Positions 1-58,059 of a stretch of 58,059 nt of DNA are shown piece by piece. A model generated the notes under the pieces. It was not told where the DNA came from. It searched no databases and saw only the letters and a program-made list of their open reading frames with translations. Source of the stretch: Phenylobacterium sp. (lineage in GTDB: Bacteria > Pseudomonadota > Alphaproteobacteria > Caulobacterales > Caulobacteraceae). The stretch lies in contig NZ_JAUYAF010000046.1 in NCBI RefSeq assembly GCF_030693625.1, positions 1-58,059 on the forward strand, read 5' to 3'. Each line of letters begins with the position of its first letter. The first letter of the stretch is position 1. A program made the translations under genes and the position numbers.

Positions 1-59
1 AGCAGGTCCGCGAACCGCTTCCACTGCACCTGGCTCAACTCGTAGCGCTTCACCGACAT
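1..59 (-). CDS. IS5-family transposase, N-terminal fragment (cut by window edge)
   Basis: Reading leftward from the ATG at 57-59 gives 19 codons that run off the window (MSVKRYELSQVQWKRFADLL). The pattern 'RYELSxxQWxRxxxLL' is the usual opening of IS5-family (IS427-like) transposases, which begin with a short helical region ahead of the DDE domain. The catalytic domain is outside the window, so activity cannot be judged. The element inserted or ended just downstream of the ArsC-like gene. The outer terminal repeat probably lies within 60-125, but I could not fix the exact boundary or a target duplication. Confidence 0.7.
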   Translation of the reverse strand, partial: MSVKRYELSQVQWKRFADL

Positions 60-64
60 CAAAG

Positions 65-89
65 GGGCTCCGTCCATCGAACGGAGCCC
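65..89. repeat. 9-bp perfect hairpin upstream of the transposase start
   Basis: The arms GGGCTCCGT (65-73) and ACGGAGCCC (81-89) are perfect reverse complements around a 7-base loop. The hairpin lies between the transposase start codon and the probable IS end, in the transposase leader. It could limit translation from read-through transcripts, as leader hairpins do in some IS elements, or it could be an internal part of the terminal repeat. The function is inferred from position only. Confidence 0.5.
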
Positions 90-137
90 TATGAATCAGA
101 CATCTCTCGCCGTGAGAATCCTGAATGTCGATACGCC

Positions 138-488
138 CTAGCCCAGTTTCGCGGCGTAGGCCTCGGGTTTGAAACCCACCAGCAGGTCGCCGCCGGCCTC
201 CAGCACCGGGCGCTTGATCATCGAAGGCTGGGCCAGCATCAGGGCGATGGCCTTGGCCTCGTCGACGCCCACCTTGTCGGCCTCAGGCAGTTTGCGGAAG
301 GTGGTCCCGGCGCGGTTGAGCAAGACCTCCCAGCCGACCTTCCCGACCCAGGCCTGCAAGGTGGCGCAGTCGATCCCGACGGTCTTGTAGTCGTGGAAGT
401 CGTAGTCGACGCCGTGGCCGTCCAGCCAGTCCCGGGCCTTCTTCATCGTGTCGCAGGCCTTGATGCCGTAGATCGTGGTCTTTCCCAT
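138..488 (-). CDS. ArsC/Spx-family thioredoxin-fold reductase (YffB-like)
   Basis: A 116-aa cytoplasmic protein of the ArsC/Spx/YffB family. The N-terminus carries 'TIYGIKACDTMKKA', with Cys12 at the usual nucleophile position of a thioredoxin-fold strand-loop-helix. The C-terminal 'IKRPV' motif supplies the family Arg and cis-Pro. The length matches the family (about 115 aa). True arsenate reductases cannot be told from the uncharacterised YffB branch by this motif. No ars operon genes are nearby, so I favour the generic YffB-type label. The gene is monocistronic, with the IS fragment immediately downstream and the GNAT gene upstream on the same strand. Confidence 0.85.
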   Translation of the reverse strand: MGKTTIYGIKACDTMKKARDWLDGHGVDYDFHDYKTVGIDCATLQAWVGKVGWEVLLNRAGTTFRKLPEADKVGVDEAKAIALMLAQPSMIKRPVLEAGGDLLVGFKPEAYAAKLG

Positions 489-520
489 CGTGGCGCTCCC
501 CGTCCGAATCAGCGGCCAGC

Positions 521-1057
521 TTACCGGGCCACGCCCGGGTTGGAGACGTTGGGCCGGACCCCGGCCTGCTTCCAGTAGATGGCCGTGCCGCTGAGCCCGC
601 CATGCGGCTTGTAGGCATAGTCGGGGATGACCCCGGCGAGCTTGAACCCCATGGCCTCATAGAGCGGGGCCGCGCCACCGTCCGTGGCGGTATCCAGCAC
701 CAGCAGGGTCCGGGACCTGGTCACGGCCAGGCGCTCGGCTTCCCGCAGCAGGGCGGTGGCGATCCCCCGGCCCCGGTGGCTGAGCCGCGTCATCATCTTG
801 GCGATCTCGGCGCGGTGCGGCTGGTTGTCGGGGCAGTCCAGCAGCAGGGTCACCGTACCCACCAGGGCCTCGCCGTCGAAGGCGCCCAGGATGACGCGCT
901 CGTCCCGGGCGGCGGCCGCGAGAGCGTGGTCCCAGAAGGCGTCGGCCGTCTCCCGGCTGATGGGGTGCATGAAGCTGACAGACGCGCCGCTGGTGACCGC
1001 CTCGATGAGCAGGTCGCTGAGGGCGTCCCGGTGGGTGGTGTCGAGCATCTGGATCAT
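521..1057 (-). CDS. GNAT-family N-acetyltransferase
   Basis: A 178-aa GNAT acetyltransferase. The acetyl-CoA-binding region is 'RLSHRGRGIATALLREAER' (Q/RxxGxG/A type), followed by a beta strand 'TLLVLDTATDGGAAPLYEAMGF', which is motif A plus motif B of the fold. I chose the ATG at 1057 (MIQMLDTTHRD). A longer in-frame start at 1093 would run into the upstream gene. Only 2 bp separate it from the stop of the XRE-cupin regulator, so the two form an operon. The substrate is unknown. The 'YxxMGF' ending resembles amino-acid or small-amine acetyltransferases, but this is not specific. Confidence 0.85.
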   Translation of the reverse strand: MIQMLDTTHRDALSDLLIEAVTSGASVSFMHPISRETADAFWDHALAAAARDERVILGAFDGEALVGTVTLLLDCPDNQPHRAEIAKMMTRLSHRGRGIATALLREAERLAVTRSRTLLVLDTATDGGAAPLYEAMGFKLAGVIPDYAYKPHGGLSGTAIYWKQAGVRPNVSNPGVAR

Positions 1058-1059
1058 GG

Positions 1060-1626
1060 TCAGCTCCGGGCCAGGACGACGACATAGGTGCAAGGGTGCG
1101 CGGTCTCGTTGGCGATGGTCACCTCGCCGGGCGGGCCAAAGCCCAGGCAGTCGCCGGCGGCGAGCTCGTGGCGGTCGCCGCCCTCGTGGATGACCAGGTC
1201 GCCGGCCCGCACCCAGACCACCTGTCGGATGTGGGCGTAGGACGAGGCCGGCAGGGTCACGCGCTGGCCGGGGGGCAGTTCGACTTCGACAGTCTCAACA
1301 GGGTGGTCAGGGCGGCTGAACACCTGGCGGCGGCGGTAGCCGGTCTCGGGGTCGCGCCAGACCTGCTGGTCGGCCGCGCGCGTCAGGCGCTCCCCGCCGC
1401 CCTCGGCGCGGAGCAGGAGGCCGGCCAGGGTGAGGTCGAAGGCGCCGGCCAGGCGGACCAGGATGACGGCGGTGGGGCTGACCTCCTGACGCTCGATCTT
1501 GCTGATGGTGGCCTTAGAGACGCCAGCGCGCTCGGCGAGGTCAGCGAGCGACCAGCCGCGCATGTCACGCTCCAGCCTCAGGCGGCTGGCCAGCAGCGCT
1601 CCGGAATCGTCTACTAGAGTATCCAT
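1060..1626 (-). CDS. XRE-family regulator with C-terminal cupin domain
   Basis: A 188-aa protein. Residues about 10-65 form an XRE helix-turn-helix ('WSLADLAERAGVSKATISKIER'). Residues about 110-185 form a small cupin ('YAHIRQVVWVRAGDLVIHEGGDRHELAAGDCLGFGP'). This SutR-like architecture usually represses its own operon and senses a small ligand through the cupin. The start at 1626 (MDTLVDD) fits the family; an upstream extension would add non-homologous sequence. It lies 2 bp before the GNAT gene, a common XRE-cupin/GNAT pair, and is divergent from ilvD with about 150 bp between. A remnant of a related gene sits at 14784-14933. Confidence 0.88.
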   Translation of the reverse strand: MDTLVDDSGALLASRLRLERDMRGWSLADLAERAGVSKATISKIERQEVSPTAVILVRLAGAFDLTLAGLLLRAEGGGERLTRAADQQVWRDPETGYRRRQVFSRPDHPVETVEVELPPGQRVTLPASSYAHIRQVVWVRAGDLVIHEGGDRHELAAGDCLGFGPPGEVTIANETAHPCTYVVVLARS

Positions 1627-1775
1627 TCGTCTTGAATATGAGACGACAAAGGTGAGATCAACCCGATAGCGCGGCGCGGGGCCCACAGGCCGGCAAAAGC
1701 TCACCTCGAAGCATGGACATGGCGGGATGATCACGCCATGTGCAGGCCTTCGCTCCAGAGCCCCTTGAGACCGTC

Positions 1776-3629
1776 ATGCCCGCTTACCGTTCCCGCACCT
1801 CCACCCATGGCCGCAACATGGCCGGCGCCCGCGGGCTCTGGCGCGCCACCGGGATGAAGGACGCCGACTTCGGCAAGCCGATCATCGCGGTGGTGAACTC
1901 CTTCACCCAGTTCGTGCCGGGCCACGTGCACCTCAAGGACCTGGGCCAGCTGGTGGCGCGCGAGATCGAGCGGGCCGGCGGGGTGGCCAAGGAATTCAAC
2001 ACCATCGCCGTCGACGACGGCATCGCCATGGGCCACGACGGCATGCTCTACAGCCTGCCTTCGCGCGAACTGATCGCCGACAGCGTCGAGTACATGGCCA
2101 ACGCCCACTGCGTGGACGCCATGGTTTGCATCTCCAACTGCGACAAGATCACGCCAGGCATGCTGATGGCGTCCCTGCGGCTGAACATCCCCACGGTCTT
2201 CGTCTCCGGCGGGCCGATGGAGGCCGGCAAGGTGATCCTCAACGGCAAGGAAGTCGCCCTGGACCTGGTGGACGCCATGGTCGCCGCCGCTGACGAGTCC
2301 GTCTCCGACGAGGACGTGGCGACCATCGAGCGGTCGGCCTGCCCCACCTGCGGCTCCTGCTCGGGGATGTTCACCGCCAATTCGATGAACTGCCTGACCG
2401 AGGCGCTCGGCCTATCCCTGCCCGGCAACGGCTCGGTCCTGGCCACCCACGCCGACCGCGAGCGGCTGTTCCTGGAGGCCGGCCACACAGTGGTGGACAT
2501 CACCCGGCGCTTCTACGAGCAGGACGACGCCAGCGTGCTGCCGCGCTCGGTGGCCAATTTCCAGGCCTTCGAGAACGCCATGAGCCTGGACATCGCCATG
2601 GGCGGCTCCACCAACACCGTCCTGCACCTGCTGGCCGCCGCCCATGAGGCGGAGGTCGACTTCACCATGGACGACATCGACCGTCTGTCGCGCCGGGTGC
2701 CCTGCCTGTCCAAGGTCGCGCCGGCCAAGTCCGACGTGCACATGGAGGATGTCCACCGCGCGGGCGGGGTCATGGCCCTGCTGGGGGAGCTGGAGCGCGG
2801 CGGCCTGCTGCACACCGACACCCCGACTGTCCACAGCGCCACCCTGGGGGAGGCCCTGGACCGCTGGGACATCGCCCGCACCACCAGCGAGAGCGTCCAT
2901 ACCTTCTTCAAGGCCGCGCCGGGCGGCGTGCCGACCCAGACCGCCTTCAGCCAGAGCCGCCGCTGGGACGCGCTGGACCTGGACCGGGCGGGCGGCGTGA
3001 TCCGCAATGTCGAGAACGCGTTTTCCAAGGACGGCGGCCTGGCGGTGCTGAAGGGCAACCTGGCCCTGGACGGCTGCATCGTGAAGACGGCGGGCGTGGA
3101 CGACAGCATCCTGGTCTTCACCGGCACGGCCCGGGTGTTCGAGAGCCAGGACGCCTCGGTGAGCGCCATCCTGACCGGCAAGATCAAGGCCGGCGACGTG
3201 GTGGTGATCCGCTACGAGGGGCCGCGCGGCGGGCCCGGCATGCAGGAAATGCTCTATCCCACCAGCTATCTGAAATCGAAGGGCCTGGGGAAGGCCTGCG
3301 CCCTGATCACCGACGGCCGGTTCTCCGGCGGCACCTCGGGCCTCTCCATCGGCCACGTCTCGCCCGAAGCCGCCGAGGGCGGGCTGATCGGCCTGGTGCA
3401 GGACGGCGACCAGATCGAGATCAACATCCCGCAGCGGAGCATCCACCTGGCCGTGAGCGACGCGGTGATCGCCGAGCGCCGGGCCGCGCAGTTGGCCCGG
3501 GGACCCGAGGCCTGGACCCCGGCCGCCAAGCGCGAACGCAAGGTCTCCATGGCCCTGCGCGCCTACGCCGCCTTCACCACCAGCGCCGCCCGCGGCGCGG
3601 TGCGGGACGTGGATCAGTTCAGAGGCTGA
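1776..3629 (+). CDS. ilvD: Dihydroxy-acid dehydratase
   Basis: A 617-aa enzyme that dehydrates 2,3-dihydroxy-isovalerate and -methylvalerate to the 2-keto acids, the third common step of valine and isoleucine synthesis. The sequence has the full IlvD/Edd signature. '[12 protein letters not shown]' and '[24 protein letters not shown]' supply Fe-S ligands, and '[20 protein letters not shown]' is near the C-terminus. I placed the start at ATG 1776 ([10 protein letters not shown]), which gives the usual family length; a start at 1740 would add 12 unrelated residues. The gene is monocistronic, divergent from the XRE-cupin/GNAT pair, with the M20 gene downstream on the same strand. Confidence 0.97.
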
Positions 3630-3753
3630 CGGCGCGGGGGCCAGTCTGGCGCGGCCGACTCCGCGCTGATCGAACATGGCTCCGCCAGATCAGGCTTGCC
3701 GGGCCCTGATTATGACAGTCCTATTCCCGCCATTCAGGCCTGGAGGGATTGGG

Positions 3754-5280
3754 ATGTCGAACCTGGGAACCATCGCCACGGATCGTCGCACGCTGCTGGC
3801 CGGAGGCGCGGCCGCCGCCCTGTTCACGCCCGGCCTGGCCCTCGCCGCCAGCGGCGACCTGCCCGCCATCCGCAAGGCCGCCGAGGCGGGCTACGCGGCC
3901 TCGGTGAAGCGCATCCAGGACTGGATCGCCCTGCCCTCCATCGCCGCCGAGAACCTCGATATGGAGAAGGGCGCCGACTACATGGCGGCCCTGGCCAAGG
4001 ACGCCGGCTTCCATCACGTCGAGAAGGTGGCCACCGAGGGCGCGCCCGGCGTGTTCGCCACCCTGGATGTCGGCGCCAAGCGCTGGATGGGCATCTACTT
4101 CATGTACGACGTGAAGCAGTACGACCCCGCCGAGTGGAGCTCCCCGCCGCTGGAGGCGCGGATCGTCGACAAGCCCGGCTTCGGCAAGGTGATCGTCGGG
4201 CGCGGCGCGGTGAACCAGAAGGGGCCTCAGGCCGCCTTCCTGGCCGGGCTGCACGCCCTCCGCGCGGCCGGCAAGACATCGCCGGTGAACGTGGTGCTGA
4301 TCTGCGAAGGCGAGGAGGAGATCGGCAGCCCCCACTTCCGCCAGATCGTCACCAAGCCCCACATCCTGGCCGCCCTGAAGAAGTGCGAGGGCGTGATCAT
4401 CCCCGCCGGCTGGCAGAGCCCCAGCGACGGGGGCGTGACGGTCAACCTTGGCGCCAAGGGCATCGTCGAGCTGGAGCTGGTGGCGAGCGGCGCCAAGTGG
4501 GGTCGAGGCCCCAAGACCGACATCCACTCCAGCGAGAAGGCCCGGGTCGACAGCCCGGCCTGGCGGCTGGTGCAGGCGCTCACCACCCTGGTCACTCCGG
4601 ACGGCAACAATCCGGCCATCGACAACTATTTCGAGAAGGTCCGTCCCCTGACACCCCGGGAGAAGGAGCTGATCGCCCTGGCCGGCAAGCAGCTCAGCGA
4701 GGCCGACGCCAAGAAGGCGCTGGGGGTCGAGCACTTCATCGACGACCTGCCCTGGGAGAAGACCCTGGAGCGGCTAGCCTCACAGCCGACGGTGAACATC
4801 GAGGGCCTAGTGTCGGGCTATACCGGCCCCGGCGGCAAGACCATCCTGCCCGGCCGGGCGGTGGCCAAGATGGACCTGCGCCTGGTGCCCAACATGACCG
4901 CCGAGGACTCGGTGGCCAAGCTGCGCGCCCACCTGGACAAGCGCGGCTTTGCGGACATCGAGGTCAATGTCAGCGGCGGCTACGACCCCACCGAGACCGA
5001 CGAGAACAGCCGGCTGATCAAGGCCGAGCTGGCCACCTACAAGCGCAACAAGGTTCCGACCACCATCTATCCCCGCCTGGCCGGTTCGTGGCCAGGGGCG
5101 GTGTTCACCTCGGCGCCGGTCAGCCTGCCGGCCGGCCAGTTCGGCCTGGGTCACGGCAGCGGGGCGCATGCGCCCAACGAGTACTACGTGATCGAGTCCA
5201 GCAACCCGAAGGTCCAGGGCCTGGTGGGCTCGACCATGAGCTATGTGGATTTCCTCTACGAGATCGCCGCAGCGAAGTAG
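3754..5280 (+). CDS. Secreted M20-family peptidase homologue with substituted metal ligands
   Basis: A 508-aa protein starting at ATG 3754, with a twin-arginine-type leader ('TDRRTLLAGGAAAALFTPGLALA'), so it is probably exported folded. The body aligns with M20/CNDP-type metallopeptidases: 'EWSSPPLEARI', 'GRGAxxxKG', 'EGEEEIGS' (catalytic Glu188/189) and 'GAHAPNEYY' (last His). Two metal-ligand positions differ. The His of the usual GHxDV motif is Met117 ('FMYDV'), and the bridging Asp of 'GRGAxDxKG' is Asn154 ('GRGAVNQKG'). It may therefore bind metal differently or be catalytically altered. Its stop is 3 bp from that of the convergent EF-hand gene. Confidence 0.85.
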   Translation: MSNLGTIATDRRTLLAGGAAAALFTPGLALAASGDLPAIRKAAEAGYAASVKRIQDWIALPSIAAENLDMEKGADYMAALAKDAGFHHVEKVATEGAPGVFATLDVGAKRWMGIYFMYDVKQYDPAEWSSPPLEARIVDKPGFGKVIVGRGAVNQKGPQAAFLAGLHALRAAGKTSPVNVVLICEGEEEIGSPHFRQIVTKPHILAALKKCEGVIIPAGWQSPSDGGVTVNLGAKGIVELELVASGAKWGRGPKTDIHSSEKARVDSPAWRLVQALTTLVTPDGNNPAIDNYFEKVRPLTPREKELIALAGKQLSEADAKKALGVEHFIDDLPWEKTLERLASQPTVNIEGLVSGYTGPGGKTILPGRAVAKMDLRLVPNMTAEDSVAKLRAHLDKRGFADIEVNVSGGYDPTETDENSRLIKAELATYKRNKVPTTIYPRLAGSWPGAVFTSAPVSLPAGQFGLGHGSGAHAPNEYYVIESSNPKVQGLVGSTMSYVDFLYEIAAAK

Positions 5281-5283
5281 GCG

Positions 5284-5523
5284 CTACTTGGAGGCCTGCC
5301 GGGCCATGTACCAGGCGCCAAATTCGTGGCCGTCGAGCAGGCCGTCGGCGTTCTTGTCGGCCTTGGCGAACTCGGCGGCCGGCAGCTTGTAGGCGGCCCA
5401 CTCGGCCTTGCTGAGCCGGTCATCCTTGTTGGTGTCGGCGGGATGGATGAACCGGCCCTCCGCCGCCATGGCGGTGGAGGCGGCGGCCAGGGCGGCGGCG
5501 AGGATCAGGAAACTCGGGCGCAT
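5284..5523 (-). CDS. Small secreted EF-hand protein
   Basis: A 79-aa protein with a signal peptide (MRPSFLILAAALAAASTAMA) and two canonical calcium loops. One is 'DTNKDDRLSKAE' (about residues 30-41) and the other 'DKNADGLLDGHE' (about 57-68). Both have acidic or oxygen ligands at positions 1, 3, 5, 9 and 12. It is most likely a periplasmic calcium-binding protein of unknown partner. A larger in-frame ORF extends upstream, but only this part shows a signal peptide and a domain. Convergent with the M20 gene and divergent from msrA. Confidence 0.85.
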   Translation of the reverse strand: MRPSFLILAAALAAASTAMAAEGRFIHPADTNKDDRLSKAEWAAYKLPAAEFAKADKNADGLLDGHEFGAWYMARQASK

Positions 5524-5706
5524 GGGAAACTCCGCATCCGTGGAGCGGCTGACGGACCACGCGGGTGTGGCAGAATTTCGCCCCGCGAGGCGCCCGTCCG
5601 ATGGCGAGGCTTGGATCGGCGGGCAAGAACCCCATCTAGCCATCAACCGGGCTTGGCCTCGGGCGGCCGGGCGCCTAGGGTCGCCGAAGATTGAAGGAGA
5701 AGATCG

Positions 5707-6213
5707 ATGAGTCAGGAACGTGCGGTGCTGGCCGGCGGCTGCTTCTGGGGCATGCAGGATCTGATCCGCCGCTATGACGGCGTGATCTCCACACGGGTCG
5801 GCTATTCCGGCGGCGACGTGAAGAACGCCACCTATCGCAACCACGGGACCCACGCCGAGGCCATCGAGATCGTCTTTGATCCGGCGCGGATCAGCTACCG
5901 CGACCTGCTTGAGTTCTTCTTCCAGATCCACGATCCCACCACCAAGAACCGCCAGGGTAACGACATCGGCCTGAGCTATCGCTCGGCGATCTACTACACC
6001 GACGAGGCCCAGAAGCAGGTGGCCCTGGACACCATCGCCGACGTCGAGGCCTCGGGCCTGTGGCCGGGCAAGGTGGTGACCGAGGTCGAGCCGGTGGGCG
6101 ACTTCTGGGAAGCCGAGCCGGAGCACCAGGACTATCTGGAGCGCATCCCCAACGGCTACACCTGCCACTTCGTGCGGCCGGGCTGGAAGCTGCCGGTCCG
6201 CGCCTCGGCCTAA
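5707..6213 (+). CDS. msrA: Peptide methionine (S)-S-oxide reductase
   Basis: A 168-aa MsrA that reduces the S epimer of methionine sulfoxide in proteins and free methionine. The catalytic motif 'GGCFWGMQ' places the nucleophilic Cys at residue 12. 'GYSGG', '[11 protein letters not shown]' and '[13 protein letters not shown]' are typical substrate-pocket motifs. A good ribosome-binding site (GAAGGAGAAG) precedes ATG 5707. There is no MsrB domain fusion and no signal peptide, so it is cytoplasmic. No C-terminal resolving cysteine pair is obvious. Confidence 0.96.
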
Positions 6214-6233
6214 TTCAAGACGTTAGCCGCTGG

Positions 6234-7736
6234 TCAGGGCTTGGCCACCTCGAGGTCGAGCCTCTGGAGGGCCACCGCGCGGGTGGGCGCCAGCAGGAAG
6301 CCGCCCTTGATGCGCCCGTGCTCGCAGGTCCAGGTGAAGGTGGCCTCCATGGCGGTCAGGGGCGTCACCGCCTCGCTCGCGGGACAGGCCCCGACCTCGG
6401 CCTTCAGCCGGGCCAGGTCGCGCGCCCAGCGCGCCTCGTCGCGGTCCATCAGGAAGTTGATAGCCAGGGCGGGCCTGGCGCCGGCCACCGTGCCGGCCGC
6501 CCAGACGCCACGGACGACCTGATAGGCCTCCCTCACGCCCTGGCTCACCGGAACTAACCTGTCGGGGATCGCGTCGACGTCGGCGAGGGCCAGGGCGGCC
6601 CTGAGCACGGGCACGGACGGCCCGGCATAGGTCCGGTTGGACAGGGCGAAGATCCCGACTCCACGGTCAGGCAGCAACAGGACGTTGGACCCGTAGCCAG
6701 GATAGCCGCCGCCGTGGGTGAGGTAGCGGCCCAGGTCACAGTCATCGATGACGATCCAGCCCATGCCGTAGGTGCGCGCGATCCGGCACGGTTCGCCGGC
6801 GGTGGTCGCTCGCATCACGCCGCGCGGGAAGTTGGAGCCCTCGACGATCTCGCGCACGGTGGCGCGCGCGACGGGGCCGGCCTCGGCGTCGTCGCGGGGC
6901 GGCCAGGCTGAGAGCAGGAAGCCCACCCAGCGCGCATAGTCGTTGGCGGTGGTCTCGACGCCGCCCATGGCGCCGAACGCGCCGTCGGCCATGTCAGGTT
7001 CGCGGACCCAGGCGTCGTCCTGCCAGCGGTAGCCGTTGGCGCGGCGTTCAGCCGGCGACTTGGCGACGTCGTAGCTGGTGGACCCCATGCCGAGCGGCGC
7101 CTGGATCGTGTCGCCGATATAGGCCTGGTAGGGCATGCCTGAGACATTGGTGATGATGCGGCCAAGGGTGGCGTAGCCGAAGTTGGAATACTCCATCGCC
7201 AGGCCCGACGACCGCGCGAACGGCACGCCGGTCTTCAGCATCTGCGTGAACGCGGCCTCCGACAGCGGCTGCTGCCGGTCCCCCCAGGGATCGTCGGTGA
7301 CGAACCCGGCGGTGTGGTGAAGCAGGTCGCGGACGCGGATCTTGCGGCTGTCGCGGGTGGGATAGGTCCAGCTCCGCATCTCCGGCACATAGGTCTCAGC
7401 AGGCGCGTCGAGGGACAGCCTGCCCTCGTCCCGCAGCTTCAGGATGGCGAGCGCCGTGAAGGCCTTGCTCATCGAGGCGATGCGGAAGCGGGTGTCGGCA
7501 GTGACCGGCGCCTTGGAGGTGGGGTCCTGGACCCCCAGGCTCCTCACCGCCACCAGCCTGCCGTCCTGGACGACCCCGTAGACGAGGCCGGGGACGTGAG
7601 AGTCCAGCCGCCAGGTCTCGAAGATCTGGTCGATCTCCCTCAGCACGTCGGCCGTGGGCGGGGCAGCCTGCAGGGACTGAGGCGCGAGCAGTGCGGCGAG
7701 GATCGCCACGGCCATCGTCCGAAATCGCTTCAACAT
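6234..7736 (-). CDS. Serine hydrolase, beta-lactamase/class C-like family, secreted
   Basis: A 500-aa protein with an N-terminal signal peptide (ending about residue 24, 'QSLQA-APPT') and a Pfam Beta-lactamase-type domain. The nucleophile motif SxxK is 'SMSKAFTA' (about residue 93), the Tyr motif is 'EYSNFGYATLG', and a late 'THGGGYPGYGSN' corresponds to the HxG/KTG region. About 130 residues follow the catalytic core, as in many class C-like esterases and D-aminopeptidases. The substrate cannot be inferred. True AmpC function is unlikely, because the YxN and KTG details differ. The gene stands alone between msrA (convergent) and guaA. Confidence 0.85.
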   Translation of the reverse strand: MLKRFRTMAVAILAALLAPQSLQAAPPTADVLREIDQIFETWRLDSHVPGLVYGVVQDGRLVAVRSLGVQDPTSKAPVTADTRFRIASMSKAFTALAILKLRDEGRLSLDAPAETYVPEMRSWTYPTRDSRKIRVRDLLHHTAGFVTDDPWGDRQQPLSEAAFTQMLKTGVPFARSSGLAMEYSNFGYATLGRIITNVSGMPYQAYIGDTIQAPLGMGSTSYDVAKSPAERRANGYRWQDDAWVREPDMADGAFGAMGGVETTANDYARWVGFLLSAWPPRDDAEAGPVARATVREIVEGSNFPRGVMRATTAGEPCRIARTYGMGWIVIDDCDLGRYLTHGGGYPGYGSNVLLLPDRGVGIFALSNRTYAGPSVPVLRAALALADVDAIPDRLVPVSQGVREAYQVVRGVWAAGTVAGARPALAINFLMDRDEARWARDLARLKAEVGACPASEAVTPLTAMEATFTWTCEHGRIKGGFLLAPTRAVALQRLDLEVAKP

Positions 7737-7833
7737 GGACCTGCCCCCGCCGCGAACCGAAATCCTTCCTCGCCCACCGTGGCGCGGCAGGCAAGTCGGC
7801 CGAGCTTGGCGGGCTCAGGCTAGGGGCGGCGCC

Positions 7834-9390
7834 CTACTCCCACTCGATCGTCCCAGGGGGCTTGCTCGTCACGTCGTAGACCACGCGGTTGACGCCGCGG
7901 ACCTCGTTGATGATCCGGGTGGCGCAGCGGCCCAGGACCTCCCAGGGGAATTCGAAGAAGTCGGCGGTCATGCCGTCGGTGGAGGTGACGGCGCGCAGGG
8001 CCAGCACGTCCTCATAGGTGCGGGCGTCGCCCATGACGCCGACGGTCTTGACCGGGAGCAGCACCGCGAAGGCCTGCCAGATCTTGTCGTAGAGGCCGGC
8101 CTTGCGGATCTCGTCCAGATAGATGGCGTCGGCCTGCTGCAGGACGGCGACCTTTTCGCGGGTGATCTCGCCGGGGATGCGGATGGCCAGGCCGGGGCCC
8201 GGGAACGGGTGGCGGCCGACGAAGGCCGGGGCGAGGCCAAGCTCCACGCCGAGCGCGCGGACCTCGTCCTTGAAGAGCTCGCGCAGGGGCTCCACCAGCT
8301 TCAGCTTCATGTAGTCGGGCAGGCCGCCGACATTGTGGTGGCTCTTGATCACCGCCGAGGGGCCGCCGCTGGTGGAGACGCTCTCGATCACGTCGGGATA
8401 GAGGGTGCCCTGGGCGAGGAAGGCCGCGCCCTCGATCTTGGCGCTCTCCTTGTCGAAGACCTCGATGAACAGGCGCCCGATGGTCTTGCGCTTGGCCTCG
8501 GGGTCGCTGACGCCCGCCAGCTCGCCGAGGAACAGGTCGCCGGCGTCCACGTGGATGAGCGGAATGTTGTAGTGGTCGCGGAACAGGGTGACGACCTGCT
8601 CGGCTTCGTTGTGGCGCAGCAGGCCGGTGTCGACGAAGACGCAGGTCAGCTGGGCGCCGATGGCCTCGTGGATCAGGACCGCGGCCACCGAGGAGTCGAC
8701 GCCGCCCGACAGGCCGCAGATCACCTTGCCGTCGCCGACCTGGTCGCGGATCTTCGCCACCACCTCCTGGCGGAACGAGGCCATGGTCCAGTCGCCCGTC
8801 AGGCCCGCGATGCCGTGGGTGAAGTTCCGCAGCATCTGGGCGCCGCGCGGGGTGTGGGCCACCTCCGGGTGGAACTGGATGCCATAGAAGCGGCGAGCCT
8901 CGTCGGCGATGACCGCGTAGGGGGAGCCCGGCGAGGAGGCGACGACCTCGAAGCCTTCCGGGATGGCGGTGATCTTGTCGCCGTGGCTCATCCAGACGGT
9001 TTCCAGATCGCCGACATCGCCGAGGCCGGCCAGCAGGGGCGAGGCCTTTTCGATCTTGATCTCGGCGCGGCCGAACTCGCGGTGATGGCCGCCCTCGACC
9101 TTGCCGCCCAGTTCGGCGCACATGGTCATCTCGCCGTAGCAGATGCCCAGCACCGGGACTCCCAGTTCGAAGACCCGCCGGGTGACGGCGGGGCTCTCGG
9201 CCTCGTGGACGCTGGCTGGGCCGCCGGACAGGATCACCGCCTTGGGGGCGAAGTCGGCCAGCATGGCCTCGACCTTGTCGTAGGGATGGATCTCGCAGAA
9301 GACGCCGCTCTCGCGCAGGCGCCGCGCGATCAGCTGGGTCACCTGGCTGCCGAAATCGACGATTAGGACGCGTTCGTGGGTGGGGGTCAT
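7834..9390 (-). CDS. guaA: GMP synthase (glutamine-hydrolysing)
   Basis: A 518-aa enzyme that converts XMP to GMP using ATP and glutamine. The N-terminal class I glutamine amidotransferase has 'GICYGEM' (nucleophilic Cys) and 'HPEVAHT'. The ATP pyrophosphatase domain has the PP-loop 'SGGVDSSV', and the dimerisation domain ends 'KPPGTIEWE'. I chose ATG 9390 ([17 protein letters not shown]), the family start; the frame stays open further upstream but without homology. It overlaps the RsmB-type methyltransferase gene by 4 nt (ATGA). With guaB a short way upstream, it belongs to a guanine-nucleotide operon. Confidence 0.97.
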
Positions 9391-10685
9391 GGGGCTTTGT
9401 CGGCGAGAGGTTGGGTTCGCTCCAGCACCGCGACGAAGAAGCCGTCGGTGGCGGCGGTGGCGGGGGTCAGGCGGAGATAGCCTTCCGGGGTCAGGTGCGC
9501 AGTGAGGTGTTCGTCGGACGTCGCGGGTTTGACGGCGAAACCTTCCGTGCGGGCCAGGAAGGCGGCGACGCGGTCCTCGTCCTCCTCGGGCAGGACCGAG
9601 CAGGTGACGTAGATCAGGCGGCCGCCGGGCTTCACGAAGGCGGCGCCCAGGTCCAGCACGGCGTCCTGGTCGGACTGACGGCGGGCGAAGGTCTCCTCGC
9701 TGAGCCGCCACTTGGTGTCGGGATGGCGGCGCCAGGCGCCGGACCCGGAACAGGGGGCGTCGATGAAGACCACGTCCATCTTGCCTTCCAGGCCGACCAG
9801 CGGCCCCTCGGTCACCGGCGAACGGATCTGCAGGTTGCGGACGCCGGCGCGGTCGGCCCGGCGGATGGTGTCGGCCAGGCGCCGCGCCTCGCTGTCATAG
9901 GCGTAGATCTGACCGGTGTTGCCCATGGCGGCGGCAAGCGCGAGGGTCTTGCCCCCGCCTCCGGCGCAGAGGTCCAGGACCTGGGCGCCCTTGACCTGGC
10001 CGGCGCAGGCCGCGGCGATCTGAGAGCCGAGATCCTGCACCTCGAACCAGCCCTTGGAGAAGGCCGGAATGGTCTCGACGGCGCCGGCCCGGTCGGTGGC
10101 GGCGGGCGCAGGGATGCGCAGGGCGTTGGGCAGTTCCGGCACGGCGGCGGCGTTCAGTGGCTGGGTAGCCTTGAGCGCGCGGGCGGGATCGGTCTTCAGC
10201 GTATTGACCCGCAGGTCGATGGGGGCCCGTTCAGAGAGCGCCTCGCCTTCCCGCGCGGCGGCGTCGCCAAAGGCGCGGGCGAAGCTGGCCTCCAGCCACT
10301 GCGGATAGTCGCCGCGCACGGACGCTGGCGCGTCGGCCAGGTCGCGGGGCGTCTCGAGGGCCGCGGTCTCGGCCTCGGTGAGCGCGCCGTGGCCGTGGGG
10401 TTCCTCGGTGACGGCGGCGGCGATACGGTCGACCGGCCAGTCCCACTCGTATTTCAGCACGCCCAGGATGGCGGCGCGAACGCTGTCGTCGCCCATCTTC
10501 CAGGCGATGGAGCGGCGACGGCGCAGGGCGTCGAGCACCAGGCCGGAGACCCAGGCGCGGTCCTTGGAGCCGGCGTAGCGGGCGTCATTGCCCCAGGACT
10601 TGAGGGCCAGGCGCACCGGCCGGTGGCGTTCCTCGACGTCGGTGAGAACCTCGATGGCGGCCGAGAGGCGTCCCCCGTCACGCAA
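9387..10685 (-). CDS. RsmB-type SAM-dependent RNA (cytosine-5) methyltransferase
   Basis: A 432-aa Nol1/Nop2/Sun-family methyltransferase. An N-terminal NusB-like helical region ('[18 protein letters not shown]') is followed by a Rossmann fold with the SAM loop '[17 protein letters not shown]', the '[15 protein letters not shown]' motif (catalytic Cys) and '[13 protein letters not shown]' (release Cys). It probably modifies 16S rRNA, as RsmB does at C967, but rRNA and tRNA targets cannot be separated by eye. The start at 10685 is TTG and is uncertain. The stop overlaps guaA by 4 nt. It lies 15 bp after the MAPEG gene. Confidence 0.9.
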
Positions 10686-10700
10686 GGGCTTGGCCCGCCG

Positions 10701-13803
<3,103 letters not shown>

Positions 13804-13818
13804 CCCCAGCTTGTGCGC

Positions 13819-13841
13819 CGATTGCCTGATGACGGAAATCG
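13819..13841. promoter_or_regulatory. Candidate LysR operator between the MFS and LysR genes
   Basis: In the short gap between the divergent MFS and LysR genes the sequence reads CGATT-N13-AATCG, an interrupted dyad of the size bound by LysR-type regulators. Only its position and partial symmetry support it; the central T-N11-A is not perfect. Confidence 0.3.
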
Positions 13842-13857
13842 ACATATTGGCAAAGGG

Positions 13858-14748
13858 ATGTTCGAAAATCTCACATCAAGCCCCCTGCCCTCCCTGAACG
13901 CCCTGCGCGCCTTCGAGGCCATGGCGCGCACCGGGCGGGCGACCCTGGCGGCGGACGAGCTGCACGTCACCCATTCGGCGGTGAGCCGGCAGGTGAAGGC
14001 CCTGGAGCTGAGCCTGGGGGTGCGGCTGTTCACCGGGCCCAAGCATCGGCTGGAGCTGACCCCGGCCGGCGCGGCCCTGCTGCCGGCCCTGACCGCCGCC
14101 TTCGACCAGATCACCGGCGCCGTGCGCCAGGCGCGCGGGGGGGGCGAGGACCTGCACATCGCGGTCAACGCCAGCATCTCGGTGAAGTGGCTGATCCCCC
14201 GCCTGTCGCGGTTCACCCAGGCCCATCCCGGCGTGCGCCTGCATCTGACGGAGCTGGCCTCCCACGCGGTCAGCCAGCGCGGGGCCGACGCGGTGGTGCG
14301 GCTGGTCCCCACCAGCCGGCTGGCCGATCCCCTGGTCACCCCCTTCATGCCCAGCCACTTAGGCGCGGTGATGGCGCCGAGCCTGGCGCAGCGTTTCCCC
14401 GACGCCTTGCGGGCGCCGCGCCTGACGGCCCAGAGCCACCCGCAGGGCTGGGCGATCTGGGCGGCCCTGGCGGGACTGGAACTGCCCCCGGCTCCCGAGC
14501 AGCCCTTCGCCCACCTGCATTTCGCCCTCGACGCCGCCATCGCGGGGCTGGGGGTGGCGATCATGCCCTGGCCGCTGGTGGCCGACTATGTGCGCAATGG
14601 GCGGCTGGTCTCGCCCTTCGGCTTCATCCCGGCCCAGAGCGGGTTCGCCCTACTGGCCGCGCCGGGGGTCAGCAGCCGGGCGCTGGATCAGTTCCGGGGG
14701 TGGCTGCTGGCGGAGGGCGCCAGGACGCAGGCGCCGCCCTCAGTCTAG
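13858..14748 (+). CDS. LysR-family transcriptional regulator (GcvA-like)
   Basis: A 296-aa LysR-type regulator. The N-terminal winged helix-turn-helix reads 'LNALRAFEAMARTGRATLAADELHVTHSAVSRQVKALE', and the start MFENLTSSPLPSL matches the GcvA-like branch. Residues about 95-290 form the periplasmic-binding-like effector domain. The start at 13858 has an AAAGGG directly before it. It is divergent from the MFS transporter gene, and LysR genes often control such a neighbour. The inducer is unknown. Downstream lies only a degraded cupin fragment. Confidence 0.9.
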   Translation: MFENLTSSPLPSLNALRAFEAMARTGRATLAADELHVTHSAVSRQVKALELSLGVRLFTGPKHRLELTPAGAALLPALTAAFDQITGAVRQARGGGEDLHIAVNASISVKWLIPRLSRFTQAHPGVRLHLTELASHAVSQRGADAVVRLVPTSRLADPLVTPFMPSHLGAVMAPSLAQRFPDALRAPRLTAQSHPQGWAIWAALAGLELPPAPEQPFAHLHFALDAAIAGLGVAIMPWPLVADYVRNGRLVSPFGFIPAQSGFALLAAPGVSSRALDQFRGWLLAEGARTQAPPSV

Positions 14749-14783
14749 GGCAACGCTTGGCCGGCAGGCGGCCTTCACTGTAA

Positions 14784-14933
14784 TTCATACAGTGTCACCA
14801 GAATTTAGAAGGCGACCACACCACACTGCTGAGCGCCGGCGACCGGCTGGAGTTCGGCCCGCCCGCCGATGTTTTGTATCGCAACGACGGCGAGGCCGTG
14901 GCGCGCTATCTGGTCGCCGTCGTGCGGGGCTAG
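14784..14933 (+). pseudogene. Remnant of an XRE-cupin regulator (C-terminal cupin end only)
   Basis: After a stop at 14781, the frame ending at TAG 14931-14933 encodes 'TTLLSAGDRLEFGPPADVLYRNDG...RYLVAVVRG'. This mirrors the C-terminal cupin strands of the intact XRE-cupin protein at 1060-1626 ('HELAAGDCLGFGPPGEV...TYVVVLARS'). No HTH or start is present upstream, so it is a truncated leftover. A 7-bp GGGCGCC/GGCGCCC hairpin follows at 14948-14971. The gap 14749-15061 otherwise shows nothing recognisable. The remnant sits at the edge of the metal-type module and may mark a recombination junction. Confidence 0.55.
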
Positions 14934-15061
14934 CCTTACCGGACGTGGGGCGCCATTGCGAAGAGGCGCCCAAGCTGCGCTCGCCCATCCCAGTCACGCG
15001 GCGACATCTCTGAGACGTCCCCCATTACAGGCCGTGCGAAGCATCGCTCGAGACCGAGCGA

Positions 15062-15499
15062 CTAACAGCCCTGGCACTTAGACCTGCTTGGCTCCGACAG
15101 GTCCTCGAGGATGACGCAGTTCGGGCCGGGTCCGCCGACACAGACAGCCTCGCAGTCATTCACCATCTGGATGAGGTTGGTCTCTAGCGCCCGTAGCGCC
15201 TCCAGCTTGGCCTGAACGAGAGTCAGGTTGTCGCGCGCCAAGTCCCGAGCGTCCGTACACGAACGATCCTCATTCTCCAGCAGGTCGACCAAGCTGCGGA
15301 CCTGCTCGATGGGAAAGCCAAATTCCCGGCATCGCCGGATGAAGGTCAGGCGAGTGAGGTCGGTTTGGCCATAGGTGCGGTGGCCGCCCTCACGGCGATC
15401 CGGCCGCTTCAGGAGCCCGATCTGCTCGTAATAGCGGATCGTCGGCGGGTTCGTGCCGCTGCGCTCAGCAAGGCGGCCGATAGAAAGGGCGCGGTCCAT
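15062..15499 (-). CDS. MerR-family metal-responsive regulator
   Basis: A 145-aa MerR-family activator. The N-terminal winged HTH is 'LSIGRLAERSGTNPPTIRYYEQIGLL', followed by the dimerisation helix. Cysteines lie at residues 57, 81, 116, 120, 128, 142 and 145. C81, C116 and C128 nearly coincide with the Hg(II) ligands of Tn501 MerR (C82, C117, C126), but the metal-binding loop is a little longer, with an extra Cys ('CEAVCVGGPGPNC') and a CxxC tail. SoxR is ruled out because its Fe-S cluster motif is missing. It is divergent from the three-gene membrane-protein operon at 15667-16673, which it very likely controls. The exact metal is not determined. Confidence 0.88.
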   Translation of the reverse strand: MDRALSIGRLAERSGTNPPTIRYYEQIGLLKRPDRREGGHRTYGQTDLTRLTFIRRCREFGFPIEQVRSLVDLLENEDRSCTDARDLARDNLTLVQAKLEALRALETNLIQMVNDCEAVCVGGPGPNCVILEDLSEPSRSKCQGC

Positions 15500-15519
15500 G
15501 CAGGCTCCGAAAACAACGC

Positions 15520-15550
15520 TTGAACCTCAAGTGACTTGAAGTCCTACAGC
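15520..15550 (+). promoter_or_regulatory. MerR-type promoter/operator with 19-bp spacer
   Basis: A -35 element TTGAAC (15520-15525) and a weak -10 element TACAGC (15545-15550) are 19 bp apart. This over-long spacing is typical of promoters activated by MerR-family DNA untwisting. The spacer holds the dyad ACCTCAAGT-G-ACTTGAAGT (8 of 9 paired), centred between the two elements. The site lies between the divergent MerR gene and the cysteine membrane-protein operon. The half-site resembles SoxR and other MerR-family boxes. The -10 match is poor, as expected for an activated promoter. Confidence 0.65.
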
Positions 15551-15666
15551 TCCACCAGATGAGGGCCGCCCGAGCGGAAGGCAAGCATGACGGACAGTGA
15601 ATCTTCCGTCGCCTGCACCCGCCGCATAGCGAGCAGCTGTCCCTCGGCCTGCGCATGGGAGAACCA

Positions 15667-16056
15667 ATGATGATCGATATCTCGAAAGCCGGCTTGGAAG
15701 CCTCGGTGTCACCAGGGATCATGGACAAGGCCGCGCCGCGCACGGCGCTGGCCACGTCCGGGGGCGCGATGGCCTGCGCGGCCTGCTGCGTTCTGCCCGT
15801 GGCTTTCCCCGCCATCGCCCTGGCCGGCGGGGGCGCCCTGCTCATCTGGATCGACGCGGCGACCAACGTGATGTTCGTCGCGGCGCTGCTGTCGGTGACG
15901 GGAGCGTGGGGCTGGGTGATCTATCGCGCGCGTTCGACCGGCAAGCGCACCGCGAAACCCACCCTGCTGATGATGCAGGCCGCGACGGCCGTGCTGGTGC
16001 TGGGCCTGGCCTTCCCGGCCTACGAACCGTTCGTCATCAAGCTGATCAAGGGCTGA
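15667..16056 (+). CDS. Small MerT-like membrane protein with cysteine motif in TM1
   Basis: A 129-aa protein with three predicted membrane helices (about residues 35-60, 65-88 and 102-125). The first helix carries 'ACAACCVLPVAFPAIALAG', with Cys37, Cys40 and Cys41, resembling the cysteine pair in TM1 of MerT-type mercury transporters. The second cytoplasmic cysteine pair of MerT is absent. I chose ATG 15667, which has GGGAGAA upstream; in-frame ATGs at 15655 and 15670 are alternatives. It is the first gene of a MerR-linked operon and ends 5 bp before the next gene. A soft-metal or metalloid transport role is inferred from context; direction and substrate are unknown. Confidence 0.7.
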   Translation: MMIDISKAGLEASVSPGIMDKAAPRTALATSGGAMACAACCVLPVAFPAIALAGGGALLIWIDAATNVMFVAALLSVTGAWGWVIYRARSTGKRTAKPTLLMMQAATAVLVLGLAFPAYEPFVIKLIKG

Positions 16057-16061
16057 CCGCC

Positions 16062-16340
16062 ATGATGAAGAAGGGCGGAATTCTCGTCGGGGTGGCCTGC
16101 GCCGGAGCCTGCGCCATGCCCCTGGTGATCCCACTCCTGGCGGGCGCCAGCCTGGCCACGGCGGCGGCTTGGCTTGCGAAGCTTGGCTGGGAGGCCATCG
16201 CCTGTGGCGCGCTGGCGCTGGTGGCTGTAGCTGTCCTGTTCGTGAGCGCCCGGCGACCGCGGCCCACCTGCCCCACCGAAGGGGAAAGCTGCCGCATCGA
16301 CGGGCGTTGCGGATGCCGCCCGGGCGCGAAGGCGACATAG
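16062..16340 (+). CDS. Small two-helix membrane protein with cysteine-rich tail (MerF-like)
   Basis: A 92-aa protein with two predicted membrane helices (about 7-38 and 43-62). TM1 contains 'ACAGACAMPLVIPLLAG' (Cys13, Cys17), which aligns with TM1 of the preceding protein. Cys48 lies in TM2. The soluble tail has four cysteines, 'CPTEGESCRIDGRCGC' (70, 77, 83, 85). Size and topology resemble MerF, a two-helix mercury importer, but the tail pattern differs from any family I can name. It was probably derived by duplication of the upstream gene's TM1. It is the second gene of the operon, 9 bp before ynfA. Confidence 0.65.
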   Translation: MMKKGGILVGVACAGACAMPLVIPLLAGASLATAAAWLAKLGWEAIACGALALVAVAVLFVSARRPRPTCPTEGESCRIDGRCGCRPGAKAT

Positions 16341-16349
16341 GGACACTGC

Positions 16350-16673
16350 ATGACCTGGCTGATCTACGCCCTCGCCGCCCTGGCTGAAATCGCAGGGTGC
16401 TTCGCGTTCTGGGCTTGGATCAGGCTTGATCGCTCTCCGCTCTGGATAGCCCCCGGCGTCGTGTCGCTGGCCCTCTTTGCGTACCTGCTCACCCGGGTCG
16501 ACAGCGAGGCCGCGGGGCGCGCCTATGCGGCCTATGGCGGCGTCTACATCGTCGCCTCGGTCCTCTGGCTATGGCTTGTCGAGCATCGGACGCCGGACCG
16601 GTGGGACATCCTCGGCGCGTCGGTGTGCCTCGTGGGCGCCGCGATCATCCTGGCTGGGCCGCGGACGACCTGA
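16350..16673 (+). CDS. YnfA/UPF0060 family small membrane protein
   Basis: A 107-aa four-helix membrane protein of the YnfA (UPF0060) family. It begins '[22 protein letters not shown]' and has the family '[23 protein letters not shown]' and '[19 protein letters not shown]'. YnfA resembles small multidrug resistance (SMR) transporters and is thought to act as a dimeric exporter. Here it is the last gene of the MerR-controlled operon, 9 bp after the cysteine-tail protein. This hints that it helps move the same toxic ion or a complex of it, which is an inference. Confidence 0.88.
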
Positions 16674-16749
16674 GGGTTTCGCGAGGCGAGCGGACTGGAG
16701 GCCAGCGGCGAGCCGCGACCCCAGGCGGCCCTCCGGCGGCTTGAGACCG

Positions 16750-17118
16750 TCAGGGCGCGGTTGTGAAGCGAATGATGCGCGGCGTCACAGGTTGACCGGC
16801 AATGTTCTGGAAGTTCGTGTGGCTCGGACTATTGGCGCCCACCGCGTAGGAAAGGCCCGGTCTCAGGCGCATCCGGATGCGAAATGTGCGGCCGTCTTCC
16901 GAAAAGCTTGGAGAGCCTATGAACTCGGGCGCGGCCCCGGCAGGCCCGGTTGTCACCGACATCCGGTCTCGCGCCATGGGTTCGCTGAACTCGAAAACCA
17001 GGGTCTGTTCCCCGGCGGGCACCCCCTTTGCGCCATCGGCCGGCCATGACCCGACCAACTGAGGCTCGGACGATGCGACCACGGATGTGAGAGCCAGGGC
17101 GACAAGGCTCGCTAGCAT
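16750..17118 (-). CDS. Secreted protein with Ig-like (Big_5/SbsA-type) domain
   Basis: About 122 aa from ATG 17118, with a signal peptide (MLASLVALALTSVVASSEP). The mature part, 'PADGAKGVPAGEQTLVFEFSEPM', 'FRIRMRLRPGLSYAVGANS' and 'RIIRFTTAP', matches the bacterial Ig-like fold (Big_5) used in surface or periplasmic proteins. CopC-like proteins share the 'LVFEFSEPM' strand, but the copper His/Met ligands of CopC are not evident. A start at 17163 would add 15 residues without signal-peptide character. Function unknown; the neighbours are unrelated. Confidence 0.7.
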   Translation of the reverse strand: MLASLVALALTSVVASSEPQLVGSWPADGAKGVPAGEQTLVFEFSEPMARDRMSVTTGPAGAAPEFIGSPSFSEDGRTFRIRMRLRPGLSYAVGANSPSHTNFQNIAGQPVTPRIIRFTTAP

Positions 17119-17267
17119 TTGATGACTCTTGATTGTTGCGTCGGAGGCTTGGCCGATCAGCATGCCTGTAAAGCGCCACCGTGAAGCTACATCACCGAAC
17201 GCAGCTCGTCGATTTCAGGTTGTCGGGTCCAAACGCTCGCGTGCGCCAGGTCGGCGGTTTCGATGCC

Positions 17268-17291
17268 CCTCTCCCACGCGCCCGGGAGAGG
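17268..17291. repeat. Small palindromic element, CCTCTCCC stem
   Basis: The arms CCTCTCCC (17268-17275) and GGGAGAGG (17284-17291) are perfect reverse complements around an 8-base loop. The element is related in composition to the palindromes at 23157 and 26902. It lies just beyond the 3' end of the minus-strand DUF4087 gene and may act as its terminator. Confidence 0.5.
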
Positions 17292-17314
17292 ACCCAGAAC
17301 CGCGCTAGCCTGCC

Positions 17315-17719
17315 CTAGGGCTTGGGCAGTTTCCTGTCGGCGCGGCAGGTCTTCAGGGGCTGCTGCCTGACGGTGTGGATGCGGGTGATGCGGCGTTGCT
17401 TGGGGTCGGTCTGGACCCGCAGGCAGACGCAGCCATAGCCGTAGGAACTGCCGTTGGTGACCACCCAGTCGCGTTCGGTGAGGTCTGGCACGTCGTCGAG
17501 ACCGCGCGCCTGGAAGCCGCCCTGCGTGGCTATGGTCCATTCCCCGGCGCTGTCGAACAGCCACCAGTTGCCCGGCGACGGGTTCTGCAGCCAGCCGCAG
17601 CGCGTCTCGCCGGCGAGCTTCTTGGGGGCGGCCTGGGCAGGCGCGCCCGCAACCAGGGGCGCAAGAACGGCGGCGATCGCGACGGCGCGACCGAGACGGC
17701 TGATGAGACGCGCGGTCAT
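17315..17719 (-). CDS. DUF4087-family secreted protein
   Basis: A 134-aa protein with a signal peptide ending about residue 30 ('AGAPAQA-APKK'). The mature sequence carries the DUF4087 hallmarks 'RCGWLQNPSPGNWWLFDSAGEWTIATQGGFQARG', followed by 'GYGCVCLRVQTD'. Cysteines at about 41, 96, 98 and 124 may form disulfides. Proteins of this family are periplasmic or secreted and of unknown role. Alternative frames over the same region are longer but Arg/Pro-rich shadows without homology. Confidence 0.8.
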   Translation of the reverse strand: MTARLISRLGRAVAIAAVLAPLVAGAPAQAAPKKLAGETRCGWLQNPSPGNWWLFDSAGEWTIATQGGFQARGLDDVPDLTERDWVVTNGSSYGYGCVCLRVQTDPKQRRITRIHTVRQQPLKTCRADRKLPKP

Positions 17720-17834
17720 GGGGTCGGCCCTTAGGACTGTTGGTCACCGACCAGGAGTAGCGTCACCAGACTTGGGATCGTGTCATGGTGTCAAGGAGTC
17801 GCGCCCTCCGGCGCGTCGGTGCGGAGGGGCGTGA

Positions 17835-18353
17835 ATGGGCATCCTGGACTGGTTGACGGGCAGCAAGCCCGCCCCGAGCGGCGTGGCGCGCGAGAGCGTC
17901 GCCAAGTTGCGCCAACGGCTGCTGGCGGTGAACCGCCCGACCGCGCCCTTCAAGGTGCGCGAGGCGACCAAGAAGGAAGGCTGCGACCTGGTGGCCGAGT
18001 GGCGGATCGTCGACGCCAAGTGGTACGAAATCTTCGCCAAGGCCGGCATCAAGCGGGTCTTCAAGGTGCTGATGAAGTTCGACGAGGCCAAGGGCGAGGT
18101 CCGGGCGGTCGACGAGGAATGGGAGGTGGAGTGGCGCGCGGGCGTCCCCACCCTGTCGGCCAGCGCCAGGGCCTCCCGAGGTCAAAGCTGGGAGAAGAGC
18201 TTCGAGACCGTCTACGCCTTCGACGAGGAGGACCTCTCGTTCGGCAAGATCTACTCGTACAAATTCGACACCCGCGAGATCAAGGATCCGCTGGTGGAGG
18301 CCGCGCACGCGGGCGGCTGGGGCTGGCGAGGCGTCGCGTTCGGGAAGCTGTAA
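17835..18353 (+). CDS. Conserved hypothetical protein, 172 aa
   Basis: A cytoplasmic, highly charged 172-aa protein that begins 'MGILDWLTGSKPAPSG' and ends 'GWGWRGVAFGKL'. It has no signal peptide or membrane helix. Alternating hydrophobic/charged strands such as 'GCDLVAEWRIVDAKWYEIFAKAGIKRVFKVLMKFD', 'EVRAVDEEWEVEW' and 'YAFDEEDLSFGKIYSYKFD' suggest a beta-rich fold. I do not recognise the family. Start codon, codon use and absence of a competing frame support it as a real gene. It stands between the DUF4087 and small membrane protein genes. Confidence 0.75.
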   Translation: MGILDWLTGSKPAPSGVARESVAKLRQRLLAVNRPTAPFKVREATKKEGCDLVAEWRIVDAKWYEIFAKAGIKRVFKVLMKFDEAKGEVRAVDEEWEVEWRAGVPTLSASARASRGQSWEKSFETVYAFDEEDLSFGKIYSYKFDTREIKDPLVEAAHAGGWGWRGVAFGKL

Positions 18354-18378
18354 TCCCCAATGCGACGCCGCCTGCGGC

Positions 18379-18540
18379 CTAGAACAGGCCGGCGCGCTGC
18401 CCGATCACGAAGATCGCCACGACGATCAGCAGGACCTGAACGATCCAGTTGAGGGGTGAAGGGATCGGCAGCTTCTGGACGGCCCAGAGGGCGAGGGCCA
18501 GAAGGACGATGACGACGATGATGAAGATGAGAATGGACAT
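18379..18540 (-). CDS. Small membrane protein, 53 aa
   Basis: Reverse translation from ATG 18538-18540 to stop 18379-18381 gives a 53-residue protein. It has two hydrophobic helices, 'ILIFIIVVIV.LLALALWAV' and 'WIVQVLLIVVAIFVIGQ', joined by 'QKLPIPSPLN'. This layout resembles the Thivi_2564-like small membrane proteins. The bias toward Ile/Val codons with GC-ending third bases is typical of real membrane genes here. It ends just downstream of the 172-aa hypothetical gene (convergent) and starts about 120 bp from the divergent M14 gene. Function unknown. Confidence 0.75.
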   Translation of the reverse strand: MSILIFIIVVIVLLALALWAVQKLPIPSPLNWIVQVLLIVVAIFVIGQRAGLF

Positions 18541-18663
18541 GAGGGGCTAACCTCCACCGTTGAAGAAGGTTCCAGCGGCGGTGCTGGTCCCGGCGGGCTT
18601 GGCTGGGCTCTCGACAGCGGTCGCGCGTGCGCCCATGTGGTCATGACCTGTCCGGAGCCCGCC

Positions 18664-20436
18664 ATGACCGACGCCCCCTCCTCCGCCGCCGCCCCCTGGG
18701 ACCAGGATTTCCTGCCGCCGGCGCCGCCCTGGCAGGGGGCGAGCCAGGCGCTGTTGCGGGACGTGACCGACCCGTGGGTGACGGCGTTCGAGGCCGATCC
18801 CGAGCATGACTTCAGCCCCGACTACGCCGACACCCGGGCCTGGTTCGACCGGCTGGAGGCGGCCTCCCCCTGGATCCGCATCGAGGTGTTCGGGACCTCG
18901 CCGGAGGGGCGGCCGATCTATGCGGTGATCGCCAGCAAGGATGGGGCGACCTTCGATCCGGCCAAGCCGGTGCTGCTGGCCCAGGCCGGCATCCATCCGG
19001 GTGAGATCGACGGCAAGGACGCGGGCATGATGCTGCTGCGCGACATCTGCTTCTACGGCAAGGACGGCCTGCTGGACCGGGCCAACCTGATCCTGGCGCC
19101 GATCCTGAGCGTGGACGGACACGAGCGGGCCTCGCGCTATTCGCGACCCAACCAGCGGGGGCCGCGCATCCAGGGCTGGCGCAACACCGCCACGAACCAG
19201 AACCTCAACCGCGACTACATGAAGCTGGACCAGCCGGAGATGCAGGCGGCGCGCGGGCTGCTGAACCGGTACCGGCCCGACCTCTATGTGGACATCCACG
19301 TCACCGACGGGCTCGATTACCAGTACGACCTGACCTACGGCTACAACGGCGAGGCGCGGTCGTGGTCGCGCTCGCCGGCCATCGCCGTCTGGCTGGACGA
19401 TGTGCTCAAGCCGGCGATGAACGCGGCGCTGGAGGCCGAGGGCCACATCCCCGGCGAACTGGTGTTCGGCCTGGACGACAATGATCCCAAGAAGGGCCTC
19501 TCGGACGGGGGGCTGGGAGAGCGGTTCTCCAACGGCTGGGGCGCGGCGGCCCACGTGCCCACCATCCTGATCGAGAACCATAGCCTCAAGCCCCACGCCC
19601 AGCGGGTGCTGGCCACCTATGTGTTCCTCGAGACCTCGCTGCGGCTGCTGGCCGACCAGGGTGCGGGCCTGCGGGCGGCGATCACGGCCAACCGGGCGCT
19701 GCGGCCGGCGGAGATCCCGGCCAACTTCGTGCCCGGCAAGGCCCCGGCGCGGATGCGCAGCTTCAAGGGCATCGCGTATGAGACCTATGAGAGCGTGGCC
19801 TCGGGGCGGCGCGAGATCCGCTGGCTGGGGGAGGCCGACCCGGAGCCGTGGTGCCTGCCCCACTTCCTGTCGGAGCCGACCCTGACCCTGGCGCGGCCCA
19901 AGGGGTACTGGGTTCCAGGCTATCGCAAGGACCTGATCGAGCGCCTTGGGCTGCACGGGGTTGAGATGGAGGCGGTCGCGGCCCCCACCACCGTGAGCGT
20001 CGAGATGCTGCGCCTGGGCAAGCCTGAGATCGCCACCCAGGCGGCCGAGGGCCACGTGGCCATCACCGTCAAGGCGGTGACGCCCGAGCGCCGCGACTGG
20101 ACCTTTTCGCCGGGTTCGGTGCGGATTTCGACCGATCAGCCGTTGGGGGACCTGGTGGTGCTGCTGCTGGAGCCGCAGTCCAGCGAGAGCTTCTTCGCCT
20201 GGGGGATGATCCCCGAGGTGCTGACCCGGGTGGAATATATCGAGGCCTACGCCATCGCGCCCCTGGCCGACGCCATGCTGGCCGGGGACCCGAAGCTGAA
20301 GGCCGAATTCGAGGCGAAGCTGGCGGCGGACCCGAAGTTCGCCGGCAGCCCTGGTGCGCGGCTGGCCTGGTTCTACAAGCGCACGCCGTTCTACGACGAC
20401 CGCTACCTGCTCTATCCGATCGGGCGGGAGGTTTAG
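18664..20436 (+). CDS. M14-family zinc carboxypeptidase
   Basis: A 590-aa metallopeptidase of the M14 family. The zinc motif HxxE is 'AGIHPGEIDGKDAG' (about residues 115-128), and the third ligand His is in 'DLYVDIHVTDGLDY' (about 225). Further motifs are 'NLNRDYMKLDQPEM' (substrate Asn-Arg) and a late Glu, 'PTILIENHS' (about 305), which can act as general base. No signal peptide is apparent at ATG 18664 (MTDAPSSAAAPW), so the protein is cytoplasmic or uses a non-classical route. The 250-residue C-terminal extension is beta-rich. Alone in its transcription unit. Confidence 0.88.
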   Translation: MTDAPSSAAAPWDQDFLPPAPPWQGASQALLRDVTDPWVTAFEADPEHDFSPDYADTRAWFDRLEAASPWIRIEVFGTSPEGRPIYAVIASKDGATFDPAKPVLLAQAGIHPGEIDGKDAGMMLLRDICFYGKDGLLDRANLILAPILSVDGHERASRYSRPNQRGPRIQGWRNTATNQNLNRDYMKLDQPEMQAARGLLNRYRPDLYVDIHVTDGLDYQYDLTYGYNGEARSWSRSPAIAVWLDDVLKPAMNAALEAEGHIPGELVFGLDDNDPKKGLSDGGLGERFSNGWGAAAHVPTILIENHSLKPHAQRVLATYVFLETSLRLLADQGAGLRAAITANRALRPAEIPANFVPGKAPARMRSFKGIAYETYESVASGRREIRWLGEADPEPWCLPHFLSEPTLTLARPKGYWVPGYRKDLIERLGLHGVEMEAVAAPTTVSVEMLRLGKPEIATQAAEGHVAITVKAVTPERRDWTFSPGSVRISTDQPLGDLVVLLLEPQSSESFFAWGMIPEVLTRVEYIEAYAIAPLADAMLAGDPKLKAEFEAKLAADPKFAGSPGARLAWFYKRTPFYDDRYLLYPIGREV

Positions 20437-20444
20437 GGAGGCCC

Positions 20445-20801
20445 CTAGGCCTGGATGAAGGGCTGGAAGCCGCCATAGATCATCCGCTTGCCGTCGAAGG
20501 GGGTGTTGGTCTGATCGTACTGCTGCATGCGCGGATCGGTCATGACCTTGGCGTTGATCGCGTCCCGCTGCTCGCGGCTCTCGTAGACGATCCAGGAGAA
20601 GATCACGACCTCGTCGTCGGTGGCCTGGACGGCGCGGGGGAACGAGGTCAGTTCGCCATAGGGCACATCGTCGCCGATGCATTCGACATAGGCCAGGGCG
20701 CCCAGCTCTTTCCAGACCTCGGCGCCCAGGCTGGCCATCTTCTTGTAGTCCTCGATCTTGGTCTTGGGGACCGCGAGGATGAAACCGTCGACATAGGGCA
20801 T
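20445..20801 (-). CDS. DUF1428 family protein (YbaA-like)
   Basis: A 118-aa cytoplasmic protein that opens 'MPYVDGFILAVPKTKIEDYKKMA' and continues 'VECIGDDVPYGELTSFPRAVQATDDEVVIFSWIVYESREQRD'. This is the DUF1428/YbaA signature, a dimeric ferredoxin-like alpha-beta barrel fold related to ABM monooxygenases. Function unknown. I chose ATG 20801 because the longer in-frame extension to 21074 has no family match. Its stop is 8 bp from the stop of the convergent M14 gene. The gap to katE (20802-21039) shows no further gene. Confidence 0.88.
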   Translation of the reverse strand: MPYVDGFILAVPKTKIEDYKKMASLGAEVWKELGALAYVECIGDDVPYGELTSFPRAVQATDDEVVIFSWIVYESREQRDAINAKVMTDPRMQQYDQTNTPFDGKRMIYGGFQPFIQA

Positions 20802-21039
20802 GGGGGTCTCCTGTTGTTTCCTGTCCCCAGGACGCACCAAGACGGCGCGATCCGACAGCGGCGAGACCAGGTTTTTTCGCCGGCTTTCCGTGGCGTCCGC
20901 CGGGGGTGAAGGTCGCAAGCCCTTGCCGTGCCTGACGCAGGGCCACCGACGGCAGCGGTTTTTACGCGCCCTGGCGGCCACCAATCGGCGCGCGTCGCGT
21001 TGAGATGGCGACTCCACCGCCTCGATCAGGATCCTCGAC

Positions 21040-23133
21040 ATGACCAAGCCCAATGATGCGCCCGCGAGCGACACCTCGCACGTGGGGACCGGCGGCGAAC
21101 TGCATCAGACCGCCAGCGCGCCAGAGGCGCGGATGACCACCAATTTCGGCGTGCCGATCAGCGACCACCAGAATTCGCTGAAGGCCGGCCCGCGGGGCCC
21201 CAGCCTGCTGGAGGACTTCGTCCTGCGGGAGAAGATCCAGCACTTCGACCATGAGCGCATTCCAGAGCGGATCGTCCATGCCCGCGGCTCGGCGGCGCAC
21301 GGGTTCTTCGAGCTGACGGAGTCGTTGGAAAAGTACACCCGCGCCAAGATCCTCACCGAGGTCGGCGTGAAGACCGAGCTGTTCGCCCGCTTCTCCACCG
21401 TGGCCGGCGGCGCGGGCAGCATCGACACGCCCCGCGACGTCCGCGGCTTCGCCGTGAAGTTCTACACCAAGGAGGGCAACTGGGACCTGGTGGGCAACAA
21501 CATCCCGGTGTTCTTCATCCAGGACGCCATGAAGTTCCCCGACCTGGTGCACGCGGTGAAGATGGAGGCCGACCGCGGCTATCCGCAGGCCGCCAGCGCC
21601 CACGACACCTTCTGGGACTTCATCGGGCTGATGCCCGAGAGCATGCACATGATCATGTGGGCGATGTCGGACCGGACCATTCCGCGCAGCTTGCGGATGA
21701 TGGAGGGCTTCGGCGTCAACACCTTCCGGCTGCTGAACGATAAGGACGAGGCCACCTTTGTGAAGTTCCACTGGCGGCCGAAGCTGGGGACCCAGTCCAC
21801 CTGCTGGGACGAGGCGGTGAAGATCGCCGGCGCCGATCCGGACTACCACCGCCGCGACCTGTTTGAGTCCATCGACAGCGGCGCCTTCCCCGAGTGGGAG
21901 TTCGGCGTGCAGTTGCTGTCTCAGGCGGAGGCCGACGCCCTTCCCTTCGACATCCTCGACGCCACCAAGCTGATCCCTGAGGAGCTGGTCCCCATCAAGG
22001 TGATCGGGCGCATGGTGCTGAACCGCAACGTCGACAACTTCTTCGCCGAGACCGAGCAGGCGGCCTTCCTGCCGACCAACATGCCGCCGGGTATCGACGC
22101 CTCGGAGGACCCGCTGCTGCAAGGACGGCTGTTCTCCTACCAGGACACCCAGCTGTCGCGGCTGGGCTCGGTGAACTTCCACCAGCTGCCGATCAACCGC
22201 GCCAAGGGCTGCCCCTTCCAGAACCTGCAGCGCGACGGGCACATGCAGATGGAGATCCCCGTCGGCCGGGCCAATTACGAACCCAACAGCCTGGGCCTGG
22301 TGGGCGAACCGGGCGGCCCGCGCGAGGACCCCAAGGGTGGCTTCCGGACGGCCCAGGTGATGAATGACGGGCCCAAGGTGCGGCTGCGGGCCGAGACCTT
22401 CGCCGATCACTACAGCCATGCGCGGCTGTTCTACGCCTCGCAGACCACCATCGAGCAGGCCCACATGGCCAGCGCCCTGGTGTTCGAGCTGTCCAAGTGC
22501 AGCTTCGAGCATGTGCGGCTGCGCATCCTCGGCAACCTGCAGAACATCGACACCGACCTGGCCCAGCGCGTGGCCGACGGCCTGGCCATGGACTTGCCGG
22601 CCAAGGCGGAGGCCGCCGTGGAGCCCGTGGACATGGACGCCTCGCCGGCCCTGCGCATCGTCGGCAAGTATCCCGAGACCCTGAACGGCCGGGCGGTGGG
22701 CATCCTGGTCACCGACGGCGCCGACGGCGCGGTGATCAATGCGGTGAAGAAGGCGGCGCTGGCCGAAGGGGCCAGCGTCAAGATCATCGCCCCCAAGGTG
22801 GGCGGCGTGACGCTGAAGGACGGCAAGATGCTGCCGGCCGACGGCCAGCTGGCCGGGACCCCCTCGGTGCTGTTCGACGCCGTGGCCCTGGTGCTGTCGG
22901 AGGCCGGCTGCGCCGAACTGCTGAAGGAGAGCGCGGCGACGGACTTCGTGTCCAACGCCTTCGTCCACCTGAAGGCCATCGGCCTCACATCCGAGGCCCA
23001 GCCGCTGCTGGACAAGGCCAATGTCGAGCCGGACGCCGGGATCGTGGACCTGGCGGCAGGCGCCGACGGCTTCATCCCGCCGGCCCGCACCCGCCAGTGG
23101 GACCGCGAGCCAAAGGTGCGCATGCTGGCGTAG
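21040..23133 (+). CDS. katE: Large-subunit catalase, HPII/KatE type
   Basis: A 697-aa clade II monofunctional catalase that disproportionates hydrogen peroxide. The catalytic region '[20 protein letters not shown]' holds the distal His, '[12 protein letters not shown]' the Asn, and '[14 protein letters not shown]' the proximal heme-ligand Tyr. An extended N-terminal arm and a C-terminal flavodoxin/DJ-1-like domain ('[23 protein letters not shown]') mark the large HPII type. No signal peptide is present. A modest AGGA lies before ATG 21040. No OxyR site was recognised in the 238-bp upstream region. Probably stationary-phase or stress-induced, by analogy. Confidence 0.95.
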
Positions 23134-23156
23134 GGATATTGAGCGCGGCCCTTCAT

Positions 23157-23185
23157 CGCCCTTCTCCCCTTGCGGGAGAAGGGCG
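23157..23185. terminator. 12-bp palindrome between convergent katE and serine hydrolase genes
   Basis: Perfect 12-bp arms (CGCCCTTCTCCC and GGGAGAAGGGCG) enclose a 5-base loop. The element lies between the ends of two convergent genes and can work as a bidirectional terminator. The sequence looks like a dispersed repeat of high-GC alphaproteobacteria, because CTTCTCCC-type arms recur elsewhere in the window in related form. Confidence 0.6.
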
Positions 23186-23193
23186 CCTTCCCC

Positions 23194-24318
23194 CTACCCC
23201 ATCGCCGCCATCAGGCTGAAGGCGCGCATGTCGCCGGTGGTGGTGGGGGCCATCTTGTTCATGGCGTAGGCGACGGTGGTCCGCGCATCCATGTCGATGA
23301 TGATCAACGAGCCGCCATAGCCGCCCCAGTAGATGCTGTTGGGATTACGCATGGGGACCGTGGCGCTGGGCAGGCCGAAGCCCATGCCGAAACGGGCCGG
23401 GCCGCCCAGGATCAGGTCGGTCCCCTCCACCTGCAGTTCGAGAGCCTTGCGGCAGCCGGCCTCGGAGAGAATCCGTTTGCCCTTGGCGACGCCGCCATTG
23501 GCCAGCAGCACGTGGATCTCGGCCACGGAGCGAGCGTTGCCCGTACCGCCGGCGGCGGGGATCTCCGCGCCGCGCCAGGCCCGGGTGCGGGTGGCCAGCG
23601 GGTCGATGCCGGGATTACGCGACATGTTGGCGACCAGTTCGGTCTGCTCGCCGTCGGCGATGCCGCCCCCGGCGGGCGGCGGGATCAGATTGGCGACCCG
23701 AGCGTCCTCGCTAGCCGGCAGACCGATGTGGAAGTCGGTGCCCAGGGGCTCGGCGAGCTCCTGGCGGAACACTGTCCCCAGCGACTTGCCGGTGATGCGG
23801 CGCACGACCTCGCCCACAAGGTAGCCCTGGGTCAGGGCGTGGTAGCCGGGCTGCGTGCCGGGTTCCCAGTAAGGGGCCTGGGCGGCCAGCAGGGAGGTGG
23901 CCTTCTCCCAGTCGTAGAGATCCTCGGTGGTGATCGGCTGCTTCCAGCCCGAGAGGCCTGCGGAATGGCTCATCAGGTGGCTGACCTTGACGTCGGCCTT
24001 TCCGTTGGCCGCGAACTCCGGCCAGTACCTGGCCACCGGCGCATCGAAGTCGAGCTCGCCGCGGTCGGCCAGCAGCAGGGCCGTCAGCGCCGTCATGGTC
24101 TTGGTGGTGGAGTAGACGTTGACGATGGTGTCCTTCTGCCAGGGCCGAGTCTGCTCGGCGTCGGCCCAGCCGCCCCAGAGGTCGATCACCGTCTCGCCGT
24201 CCTGGGTGGCGCAGAACGAGGCCCCCACATCGGCGCCGGAATCGAGGTTGGCCTGGAAGGCCTCGCGGACCTTGGAATACCTGTCAGCCGTGAAGCCGCC
24301 CACCGAACCGTCAGCCAT
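23194..24318 (-). CDS. Serine hydrolase, EstB/beta-lactamase-like
   Basis: A 374-aa protein of the class C beta-lactamase-like esterase family. The SxxK nucleophile is 'YSTTKTMTALTALLL' (about residue 76), the Tyr motif is 'YHALTQGYLVGEVVRR' and the late Gly-rich strand is 'YWGGYGGSLIIIDMD'. The absence of a signal peptide and the presence of 'HLMSHSAGLSGW' are typical of EstB-like cytoplasmic esterases. I chose ATG 24318 (MADGSVGG), because the ORF extension to 24393 runs through the palindrome upstream. The substrate is unknown. Confidence 0.87.
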   Translation of the reverse strand: MADGSVGGFTADRYSKVREAFQANLDSGADVGASFCATQDGETVIDLWGGWADAEQTRPWQKDTIVNVYSTTKTMTALTALLLADRGELDFDAPVARYWPEFAANGKADVKVSHLMSHSAGLSGWKQPITTEDLYDWEKATSLLAAQAPYWEPGTQPGYHALTQGYLVGEVVRRITGKSLGTVFRQELAEPLGTDFHIGLPASEDARVANLIPPPAGGGIADGEQTELVANMSRNPGIDPLATRTRAWRGAEIPAAGGTGNARSVAEIHVLLANGGVAKGKRILSEAGCRKALELQVEGTDLILGGPARFGMGFGLPSATVPMRNPNSIYWGGYGGSLIIIDMDARTTVAYAMNKMAPTTTGDMRAFSLMAAMG

Positions 24319-24386
24319 TGTCGCCTCCCCCTTTGTTGTTGGGGGGAGATTAGCGGCAAATCGCGGTGAGGATCGAGCCTCTACTC

Positions 24387-24416
24387 CGCTCATCCCGGCC
24401 TTCGCCGGGATGAGCG
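24387..24416. repeat. 13-bp perfect palindrome, REP-like
   Basis: The arms CGCTCATCCCGGC (24387-24399) and GCCGGGATGAGCG (24404-24416) pair perfectly around a CTTC loop. The element lies between the 3' end of rlmE and the start of the serine hydrolase gene, both on the minus strand. It probably ends rlmE transcription or is a dispersed REP-like sequence. Confidence 0.6.
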
Positions 24417-24421
24417 AAATA

Positions 24422-25138
24422 CTATTTCCGCCCCTTGAACCCGGTCGCCACCAGATAGGTCTCGGAGCTGTCGGCGCGGCTGGCCTTGGGCTTCATGTTC
24501 TTCACCTCGGTGAAGTGGTGCTTGAGGTTGGCGATAACCAGGGAGGTCTCGCCGCCCTGGAAGGCCTTGGCGATGAAGGACCCGCCGGGCTTCAGCACGC
24601 TGATGGCGAAGTCCACGCCGATCTCGATCAGGCCCATGATCCGCAGGTGGTCGGTCTTACGGTGGCCGACGGTGTTGGGGGCCATGTCCGACAGCACCAC
24701 GTCCGGCGGTCCTCCCAGCATCTCGATCAGCAGGGGGCCGCAGGCGGGGTCGGTGAAGTCCATCTCGATGATCTGGGCCGGCGAGATGGGATCGACCGGC
24801 AGCAGGTCGACGCCCACGACATTGGTGACGCCGCGCTCGACCGCCACCTGGGTCCAGCCGCCGGGCGCCGCCCCCAGGTCGATGACCCGGATCCCGGGCT
24901 TCAGCAGGTGCAGCCGATCGTCGATCTCGGTCAGCTTGTAGGCCGCGCGGCTGCGGTAGCCGTGGGCCCGGGCCTTGGCGGCGAAGGGGTCGTTGACCTG
25001 GCGCGACAGCCAGGCCTGGGAGGACGGGGTCCGCATCTTGGCGGTCTTCAGGCGCGCGGGCTTGCCGCGTCCCTCTTCGGTGCCGCCCATGGGCGGCTTG
25101 ACCATGCGCTTGCGGGCCGGGGGAAGTTCGTCGGTCAT
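24422..25138 (-). CDS. rlmE: 23S rRNA (uridine-2'-O) methyltransferase RlmE/FtsJ
   Basis: A 238-aa FtsJ-family methyltransferase that methylates U2552 of 23S rRNA late in 50S assembly. The SAM site is 'VIDLGAAPGGWTQVA'. The catalytic K-D-K-E tetrad is visible in 'SRAAYKLTEID', 'VLSDMAPNTVGH', 'SFIAKAFQGG' and 'SSETYLVATGF'. The N-terminal basic extension is common in alphaproteobacteria. ATG 25138 overlaps the stop of the upstream Ppx/GppA gene (ATGA), so the two are translationally coupled. A long in-frame extension upstream is only a shadow of that gene. Confidence 0.95.
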   Translation of the reverse strand: MTDELPPARKRMVKPPMGGTEEGRGKPARLKTAKMRTPSSQAWLSRQVNDPFAAKARAHGYRSRAAYKLTEIDDRLHLLKPGIRVIDLGAAPGGWTQVAVERGVTNVVGVDLLPVDPISPAQIIEMDFTDPACGPLLIEMLGGPPDVVLSDMAPNTVGHRKTDHLRIMGLIEIGVDFAISVLKPGGSFIAKAFQGGETSLVIANLKHHFTEVKNMKPKASRADSSETYLVATGFKGRK

Positions 25139-26259
25139 TCGGCGGCCTGGGCCAGGGGTTTGCCGCGACGGCCGCGGCGGCGCTTGCGGCGGCGGCCGCC
25201 GCCGGTCTCGGACATCAGGGACATCAGTATGCCCTCGCGCAGGCCGCGGTCGGCGACCCGCACCCGGGTGCAGGGCCAGAGTTCCTGCACGGCCTGGAGG
25301 ATGGCGGCGCCGGCCAGGACCAGGTCGGAGCGGTCGGGGCCGATGCAGGGCTGGTCGGCGCGCTGCTGGGCGGTGAGGTTCAACAGCAGGTTGGCGGCCC
25401 CTTCGCACTCGTCACGGGTCATCCAGATGCCGTCGACGCGGGATCGATCATAGCGCGGCAGGCGCAGGTGCATGCCGGCCAGGCTGGTGATGGCGCCCGA
25501 GGTGCCGATCAGGTGGGCGCGATCCTCGTCGAAGATCGGCCGCATGGGGTCGGCGTGGCGGAAGGCGGCGAGGTCGAGCTTCACCCGGTCGACCATGGCG
25601 CGGAACCAGGCCTCCGTGGCGGTCTCGCCCTCCGGGAACTGCTCGGCCAGGGTGACGACACCGATGGGGATTGAGAGCCAGGCCTTGATGGGCAGCTTCG
25701 AGGCCGCGAAGGTGCTGAGCTCACCGCCCAGGCCCTCGCCCTTGAGGTCCACCCAGGAGAGTTCGGTGGAGCCGCCGCCCACGTCCACCACCAGGGCGGC
25801 GTCGGCGGTGGTGTCCAGCAGGTTCAGGCAACCGGCGACGGAGAGCTGGGCCTCTTCGCGGGGGGCGATGATCTGCAGCCGCATGCCGGTCTCCTCGAAG
25901 ACCCGGTCGATGAATTCCTGGCCGTTCTCAGCCATGCGGCAGGCCTGGGTGGCGATGGCCTTGAGCTTGACGACCCTCCGGCGGCGGACCTTTTCGGCGC
26001 TGACCTTCAAGGCGGCCATGGCGCGTTCCATGGCGACCTCCGACAGGCGGCCGCTCTGGGTGAGCCCCTCCCCCAGCCGCACGATGCGCGAATAGGCCTC
26101 CACCACCCGGAAGCTCTTGCCGGACGGGGTGGCGATCAAGAGCCTGCAGTTGTTGGTGCCGAGGTCGAGGGCGCCATAGCAGGGCGCGTCATTGCCAGAC
26201 CTGTCCCGGCCATGCCTCACGGCGTCGGGCGCGGGCGCGCTTCCAGCCGGATCGCTCAT
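25135..26259 (-). CDS. Ppx/GppA-family exopolyphosphatase / pppGpp phosphatase
   Basis: A 374-aa protein of the actin-like Ppx/GppA family. Phosphate-1 motif 'YGALDLGTNNCRLLIA' is about residues 28-43, phosphate-2 'VVDVGGGSTELSW' about 147-159, and 'LIGTSGAITSLAG' about 236-248. Only the N-terminal ATPase-like part is present, without the C-terminal HD domain of E. coli GppA, so it is a short-form enzyme. The C-terminus is a basic tail (GGGRRRKRRRGRR). It is coupled to rlmE by a 4-bp overlap, a conserved pairing in this lineage. Whether it cleaves polyphosphate or pppGpp cannot be decided. Confidence 0.9.
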   Translation of the reverse strand: MSDPAGSAPAPDAVRHGRDRSGNDAPCYGALDLGTNNCRLLIATPSGKSFRVVEAYSRIVRLGEGLTQSGRLSEVAMERAMAALKVSAEKVRRRRVVKLKAIATQACRMAENGQEFIDRVFEETGMRLQIIAPREEAQLSVAGCLNLLDTTADAALVVDVGGGSTELSWVDLKGEGLGGELSTFAASKLPIKAWLSIPIGVVTLAEQFPEGETATEAWFRAMVDRVKLDLAAFRHADPMRPIFDEDRAHLIGTSGAITSLAGMHLRLPRYDRSRVDGIWMTRDECEGAANLLLNLTAQQRADQPCIGPDRSDLVLAGAAILQAVQELWPCTRVRVADRGLREGILMSLMSETGGGRRRKRRRGRRGKPLAQAAE

Positions 26260-26487
26260 TCAGGCGCCCGGCAAGCGCTTACAAAATGAGGGCGAAACAC
26301 GCATCGCGTGTTTCTGCGCGCCTCAGACATGGACCAACCTTAGGGCCTTCGCAGTCGCCGGTACGGGCGCCTCGTTTCAAGGCGACTGTAGCAAGACCAT
26401 TCGCCTGCCGGAAGGCGCGCTCTTGAACACGGACGCGTGAGCGCTACGTTCACCTCCCAGTTAGGTACGACGGTGTAGATTCTGTTC

Positions 26488-26874
26488 ATGGACGCTCGAC
26501 TCGAAAAGCCAAACGCTGGCCACCTGCCCAACCCCGCGGCGATCGCGGATATCCGGCTGGCCAAGTTCGCCATCGGCGATGTCGTCAAGCACCGCGTGTT
26601 CGCGTTCCGGGGCGTGATCTTTGACGTCGACCCCACCTTCGCCAATACCGAGGAGTGGTGGCTGTCGATCCCGGAGCACATCCGGCCGCGCAAGGACCAG
26701 CCGTTCTACCACCTGCTGGCCGAGAACGATGACAACTCGTACGTCGCCTACGTCTCCGAGCAGAACCTGCTGCCCGACGAGAGCGGCGAACCCGTCGGCC
26801 ACCCGCAGGCCCCGCTGATCTTCGAGAGCTTCAACGAAGGCCACTACACCCTGCGGCCGCGGATCAGCCACTAG
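26488..26874 (+). CDS. hspQ: Heat shock protein HspQ
   Basis: A 128-aa protein of the HspQ/YccV (hemimethylated-DNA-binding) family: 'AKFAIGDVVKHRVFAFRGVIFDVDPTFANTEEWW' and 'FYHLLAENDDNSYVAYVSEQNLLPD'. HspQ is a specificity factor for Lon proteolysis in other bacteria. No clear Shine-Dalgarno lies before ATG 26488. A partial sigma-32-like element (CTTGAA at 26422-26427) is upstream. The preceding gap, 26260-26487, holds a hairpin AAACACGC/GCGTGTTT near 26296-26314 but no convincing gene. Confidence 0.92.
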   Translation: MDARLEKPNAGHLPNPAAIADIRLAKFAIGDVVKHRVFAFRGVIFDVDPTFANTEEWWLSIPEHIRPRKDQPFYHLLAENDDNSYVAYVSEQNLLPDESGEPVGHPQAPLIFESFNEGHYTLRPRISH

Positions 26875-26901
26875 CCGGCGAACGGGCCTGCTCGCCGCCC
26901 C

Positions 26902-26924
26902 CTTCCCCCGCCATGTGGGGGAAG
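26902..26924. repeat. 8-bp palindrome CTTCCCCC / GGGGGAAG
   Basis: Perfect arms at 26902-26909 and 26917-26924 enclose a 7-base loop. The element sits 28 bp after hspQ and may serve as its terminator. It is related in composition to other palindromes in this window. Confidence 0.5.
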
Positions 26925-27041
26925 CCGGGAAGGCAATCCCCACCTCCTTGACCTGCTTCCGCGCAAGGTTTTCGCGAGCGCCCTCCGAAAAGCCACGCAG
27001 TTCGAACGGAACTTCCGGCCGATTGGCCCCATTCTGCCGGA

Positions 27042-27890
27042 ATGAGCGCTGACGGATTCACCCCGCCTCCGGGCGCGCGGCCCGACTGGACCATCGACCA
27101 GGACTGGGCGGCCTATACGCCGACTGAGCACCAGGTCTGGATGACCCTCTATGAGCGCCAGTCCAGGCTGTTGCCCGGACGAGCCTGCGACGCCTTCCTG
27201 CACGGGCTCGACGCCCTGGACCTGCATCGCGGCGGCATTCCCGACTTCGCGCGGATCAACGAGGAGCTGGACCGCCTGACCGGCTGGAGCGTGGTGGCGG
27301 TCCCAGGGCTGGTCCCCGACGAGGTGTTCTTCGAACATCTCGCAAATCGGCGGTTTCCGGCGGGCCAGTTCATCCGCAAGCCCGAGCAGCTGGACTACCT
27401 GCAGGAGCCGGACATCTTCCACGACGTCTTCGGCCATGTCCCGATGCTGACCGATCCCACCTTCGCCGACTATATGCAGGCCTATGGCGCGGGGGGTCTG
27501 AAGGCGATGAACCGGGGCCAGCTGCACAACCTGGCGCGGCTCTACTGGTACACGGTGGAGTTCGGCCTGCTGGAGACGCCAGACGGCCTGCGAATCTATG
27601 GCGCGGGCATCGTCTCGTCCCACGCAGAGTCGATCTTCGCCCTGGACGACCCCTCCCCCAACCGGCTGGGGTTTGACCTGGAGCGGGTGATGCGCACCCC
27701 TTACCGGATCGACGACTTCCAGCAGGTCTATTTCGTGGTCCCGTCCCTGCAGGCCCTGCTCGACGCCACGCTGCAGGACTTCGGGGCGCTCTATGATCGG
27801 CTCGCGAGGTCGGGGGATATTCCGATCGCGGCGGTGGCGCCTGGCGACCAGGTGTTCACCCGCGGAACGCAGGCCTACGCGGCCAGATAA
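27042..27890 (+). CDS. phhA: Phenylalanine 4-monooxygenase
   Basis: A 282-aa pterin- and iron-dependent enzyme that hydroxylates phenylalanine to tyrosine. The iron ligands are His127 and His132 in 'DIFHDVFGHVPM' and Glu173 in 'YWYTVEFGLL'. 'PGLVPDEVFFEHLANRRFP' and the prokaryotic-type start lacking an ACT regulatory domain match bacterial PhhA. ATG 27042 gives the usual length. No pterin-4-alpha-carbinolamine dehydratase (phhB) gene is adjacent, so the cofactor-recycling partner must be elsewhere. The plus-strand gene ends 25 bp before a convergent lipoprotein gene. Confidence 0.96.
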   Translation: MSADGFTPPPGARPDWTIDQDWAAYTPTEHQVWMTLYERQSRLLPGRACDAFLHGLDALDLHRGGIPDFARINEELDRLTGWSVVAVPGLVPDEVFFEHLANRRFPAGQFIRKPEQLDYLQEPDIFHDVFGHVPMLTDPTFADYMQAYGAGGLKAMNRGQLHNLARLYWYTVEFGLLETPDGLRIYGAGIVSSHAESIFALDDPSPNRLGFDLERVMRTPYRIDDFQQVYFVVPSLQALLDATLQDFGALYDRLARSGDIPIAAVAPGDQVFTRGTQAYAAR

Positions 27891-27914
27891 CTCACCCTCG
27901 GCGGCGGCAGGGAG

Positions 27915-28286
27915 TCAGTTGTCGCCCGCTCCCATCAGCAGCTTAAGGCCCCGGTCCACCTCCGCCCGCTGCTCTGGCGTGAAGAGCTGATAGCGCCGCG
28001 CCCTGCTGCTGGCGGCGGCTTCGATCCGATCCTCGGTCACGTAGATGATCTGGCCCTGATAGGCGCCCGTGACGGGCGCCCCGTGCCGAAGGTGCAGGCC
28101 CTCGAGCTGGATGGCGCAGGCCTGGAGGTTGGGCACGCTGTTGGACATGGGCCGGAAGTCCTGGGCGCCGTTCATGGCCGGGGCGAGGCGCCAGCAGACG
28201 CCGGTGTGGGTCGGCGGCTTCAGCGGCGTGTCGCAGGCGGCCAGCGCCAGCAACCCCGCGGTCCCGATCAACACGGTCCGCAGCAT
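27915..28286 (-). CDS. Small lipoprotein with GxCW / LxxC motif (paralogue of 57278 gene)
   Basis: A 123-aa protein with a lipoprotein signal peptide ('LLALAACDTP', lipid-modified Cys at about residue 18). The mature part has 'TGVCWRLAPAMNG', 'NLQACAIQLEGLHLRHG' and 'TGAYQGQIIYVTEDRI'. The two internal cysteines are 26 residues apart, exactly as in the lipoprotein at 57278-57655, with the same 'TGAYQG' ending. The two are paralogues of an unnamed family. ATG 28286 overlaps the tamB stop by one base (TGATG), so it is the last gene of the tamA-tamB operon. Confidence 0.72.
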   Translation of the reverse strand: MLRTVLIGTAGLLALAACDTPLKPPTHTGVCWRLAPAMNGAQDFRPMSNSVPNLQACAIQLEGLHLRHGAPVTGAYQGQIIYVTEDRIEAAASSRARRYQLFTPEQRAEVDRGLKLLMGAGDN

Positions 28287-31200
28287 CAGTAGTCCTTGCG
28301 CCATCGCACGGCGAGCTTGCCGTCCCCCTGGCTGGCGAGCTTGGAGATGATGGACAGGTTCTTGCGCACGCGCCACTCGACTTGAGCCGAGGGTCCCTCG
28401 CGACCACCACCCGTCAATTCCAGATAAACGTCTTCCGTCAGATACTTGCCGCCGGAAATTGTCATGCCGCTTTCGTCGCCGCCGCCCACCGCCAGACGGT
28501 CGAGGCCGGCGAAGTTGCGCAGGTTGCCGATGACGTCGAAGCCACCGCCGCCGGCCAGAGAGGACAGGGCCGACGCCAGCTGAGCGGCTTCGAGAGGCGA
28601 CAGCTGCGAGGCCGAGCGACCGAACAGGACGTTGGACAGCACCTCGTCATTGGGCAGGGTCGGGGTCGAGCTCAGGGTGATCTCCGGCTTGGCCGCCGTG
28701 CCCCGGATGCTGACCACGGCGGTCAGGGAGGGGTCGTCGCGGGTGGCCGAGAGGCTGAGGCGGATGTCCCGAGTGGAGGTGGCCAGATAGACCACGCCAC
28801 GCTGGTCGAACTCGAACCGCTTGCCGGCGAAGTCGTACTCGCCGCGCACCACGCGGGCGACGCCGGAGAGCACCGGGCGGTTGGTGTTGCCGCCGACATG
28901 GGCGTCCAGGGACAGCTCCACGTCCAGGCCGCGGCCTCGCAGATAGATCCGGCGAGGCGCGGTCAGGGTGACGTCGAGGTTCACCCCCAGGCCCTGCCGC
29001 GCCACGGCCTGCTGCGCGACCCCGAGGTCCATGGGCTTGTTGACCTCGATGACGTCCATGGCCACCACGCCCGACGGGGTCGGCGTGCGGGCCGAGATAT
29101 CGGCCCGCTCCACCAGCAGCTTGCCCGCCAGCCGGACCTTGCCGGCGACGTCCCGGTCCAGGGTGACCTGACCGCTGGCCGAGGCGGTGGCCTGATCATT
29201 GTCGATGAGCCGGAAAGCGGTGAGATTGAGCTTGAAGGTGCTGACCCCATCCTGGCTGATCCGCCCCGAGCCGGTGGCCGAGCCGCCATGGCCGTCGGCG
29301 CCGGTGGCGCGGGAGACGTTGATCACATTGTCGGTGAGGGTCGCGCGTACGATCACCTCGCGCAGCACCAGGCCGGTGGCCCCGTCGGAGAAGCGACCGT
29401 CATCCACTGAGGCCTCGCCGCGCGTCTTGATGTCCGCCAGGGTACCGCCCAGGGTCCCCTCCAGCCGCACCCGGCCAGCCAGCTCGCGCTCGCCGCCCAC
29501 CAGCAGGTCCCACAGGGGCTTGACCTCGCCGTCGGCGAACACCCGGCCCTGTATCGGCTTCTGGCGATTGAGGGCGACGCGGAAGGGCGCGGACGAGGCC
29601 TCGGCCGGGAGGACCAGGTTGGCGGTGGCCTTGAGACCTCCGGTGTTGGAGAGGTCGGCGTCGATGACCATGCTGCTGTCGGCCAGGCGCGCCTTGAGCA
29701 CGCCGTCGAGACCCTGGGAGACGTCGGAGCCCTTGGCGCGGGCGTCCTCCAGCCTGGCGGCCAGGGTCCCGTCGAGGCGGGCGCCCTTGCCGGCCAGGTT
29801 CAGCTCGGCGTCGACCTTGCCGGTGAGGTCCTCGTTGAACAGACCCAGGCCCAGCTGGCGCAGGTGGGCCCGGACCTGGGCGGTGTCGCCCGCCAGCCGA
29901 CCGTCCAGATCGATCTCGCCGCCGTCGGACGCCGCCAGGCGCAGGCGCGCGCTGCGCTCGGGACCGCCGACCTTGAAGACGGCCGTCTCCAGGGTGCGCA
30001 GGTCCCGGCGGCCGTAACGGCCCATGCCGTCGAAGCCGATGACATAGCCGGGCCTGGCCTGGGTGATCACCCCCTTGCCGTTGAAGGCCCAGGGGCCGTT
30101 GCTCGAGGCGCCCTTGACGTCGGCGGCATAGGGCAGCCGGGCGAGCGGACCGTCTGCGGTAAGGCGGCCCGCGCTGATGGCGACCCGGGAGCCCGGCAGG
30201 ACCGCGTTCTGCGCCCGCAGGTCGAGGCTGGCGCGGGGGCCGCCCGAGGCGTCGACGATCTTCACCGCCCCGGTCACCTGTCCGCCGTCGAGGAAGGCGC
30301 CCTTGCTGAGGCTGATCGCCAGGTCGGCCGACGACGGCGTGGACCGGCGCAGGGCGAGCGCGCCCGTGGCCTTCAGACCGCCGGCGTCGATGGCCAGGTC
30401 GCTGAGATCGACGCCACCTTCGGGGAAGCGGAAGGCGGCCTTGGCGACGGCCGGGCCGAATTCGCTGGTGGCCGCCAGGGTCACGAGGCCGCTGGAGCCG
30501 TCGGGGCGGCGCATGAAGGTCAGCGTCATGTGCGCGGCCTTCAACGGCAGGCGCGGCACGTCCAGGGCCTCGAAGTCGGCCAGCAGGTCGGCGCGGGGCT
30601 CCCCGAGCGTGCCGGTGACGGCGCCGGAGCCGCTGGCCTTGCCGGTTATCTCCACGGGGCCGGCGCGGAACGGGCCATCGGCGGACCAGTCCAGCTTGAA
30701 CTTCAGGGCTCCGTTCTCGAGGACACCGGCGCTGGTCGCCTTGACGGCCGCGCCGTTCAGCTCCGCGCTGGCGAGGGATATCTTGCCGTCCTGGATATTG
30801 CCCTTGGCCGAGGCGCGAGGCGAGGCGCCCAGCAGGCGGTCGAGCTCGGCATAGCCGGAGGCGAACTTCGCGCCCCGGGCGTCGGCGGTCAGGGTCCAGG
30901 GCTTGCCGGGGCCGCCTTGGGTGGCGCTCCAGGTGGCCGACGCCGAGCCCTTGGCGCCGGTCCGGGCGGCGGCGAGGTTGGAAACCTCAGCCTTGCCCTT
31001 GAAGTTGAGACCGCCGATCAGGCCGCGGCCGCCGCTGGCCTGGACCTTCAGCCCCGCGCCGGCGGCCTGCAGGTCGCGCAGGGAGAGGCGGCCGTCGGCC
31101 AGGCGCTGAGCGTCGAAGCTGGCGGTGGGACTGGCGCCAAGGATGGCGGCGAGCACGCCGGTCCCTGCCCCGCCCGCGCCGCTGGCCTGGCCCTTTACGC

Positions 31201-32467
31201 CGAGCACGCCCGCCCTGCGGGTGAGCTGGATGGGACCGCTGACGCGGTCCAGGCCGTAGGATCCGAGCTTCAGACGGTCCACCGCGACGGTCCCGACGAA
31301 GCGCGCGTCGTCGGCGGTTCCGGTCAGGACGCCAGCGGCCCGCGCGGGGCCCATCTGCGGTCCACCGCTGATCTTGGAGAGGCTGGCCGTGTCCAGGGTG
31401 AGCGCCAGGCCCTTGGGACCGGTCCGGCGTTCGCCGATATTGCCCTTGCCCCTGGCCACCAGGGTCAGGTTGGCCGACTGCACGCGGGCGGTGAGGTCAT
31501 GCAGGCCGGGCTCGGCCTTGGCGCCGGTGATGACGAACAGGGCCTGGGGGCCCAGGCGGGCCGAGAGCTTGCGAGTCAGGGTCGAGGCGGTGAGGTCCAG
31601 GCGGCCCTTGGCCTGCCCGCCCTCTGGCGTCCAGGCGCCCTGCATCTCCAGGGGGGTGGCGGGGCCGGAGGTGACGACGGCGGTCAGCTTGCCGGCCGAC
31701 ATCTTGCCGTCGGCGCGGGCCTTGAGGTCGAAGGCCTGATCCACGGGAAGACCGGCCGCCCCAGCCAGCGCCCCGCCCTGGGCCTCATGGACATCGGCCA
31801 CCAGCAGCAGGGGCCGGGTCTTGCCGAAGTCGAACTGCATATCCAGGTGGTCGCCGGCGTGCAGGACGCTGGCGGCGGAGACGCGGCCCTGCTGGCCCCG
31901 GCCGCGCCGCTGGACGTCGAGGCTTGCGGTGACATCGTAGACGCCGCGCCGGTAGCTGAAGGCCGGCTGCAGCTCGAGCCGGGTCTTGATGAGGTCGATG
32001 TCGAAGGAGACCGGCAGTCCGCTGGATTTCCGCTTGGGCGTCAGGGTCGGGCGGCGCAGGACGGTGACCTGCTCTGCGGTGATCGTCTCGGCGTGCAGCT
32101 TTCGGGTCAGGAGCTTGGCGTAATGCCATGAAATATCGAGGTTCCTCGCCTCGAGCCAGACGCCCTTCTCGTCGGAGATGGTCAGGCGGCGTACGGAAAA
32201 ATGGCGCCAGACGTCGCCGGACAGGCCCTCGATCCGCAGCGACCCGAAGCGGCCGAGCTTGAGGCCGTTGGCGCGCGACTCGATCAGCATCCGGCCCTGG
32301 GGCAGCAGGACGCCGTAGCGGGTGGTGAGCAGCAGACCCGACAGCACGAGGGCGATGACGGCGCAGATGGCCAGGATCGCCTTGGGCAGGCCGCGGCTGC
32401 GGGCGACCTTCACCACGGCGGCCTCCACCTCGTGGACCACCTCCTCGATGTCGGACGGGCCGGTCAA
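28286..32467 (-). CDS. tamB: Translocation and assembly module protein TamB
   Basis: A 1393-aa inner-membrane-anchored TamB/DUF490 protein. A single N-terminal helix ('AILAICAVIALVLSGLLL', about residues 28-46) is followed by a very long repetitive beta-helix-like periplasmic region. It ends in the conserved C-terminal domain ('GEYDFAGKRFEFDQRGVVYL', 'LPNDEVLSNVLFGRSASQLSP'). TamB bridges the envelope and, with TamA, aids insertion of outer-membrane proteins and lipid transport. The start is TTG 32467, overlapping the tamA stop as TTGA; no better downstream start exists. Next in the operon is the small lipoprotein at 27915-28286. Confidence 0.92.
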   Translation of the reverse strand: MTGPSDIEEVVHEVEAAVVKVARSRGLPKAILAICAVIALVLSGLLLTTRYGVLLPQGRMLIESRANGLKLGRFGSLRIEGLSGDVWRHFSVRRLTISDEKGVWLEARNLDISWHYAKLLTRKLHAETITAEQVTVLRRPTLTPKRKSSGLPVSFDIDLIKTRLELQPAFSYRRGVYDVTASLDVQRRGRGQQGRVSAASVLHAGDHLDMQFDFGKTRPLLLVADVHEAQGGALAGAAGLPVDQAFDLKARADGKMSAGKLTAVVTSGPATPLEMQGAWTPEGGQAKGRLDLTASTLTRKLSARLGPQALFVITGAKAEPGLHDLTARVQSANLTLVARGKGNIGERRTGPKGLALTLDTASLSKISGGPQMGPARAAGVLTGTADDARFVGTVAVDRLKLGSYGLDRVSGPIQLTRRAGVLGVKGQASGAGGAGTGVLAAILGASPTASFDAQRLADGRLSLRDLQAAGAGLKVQASGGRGLIGGLNFKGKAEVSNLAAARTGAKGSASATWSATQGGPGKPWTLTADARGAKFASGYAELDRLLGASPRASAKGNIQDGKISLASAELNGAAVKATSAGVLENGALKFKLDWSADGPFRAGPVEITGKASGSGAVTGTLGEPRADLLADFEALDVPRLPLKAAHMTLTFMRRPDGSSGLVTLAATSEFGPAVAKAAFRFPEGGVDLSDLAIDAGGLKATGALALRRSTPSSADLAISLSKGAFLDGGQVTGAVKIVDASGGPRASLDLRAQNAVLPGSRVAISAGRLTADGPLARLPYAADVKGASSNGPWAFNGKGVITQARPGYVIGFDGMGRYGRRDLRTLETAVFKVGGPERSARLRLAASDGGEIDLDGRLAGDTAQVRAHLRQLGLGLFNEDLTGKVDAELNLAGKGARLDGTLAARLEDARAKGSDVSQGLDGVLKARLADSSMVIDADLSNTGGLKATANLVLPAEASSAPFRVALNRQKPIQGRVFADGEVKPLWDLLVGGERELAGRVRLEGTLGGTLADIKTRGEASVDDGRFSDGATGLVLREVIVRATLTDNVINVSRATGADGHGGSATGSGRISQDGVSTFKLNLTAFRLIDNDQATASASGQVTLDRDVAGKVRLAGKLLVERADISARTPTPSGVVAMDVIEVNKPMDLGVAQQAVARQGLGVNLDVTLTAPRRIYLRGRGLDVELSLDAHVGGNTNRPVLSGVARVVRGEYDFAGKRFEFDQRGVVYLATSTRDIRLSLSATRDDPSLTAVVSIRGTAAKPEITLSSTPTLPNDEVLSNVLFGRSASQLSPLEAAQLASALSSLAGGGGFDVIGNLRNFAGLDRLAVGGGDESGMTISGGKYLTEDVYLELTGGGREGPSAQVEWRVRKNLSIISKLASQGDGKLAVRWRKDY

Positions 32468-34248
32468 AAGCTCTGCCCGATGCTGAGATAGATCTGGAAG
32501 GCGGCGTCGCCCTTGCGCTTCTCCAGGGGGATGGCGATGTCGGCGCGGATGGGGCCAAAGCCGAGGTCATAGCGGACCCCGATCCCGGCCCCGACGCTGA
32601 GGTCCTTGAAGCTGGGGATCTGGTCGGAACCGACGGAGCCTGCGTCCACGAAGGCCACCACGCCCCAACGCTTGCCGATCTTCTGGCGCAGCTCCACCGA
32701 GCCCTCGAACAGGGAGAGCCCGCCTTGAGGCGTGTTGTCGGCCAGGCGTGGGCCGATGGCCTGGTAGGCGTAGCCGCGCACAGAGCCGCCGCCGCCGGAA
32801 TAGAACCGGCGCGAGGCCGGAACCTCCGGCATCAGGCCGCCGATGGCCGAGCCCAGCTTGAGGCGGCCGGCCACGACAGTGCGGCCCTTCTCGTCGAAGG
32901 GGAAGTAGATCGAGCCCTGAGACTGGGCCTTCAGATAGGGCAAGGTGTCGGCGCCGACGATCAGGGTCGGCTCCAGCCGCGCCTCCACGCGCCAGCCGCG
33001 CTTGGGATCCAGGGGATCGTCGGAGCGGTCGAGGGCCATGGCGCCCAGCACCGAGGCGGTGACAAGCTTGCGGCCGAGGGACGACAGGGTGACCGCCTGC
33101 AGCTCCTGGGTTTCGCTGTAGTCCAGGGACGCCCCGACCGTGACGTGGGACGTCTTGCCGAAGCGGCGCTCGATGTCGGCGCGGACGCCGACGCCGGTCT
33201 CGTCATAGGCGTCGGTGTGGACGCGATAGAGGCCGGCCTGGCCCTTCAGGGTCTGCTGAGCGCGGCGCCAGTGCGGCAGGGTCAGCTCGCCGCCCAGGCG
33301 GCTGTCCACCGTGGAGGCGCGGCCGTAGTAGGAGAGCGTGTCGGCGCGGCCCAGCACGTTGTAGCGGGTCCAGCGGGCGTCGGCCCCCACCCCCTCGCTG
33401 GTGGAATAGCTGGCGCCCAGTTCGAGGGTGCGGCGCTTGCGGTCGGAGATACTGACAATCACCGGGCGCAGGCCCTCTGCGGTCGCCTTCTCCTTGCCGG
33501 CCAGGGCGACGGTGACGCTGTCATAGACACCGGTGTCCAGCAGGCGGCGCTCCAGTTCGCCTACGTCGTCGGGGTCGTACGGCTCGCCGGCCTTCCACGG
33601 CGCCAAGCCGCGCAGCCAGGTGGGATTTGTCCGGCCCGGCGTCACCAGATCGATGCCGTCCAGGAGCACCAACTCGCCCGAGACGATGCGGAAGGTGGGG
33701 CGGACGCTGTGGTCGGCATGGTCGACGATCACTTGGCGGTCACCAAAGGTCACGTCGGCATAGCCGCGCTTGCGCACCGCGGCCACGATGCGGCCCTCGG
33801 CGCCCAGGACGTCGGCGGCCCTGCCGGCCTGGCCGTTGGCCAGGCCCAGCACCGCCTCGCCGGCGATCTGCACGCCTGGCGCGGGCTCCGGCGCGATCCA
33901 CTCGACCTTGGGGTCCTGGATGGTGAAGCGCTGGCCGGGCGCAACCTTGACCACCGGCTGGGCGGGCTCGGTCTCGGTGACCTCGGCCTCGACGGTGCTG
34001 GCGTAATAGCCCTCCGACCGCAGAACGGCGACCGCGTCCTCGGCGGCCTCACGGGCGCGCCTACGGGCCTCGAAGCGGTTCTCGATGGGCTTGTCGGTCT
34101 CGCCCACCGCATTGGTGATGGCGTCGCGCAGGCTGTCGGACAGTTCGCCCTCGACGGCAGCCTTCGGCGCCTCTGCGTGCGCGGAGTCAGGCGTCCCTTG
34201 GACACAAAGCGCCGCTGAGGCGGCGACGGCGAAGACCAGTCGTCCCAA
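32464..34248 (-). CDS. tamA: Outer-membrane translocation protein TamA (Omp85 family)
   Basis: A 594-aa Omp85-superfamily protein. A signal peptide ('FAVAASAALCVQG') is followed by POTRA domains (about 60-290, e.g. 'GQRFTIQDPKVEW' and 'PYDPDDVGELERRLLDTGVYDSVTVAL') and a 16-strand barrel. The barrel carries the family motif 'SGGGGSVRGYAYQAIGP' (loop 6 VRGY/F) and ends in an aromatic residue ('IYLSIGQSF'), the usual outer-membrane C-terminus. It is TamA rather than BamA because it is short and paired with tamB. The start codon appears to be TTG 34248. Confidence 0.92.
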   Translation of the reverse strand: MGRLVFAVAASAALCVQGTPDSAHAEAPKAAVEGELSDSLRDAITNAVGETDKPIENRFEARRRAREAAEDAVAVLRSEGYYASTVEAEVTETEPAQPVVKVAPGQRFTIQDPKVEWIAPEPAPGVQIAGEAVLGLANGQAGRAADVLGAEGRIVAAVRKRGYADVTFGDRQVIVDHADHSVRPTFRIVSGELVLLDGIDLVTPGRTNPTWLRGLAPWKAGEPYDPDDVGELERRLLDTGVYDSVTVALAGKEKATAEGLRPVIVSISDRKRRTLELGASYSTSEGVGADARWTRYNVLGRADTLSYYGRASTVDSRLGGELTLPHWRRAQQTLKGQAGLYRVHTDAYDETGVGVRADIERRFGKTSHVTVGASLDYSETQELQAVTLSSLGRKLVTASVLGAMALDRSDDPLDPKRGWRVEARLEPTLIVGADTLPYLKAQSQGSIYFPFDEKGRTVVAGRLKLGSAIGGLMPEVPASRRFYSGGGGSVRGYAYQAIGPRLADNTPQGGLSLFEGSVELRQKIGKRWGVVAFVDAGSVGSDQIPSFKDLSVGAGIGVRYDLGFGPIRADIAIPLEKRKGDAAFQIYLSIGQSF

Positions 34249-34350
34249 GGTTCAAGAATCCCTGCCGTCCCCGTCCCGGGTCTATCTCGGGTCGCCTTGC
34301 CTTGTCACCCCGCTGGAGACGCGCAAGGCGCTTTCAAACTAGGCGGAAGC

Positions 34351-34369
34351 CTGCCCAAATAGTGGGCAG
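34351..34369. promoter_or_regulatory. 7-bp inverted repeat between divergent tamA and ATP-grasp genes
   Basis: CTGCCCA (34351-34357) and TGGGCAG (34363-34369) pair perfectly around AATAG. The repeat lies in the 230-bp gap between divergent genes and may be an operator or a small hairpin. There is no other support. Confidence 0.3.
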
Positions 34370-34479
34370 CAACTCCTGCGTCGCCCGCCGATTCCAAAAA
34401 GCCGTCCCTTTGGCCGGGGCTCTCCCTACGGTCGGAACCAAGGCGAAGCAGAAGGATTATCGCAGAGGTGGAGTGGGGC

Positions 34480-35961
34480 GTGGCGACGGCGAAGAGATCG
34501 GACACCAACGCCATCGAGATCTCGGACGGGGCGATCCCGTACGACGAGATGCTGACTCTCGCCGGTGAGGTGCGCAGTCACTACGCCGGCCTCGACGAAC
34601 GCATCGCCACCCTGGCCTCCGAGGACATGGCCGAGCGCCAGCGGACGCTGGAGCGGTTCTTCCTGCTGCAGGGCATCACCTTCACCGTCTACGGGGCCGA
34701 GAGCTCCACCGAACGGATCATTCCCACCGACCTGCTGCCGCGCATCATTCCCGCCGGGGAATGGGCGACTATCGAGAAGGGCCTGACTCAGAGGTTGCGG
34801 GCCCTGAACATGTTCCTGGCCGACATCTACGGCGAGCAGCAGATCCTGATGGATGGGGTGGTGCCGCGCGAGCTGGTGCTGATGGCGCCGTCCTACCGCC
34901 GCGAGATGCAGAACCTCTATGTGCCGCACCAGGCCTACGCCAATGTCTGCGGCTCGGACCTGATCCGCCAGCCGGACGGCGCCTTCGCGGTGCTGGAGGA
35001 CAATCTGCGGGTCCCCTCCGGCGTCTCCTACATGCTGGCCAACCGCGAGGCGTCGAAGCGGACCTTCCCCGGCACCTTCCGCGCCTCGAACGTGCGCGCC
35101 GTCGACCGCTATCCCGACCTGCTGCTCTCGACCCTCAAGGGCATGGCGGCCGACTGGAGGCCCAATCCCCAGGTCGTGGTGCTGACGCCTGGCGTCTACA
35201 ACTCGGCCTATTACGAGCATGCCTATCTGGCGCGGCTGATGGGGGCGCCCCTGGTGGAGGGCCGCGACCTCGTGGTCCACGACAACATGGTCTACATGCG
35301 GACCACCACCGGCCTGCGGCGCATCGACGTGATCTATCGCCGGGTGGACGACGACTTCATCGACCCGCTGACCTTCCGCCGGGACTCAGGCCTCGGGGTG
35401 GCGGGCCTGTTCAACGCCTATCGGGCGGGCAACGTGGTGATCTGCAATGCGCCCGGCACCGGGGTCGCCGACGACAAGGCGGTCTATGCCTATGTGCCGG
35501 AGATCATCAAATACTACCTCGGCGAGGACGCCATCCTGCCCAATATCGAGACCTTCCTCTGCCGCGAACCGGCCCAGCTCAGCCACGTGCTGGCCAACCT
35601 CGACAAGCTGGTGGTCAAGGCGGTGGGCGCGTCGGGCGGCTACGGGATGCTGATCGGACCGCACGCCAGCGCCAAGGAGCGCAGCGAGTTCGCCGACGCT
35701 CTGCGCGCTGACCCGTGCAACTACATCGCCCAGCCCACTATCCAGCTGTCGACAGCGCCCTGCCTGATCAACGGCGAGATCGACCCGCGCCACGTCGACC
35801 TGCGTCCCTTCATCCTGTCGGGCGAGAAGATCACCGTGACCCCCGGAGCCCTGACCCGCGTGGCCCTGAAGAAGGGCTCGCTGGTGGTGAACTCCAGCCA
35901 GGGCGGCGGTTCCAAGGACACCTGGATCCTGGCCGCCGACGCCGAGGAAGCCCAGTCATGA
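34480..35961 (+). CDS. Circularly permuted type 2 ATP-grasp protein (DUF404/407)
   Basis: A protein of about 493 aa in the circularly permuted ATP-grasp family: 'LPRIIPAGEWATIEKGLTQRLRALNMFLADIYGEQQIL', 'VLEDNLRVPSGVSYML', 'VVKAVGASGGYGMLIGP' (ATP-binding Gly loop) and 'HVDLRPFILSG'. Such enzymes are predicted amide ligases that may build a small peptide. I prefer GTG 34480 (MATAKRSDTN), with GGAG upstream; GTG 34468 is an alternative. It overlaps the alpha-E gene by 4 nt (ATGA). Three genes, ATP-grasp, alpha-E and transglutaminase, form one operon. The product remains unknown in general. Confidence 0.92.
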   Translation: MATAKRSDTNAIEISDGAIPYDEMLTLAGEVRSHYAGLDERIATLASEDMAERQRTLERFFLLQGITFTVYGAESSTERIIPTDLLPRIIPAGEWATIEKGLTQRLRALNMFLADIYGEQQILMDGVVPRELVLMAPSYRREMQNLYVPHQAYANVCGSDLIRQPDGAFAVLEDNLRVPSGVSYMLANREASKRTFPGTFRASNVRAVDRYPDLLLSTLKGMAADWRPNPQVVVLTPGVYNSAYYEHAYLARLMGAPLVEGRDLVVHDNMVYMRTTTGLRRIDVIYRRVDDDFIDPLTFRRDSGLGVAGLFNAYRAGNVVICNAPGTGVADDKAVYAYVPEIIKYYLGEDAILPNIETFLCREPAQLSHVLANLDKLVVKAVGASGGYGMLIGPHASAKERSEFADALRADPCNYIAQPTIQLSTAPCLINGEIDPRHVDLRPFILSGEKITVTPGALTRVALKKGSLVVNSSQGGGSKDTWILAADAEEAQS

Positions 35962-36899
35962 TGCTCGCCCGGGTCGCCGACAGCCTCTACTGGATGGGCC
36001 GCTACGTGGAACGCGCCGAGCACATGTGCCGGCTGTCGGACGTGATGCTCAACGCCACCCTCGACCGCAGCGACGCCGCGACCCAGGTCGCGCGCATCGT
36101 GCTCGCCGCCGTGGGCGACAACGATCCGGAGAAGGCCAATTCGCCCTATGACGCGGCCCGCGCCCTGGCGCTGGATCGCGAGGATGGCGGGTCGATCACC
36201 ACCTCCCTGTCCCGCGCCCGCGAGAACGCCCGCCAGGTGCGCGACCAGATCACCAGCGAGACCTGGGAGCGGCTGAACCTGATCTATCTGCGGGTCACCG
36301 GGCCGGGGGCGGCCAAGGCCTTCAACGACGGCTCCTCGGCCTTCCTGCACGACATCATCGCCGACCTGCACCTGTTCAAGGGTGCGGCGGACGCCACCAT
36401 GAGCCACGGCGAGGGCTGGCGATTCCTGTTGCTGGGGGTCCATCTCGAACGTGCGCAGCTGATCGGCCGACTGCTGGAGGTGTTCTTCGGCGACGCCCGC
36501 AAGCGCCCGATCACCGACCACTTCGCGCTCACCAGCCTGCTGCGGATGAGTTGCGCGCTGGAGCCCTATCTGCGCCGCTACACCGCCGACGTCCGGCCCG
36601 AGCTGATCCTGGAATTCCTGATGTTCGACGAGGACTTCCCGAGGTCTATCCGGTTCTCCACGGCCCGGATCGAAGAGCACCTCTCGGCCGCAAGCCGCTA
36701 TGTGGACGCCGGCCACGCCGGGCCTGAGCGCCTCGCCGGCCGCCTGAAGGCGCGCCTGCAGTACGCCGATGTCGAGAACATCGAACTCGGCGGCGCGGGC
36801 GCCCTGCTCACCACCGTGCTGGACGAATGCGAAGCGATCCACACGGCGATCTACGACACCTTCGTCGCCTATTCCCTCGAGATGCGGTTGCCGGCCTGA
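35958..36899 (+). CDS. Alpha-E domain protein (DUF403)
   Basis: A 313-aa all-helical protein of the alpha-E (DUF403) family: 'LARVADSLYWMGRYVERAEHMCRL', 'ARENARQVRDQITSETWERLN' and 'FDEDFPRSIRFSTARIEEHL'. No catalytic residues are known. It always travels with circularly permuted ATP-grasp and transglutaminase genes and is thought to act as a helper or a peptide-binding factor. The start ATG 35958 overlaps the ATP-grasp stop (ATGA) and its stop overlaps the transglutaminase start (TGATG), so the operon is translationally coupled throughout. Confidence 0.93.
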   Translation: MMLARVADSLYWMGRYVERAEHMCRLSDVMLNATLDRSDAATQVARIVLAAVGDNDPEKANSPYDAARALALDREDGGSITTSLSRARENARQVRDQITSETWERLNLIYLRVTGPGAAKAFNDGSSAFLHDIIADLHLFKGAADATMSHGEGWRFLLLGVHLERAQLIGRLLEVFFGDARKRPITDHFALTSLLRMSCALEPYLRRYTADVRPELILEFLMFDEDFPRSIRFSTARIEEHLSAASRYVDAGHAGPERLAGRLKARLQYADVENIELGGAGALLTTVLDECEAIHTAIYDTFVAYSLEMRLPA

Positions 36900-37876
36900 T
36901 GCTTTTGGAAGTCCGCCACGTCACCCAGTACCACTACGCCGCCAATGTGCGCGAAAGCGTCATGGAGCTGTGGATGCAGCCCCAGAAGGGCGCGCGCCAG
37001 CGGCTGGTCAGCTTTGAGCTGGAGCTGGATCCGCCGGCCCAGCTGTTCTCCTACGCCGACGCCTTCGGCAACGCGGTCTATCATTTCGACGTGCCGCAGC
37101 CGCACGATCGGCTGAACATCCTGGCGCGCTGTGCCGTGGAGACCCAACCAACCGCGGCGCTGCCCGACGCCCTGGACCTGGGAGAATGGGACCGGCTGAA
37201 GAGCGACTTCGTCCGTGGAGAGAACTTCGACTTCCTGCACCATCACGGCTTTGCGGTGGAATCCCAGGCGCTCAGCGCCTTCGTGAGGGACTCCGGCATC
37301 GACCAGCTCAGGGTGCGCGATCCGCTCAGCGCCCTGCGCGAGCTGTCGGCCATCATCTACCGGTCCTTCGCCTATGAGCCCGGCGTCACCGACGCCGAGA
37401 GTCCCATCGACCTGGCCCTGAACGCCAAGCGCGGGGTGTGCCAGGACTTCGCCCACATCATGATCGCCATCTGCCGGTCCTGGGGCATCCCCGCCCGCTA
37501 CGTTTCCGGCTACCTGTTCACCGACCGCAAGGGGGGCGACCGCTCTGACCCCGACGCCACCCACGCCTGGGTGGAGGTCTTCCTGCCCAGCCTGCGCTGG
37601 GTGGGCCTGGACCCCACCAACAATGTGGAGGCCGGCGAGCGCCACATCGCCGCCGCCGTGGGCCGCGACTACAACGACGTCCCACCGTCGCGAGGCGTCT
37701 ACAAGGGCGAGGCGGAGAGCCAGCTGGCGGTGGGCGTGTCGGTGCGCCGCGCCAAGGCGGCCCTGACCGAACCCGAGTTCATCCGGGTGGCCCAGCCGTC
37801 CTTCAACCGCGGCGGACGCCGGCGGGGGCCGCCCGGCTCCCTGAAGTACGACCAGCAGCAACAGCAGCAGCAGTAG
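36899..37876 (+). CDS. Transglutaminase-like cysteine peptidase
   Basis: A 325-aa protein. The N-terminal beta region 'LEVRHVTQYHYAANVRESVMELWMQP' is typical of bacterial transglutaminase-like proteins. The catalytic triad is Cys in 'RGVCQDFAHIMIAICRSWGIPARYVSGY' (about residue 180), His in 'DATHAWVEVFLP' and Asp in 'WVGLDPTNN'. It is predicted to cleave or transfer the peptide made by the ATP-grasp enzyme. The C-terminus is basic and then a run of seven glutamines, encoded by a CAG/CAA tract just before the stop. No Anbu-type proteasome gene follows, unlike in many relatives. Confidence 0.93.
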   Translation: MLLEVRHVTQYHYAANVRESVMELWMQPQKGARQRLVSFELELDPPAQLFSYADAFGNAVYHFDVPQPHDRLNILARCAVETQPTAALPDALDLGEWDRLKSDFVRGENFDFLHHHGFAVESQALSAFVRDSGIDQLRVRDPLSALRELSAIIYRSFAYEPGVTDAESPIDLALNAKRGVCQDFAHIMIAICRSWGIPARYVSGYLFTDRKGGDRSDPDATHAWVEVFLPSLRWVGLDPTNNVEAGERHIAAAVGRDYNDVPPSRGVYKGEAESQLAVGVSVRRAKAALTEPEFIRVAQPSFNRGGRRRGPPGSLKYDQQQQQQQ

Positions 37877-37878
37877 CG

Positions 37879-38004
37879 CTAGATCAGGCGGAACAGGGTC
37901 AATCCGAGCAGGAAGGCGCCCACCGCCACGAAGCCGACCTCCACCAGCACCGCCCGCTGGGGCGAGGTCCGCAGGGTCATCAGGAAGTGGAGAAGATCAT
38001 CCAT
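37879..38004 (-). CDS. Small single-helix membrane protein, 41 aa
   Basis: The minus-strand ORF from ATG 38002-38004 to stop 37879-37881 encodes 41 residues. The N-terminus is amphipathic ('MDDLLHFLMTLRTSPQR') and is followed by one membrane helix ('AVLVEVGFVAVGAFLLGLTLF') and 'RLI'. An ATG three codons upstream (38013) is an alternative. No family is recognised. Its stop lies 2 bp past the transglutaminase stop, convergent. Its size, hydrophobic pattern and clean fit in the gap support a real gene. Confidence 0.6.
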   Translation of the reverse strand: MDDLLHFLMTLRTSPQRAVLVEVGFVAVGAFLLGLTLFRLI

Positions 38005-38059
38005 GCGCGGCATAACGCCGCCAATTCATGAATCTCTCGTTAAAGTTGAAGCAGATCCG

Positions 38060-39094
38060 TTACGCGCTGAAGATGTACGCCTTCTGGGCGGTCAGGCCGA
38101 GCTTGTCGCCGTGCCTCAGACCCTCGGCGGAGTTGCGTTCGAACGCAGCCTCGATGCGTTGACCGCCAGGCGTCCTGCCCTCGATCCTGGCCACCGGTCC
38201 CTGCACGTTTATGCGATCGGTGGTGATGAAGAAAGCCTCCTCGCCGGCCGGAGCGCGGATAAGGTCGTGGGGACGAACGAAGGCCACGGCGGCGCCGTCG
38301 GCGGCGCCCCGGCCCGGGAGGGCGATCTCCGCCCCGATGAAGCGCCCGCCCTTGACCAAACCCTCCAGGCGATTGGCCTCGCCGACGAAGCCCGCCACGA
38401 AGGCGCCGGCCGGATGGTCATGGACCTGCTGCGGCGTGCCCACCTGCTCGATGACGCCGTGGTTGAGGATCGCCACGCGGTCGGCCAGTTCCAGAGCCTC
38501 TTCCTGGTCGTGGGTGACGAAAATGGTGGTGACGCCGGTGGCGTCGTGGATGCGCCGCAGTTCCCGGCGCAGGGACTTGCGCACCGTGGCGTCCAAGGCG
38601 CCGAAGGGCTCGTCCAGCAGCAGGACGCTGGGGCTGACCGCGAGCGCCCGGGCCAGCGCCACACGCTGGCGCTGGCCGCCGGACAGCTGGGCCGGATAGC
38701 GCTTGCCCAGGCCCGGCAGCTCCACCAGGCCCAGGAGCTCCTCGACCCGCTTGTCGATCTCGACCTTCGGAGGCTTGGCCGCGCCCCTTCGGACGTCCAG
38801 GCCGAAGGCGATGTTCTTGGCCAGCGTCATATGGCGGAACAGGGCGTACTGCTGGAAGACGAACCCCACCTGGCGCGCGGCCGCGCTGGCATAGGTCATG
38901 TCCCGGTCGTCGAACAGGATCTGACCCTTCTCGGGAAACTCCAGCCCCGCGATGGCGCGCAGCAGGGTGGTCTTGCCTGAGCCGGAGGGACCCAGCAGAG
39001 CCAGCAGTTCGCCATCGGCGATCTCCAGGCTCACCCCGTTCAGGGCCGGGTAGCGGCCGAAGGTCTTCTCCACCGAGCGGATGGAAATGGTCAT
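38060..39094 (-). CDS. cysA: Sulfate/thiosulfate ABC transporter ATP-binding protein
   Basis: A 344-aa ABC ATPase: Walker A 'GPSGSGKTT', signature '[15 protein letters not shown]', Walker B '[12 protein letters not shown]', switch His 'VTHDQEEA'. A C-terminal TOBE-type domain ('[14 protein letters not shown]') follows, as in CysA. It would energise sulfate uptake through CysT/CysW. Upstream, 12 bp away, only the C-terminal end of cysW remains, and no cysT or cysP is in the window. The ATPase may thus be an orphan, may serve another permease, or may be on the way to decay. The reading frame itself looks intact. Confidence 0.9.
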
Positions 39095-39106
39095 GGGGTC
39101 TCTTGG

Positions 39107-39367
39107 TCAGTGACGGGCCGGCCGCGAGTGCGACTGAACCATCTCGAGCAGGGTCTTCAAGGCAAGGGTGACGATAGCCAGGAAACACAGAAGGGCGGCG
39201 ACGGCGAAGGCGCCGACGACGTCATACTCTTTGTAGATGATATCCACATGCAACGGCATGGTGTTGGTCACGCTGCGGATATGGCCCGAGACCACCGAGA
39301 CCCTCGGAATCCACGGCCAATATCCATTTTCGAGGCGGCCGCGTGAAAGCCTGGCCATCGCCCACAA
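39107..39367 (-). pseudogene. cysW: cysW remnant (C-terminal end of sulfate permease)
   Basis: The last ~65 codons encode 'VSVVSGHIRSVTNTMPLHVDIIYKEYDVVGAFAVAALLCFLAIVTLALKTLLE', the C-terminal membrane part of CysW. Homology begins abruptly at about 39303, in the middle of the expected 'EFGAVSVVSG' motif. Before it, 'MWAMARLSRGRLENGYWPWIP' has no CysW character. About 200 N-terminal residues, including the first membrane helices and the EAA loop, are missing. It sits 12 bp before cysA, in the normal cysW-cysA order. It is therefore a truncation left by deletion or insertion. Confidence 0.75.
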
Positions 39368-39370
39368 GAA

Positions 39371-39400
39371 AGCCCCGCCCTCACTGAAGAGGACGGGGCT
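39371..39400 (-). terminator. Terminator hairpin after the RcnB-like gene
   Basis: AGCCCCG (39371-39377) and CGGGGCT (39394-39400) form a stem, which on the minus strand is followed by TTTCTT. It lies 27 bp beyond the stop of the RcnB-like gene, so it would end that transcript before the cysW remnant. Confidence 0.6.
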
Positions 39401-39426
39401 CCTTACGCCACTGGGTAGACTCTGTC

Positions 39427-39876
39427 TTAGCGGTGATAACCGTTATAGCCGTTATGGCCGTTATAGCCGTTATGGCCGCTGTTGCTGTTGGCGAGGACCT
39501 GAACGATCAGGCCCGTGGCGATGGCCGCCAGCACGTAGTCATTGTTGGCCCGGACCCAGCGATGACCGCGGGGCGGCGCGCGCAGGCCGTAGCGGCCGTA
39601 GTCGTTCACGTAGTAGGCCGAGCTGCGATACTGGCTCGGCAGACGCTGGCCGCGGCGCCAGGCTTGGCCGCTGTAGTGGCGCTGCTGCTGGCCGTAGCCA
39701 CGACGGTCGTCGCGACGGTCATCGTAGCGGTAGTCACGGCGGTCGTCGTAGCGGCCACCGTTGTAGCCTTGCTGATACTGGCCCTGGTAGTCGCGCTGAT
39801 ACTGCGCCGGCTGAGCCATGGCGGCCGTACCGCCCAGCAGGGAAAGAGCGAGGGCGGCGGCGATTGCGCGTTTCAT
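39427..39876 (-). CDS. RcnB-family secreted protein with Gly/Tyr/His repeats
   Basis: About 149 aa from ATG 39876, with a signal peptide (MKRAIAAALALSLLGGTAAMA). A Tyr/Arg/Asp-rich middle ('GGRYDDRRDYRYDDRRDDRR') precedes the RcnB core, 'RRGQRLPSQYRSSAYYVNDYGRYGLRAPPRGHRWVRANNDYVLAAIATGLIV'. The C-terminus is a short tandem repeat of NG[YH] units, encoded by a 9-bp DNA repeat at 39440-39475. RcnB in E. coli modulates nickel/cobalt homeostasis, but many homologues have no known role. The upstream in-frame ATG at 39930 would precede the signal peptide and is unlikely. Confidence 0.85.
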   Translation of the reverse strand: MKRAIAAALALSLLGGTAAMAQPAQYQRDYQGQYQQGYNGGRYDDRRDYRYDDRRDDRRGYGQQQRHYSGQAWRRGQRLPSQYRSSAYYVNDYGRYGLRAPPRGHRWVRANNDYVLAAIATGLIVQVLANSNSGHNGYNGHNGYNGYHR

Positions 39877-40001
39877 CGGGGCATCCTTTGAGGGAGCTTC
39901 GAGCCAGTTGGCTCTCTGCGTTGTCGCCAATATGCGACCGGCCCTCTGAACCTGTTTTGAACAGCGCTGGTCATCTCCTGTTCATCATGTTGGCGACCCC
40001 C

Positions 40002-41396
40002 TCACAGGGCAGGCGGCTCCTGTTCGACAGGGGAGAACACGAAGTCACTATGGGTCTTGGCCTGGGCGTTTTCCCGGATCATGGCGTAGCCCGCCTTGTC
40101 GATAAGGCTCAGGGCCTCGGCGATATTGAAATTCATCACCTCGATGACCAGCAGGGGCCGATGCCGGGCGAGAAACGCCTCAGCGCCGCGCAGAACCCCG
40201 ATCTCCCCCCCATCGACATCGACCTTGAGCAGGCGGCAGGACGGCAGGTCGAGACTGTCCAGCGCCATGGCTGGCACGCCAACCATGGCGCCGTCGGCCT
40301 GCTTGGAGACGTTGGAGTAGTCGTTGCGGATATGGTTGAAGAACACCTCGCCTGGCCCGTCGGAGACCGCCTTCCCCACATGGCGAAGGTCCACCTGGCC
40401 CGTGAGAGCCGAATCCTCCACGACCTTGCGCAGCAGCGGCGCGAGCCTTGGATTGCACTCAAAGGGCGTCACCCGGCACCCGAGCTCGCCGGCGAAGTAG
40501 ATCGTGTGGTTGCCGATGTTGGCCCCGACGTCGACCACCTCGTCCCCCGGCGAGAGCAGGTGCGCCAGGCGTTGCAGGGTCTGGATCTCGTAGAACTGGC
40601 CCACGACGTGACGCAGGGCGATCGACAGGTTCGTCGGCTCGAAGGGAAAGCGGTAGGAGCGGGCGGCGCCCTGGACAGCAACCTCGCGCGCCCCCTCAAG
40701 ATAGAGTCTCGCCACCTCGCGCGCCCCGCCGACCATGCTGGGGGCCAACCGCTCGACAATGTCGCGGCGGTCCAGAGCGACGGCGCAGAACAAGGCGGTC
40801 TTGGCGTCTTCGGCCAAGGCGGGATCGCTGCGCCAGCCGTCCTCATAGACCTGCAGGGCGCCGGCCATGTCGCCGGAGGTGAACCGTTCGGACAGACGCT
40901 GCCGGCTCGCGTGCCCCCCCACGGCCTCGACGCGGTCGATCAGGGCAAGCGCCGCGGCGTGGTCGGAGGCGGCCTGGGCGAACCGCATCGCCACGTCCAG
41001 CTCCACCGCGTCCTCCTGTGGGAAGTCAGGGATCGCCTCCAGAACCTCCTGGGATTGGGCGAGGCGGTTGCTTTCACGATAGGCGATCGCCACGAGAAGC
41101 TTCTGGTGGCGATTGAGCAGCCGCTTGTTCGGCAGGCCGGCATAGATGTCCGTCAAGACCCGGAACTGGGCGGCGGCCCCGAGGGCGCGGAACAGGGTGT
41201 TGATCCCTCCCAGGGACGAAGGGTCCTGCTGGAAGGCCCGCAGCGCATAGGCCACTTCCAGCATCTGGTTTCCAAGCCAGCGATGCACCAGGGCCAGGTT
41301 GTTGGACGCGGCGTGATCGCCGGCCAGCGACTTTGGTTCTAGATCCGCGAAAAGCTCAGCTTGGCGACCGGCGCGGACAAGGGCGGCGAGATCCAT
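40002..41396 (-). CDS. FkbM-family methyltransferase with N-terminal helical-repeat region
   Basis: A 464-aa protein. The C-terminal ~210 residues form an FkbM methyltransferase: SAM loop 'EVVDVGANIGNHTIYFA', 'VTPFECNP' and 'LLKVDVDGGEIGVLRGA'. The N-terminal ~230 residues are helical ('LALVHRWLGNQMLEVAYALRAFQQDP') and look like TPR/solenoid repeats. FkbM enzymes often O-methylate sugars in surface polysaccharides or secondary metabolites; the substrate is unknown here. The gene stands alone beside the tRNA-Lys gene, both on the minus strand. Confidence 0.88.
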   Translation of the reverse strand: MDLAALVRAGRQAELFADLEPKSLAGDHAASNNLALVHRWLGNQMLEVAYALRAFQQDPSSLGGINTLFRALGAAAQFRVLTDIYAGLPNKRLLNRHQKLLVAIAYRESNRLAQSQEVLEAIPDFPQEDAVELDVAMRFAQAASDHAAALALIDRVEAVGGHASRQRLSERFTSGDMAGALQVYEDGWRSDPALAEDAKTALFCAVALDRRDIVERLAPSMVGGAREVARLYLEGAREVAVQGAARSYRFPFEPTNLSIALRHVVGQFYEIQTLQRLAHLLSPGDEVVDVGANIGNHTIYFAGELGCRVTPFECNPRLAPLLRKVVEDSALTGQVDLRHVGKAVSDGPGEVFFNHIRNDYSNVSKQADGAMVGVPAMALDSLDLPSCRLLKVDVDGGEIGVLRGAEAFLARHRPLLVIEVMNFNIAEALSLIDKAGYAMIRENAQAKTHSDFVFSPVEQEPPAL

Positions 41397-41507
41397 GGTT
41401 CATCCCTTGGCGGAAGACAGCGGCGGTCAGGCTCTGCCCGAGAATAGTCCGTCGTGACGCCGGTCGTGCAAGGACATCTTCCCGCCTCGCGACCACGTAC
41501 GACTGCT

Positions 41508-41582
41508 TGGTAGGCCGGGTGGGGGTCGAACCCACGACCATTCGATTAAAAGTCGAATGCTCTACCACTGAGCTACCGGCCC
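41508..41582 (-). tRNA. tRNA-Lys(TTT)
   Basis: Read on the minus strand, a full cloverleaf folds. The 5' arm GGGCCGG pairs with CCGGCCT (one G-U). The D-arm is AGCTCAGTGGTAGAGC, the anticodon loop CTTTTAA has anticodon TTT, and the T-arm is GTGGGTTCGACCCCCAC. The genomic 3' end is ACCA, so the CCA is encoded. Lysine is assigned from the anticodon. The tRNA stands alone between the FkbM gene and a divergent lipoprotein gene. Confidence 0.95.
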
Positions 41583-41702
41583 TAAGCGCGGCGAGCAGAA
41601 GCGCGCCGGGCGAAGCGGCGCGGACCATAGGGCGCGTCCCCTGCCTGAGCAAGGCCGTGCGCGGGCTTTCCAAGGCCTGGGGCCAAGCTGTAGCATCCCG
41701 GC

Positions 41703-42290
41703 ATGCGCGCGGCCCTGTTTCCCCTCCCGATCCTGGCCCTGCTGGCGGCCTGCACGACGGCGCCAGCCGACGGCTCGCCGCAGATCCAGACCAGCTCGGC
41801 GGCCAACCGCGAGAACGTGCAGAGCGCGGTCGCCGCGCCACTGCGGGACGTCAATGTGTTGCGCACCAAGATCCCCCAGGTGCTGTTGGACGCCATGGCC
41901 GATCCCTATGCCCTGCCCGTCCCGGCCACCTGCGCGCGGATCACCAGCCTGATCCTGCCCCTGAACGGGGCCCTGGGCGCGGACCTGGACGAGCCGGTGC
42001 AGGATGAGGACGACCTGATGGTGCGCGGGCGCGGGGCGGCGCTGGGCGCCGTGGCCGGCGCGGCCTCGGGCCTGATCCCGTTCCGGGGCTGGGTGCGCAA
42101 GCTGTCGGGGGCCGAGCGTCACGACGGACTGGTGTCGGCGGCGATCGGCGCGGGCGCGGTGCGCCGGGCCTATCTGAAGGGGCTGGGAGAATTCCGTGGC
42201 TGCCCCCTGCCCGCCCGGCCGTCGCACGACCTGGTGGATCGCGAGGAGCCGATGGCCGAAACCCTGAAGCCGCGCTACCCGATCCGCTAG
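41703..42290 (+). CDS. Hypothetical lipoprotein, 195 aa
   Basis: A 195-aa protein with a lipoprotein-type leader ('LALLAACTTAP', Cys at about residue 17). The mature part is Ala/Gly-rich with 'GRGAALGAVAGAASGLIPFRGWVRKLSGAERHDGLVSAAIGAGAVRRAYLKGLGEFRGC'. This suggests a short glycine-zipper-like membrane-interacting segment in the middle. I do not recognise a named family. The gene ends at a palindromic element shared with convergent tgt. It probably belongs to the outer-membrane lipoprotein set of Caulobacterales. Confidence 0.75.
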   Translation: MRAALFPLPILALLAACTTAPADGSPQIQTSSAANRENVQSAVAAPLRDVNVLRTKIPQVLLDAMADPYALPVPATCARITSLILPLNGALGADLDEPVQDEDDLMVRGRGAALGAVAGAASGLIPFRGWVRKLSGAERHDGLVSAAIGAGAVRRAYLKGLGEFRGCPLPARPSHDLVDREEPMAETLKPRYPIR

Positions 42291-42305
42291 AGTCCTTGCT
42301 TGCGT

Positions 42306-42345
42306 GCTTTCGGACGGCGAACCGGTTCCCACTTCGCCTGAAAGC
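42306..42345. repeat. Palindromic element between convergent lipoprotein and tgt genes
   Basis: Nested arms GCTTTC/GAAAGC (42306-42311, 42340-42345) and GGCGAA/TTCGCC (42316-42321, 42333-42338) flank CCGGTTCCCAC. The element fills most of the 55-bp gap, and its right edge abuts the tgt stop codon at 42346. It looks like a dispersed alphaproteobacterial intergenic repeat that can act as a bidirectional terminator. Confidence 0.55.
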
Positions 42346-43458
42346 TTACGCGTGCTGCCGGCTCTTGAAGTCCTTCCGGAACTGCTCGAACCGGCCCTGC
42401 GAAATCGCGTCGCGCATCGCCTGGGTCAAGGCCTGGAAGAAGGCGATGTTGTGCCAGGAGAGGAGGACCTGTCCGAGGATCTCCTCGGACTTCACCAGGT
42501 GGTGCAGATAGGCCTTGGAATAGTGGCTGGAGGCCGGACAGGCGATGGTCTCGTCCAGCGGCGTGTCGTCCTCAGCGAAGCGGGCGTTCTTGAGGTTCAG
42601 AGCCCCCTCCCAGGTCCAGGCCTGGCCGTGGCGGCCCGAGCGGGTGGGCAGGACGCAGTCGAACATGTCGACCCCGCGGGCGACGGCCTCCACCAGGTCG
42701 ATGGGCTTGCCGACCCCCATCAGATAGCGAGGCCGGTCGGCGGGCAGCATGGACGGCGCGTAGTCCAGAACCTCGCACATGGCCTCGTGCCCTTCGCCCA
42801 CCGCCAGGCCGCCCAGGGCGTAGCCGTCGAAGCAGGTCTCGATGAGACGCTCCGCGGACTCCTTGCGCAGGTGCTCGAAGGTGGAGCCCTGCTGGATGCC
42901 GAACAGGGCCTGGCGGTCGCGCTCGCCGAAGGCGGCCTTGGAGCGCTGGCCCCAACGGGCCGACAGCAGCATGGCGTCCCGCGCCCGGTTCTCCTCGGCC
43001 GGCCAGGCGACGCACTCGTCCAGCTGCATGACGATGTCGGAGCCCAGCAGATCGGCCTGGATCTCGATGGAGCGTTCCGGCGTGAGGATGTGCTTTGAGC
43101 CGTCGATGTGGCTCTGGAAGGCCACAGACTGTTCGGTGACCTTGGCGATCTTCGACAGGCTCATGACCTGGAAGCCGCCCGAGTCGGTGAGGATCGGTTT
43201 GTCCCAGCGCATGAAGTTGTGCAGGCCGCCAAGGCGGGCCACCCGCTCGGCGCCCGGACGCAGCATCAGGTGGTAGGTGTTGCCCAGGATGATGTCGGCG
43301 CCGGTCGACGCCACCTGGTCGACGGTCAGGGCCTTGACGGTGGCCGCCGTCCCGACCGGCATGAAGGCCGGGGTGCGGATGTCGCCGCGGGCGGTCTTCA
43401 ACACTCCGGTCCGGGCCTTGCCCTCGGTGGCGGTGATCTCGAAGGGGAAGGCGCTCAA
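42346..43458 (-). CDS. tgt: tRNA-guanine transglycosylase
   Basis: A 370-aa TGT that exchanges the wobble guanine for preQ1 in tRNAs with GUN anticodons, in queuosine synthesis. '[11 protein letters not shown]' (catalytic Asp92) and '[17 protein letters not shown]' (nucleophile region) are intact. The C-terminal zinc site differs from E. coli: where E. coli has CxCxxC, this protein reads '[18 protein letters not shown]', keeping only Cys307 plus His336. The start is TTG 43458, overlapping the queA stop (TTGA). queA-tgt forms an operon, so both queuosine steps are co-expressed. Confidence 0.95.
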
Positions 43459-44525
43459 GGGTTCGCCCTCCAGAGCAGGCTCGCATCGCCGTAGGAATAG
43501 AACCGGTAGCCCGTGGCGATGGCGTGGGCGTAGGCGGCATGCATGGTGTCGTAGCCGGCGAAGGCGCAGACCAGCATGAACAGGGTCGACTTGGGCAGGT
43601 GGAAATTGGTCATCAGGCCGTCCACGGCGCGGAAGCGGTAGCCCGGGGTGATGAAGATGGCGGTCTCGGCGGCGAAGGGGCGCACCACGCCGTCCTCGCC
43701 AGTGGCGCTTTCCAGCAGGCGCAGGGAGGTGGTCCCCACGCAGACGATGCGGCCGCCGGCGGCGCGCGCCGCGTTGAGGCGCGCCGCGGTTTCGGCGGTC
43801 ACCTCGCCGTACTCGGCATGCATCCTGTGCTCGGCGAGGTCGTCGGTCTTCACCGGCAGGAAGGTGCCCGCCCCAACGTGCAGGGTGACGAATTCGATGC
43901 TGATCCCATTGTCCCGCAGACGCGCCATCAAATCGGGGGTGAAGTGCAGACCGGCCGTCGGCGCGGCCACCGAGCCGTCGTCCCGGGCGTAGACGGTCTG
44001 GTAGTCGGCGCGGTCCTGGGCGTCCTGCTCCCGCTTGGCGGCGATGTAGGGCGGCAGGGGCATGGCGCCGCGCTCGGCGATGGCGGCGTCGAGGCCCGGG
44101 CCCATGAGGTCGAAGGACAGGGTCAGTTCACCGCCCTCCCCCTTCTCCGTGATGGTGGCGTCGAGCTGGCCCAGCAGGCAGGCGCGATCCTGGGTCTCGC
44201 CGAAGGCCACGCGGTCGCCCACGGCCAGGCGCTTGCCGGGCTTCATGAAGGCGGTCCAACGGCTGGGGGACAGGCGGCGGTGCAGGGTCGCCTCGCAGGC
44301 CTGCTGGTTCTCGCCCCGGTGGCGGGTTCCCTTCAGGCGGGCGTTGATCACCCGGGTGTCGTTGAGCACCAGGACGTCGCCGGGCCGGAGCTGGTCGGGG
44401 AGGTCCGAGACCGTAAGGTCCGCCAGGGGCGCGACCAGCAGCAGGCGGGCGGAATCCCGGGGGCTGACCGGCCGCAGGGCGATGTTGGCCTCGGGCAGGT
44501 CGAAGTCGAAGTCGGCAAGTTGCAT
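43455..44525 (-). CDS. queA: S-adenosylmethionine:tRNA ribosyltransferase-isomerase
   Basis: A 356-aa QueA that transfers and isomerises the ribosyl part of SAM onto preQ1-tRNA to give epoxyqueuosine-tRNA. Typical motifs are '[21 protein letters not shown]', '[17 protein letters not shown]', '[16 protein letters not shown]', '[25 protein letters not shown]' and '[19 protein letters not shown]'. It is coupled to tgt by a 4-bp overlap. ATG 44525 gives the family length, starting '[12 protein letters not shown]'. Confidence 0.97.
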
Positions 44526-44588
44526 GGCGAGGCGTGAAGGCCACGCGCGCCGTCACGCGTCAAGCGCCAGACCATGCTAGAGGCCGGC

Positions 44589-45563
44589 ATGGGTCTGCTC
44601 CGAATCGTCATTTCCCGACTGCTGGCCATCCTGATGTTCGGCGAGGGCCTCGTCTGCGCCGTCGCCGCCCTGGTGGCGCACGGGGGGCGCGTCTCGGCGC
44701 GGGCCGACATCCTGACCCATTTCGCGCCCTTCTGGCTGGCGGGCGCCCTGGTGGTGGTGGGCTACGCCCTGCTGCTGGCGCCCAAGACCCTGCGGACGGT
44801 GTTTCTGACGGTGGGCGGCGTGGGCGTGGTGGCGGCGGGCGCCCTGGTCCTGCCCGAACTGATCCGGCCGATGACCCCGCGCGCCCCGGCCAGCGCGCCC
44901 AACCAGCTCAAGCTGGTCCAGTTCAACGTCTGGGGTCGCAACGCCGACCTGGCGCAAACCGCCCAGTGGATCGTGGACCAGGACGCCGACATCGTGGTGA
45001 TCGAGGAGGCCTCGCCGGCCGTGCGCGACGCCATCCTGCTTCGGCGCGCCTATCACGTGGTGTGCGGCGACTGCCAGGTGATGATCTTCAGCAAGCTCAA
45101 GCCGCTCGACAGCGGAGCCCCAGCCTCTCCGGCGGGCCTGCCGCGACCGCCCATAGCGCAAGGGACCTATCGCAACGCCGGGGGCCAGTTCACCGTCCTG
45201 GGCGCCCACTACACCTGGCCGACCCAGGGCTCGCTGCAACAGCAGCAGGGGCGGCGCCTGGCCTGGGTGCTGGACCATTATTCGAAGGACGCGATGATCC
45301 TGGCCGGCGACTTCAACTCCACGCCGTGGTCCTTCTCGCGGCGGCGGGAAGACCAGCTGTTTGGCTTGGAGCGCCGGACCAAGGCGCTGTTCTCCTGGCC
45401 GGCAGGCGAGGTTTCAGATCGGCGGATCAAGGTCCCCTTCCCGTTCCTGCCCATCGACCATGTCTATGCGGGCAAGCAGTGGCGGACGGTCAGCGTCAAG
45501 CGCGGGCCGGCGCTGGGGTCGGACCATTTTCCGGTGATCGTCACCCTGGCGCGGACGCCCTAG
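44589..45563 (+). CDS. Membrane-anchored endonuclease/exonuclease/phosphatase family protein
   Basis: A 324-aa protein from ATG 44589. Three N-terminal membrane helices (about residues 5-95) precede a complete EEP (DNase I-like) domain: 'LVQFNVWGRNADL' (Asn), 'VVIEEAS' (Glu), 'GAHYTWPT' (His), 'LAGDFNSTPWS' (Asp-Asn) and 'GSDHFPVIV' (Asp-His). All catalytic positions of the family are present. Such proteins are often phospho(di)esterases acting on lipids or nucleic acids at the membrane; the substrate is unknown. Convergent stop codons overlap those of the next gene by 2 bases. Confidence 0.88.
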   Translation: MGLLRIVISRLLAILMFGEGLVCAVAALVAHGGRVSARADILTHFAPFWLAGALVVVGYALLLAPKTLRTVFLTVGGVGVVAAGALVLPELIRPMTPRAPASAPNQLKLVQFNVWGRNADLAQTAQWIVDQDADIVVIEEASPAVRDAILLRRAYHVVCGDCQVMIFSKLKPLDSGAPASPAGLPRPPIAQGTYRNAGGQFTVLGAHYTWPTQGSLQQQQGRRLAWVLDHYSKDAMILAGDFNSTPWSFSRRREDQLFGLERRTKALFSWPAGEVSDRRIKVPFPFLPIDHVYAGKQWRTVSVKRGPALGSDHFPVIVTLARTP

Positions 45564-46012
45564 AGGCTCGCGCGGGCCTTGGCCAGGGCGCGCTCGGCCT
45601 CGCGACTGTCGGCTTGGTAGGCCTCCAGCGCCTCAGATTCGCGGGCGTCCAGGGCGGCGCGCTCGGCCGCGATGGCGGCGGCGGCGGCCTCATGTGCCAC
45701 CTCGACCTCAGCCAAGTGGTGCTCGGCCGCCTCCACCTTGCGCAGCGCCGCCTTGGAGGGCCCCTTGGGCTTGACCACCTTGGGCAAGGCGGCCGGCAGG
45801 ACGTGGCTCTTGGCGGGACGGCGCAGGACTTCGCCGGGCTGGGCGAGCGCGGCCTTCATCAGTTCGGGATCGTCGGTCTCGTGGGCCGCGCCGCTGGCGA
45901 ACAGGTCCTGGCGGGCTTCCCATGCGGCCAGCGCCTTGGGTCGTGACGAGGCCGCCACCACATAGTCGGCCAGGCCGTCCGAGGTGACGAAGACCTTCAG
46001 CTTGGCGGCCAT
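45560..46012 (-). CDS. Hypothetical coiled-coil protein, 150 aa
   Basis: A 150-aa protein from ATG 46012 (MAAKLKVFVTSDGLADYVVAASSRPKALAAW). The first ~50 residues look like a small alpha/beta domain. The last ~60 ('KAALRKVEAAEHHLAEVEVAHEAAAAAIAAERAALDARESEALEAYQADSREAERALAKA') are strongly heptad-patterned and should form a coiled coil. It is cytoplasmic, with no signal peptide. No family is recognised. It is followed 10 bp upstream by the HD-hydrolase gene on the same strand and probably lies in its operon. Confidence 0.75.
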   Translation of the reverse strand: MAAKLKVFVTSDGLADYVVAASSRPKALAAWEARQDLFASGAAHETDDPELMKAALAQPGEVLRRPAKSHVLPAALPKVVKPKGPSKAALRKVEAAEHHLAEVEVAHEAAAAAIAAERAALDARESEALEAYQADSREAERALAKARASL

Positions 46013-46022
46013 TCCCAATCCC

Positions 46023-46576
46023 TCAGGCCAGGGAGGCGATCTCCCGGGCGATATTGGCCCGCGCCACGTCCTCGAAGAGGGCGCGGAACGCCGGGTCGGG
46101 GTAGATAACCGGCGCGTCCAGGAAGTGTTGCATCACCTTGGCCCGGCCGACGCGCCAGGCGTCCTCCGGAACATGGGCATATTCCTCGCGGATCTGGCGA
46201 GAATAGGCGTCGTAGTCGAGGGGCGCGGCCGCCAGGATGGCAAGGTCGATGGAGACCAGGATCTCGCCCAGTCGATCCTCTTCCTCGACAAGGTGGCCGG
46301 CGGTCAGGCGGATCAGCCGAGCCACCTCCTCGCGGGCGTGCAGGGAGACGTCGAGGTCGCGGAGATCGCGCTTGGCCATCTCCGCGCTCTTGGCCTCGTT
46401 GTCCGGAGCGGTCGGGTCATAGACCGCGTCGTGCCACCAGATGGCGTAGGTCAGCACGTCGCGCTCAGAGTCCATCAACTCGGGAACCTGATCGAGCAGC
46501 GCCAGGCACTGCTCGATATGGGTCCTGGTATGATAGCGCCTATGCGGTTCGGCGTAGGCCGCCTCGAGCTCGGGGG

Positions 46577-46580
<4 letters not shown>
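46023..46580 (-). CDS. Predicted metal-dependent HD-superfamily hydrolase
   Basis: A 185-aa protein of the HD superfamily (COG4339-type): 'RRYHTRTHIEQCLALLDQV' (first His), 'AIWWHDAVYDP' (His-Asp pair) and a late 'VSIDLAILAAAP' (Asp). The metal site is therefore complete and a phosphohydrolase activity is likely, substrate unknown. The start is GTG 46580, overlapping the cyclophilin stop by 4 bases (GTGA). The gene sits in a compact minus-strand run of secreted cyclophilin, cytoplasmic cyclophilin, HD hydrolase and coiled-coil gene. Confidence 0.88.
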
Positions 46581-47037
<457 letters not shown>

Positions 47038-47038
<1 letters not shown>

Positions 47039-47910
47039 TACTTCACCTCTGAGGGAATTCGAATTGCGCAGGCCGTGAAATCGGCGCCCATCGCGCCGCG
47101 CACATTGGCGATCTCGGCCTTGAACCAGGGACCGGCGGGATCGATCACCCGAACCTTCGGGCGTTCGGCGGCCGGGATATCCGCCATCACGCGGACCTTC
47201 AACATCTTATCGGGATCGACCACCGGTTCGCCGACCTTGATGGCCCGCACCGCCTCGAGGCCCGAGATCACCCGGCCGAAGGCGGTGTAGCGCTTTTCCA
47301 GGGACGGATAGGCCTGGCGCATCAGGAAGAACTGGCTGTTGGCGCTGGCCTCGGCCTCGCCGCGCGCCATGCCGGCGACGCCCGGGCAATAGAGACCCCA
47401 GCCGGAGATCTTGCCGTCCTTGGTCATGGGCATGAGCATCGAGCTCTGGGTCATGACCGGCAGGGCGCCCACGAAGCCGATCTCGGCCACGGTCTGGTCG
47501 GCGACCTGGACGAAGGGGGTCTCGGGACCGCGGCGGAAGGTGAACTCGGCCTCCAGGTCGGGCTTGTCCGAACCGCCCTGGCCGGTGTCCTGGGGGTCAC
47601 CAGTCTGGGCCATGAAGGCGTCGATGACCCGGAAGAACAGGCGGCCGTCATAGAGGCCCGTGCGGGTCAGCTCCTTGACCCGGACCACGTGGGCCGGCGC
47701 GAGCTGGGGGGACAGCTCCAGCAGAATGCGGCCCTTGCTGGTGTCGATCACCAGGACGTTCTCGGGATCAGGCGTGCGCCAGTCGGCGGCGGTCGGCGCG
47801 CCGGGCGCGCTGGGCACGGCGGGGGCGGCCGGGGTCTTGGCCTTGGGCGCGGCGAAGGCGGAGCCGGCGAGCGCCAGAACGGCGGAGGAGATCAGGAGGG
47901 AGCGGATCAT
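47038..47910 (-). CDS. Secreted cyclophilin-type peptidyl-prolyl isomerase
   Basis: A 290-aa protein with a signal peptide (MIRSLLISSAVLALAGSAFA) and a Pro/Ala linker ahead of a cyclophilin domain. 'GRLFFRVIDAFMAQTGDPQDTGQGGSD' retains the catalytic Arg, with Phe at the His position. 'ASANSQFFLMRQAYPSLEKRYTAFGRV' completes the pocket. A 60-residue insertion and C-terminal extension make it longer than the cytoplasmic copy. It probably acts in the periplasm. It is the first gene of a run with the cytoplasmic cyclophilin, HD hydrolase and coiled-coil gene. Confidence 0.92.
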
Positions 47911-48002
47911 GGTCCCACTCCTAGCGGGGCGCGGGCGAGATCGCCACCCCGCGCGGGCAGGTTCAGGCGCCGCATGAAGTCGTACCCCAGAGGCTGGAAG
48001 AT

Positions 48003-48019
48003 AGTTCGGGATCCGAACT
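48003..48019. terminator. 7-bp hairpin at the 3' end of coaD
   Basis: AGTTCGG (48003-48009) and CCGAACT (48013-48019) pair perfectly around GAT and reach into the coaD stop codon (48018-48020). It is short and has no clear T-tract, so its role as terminator is tentative. Confidence 0.35.
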
Positions 48020-48521
48020 AGTTCGCGCCGGCGGCCACCTTGGCCAGCAGGGCTTCGCGGACGCCAGGGCTGACGAACTTGCTCACCTCGCCGCCGAGGA
48101 TGGCGATTTCCTTGACCAGCTTGGAGGACACCGCCTGGTGACGGGGGTCGGCCATCAGGAACACGGTCTCGATGTCGCGGTCGAGCTGCTGGTTCATGGC
48201 GGTCATCTGGAATTCGTATTCGAAGTCGGCCACGGCGCGCAGGCCGCGGATGATGACGCTGGCCCCGACCTCGCGGGCGAAGTGGATCAGCAGGCCCTCA
48301 TAGGGCTGGACCACGATCTCGATGTCCTTGGGCAGGCCCGAGGCCAGGTCGCGCAGGATGGCGACCCGCTCGTCGAGGGTGAACAGCGGCCCCTTGCCGG
48401 CGTTGATCGCCACTCCGATCACCAGCTTGTCCACCAACTTCACGGCGCGGCCGATGATGTCGGTATGGCCGTTGTGAATCGGGTCGAACGTCCCCGGATA
48501 GATCCCGACGCGGGTGGCCAT
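48018..48521 (-). CDS. coaD: Pantetheine-phosphate adenylyltransferase
   Basis: A 167-aa enzyme of the nucleotidyltransferase superfamily that makes dephospho-CoA from 4'-phosphopantetheine and ATP. 'GIYPGTFDPIHNGH' (HxGH type) and 'VIIRGLRAVADFEYEFQMTAMN' are intact, with 'SSKLVKEIA' (SSTxVRE-like) near the C-terminus. The length is as usual. It lies 64 bp from the gyrA stop on the same strand. The order gyrA-coaD-cyclophilins is as seen in Caulobacter-type genomes, which I recall from general knowledge. Confidence 0.96.
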   Translation of the reverse strand: MATRVGIYPGTFDPIHNGHTDIIGRAVKLVDKLVIGVAINAGKGPLFTLDERVAILRDLASGLPKDIEIVVQPYEGLLIHFAREVGASVIIRGLRAVADFEYEFQMTAMNQQLDRDIETVFLMADPRHQAVSSKLVKEIAILGGEVSKFVSPGVREALLAKVAAGAN

Positions 48522-48585
48522 TCGCCTGTATCCCCCAACTGTTCTTGGCTTCGGCTTTGGCCGGGCAAGCGTTTGAAGGCAAGCC

Positions 48586-51363
48586 CTAAGTTTCGTCCGG
48601 CCCCGCTTGCGCCTCGACTTCCAGCTCGTCGCCCTCCCCGCCGCCCTGATCAGCCAGGCGTTCGACCGAGACGACGTGCTCGTCCTGGGCGGTGCGGAAG
48701 ATGGTGACGCCCGAGGTGTTGCGGCTGATGACGCGGACCTGACCGACGGGCGTGCGGATCAGCTGGCCCTGATCGGTGACCAGCAGGATCTCGTCGAACT
48801 CCTCCACCGGGAAGGAGGCGGCCAGACGTCCGCCCTTGCCCTTCTTGGTGAGGTCCTGGGCCAGCAGGCCCTGGCCGCCCCGGCCGGTGCGGCGGAACTC
48901 GTAGGCCGAGGTCCGCTTGCCGTAGCCCTCGGTGGAGACGGTGAGGATGAACTCCTCGGCCGCGCCCAGGGCCGCGATGCGGTCCGGAGACAGGGCCTCG
49001 TCGCCGGCCTCGTCCTCGTCGTCGGGCGCCGCGGCGTCCTCGATGTCCTCACCCTCGCCGCTGATGGCGCGACGCATGGCGTTGGCGTGCTTCACATAGG
49101 CGGCGCGTTCCGCCGGCGTGGCGGTGACCGAGCGCAGCACGGCCATGGAGATGACACTGTCGCCCTCGGCCAGGCGGATGCCGCGCACGCCGGTGGATTC
49201 ACGGCCGGCGAAGACCCGGACCTCCTCGGTGGCGAAGCGGATGCAGCGGCCCAGCGCGGTGGTGAGCAGGATGTCGTTGGCCTGGGCGTTGCAGACGCCG
49301 ACGCCGATGATCTGGTCGCCCTCGTCCAGCTTCATGGCGATCTTGCCATTGCGCTTGATGCCGATGAAGTCCGACAGCTTGTTGCGCCGCACGCCGCCGG
49401 AGCGGGTGGAGAACATGACGTCGTACTGATCCCAGGTGGCCACGTCCTCGGGCAGGGGCAGGATCGAGGTGATGCTCTCGCCCGGCTCGATGGGCAGCAG
49501 GTTCACGAAGGCCTTGCCGCGCGAGGTGGGCGTGCCAACCGGCAGGCGCCAGACCTTGAGCTGATAGACCTTGCCGCCCGAGGAGAAGAACAGCATCGGG
49601 GTGTGGGTGTTGGCCGAGAAGACGCGGGTGACCGCATCCTCGTCCTTGGTGGACATGCCCGAGCGGCCCTTGCCGCCGCGATGCTGGGTCCGGTAGGTCA
49701 CCAGCGGGGTGCGCTTCACATAGCCGCCGTGGGTCACGGTGATGACCATGTCCTCGCGGGCGATCAGGTCCTCGTCCTCGACGTCGGCGTCGCCGTCGAC
49801 GATCTCGGTGCGGCGCGGCACGGCGAAGGCGGCGCGCACCTCCACCAGCTCCTGGCGCACCACGGCCATGATGTTGTCGCGCGACGACAGCAGGGACAGG
49901 TGGCCCTGGATGGCGCCGGCCAGGCTCTCGGCCTCGCCGAAGATCTCGTCACGGCCAAGGCCGGTGAGGCGCGACAGGGTCAGGGCCAGGATGGCGCGGG
50001 CCTGTTCCTCGGTCAGGCGGATCAGGCCGCCCTCTTCCAGCACGGTGCGCGGGTCGGCGATCAGGTCCACCAGGGGCATCATGTCGCCCGCCGGCCAGCC
50101 CTTGGCCACGATGCGCTCGCGGGCCTCGGCCGGGTCCTTGGACGAGCGGATGATGTGGATGAACTCGTCGATATTGGCCACGGCGATGGCCAGGCCAACC
50201 AAGACGTGGCCGCGGTCGCGGGCCTTGGAGAGTTCGAACTTCTCGCGGCGGACCACGACCTCCTCGCGGAAGTCGATGAAGGCCGTGATCATCTCGCGCA
50301 GACCCATCTGCTGCGGACGGCCGCGGTTCAGGGCCAGCATGTTGACGCCGAAGGAGCTCTGCAGCGGGGTGAAGCGGTAGAGCTGGTTCAGCACCACGTC
50401 GGCCGAGGCGTCGCGCTTCAGCTCGACGACGACGCGCATGCCCTGGCGGTCGCTTTCGTCGCGCAGGTCGGCGATGCCCTCGACGCGCTTCTCGCGCACC
50501 AGCTCGGCGATCCGCTCCACCAGACCGGCCTTGTTCACCTGATAGGGGATGGCGGTGATGATGATGGCTTCGCGGTCCTTGCGGACCTCTTCGATGGCCG
50601 CCTTGCCACGCATGATCACCGAGCCGCGGCCGGTCATCAGGGCGTTGCGGGCGCCGGTTCGGCCGATGATCTCGCCGCCGGTGGGGAAGTCAGGGCCCGG
50701 AACGATGTCCAGCAGCTCGTCCAGCCCGATCTCGGGATTGTCCACATAGGCCAGGCAGGCGTCGACGATCTCACCCAGGTTGTGGGGCGGGATGTTGGTG
50801 GCCATGCCGACGGCGATGCCGCCGCCGCCGTTGACCAGCAGGTTGGGAATCCGCGACGGCAGGACGGTGGGCTCGTGCTCCGAGCCGTCATAGTTGTCCT
50901 TGAAGTCGACGGTGTCCTTGTCCAGGTCGGCGAGGATGGCCATCGCCGCCTTGGTCAGGCGGCACTCGGTGTAGCGCATGGCCGCCGGGGGATCGTTGTC
51001 AACCGAGCCGAAATTGCCCTGACCGTCGATCAGCAGCTGGCTCATGGAGAACGGCTGGGCCAGGCGGACCAGGGTGTCATAGATCGCGAGGTCGCCGTGC
51101 GGGTGGTACTTACCCATCACGTCGCCGACGACCCGGGCCGATTTCACATAGGAGCGGTCAGGCGTATGTCCCTGCTCGCTCATGGAGAACAGGATGCGAC
51201 GGTGCACCGGTTTCAGGCCGTCGCGCACGTCGGGCAGCGCGCGGCTGACGATGACGCTCATGGCGTAGTCGAGGTAGGACTTCTTGAGTTCGTCCTCGAT
51301 GGCGATAGGGGCGATGCCCCCGCGCCGGCCGTCGTCCGGAGGGATAGTGCTGTCGTCGCTCAA
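48586..51363 (-). CDS. gyrA: DNA gyrase subunit A
   Basis: A 925-aa type II topoisomerase subunit. '[34 protein letters not shown]' opens the cleavage domain, and the active-site Tyr lies in '[12 protein letters not shown]'. The C-terminal pinwheel has the GyrA box 'QHRGGKG'. It carries an acidic insert near residue 790 ('[20 protein letters not shown]') and an acidic tail, as alphaproteobacterial GyrA often does. Residue 92, equivalent to E. coli Ser83, is Leu ('[10 protein letters not shown]'), while Asp87 is kept. The start codon is TTG 51363. A GAATC site lies 20 bp upstream. Confidence 0.97.
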
Positions 51364-51473
51364 GGGGAATTTTTCGCCGTTGGAATCGGACTGGAAATCA
51401 GAGTTCAGTTGTTAACATCCCAGGACCCCCGAGGCCAACCTTCGTGAGCCTGGGAAACGCCTATGGAGACAGT

Positions 51474-52001
51474 ATGAAATTCGCCCTCCCCGGCCTGATC
51501 ATCAGCCTGGCCGCGACGGCCGCCATCGCGGCAGCCGCGCCCGCCAACCTTCGGATCGATCTCAAGAATTCCACCGGCGGCTCCGCCGGGACCCTGACCC
51601 TGACCGAGGCCCCCAACGGGGTGATGCTGAAGGTTGAGGCCAAGGGCCTGACGCCCGGCTGGCACGGGCTGCACTTCCACGAGAAGGGCGACTGCTCGGC
51701 GGCCGGATTCACGTCGGCCGGCGCCCATGTTCACGGCCAGGCCGCCGTGGTTCACGGCCTGTTGAACCCGGACGGCAACGAGGCCGGCGACCTGCCCAAC
51801 CTCTATGTCGGCGCCGATGGGACCGGGACCGCCGAACTGTTCTCCGGCTACACCTCGCTCAGCGGCAAGGGCGCCAGGCCGGCCCTGATGGACGCCGACG
51901 GCTCGGCCCTGGTGATCCACGCAGGCGCCGACGACCATACGACCCAGCCCATCGGCGGCGCCGGCGCCCGCGTGGCGTGTGGGGCCATTCCCAAGGGGTA
52001 G
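51474..52001 (+). CDS. Superoxide dismutase (Cu-Zn) family protein, secreted
   Basis: A 175-aa protein with a signal peptide (MKFALPGLIISLAATAAIAAA). It has the SodC fold: Cu ligands His67 and His69 ('WHGLHFHEKGDC'), His85 in 'SAGAHVHG', His94 and the late His in 'ALVIHAGADD', and a C-terminal Cys for the disulfide ('RVACG'). The zinc ligand His of 'HAGDLPN' is Glu103 ('NEAGDLPN'), so zinc binding is probably altered. ATG 51474 is chosen because the signal peptide starts there. Divergent from gyrA. It would disproportionate periplasmic superoxide if active. Confidence 0.85.
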   Translation: MKFALPGLIISLAATAAIAAAAPANLRIDLKNSTGGSAGTLTLTEAPNGVMLKVEAKGLTPGWHGLHFHEKGDCSAAGFTSAGAHVHGQAAVVHGLLNPDGNEAGDLPNLYVGADGTGTAELFSGYTSLSGKGARPALMDADGSALVIHAGADDHTTQPIGGAGARVACGAIPKG

Positions 52002-52032
52002 GCCGGCCCCTCGCGAGGATACTGGACGGTAG

Positions 52033-52192
52033 ATGCTCCCCCTCTGGGGGAGCTGTTGGCCCGAAGGGCCGGCTGAGGGGGACGTTGACTCTTGTTTGGG
52101 GGCGGTAGGGGCCAACGACGTTGATACCCCTCCGGCTCGCCGCTGCGCGGCGACCCACCTCCCCCACATCGGCGCGAAGCGCCTGGGGGAGG
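52033..52192. repeat. Composite palindromic repeat (multi-hairpin element)
   Basis: At least five perfect hairpins follow in 160 bp: GCTCCCCC/GGGGGAGC (52035-52053), GGCCC/GGGCC (52058-52070), CGCCGC/GCGGCG (52138-52152), and CCTCCCCC/GGGGGAGG (52158-52192) enclosing GGCGC/GCGCC (52171-52183). The composition is that of dispersed repeats found between genes in high-GC Caulobacterales. It lies between the SodC gene and the oxygenase gene, and no ORF in it is convincing. The rest of the gap to 52252 shows nothing. Confidence 0.6.
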
Positions 52193-52252
52193 ATCTTCGC
52201 CCTGCGGTCCACCGCGCCTTGCCAGGGCGGGCGTCCGGCGGCAACCTGCGGC

Positions 52253-53308
52253 ATGTCCATCGTCGTTGGCGCGCTGGCGCCGCGGTTCGTCTGCGCGACG
52301 ACCACAAATCCCCGCTACACCTCCGCGGCCTTCGGTGGCCGCTATGTGCTGCTGGCCTTCCTGCCCACCGACCCGGAGGGCCGGCGCGCGGCGCTGAGCC
52401 TGATCGTCGCGCACCGGGGGCTGTTCGACGATGTGAAGCTCTCGACCTATGGGGTGCTGCGCGACGAGACCACGATCGGCATGGCCCGTGACCAGACCGG
52501 GCTGCGCTGGTTCCTGGACCGCGACGGCGCGGTGAGCCGGCTGTTCGAGGCCCTGACGCCGGAGGGGGAGGCCCGGCCCCGCTGGGTGCTGCTCGATCCG
52601 GCCGAGTGCGTGCTGGCCACCGCCGACATCGACAAGGCCGAAGACCTCTTCGCCCTGATCCAGGCCCTCCCCGCGCCGCAGGACCATGCGGGCGTGCCGC
52701 TGCACGCGCCGGTGCTGATCGCCCCGCGCATCTTCGATCGCGACCTCTGCCGGCGGCTGATCGCCCATTACGAAGCCGATGGCGGCACGCCATCGGGTGT
52801 GATGCGCGAGATCGACGGCAGGACCGTGGGCGTGCTGGACAACTACAAGAAGCGCCGCGACACCATGATCACCGACCTGGGCCTCGTCCGCGAGACGCAC
52901 CAGGCGCTGATGAACCGCCTGTTCCCCCAGATCCGGAAGGCCTTTCAGTTCAAGGTCAGCCATATCGAGCGCAACATGGTGGCCTGCTACGACGCGCAGG
53001 ACGGCGGCTATTTCAAGCCACACCGCGACGACACCACGCCGGGCACCGCCCACCGGCGGTTCGCCTGCTCGATCAATCTCAACGCCGAGGATTTCGAAGG
53101 CGGCGACCTGACCTTCGCCGAGTTCGGTCCCAAGACCTATCGCCCGCCCACCGGCGGGGCGGTGATCTTCTCCTGCTCCCTGCTGCACGAGGCGACCGCG
53201 GTGACCAAGGGCAAGCGCTACGCCTTCCTGCCCTTCCTCTACGACGCCGAAGCCGCCGCGATCCGGGTGGCCAATCGCGAAACCTCCGAGACCGCCGCGG
53301 AAACCTAG
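52253..53308 (+). CDS. Redoxin-like / 2OG-Fe(II) oxygenase fusion protein
   Basis: A 351-aa protein from ATG 52253 (MSIVVGALAPRF). Residues 1-140 look like a thioredoxin-fold AhpC/TSA domain, but the peroxidatic Cys region reads 'AFLPTDPEGR', with no cysteine. Residues 155-345 form a prolyl-4-hydroxylase-type oxygenase with Fe ligands His257 and Asp259 in 'YFKPHRDD', His312 in 'LLHEATAV' and the 2OG-binding Arg322 in 'GKRYAF'. The substrate is unknown. Its stop overlaps that of the convergent ArsR gene. A composite repeat lies just upstream of the start. Confidence 0.85.
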   Translation: MSIVVGALAPRFVCATTTNPRYTSAAFGGRYVLLAFLPTDPEGRRAALSLIVAHRGLFDDVKLSTYGVLRDETTIGMARDQTGLRWFLDRDGAVSRLFEALTPEGEARPRWVLLDPAECVLATADIDKAEDLFALIQALPAPQDHAGVPLHAPVLIAPRIFDRDLCRRLIAHYEADGGTPSGVMREIDGRTVGVLDNYKKRRDTMITDLGLVRETHQALMNRLFPQIRKAFQFKVSHIERNMVACYDAQDGGYFKPHRDDTTPGTAHRRFACSINLNAEDFEGGDLTFAEFGPKTYRPPTGGAVIFSCSLLHEATAVTKGKRYAFLPFLYDAEAAAIRVANRETSETAAET

Positions 53309-53634
53309 GGGGTTTCCAGATCGCGCTTGAGGCGGGCGAGCAGTTCCACCGCCTCGGCGGCGTAGGGCGATATCCAGCGGTCGGAGATCGCCTTCACGGG
53401 CGCAGCGTTCAGGTAGTTCCAGCGGCTGCGCCCTTCGCGACGGGCGATGATCAGCTCGGCGCGCTCCAGCACGCCGATGTGCTGCATGACCGTGCAGCGG
53501 TCCAGGGCGCCGGCGAAGTGGGCGCACAGCTCCCCTGTCGTGCGGGGCCCAGCCTTCAAAATGTCGAGGATTTGCCGCCGGCGGCGGTCGGCCAGGGCCT
53601 TGAAGACCAGGTCATCGGCGTCGTCGGTTGACAT
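53305..53634 (-). CDS. ArsR-family transcriptional regulator
   Basis: A 109-aa winged-helix ArsR-type repressor: 'LVFKALADRRRRQILDILKAGPRTTGELCAHF' and 'CTVMQHIGVLERAELIIARREGRSRWNYLN'. No metal-binding CxC is evident in the recognition helix region, so it belongs to the non-metal SdpR-like branch that pairs with AHSA1 proteins. The start ATG 53634 overlaps the palindrome 53633-53652, so transcripts may be leaderless. Divergent from the AHSA1 gene and convergent with the oxygenase fusion. Confidence 0.9.
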   Translation of the reverse strand: MSTDDADDLVFKALADRRRRQILDILKAGPRTTGELCAHFAGALDRCTVMQHIGVLERAELIIARREGRSRWNYLNAAPVKAISDRWISPYAAEAVELLARLKRDLETP

Positions 53635-53652
53635 GTTATATTTTCATAACAT
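53633..53652. promoter_or_regulatory. Palindromic operator ATGTTAT-N6-ATAACAT
   Basis: Perfect 7-bp arms at 53633-53639 and 53646-53652 surround ATTTTC, in the gap between the divergent ArsR and AHSA1 genes. It includes the last two bases of the ArsR start codon, so binding would block both transcription units and, for ArsR, the start itself. This is the usual architecture of an autoregulated ArsR operator. A/T-rich arms stand out from the GC-rich background. Confidence 0.75.
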
Positions 53653-53684
53653 ATTTGATCGCGATCGCAACCGGAGGCCTTGCC

Positions 53685-54116
53685 GTGGAATTCCAGGTGC
53701 AGTTGAAGATTCGCAAACCGGTGAAGGACGCGTTCGAGGCGGTGGTGAATCCCGCCAAGTTGAGCGGCTACTTCCTGCAGACCTCCAGCGGACCGCTGGT
53801 GGCGGGCGCGACGGTGAGCTGGAAGTTCGCCGAGGCGGACCAGGCCCTCGACGTCGTCGTCGGCCAGGTGGTGAAGGACCAGAAGATCGTCTTCGACTGG
53901 CCCTCGGCGGCCGGCGGGACGACGCGCGTGGAGATGACCTTCGTCGCCATGGACGCCGACAACACCATGGTTCAGATCCGCGAGGGCCCCTGGCCGCAGA
54001 CGGTCGAGGGCGCCAAGGCGTCGCACGACAACGCCGGAGGCTGGATGCACATGCTGGCCTGCTTGAAGGCCTACCTCGAATACGGGATCAACCTGCGGGC
54101 CGGCGGGGCCTTCTAG
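53685..54116 (+). CDS. SRPBCC/AHSA1 domain protein
   Basis: A 143-aa START-like protein of the Activator of Hsp90 ATPase homologue-1 family: 'VQLKIRKPVKDAFEAVVNPAKLSGYFLQTSSGPLVAGATVSWKFAE' and 'TTRVEMTFVAMDADNTMVQIREGPWPQT...HDNAGGWMHMLACLKAYLE'. The start is GTG 53685 (MEFQVQLK), with GGAGG at 53673-53677 ahead of it; no ATG gives a better fit. Such small hydrophobic-ligand-binding proteins pair with an ArsR repressor, here divergent. Ligand unknown. Confidence 0.88.
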   Translation: MEFQVQLKIRKPVKDAFEAVVNPAKLSGYFLQTSSGPLVAGATVSWKFAEADQALDVVVGQVVKDQKIVFDWPSAAGGTTRVEMTFVAMDADNTMVQIREGPWPQTVEGAKASHDNAGGWMHMLACLKAYLEYGINLRAGGAF

Positions 54117-54130
54117 CTCAGGCTCGATGG

Positions 54131-55048
54131 TCAGCGCCGCGCCGGCAGCACAGCCATCAGGGCGCGGGTGAAACCGACCGGGGCGACTGTCAGGTGATCT
54201 TCGTCCTCCAGCACCGTCGATTGGGCCTTGAGGCTCGGATATCCGCGGGATTTCAAGGTCCGCTCCATCGCCCGCATATCGGCGACCATGTCGGTATCTT
54301 TTGTATTGCGCGGACTGGAACCGGGAACTTCGTAGGCACCGATGTACATGTAGACGTGGGCCGGCAGGTCGCGGTGCGTGCGGGCGTAGTCGGCCTCCAC
54401 CCTCATGATGTGGCGCTTGTCGAACCAGAAGGACGGGCTGCCCAGAACATAGGCGTGGAACAGCCCTGGATCGGTGAACAGGATCTGGGCGCCCAGCAGG
54501 CCGCCGTAGGAATGACCCAGCAGGACGCGGCGGGCAGGATCGGCGCGGAATCGGGACTCGATAAAGGGAACGGCCTGGGCCTTCAGATAGGCTTGATAGG
54601 CCGCGCCCTGGCCATGGAGACCGGTGGAGGCGTTGCGGGGCCCATTTGGCGTGGGGGTGTAGTCGCGGTTGCGGCTGACCGTCCCGTTGTCGCCGCGGGC
54701 ATAGGAGAGCCCGACCAGGATGAACTCCTCCAGCACCGGGCCCTCCAGGTTCACCCGCCGGGCGATCTGGCGAAGGATCGGGAAGGCGTAGTCGGCGTCC
54801 GTGACATAGAGGACGGGATAGCGACGCTGGGGACTGGTCTCGTAGCTCGCGGGCAGGCTGACAAAGACCTCGTAGTCACGGCCTGAGACAGGATCTGGCA
54901 TGGTCCAGACCTGAGTCCCTTGCAGCACGTAAGGCGCGCCTTCGGCGCGGACGGCTGGCGCCGGTCCCGACTGAGCATCGGCCCGCTCCGTGCAGGCCGA
55001 CGCGGCGATCGCCGCAAACAGAACTAGAACCAGACCAAACGCCTTCAC
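54131..55048 (-). CDS. Alpha/beta-hydrolase esterase, lipoprotein
   Basis: About 305 aa from GTG 55048 (MKAFGLVLVLFAAIAASACTERA), with a lipobox Cys at about residue 19. The body is a PF00756-type esterase: 'DYEVFVSLPASYETSPQRRYPVLYVTDADYAF', nucleophile elbow 'LLGHSYGGLLGAQIL', and a late catalytic His in 'VLEDEDHLTVAP'. It resembles Fes/IroE siderophore esterases and related esterase D-type enzymes. The substrate is unknown. GGGGGGCGAG before GTG supports the start; ATG 55102 would add 18 hydrophilic residues. The stop is 15 bp past that of the AHSA1 gene. Confidence 0.85.
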   Translation of the reverse strand: MKAFGLVLVLFAAIAASACTERADAQSGPAPAVRAEGAPYVLQGTQVWTMPDPVSGRDYEVFVSLPASYETSPQRRYPVLYVTDADYAFPILRQIARRVNLEGPVLEEFILVGLSYARGDNGTVSRNRDYTPTPNGPRNASTGLHGQGAAYQAYLKAQAVPFIESRFRADPARRVLLGHSYGGLLGAQILFTDPGLFHAYVLGSPSFWFDKRHIMRVEADYARTHRDLPAHVYMYIGAYEVPGSSPRNTKDTDMVADMRAMERTLKSRGYPSLKAQSTVLEDEDHLTVAPVGFTRALMAVLPARR

Positions 55049-55127
55049 ACTCGCCCCCCGTAAAGCTTGGTTGGGTGTAGCCTGGGCGCCAATGTGGCGC
55101 ATCTTTGAATTCCGGCGCCGGCCGCTC

Positions 55128-55556
55128 TTAAGGCTGAAGGTCGATCGCGGCGCGGAAGCTGCCGTCCATGTGGAAGGGCACCGAGCTGTGCTCGTGGATG
55201 ATCTTCCAGACGCCATCGAGCCGGCGCAGGCAGATCGTCGAACGCTGCCACCATTCGGCGTGATCCCCGCCCTGGAGAGTGGTGGCGCGGATCATCTGCA
55301 GGCCGTGACAGACCGCGAGGTCGCCGCTGAGGGTGATTGTCCGCGCACGCCAGGCCTGGTCGATGGGCCCCTCCCAGGTGTCGATCCAGGCCGCGAGGCC
55401 CGCGGCGTCGACGCCGTGCGTCAGGGGTGGGGCGAGATCGAAGGTCACGGCCCGGGGCGAAAACTGCGCCACGACGGCGGCGGCGTCGCGGGCGTGGAGC
55501 CCGGCGGCCACGGCGTCGAGGACCTTCGCGACGGCGGCCTCATCAGCTTGGTTCAT
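55128..55556 (-). CDS. NTF2-like/SnoaL family protein
   Basis: A 142-aa protein from ATG 55556 (MNQADEAAVAKVLDAVAAGLHARDAAAVVAQFSP). It has the cone-like NTF2 fold of SnoaL_3/DUF4440 proteins, with 'AAWIDTWEGPIDQAWRARTITLSGDLAVCHGLQMIRATT' and a late 'GVWKIIHEHSSVPFHMDGSF'. Substrate or function unknown. A longer ORF start at 55595 would add 13 residues with no homology. Small proteins of this type occur in stress-response or degradation contexts, which is not specific here. Confidence 0.85.
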   Translation of the reverse strand: MNQADEAAVAKVLDAVAAGLHARDAAAVVAQFSPRAVTFDLAPPLTHGVDAAGLAAWIDTWEGPIDQAWRARTITLSGDLAVCHGLQMIRATTLQGGDHAEWWQRSTICLRRLDGVWKIIHEHSSVPFHMDGSFRAAIDLQP

Positions 55557-55630
55557 CTCACATCCTCCTGACATTCCAGGCCCGAAGGACGTCACGGCGG
55601 ATGGGGATCCGACAGGGAGAGGCGAAAAAG

Positions 55631-56560
55631 CTAGCTCAGGCCTTCCAGGCGGATGGCGTCCAGTTCGGCGGCGGTGAGCACGCCCGCCTGGTGGAGGGCC
55701 AGATACTCCTGTGACAGGCTAGAGCCAAAGACCAGCGCGTCGTCGGTGTTCACCGTCACCCGCACGCCGGCGTCCACCAGCGCCCGGATCGGGTGCTCCT
55801 CCATCCGCGCCACGCGGCCGAGCTTGAGGTTGGAGGTGGGGCAGATGTGCAGGCGCACGCCGGCGTCGGCGAGCGCACGCATCACCTGGGGAGACCCCGC
55901 CGCGGCGATGCCGTGCTGAACCTCGTCCAGCTCCAGCAGCTCGACGGCGCGCCAGACATCGTCGGCGGTCCCCCACTCTCCGACATGGGCCTTGAGCTTC
56001 AGGCCGGCGGCCTTGGCGCGGCGGTAGAGGGGCGCGAAGACCTCGATGGGCTGGGCGAACTCGTCGCCCGAAAGATCCAGGGTGCGGAAGACCCCCAGGT
56101 CCAGCATCGGCGTCATCCAGAAGTCCAGCGCTCGAAACGGGCAATGGCGCGAAAAGGCCATCTGCGGAATCCACTCCACGTCCGGCCCACCGGCGGCGTG
56201 GGCGGCCTGCAGCATCTCCCAGACCGGCTGGGCCTGGTTGTCGTAGTGGGTGATCTCCCAGACGTCGGCGCCCACCTCCACCCGGGTGACGCCGTCGCGG
56301 ACCGCCTGGACGAAGGTGGCCTCGAAGGCTAGCGCCCTGCCCTGCCCCTGGAACAGCGCGGCCAGATGCTCGCCGGTCCAGGCGTGCATATCGCCCATGG
56401 AGGTGAGCACGTGGTCGACGGGGGCGATGTCACGTCCGGTGCGCTCGCGGAGGAAGTCGCGGTTGCCGCTGCCGACGGCGTGAAGATGCAGGTCGGCCTT
56501 GGGCGTGGCCCGGATGGCGGCGAGATCGCCGGCCTCGAGAGCGGCCTGGAAGGCGGACAT
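55631..56560 (-). CDS. Adenosine deaminase family protein
   Basis: A 309-aa metal-dependent deaminase. HxH is 'KADLHLHAVGSGN' (residues 25 and 27). 'LKAHVGEWG' supplies the third His and catalytic Glu, 'VQHGIAAAGS' a further His, and 'VTVNTDDALVFGSSLSQEYL' the metal-bound Asp. All catalytic residues of the family are present. It is shorter than E. coli Add, so the substrate may be adenosine, adenine or a modified nucleoside. ATG 56560 gives the normal start. It is followed by the ssb terminator; ssb is upstream on the same strand. Confidence 0.88.
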   Translation of the reverse strand: MSAFQAALEAGDLAAIRATPKADLHLHAVGSGNRDFLRERTGRDIAPVDHVLTSMGDMHAWTGEHLAALFQGQGRALAFEATFVQAVRDGVTRVEVGADVWEITHYDNQAQPVWEMLQAAHAAGGPDVEWIPQMAFSRHCPFRALDFWMTPMLDLGVFRTLDLSGDEFAQPIEVFAPLYRRAKAAGLKLKAHVGEWGTADDVWRAVELLELDEVQHGIAAAGSPQVMRALADAGVRLHICPTSNLKLGRVARMEEHPIRALVDAGVRVTVNTDDALVFGSSLSQEYLALHQAGVLTAAELDAIRLEGLS

Positions 56561-56573
56561 GGGCGTCCCCGAC

Positions 56574-56607
56574 AAAGAAAAACGGCCGGTCCCAGGGGAA
56601 CCGGCCG
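56574..56607 (-). terminator. Rho-independent terminator of ssb
   Basis: On the minus strand the stem CGGCCGGT/ACCGGCCG (56583-56590 and 56600-56607) encloses a 9-base loop. It is followed by TTTTTCTTT, so this is a classic intrinsic terminator 30 bp after the ssb stop. It separates ssb from the adenosine deaminase gene. Confidence 0.8.
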
Positions 56608-56636
56608 CTCTCTTATAGTTCGAAACTTTACCGGCC

Positions 56637-57122
56637 CTAGAAGGGGATCTCGTCGTCCAGGTCGGCGGAGAAGTCCTCGCGCGGGGCCGAGCTCTGGGCG
56701 CGGGGCCCCGACGAGAAGCCGCCGCGATCGCCGCTGGAAAATCCGCCGCCCTCTTCGCGCTCGGCGTCGCCGCGGCCGTCCAGCATGGTGAGTTCACCCC
56801 GGAACTTCTGCAGCACGACCTCGGTTGAGAACTTTTCCACCCCCGACTGGTCGGCCCATTTGCGGGTCTGGATCGAGCCCTCGATGTAAACCTTGGAGCC
56901 CTTCTTCAGGTAGTTTTCGGCCACCTTCACGAGGTTCTCGTTGAAGATCACCACCCGGTGCCACTCGGTCTTTTCCTTGCGCTCGCCCGAGCTCTTGTCG
57001 CGCCAGGTTTCCGAGGTGGCGATGCGCAGATTGGCGACCCGGTCGCCCGAACCGAGACTGCGAATTTCAGGGTCGGCGCCCAGATTGCCGACCAGAATGA
57101 CCTTGTTGACGCTGCCCGCCAT
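56637..57122 (-). CDS. ssb: Single-stranded DNA-binding protein
   Basis: A 161-aa SSB: OB-fold '[42 protein letters not shown]', '[36 protein letters not shown]', then a Gly/Ser-rich linker and the acidic tip 'DLDDEIPF' that binds partner proteins. I chose ATG 57122; the start at 57161 would add 13 residues. A strong intrinsic terminator follows. In E. coli, ssb is next to uvrA; here the neighbours are an adenosine deaminase gene and a small lipoprotein, so that context is not kept. Confidence 0.97.
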
Positions 57123-57277
57123 GATGCTTTTCCTGTCTTTTCCGTAGGTGCGGACGCTCACGTCCTGGCGCGCACGCTAGACGAGCGGGATCAGCCGGGC
57201 AATATTAATGTTCTGCGTTCGTTCACGTTTGACGTCCGCCGTCCACAGGCCATTGCCGCGGCCTGAAGTCGCGTAGC

Positions 57278-57655
57278 CTATTCGCGCGGCATGGCGCCCG
57301 GAACCGCCAGCCGGCCGTCGCCCGTGCGGACCAGGGCGACGTAGCGGTGCGCCTCCAGGGAGGGGGCGGTGAAGATCCCCTCCTTCTGGAGGAAGATGAA
57401 GTTGCCCTGATAGGCGCCGGTGATCTCGTACTGGCTGCCGCCGAGGCTGAGGAAGCGGACGCGCATGGCCTCCAGGGCCGCGGCGCAATGCTCCAGGTCG
57501 GCCTGGGCCGCGGGCAGCTTGTTGTACTTCAGCGACCCGTCCTTCTGGGGCGCGACCATGTAGCAGACGCCGACGTCGCCGGGCGGGACGGTGCGTTTGG
57601 CGCAGGCGCCGAGGGCGATCAGGGCGGCGCCGAGCAGGAGAAGATTGCGAACCAT
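57278..57655 (-). CDS. Small lipoprotein of the two-cysteine family (paralogue of 27915 gene)
   Basis: A 125-aa protein from ATG 57655 (MVRNLLLLGAALIALGACAKRT), with a lipobox Cys at about residue 18. The mature part 'VGVCYMVAPQKDGSLKYNKLPAAQADLEHCAAALEAMRVRF' and 'YEITGAYQGNFIFLQKEGIF' mirrors the lipoprotein at 27915-28286. The same two internal cysteines lie 26 residues apart and the 'TGAYQG' strand is shared. The adjacent gene at 57765-58059 is a more distant member. Function unknown; possibly periplasmic-facing outer-membrane lipoproteins. It lies downstream of that neighbour on the same strand, with a palindromic element between. Confidence 0.75.
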   Translation of the reverse strand: MVRNLLLLGAALIALGACAKRTVPPGDVGVCYMVAPQKDGSLKYNKLPAAQADLEHCAAALEAMRVRFLSLGGSQYEITGAYQGNFIFLQKEGIFTAPSLEAHRYVALVRTGDGRLAVPGAMPRE

Positions 57656-57715
57656 GACCACAGACTACACAGGGCGATTGCGGCGCGCGAGTGGCCTTCT
57701 GACGAGTTCAAAAGT

Positions 57716-57767
57716 TAGAGCATTTTTCGATCCGATAACCGCGTCACACTTATCGGAAAATGCTCTA
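57716..57767. repeat. Palindromic element overlapping the stop codon of the next gene
   Basis: The outer arms TAGAGCATTTT (57716-57726) and AAAATGCTCTA (57757-57767) pair perfectly over 11 bp. The inner arms CCGATAA (57732-57738) and TTATCGG (57750-57756) pair over 7 bp. The right edge contains the minus-strand stop codon (57765-57767). It resembles a dispersed alphaproteobacterial REP-like repeat. Confidence 0.65.
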
Positions 57768-58059
57768 GCCGATGCTGGGAATGGCGCAGCCGCCGCCCTG
57801 GTCGGCCAGGGTGCGGAAGCTGCGGTTGTCGCCGGAAACCTCGACCTTGCCCGGCACCAGACGCAGGGTCTGGGTCATCCAGCGGCCATAGGTGGCGCCG
57901 CCGGGACGCTCGCAGCGGCCGGCGAACAGGGCCTGGACGCAGCCGTTGAGCGACAGGTCCGACGGCAGCCGGGACCAGACATTGCCGGCATAGCGCCAGC
58001 AGGCGCCGGTCGGGCTGCCGGCGGGCGCGGCGGCCGGGGTGGCGGCGGCCGGCGTGGCG
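57765..58059 (-). CDS. Secreted two-cysteine family protein, partial (cut by window edge)
   Basis: Read from the right edge, 98 residues are visible: an Ala/Pro-rich linker ('AAATPAAAPAGSP') and then 'TGACWRYAGNVWSRLPSDLSLNGCVQALFAGRCERPGG'. It ends 'GGGCAIPSIG' at the stop 57765-57767. The GxCW and LxxC pattern and the following 'YGRWMTQTLRLVPGKVEV' make it a relative of the lipoproteins at 27915 and 57278, though the cysteines are 20 instead of 26 residues apart. It has extra cysteines and an N-terminal linker. The start and signal peptide lie outside the window. Its stop codon is part of a palindromic repeat. Confidence 0.65.
   Translation of the reverse strand, partial: ATPAAATPAAAPAGSPTGACWRYAGNVWSRLPSDLSLNGCVQALFAGRCERPGGATYGRWMTQTLRLVPGKVEVSGDNRSFRTLADQGGGCAIPSIG

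Follow-up and report, generated by a model that had tools for sequence, protein, structure and literature searches.

The window analysed here, a 58,059-nucleotide stretch of DNA, comprises positions 1-58,059 of contig NZ_JAUYAF010000046.1 of Phenylobacterium sp. (Caulobacteraceae; assembly GCF_030693625.1) and contains an operon of three genes, ORF1, ORF2 and ynfA, that is divergent from the gene for a MerR-type regulator. The regulator gene (15062..15499, reverse strand) encodes 145 aa with the Pfam domains MerR_1 and MerR-DNA-bind. ORF1 (15667..16056, forward strand; 129 aa) has three predicted transmembrane helices, the first of which (TM1) carries C37, C40 and C41, and ORF2 (16062..16340, forward strand; 92 aa) has two, with C13 and C17 in TM1, C48 in TM2 and a tail that reads SC-RIDGR-CGC. 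The third product, YnfA (UPF0060; 16350..16673, forward strand; 107 aa), has four predicted transmembrane helices with E13 in TM1 and is the candidate exporter. Intergenic gaps of 5 bp (ORF1/ORF2) and 9 bp (ORF2/ynfA) bear out the layout, a divergent MerR gene and a three-gene operon, that a sequence-only reading of this DNA had described. The start of ORF1 is most likely at 15667 rather than at 15655, since 13 of the 14 best homologues are likewise 129 aa long and GGGAGAA lies just upstream. YnfA scores above its own family cut-offs; ORF1, ORF2 and MerR are below all family cut-offs, general MerR domains excepted.

That reading also held that a mercuric reductase, MerP, a P-type ATPase and arsenic genes were absent, which stands for the whole 58-kb window: single-query searches for MerA, MerT, MerP, P-type ATPase, ArsR, ArsC, ArsH and an ACR3-like/SBF permease found none at E<=1e-3. 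Nor does any protein in the whole genome exceed the MerA cut-off (TIGR02053, best score 343.3 vs 454.45 bits), and a full mer operon with an overlooked reductase was rejected on both counts. Positions 14784-14930 (forward strand) hold the remnant of an XRE-cupin regulator gene, of whose 182 residues only the final 41 match; a full-length frame related to it is found at 1063-1773 (reverse strand), and the corresponding place in the Phenylobacterium locus L005 has an intact gene (4797-5345) plus a GNAT gene.

Regulator and operator

Four cysteines of the regulator, C81, C116, C120 and C128, occupy metal-loop positions (RSC...CEAVCVGGPGPNC). In an alignment of 13 regulators, where two rows (from L002 and L039) represent a MerR other than the one adjoining ORF1, C81 and C128 are kept throughout and C116 and C120 in 12; the MerR-like cysteines remarked on earlier are the set that metal regulators have. 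The protein falls below every NCBIfam metal-regulator cut-off, including that of the MerR equivalog (TIGR02051, 97.7 vs 150.85 bits), and it combines HTH and MerR-DNA-bind domains with an overspaced promoter, as a MerR-family metal regulator would. Promoters of the MerR type have this overspaced layout; the one predicted here, as we read it from the sequence, spans 15520..15550 on the forward strand and consists of TTGAAC (15520-15525), a 19-bp spacer and TACAGC (15545-15550). An operator dyad, ACCTCAAGTGACTTGAAGT (15524..15542, forward strand), with arms that match at eight of nine positions, spans the promoter spacer between the MerR gene and ORF1.

Allowing up to three mismatches, this operator is unique in its own genome. 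A related pattern (up to two mismatches) occurs in 18 of 368 genomes of the family, at one site each, and its reversed form in none. Fifteen of the sites are at ORF1 loci and three (G120, G127 and G139) are between a MerR gene and an ORF2-YnfA pair, with a similar ORF2 tail (CRHDGSCGC in G120). Operator variants are also found at the loci L069, L070, L073 and L006 of Beta- and Gammaproteobacteria, and many kin loci have a similar promoter layout. The palindrome search took a different repeat in L040, L046 and L049, where the pattern search does locate the operator. In L048 it met masked letters; L039, L041 and L055 yielded only degenerate forms, and L075 a dyad of another kind. A stricter pattern had no match at L087 and L092, both from Rhodococcus, or at L088. 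Other plasmid-borne MerR relatives adjoin CC, a further cysteine protein, without an evident exporter, or adjoin copper or unrelated genes; because relatives of the regulator also stand by other gene sets, its presence is not enough to define the module.

The small cysteine proteins and MerT

The only cysteines of ORF1, C37, C40 and C41, belong to a TM1 motif (ACAACCVLP) and are present in all 21 relatives. C40-C41 aligns with the Cys pair of a MerT-like set of seven members in which C24, C25, C76 and C82 are invariant; ORF1 thus has a Cys pair in TM1, as MerT does, and lacks the cytosolic pair (MerT C76/C82). In the hydropathy topology, the loop between helices 2 and 3 contains five K/R and no D/E, so by the positive-inside rule it would be cytosolic.

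In profile comparisons, ORF1 matched the seven-member set with a probability of 99.2% (E 9e-20), and none of 60 column shuffles did as well; YnfA, used as a membrane-protein control, reached at most 0.4%. The set is not independent, its four GDCCVxC-associated members having come to light through the ORF1 profile in the first place. ORF1 of the window's lineage matched these four at 97.4%, and they are tied to MerT by one of them, L057, which matches the MerT model NF010314 (E 1.9e-5); the three GDCCVxC-associated proteins tested (L002, L043 and L057) are under the MerT cut-offs. When the comparison is confined to two bona fide MerT sequences (L069 and L007), the values fall to 70% for the broad ORF1 profile and 23% for that of the window lineage. 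ORF1 itself scores 13.1 vs 130 bits with NCBIfam merT_RC607, the best mer match among its relatives is that of L002 to the same model (E 7.8e-4), and PF02411 matched neither ORF1 nor ORF2 at E<=1. The structure model of ORF1 is poor (pLDDT 56) and therefore lends no structural support to the kinship. On sequence grounds, ORF1 is remotely related to MerT-like proteins (97-99% in profile comparison), with a weaker match to MerT proper. The earlier idea of a new system has to be qualified accordingly: neither small protein reaches a family cut-off, yet they are not without a link to mer. Assignment of ORF1 or ORF2 to a known Pfam or NCBIfam family was rejected, as all matches are below cut-off, including those to holin-like and DUF models, which we judged to be noise. 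In L002, L043, L050, L056 and L057, genes for MerT-like proteins adjoin GDCCVxC genes; this is a sister set in which the loop cysteines of MerT are retained.

ORF2, whose TM1 motif is ACAGACAMP, does have the four-cysteine tail attributed to it: C70, C77, C83 and C85. The last three are kept in every one of the 11 rows in each of the two ORF2 alignments, whereas C70 is kept in 8 of 11 rows of the close and 4 of 11 of the broad alignment. The tail (CRIDGRCGC) resembles the loop of a MerT-like protein (CRTDGSC in L050). Profile probabilities are 58-84% against the MerT-like sets and, against the two bona fide MerT sequences, 12% for the broad and 7% for the window-lineage profile; these last values make the relationship tentative. 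ORF2 may be a MerT-type relative whose tail resembles the loop that is missing from ORF1. MerF has two helices, a Cys pair in TM1 and a cytosolic Cys pair or cysteine tail; ORF2 likewise has two helices, with a non-adjacent C13/C17 and the tail cysteines C77, C83 and C85, and matched no MerF model. The further idea that one of the small proteins arose from the other is weakly supported: the ORF1 and ORF2 profiles match with a probability of 90.9% over 31 columns, but with the window lineage alone this drops to 19.3%, and BLASTP aligns only 14 residues (E 0.049).

Recurrence of the set and its candidate exporters

ORF1 relatives were found in 43 of 390 genomes of the family at E<=1e-3, and at 19 places in 18 genomes at E<=1e-18. 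YnfA lies within 1.3 kb of at least 8 of these 19 close ORF1 places, at least 7 times downstream on the same strand and at least twice with ORF2 between; assuming 1.2 YnfA copies in 3.5 Mb, the chance of such adjacency is vanishingly small. A chance cluster was rejected, given that the set recurs and the operator is tied to the same loci. The full trio with MerR is present in the window and in L005, a Phenylobacterium metagenome-assembled genome whose ORF1 is 89% identical; thus the trio does exist in a second genome, with pairs in others, and the earlier reading withstands its own refuting condition, a trio found nowhere else. The partial versions, ORF1-YnfA, ORF2-YnfA and ORF1-ORF2-permease, likewise stand beside a related MerR and the conserved 19-bp-spaced operator. 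The anticipated MerR-linked, soft-metal-type module of cysteine membrane proteins and YnfA therefore recurs, and it matches no named family set. Among the open-licence PMC papers that searches listed, none describes it at the level of title and abstract opening.

Twenty-four loci were annotated by profile (the window, L002, L005-L007 and L039-L057; L038, from G395, was left out as it shares a contig with L005), several of them close relatives and hence not independent. A MerR match (E<=2e-26) stands beside ORF1 in 21 of the 24; L052 has none in its stretch, and in L056 and L057 the MerR matches adjoin a GDCCVxC-type gene. CC was found at 19 loci, ORF2 at 8, YnfA at 11, an SBF permease at 7 (in L042 only a piece, at a contig end) and neither of these two at 6. 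YnfA and the SBF permease never occur together in the fetched stretches of 4 to 19 kb, and for this reason they look like interchangeable exporters; some genomes with the SBF version (G150 and G163) carry YnfA elsewhere. At the Rhodanobacteraceae locus L006, YnfA and MerR are divergent from CC-ORF1. In plasmid pTSSC1 (L002, 4680-6282), a MerR gene missing from the PLSDB gene table (record positions 85869-86282) lies between YnfA and CC-ORF1.

CC is a cytosolic-looking cysteine protein of about 115 residues in which C67-C68 is invariant among 53 sequences and whose tail carries cysteines (CGCC in four of the first eight aligned). Its structure model is alpha/beta, with no clear fold match. Though common among the 24 loci, CC had no match in the window's own genome, where the cysteine tail of ORF2 may do the job of the CC tail. 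In plasmids, a MerR relative adjoins CC in 12 of 14 matching records and is part of the same protein in the other 2, both from Rhodococcus (L087 and L092), where an SBF permease gene lies downstream of the MerR-CC fusion. A different fusion, CC-ORF1 in a frame of 240 residues, is found in G1001 (L086/L118) beside MerR and a YnfA with an apparently broken frame. The rhizobial plasmids L066, L068 and L088 have a related MerR that diverges from genes for a longer protein of the CC type, for thioredoxin and for CcdA; next comes YnfA in L066, SBF in L068 and neither in L088. This set is a possible redox version of the system.

The third product is a full member of the YnfA family (PF02694, 112.2 vs 24.9 bits; NF002586, 135.1 vs 114). 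Its description as YnfA/SMR-like is sound for YnfA, but its SMR similarity is weak and below cut-off (PF00893, 20.4 vs 23.7 bits; NF007767, E 1.6e-4). E13 is invariant among 11 aligned YnfA sequences. YnfA is present in 154 of 390 genomes of the family, and a second, partial copy lies at a contig end in the window's genome (G000:C62:1-186). Among plasmids, 161 records have a YnfA match; from 60 of these we hand-picked seven YnfA neighbourhoods, of which four have an adjoining MerR relative, one is an ars operon and two adjoin other metal genes. Metal-related genes stand beside YnfA in six of the seven, some YnfA genes being next to a MerR relative and a gene for a P-type ATPase, a cation transporter or a metal-sensing repressor; the seventh has the MerR relative only. 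None of the seven contains a match to ORF1, ORF2 or CC, and three have none to MerR, which indicates that YnfA does not need these partners everywhere. Plasmids also pair relatives of the MerR gene with SBF permeases or with YnfA. The ars operon is that of a Sphingomonas aerolata plasmid (L120), in which ynfA lies within arsR-arsC-arsenic transporter-ynfA-arsH.

Possible function and comparison with known systems

The operon may well encode a system for the capture and efflux of a soft metal. On this reading, to which we give a little less than an even chance, the two cysteine proteins are predicted to hand a thiophilic ion on to YnfA for export. In it, MerR would bind the ion through C81, C120 and C128, perhaps with help from C116, and switch on the promoter; ORF1 would hold the ion at its membrane Cys pair; the tail of ORF2 (the CC tail in kin) would replace the cytosolic Cys pair of MerT that ORF1 is missing; and YnfA, or an SBF-type permease in kin, would export the ion. 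Candidate ions are those of the Hg(II) or As(III) class, and it is the metal, the direction of transport and the role of YnfA that we infer. Such a split-MerT arrangement fits in that the exporters swap, the cysteines are conserved and no MerA exceeds its cut-off. MerT proper takes Hg(II) into the cell, to MerA. Delivery of Hg(II) to MerA is the role given to Mer transporters in PMC8261052. A relative of MerT may take the ion up instead of handing it to an exporter. With no MerA found, import alone would harm the cell, and efflux use of MerT-like parts is the simpler reading. The more specific claim, that soft-metal export is the dedicated task of YnfA, that a split MerT relay supplies it, a mercury-importer family having turned efflux donor, and that an SBF permease can substitute for it, we put forward as somewhat unlikely.

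A system for trivalent arsenic/antimony or methylarsenicals, exported by YnfA or the SBF permease after scavenging by the cysteine proteins, is unlikely to a greater degree, yet it can draw on the SBF permease that swaps with YnfA and whose annotation in Nitratireductor, Cupriavidus, pSinB and Hydrogenophaga reads 'arsenic resistance protein', on ars genes in the stretch at 5 of the 24 loci (a sixth, L040, has a weak ArsR match only), and on YnfA inside the arsR-arsC-transporter-ynfA-arsH operon. Against this, the SBF permease of L043, the only one scanned, had no match among the NCBIfam ACR3 models at E<=0.1, the window has no ars gene, and ORF1 is kin to mercury-transporter-like proteins, with mer genes also near some loci. 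MerA matches occur at 2 of the 24 loci (L006 and L007). The MerT, MerP and MerA matches adjoining L007, and merRTPA beside CC and MerR on plasmid L069, agree with a reduced mer-type uptake system, as do the relationship of ORF1 to MerT-like proteins and the MerF-like topology of ORF2. Here ORF1 and ORF2 would import Hg(II) like MerT/MerF, a reductase or thiol pool elsewhere would neutralise it, and YnfA would be a separate passenger. We regard this as less probable again, because the genome has no MerA over cut-off and the window no MerP, and because YnfA or SBF accompanies the set too regularly for a passenger. With ars genes and MerA matches both nearby, the context does not name the metal as of the Hg or As class.

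Drug efflux has been described for YnfA, and its weak SMR similarity would suit a drug- or cation-efflux SMR-like pump, in which case MerR would sense an organic compound that reacts with thiols, and the role of the small cysteine proteins would be redox or structural. This seems improbable to us: the regulator has the metal-regulator cysteine set, ORF1 is related to MerT-like proteins, and plasmid YnfA genes so often have metal-related neighbours (all but one of the hand-picked seven, the last having a MerR relative only).

If the capture-and-efflux reading holds, MerT-type proteins do not depend on a reductase to function, a class of metal-handling genes is overlooked when mercury and arsenic genes are counted in metagenomes, and CC, ORF1 and ORF2, for which no Pfam or NCBIfam model is over cut-off, gain a likely role. 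Should YnfA prove to be the exporter of a split MerT relay, the two cysteine sites of MerT would have moved onto separate proteins, in a reductase-free class of metal(loid) resistance that is patchy in Alpha-, Beta- and Gammaproteobacteria and reaches Actinobacteria as MerR-CC proteins. YnfA is widespread and yet uncharacterised in Pfam, and the regulator, an operator seen only at these loci (among 368 family genomes) and the cysteine partners make its substrate directly testable.

Compared with known systems, the pair of small proteins is like MerT/MerF (PF02411 and kin) in being small membrane proteins with TM1 cysteine pairs and an adjoining MerR gene, ORF1 having three predicted helices. 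It differs from mer in that ORF1 is without C76/C82, no MerA in the genome is over its cut-off, no MerP is in the window, and the partner is YnfA or an SBF permease. The strongest profile match to ORF1 (97-99%) comes from the MerT-like proteins that neighbour GDCCVxC genes (L043, L050, L056 and L057) and likewise have adjoining MerR matches; these keep the loop cysteines (CRxDxxC) and adjoin a GDCCVxC gene, whereas the window has ORF2 and YnfA in that place. Likeness to ars operons lies in the SBF permeases, some of them labelled 'arsenic resistance protein', that take the place of YnfA in kin, and in the YnfA of one ars operon; unlike ars operons, the window has no ArsR, ArsC or ArsH, and a MerR-type regulator instead. 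That regulator shares with CueR, MerR, CadR and ZntR the MerR domains, the equivalent of Cys81 and a 19-bp promoter spacer, and CueR has the same C-x7-C spacing; it differs from them in falling below all equivalog cut-offs, in the extra C116, in a GGPGP loop and in its operator, CTCAAGTnACTTGAAG. Finally, whereas Pfam lists the YnfA/UPF0060 family as uncharacterised, the copy in the window sits in an operon with a MerR operator and cysteine partners.
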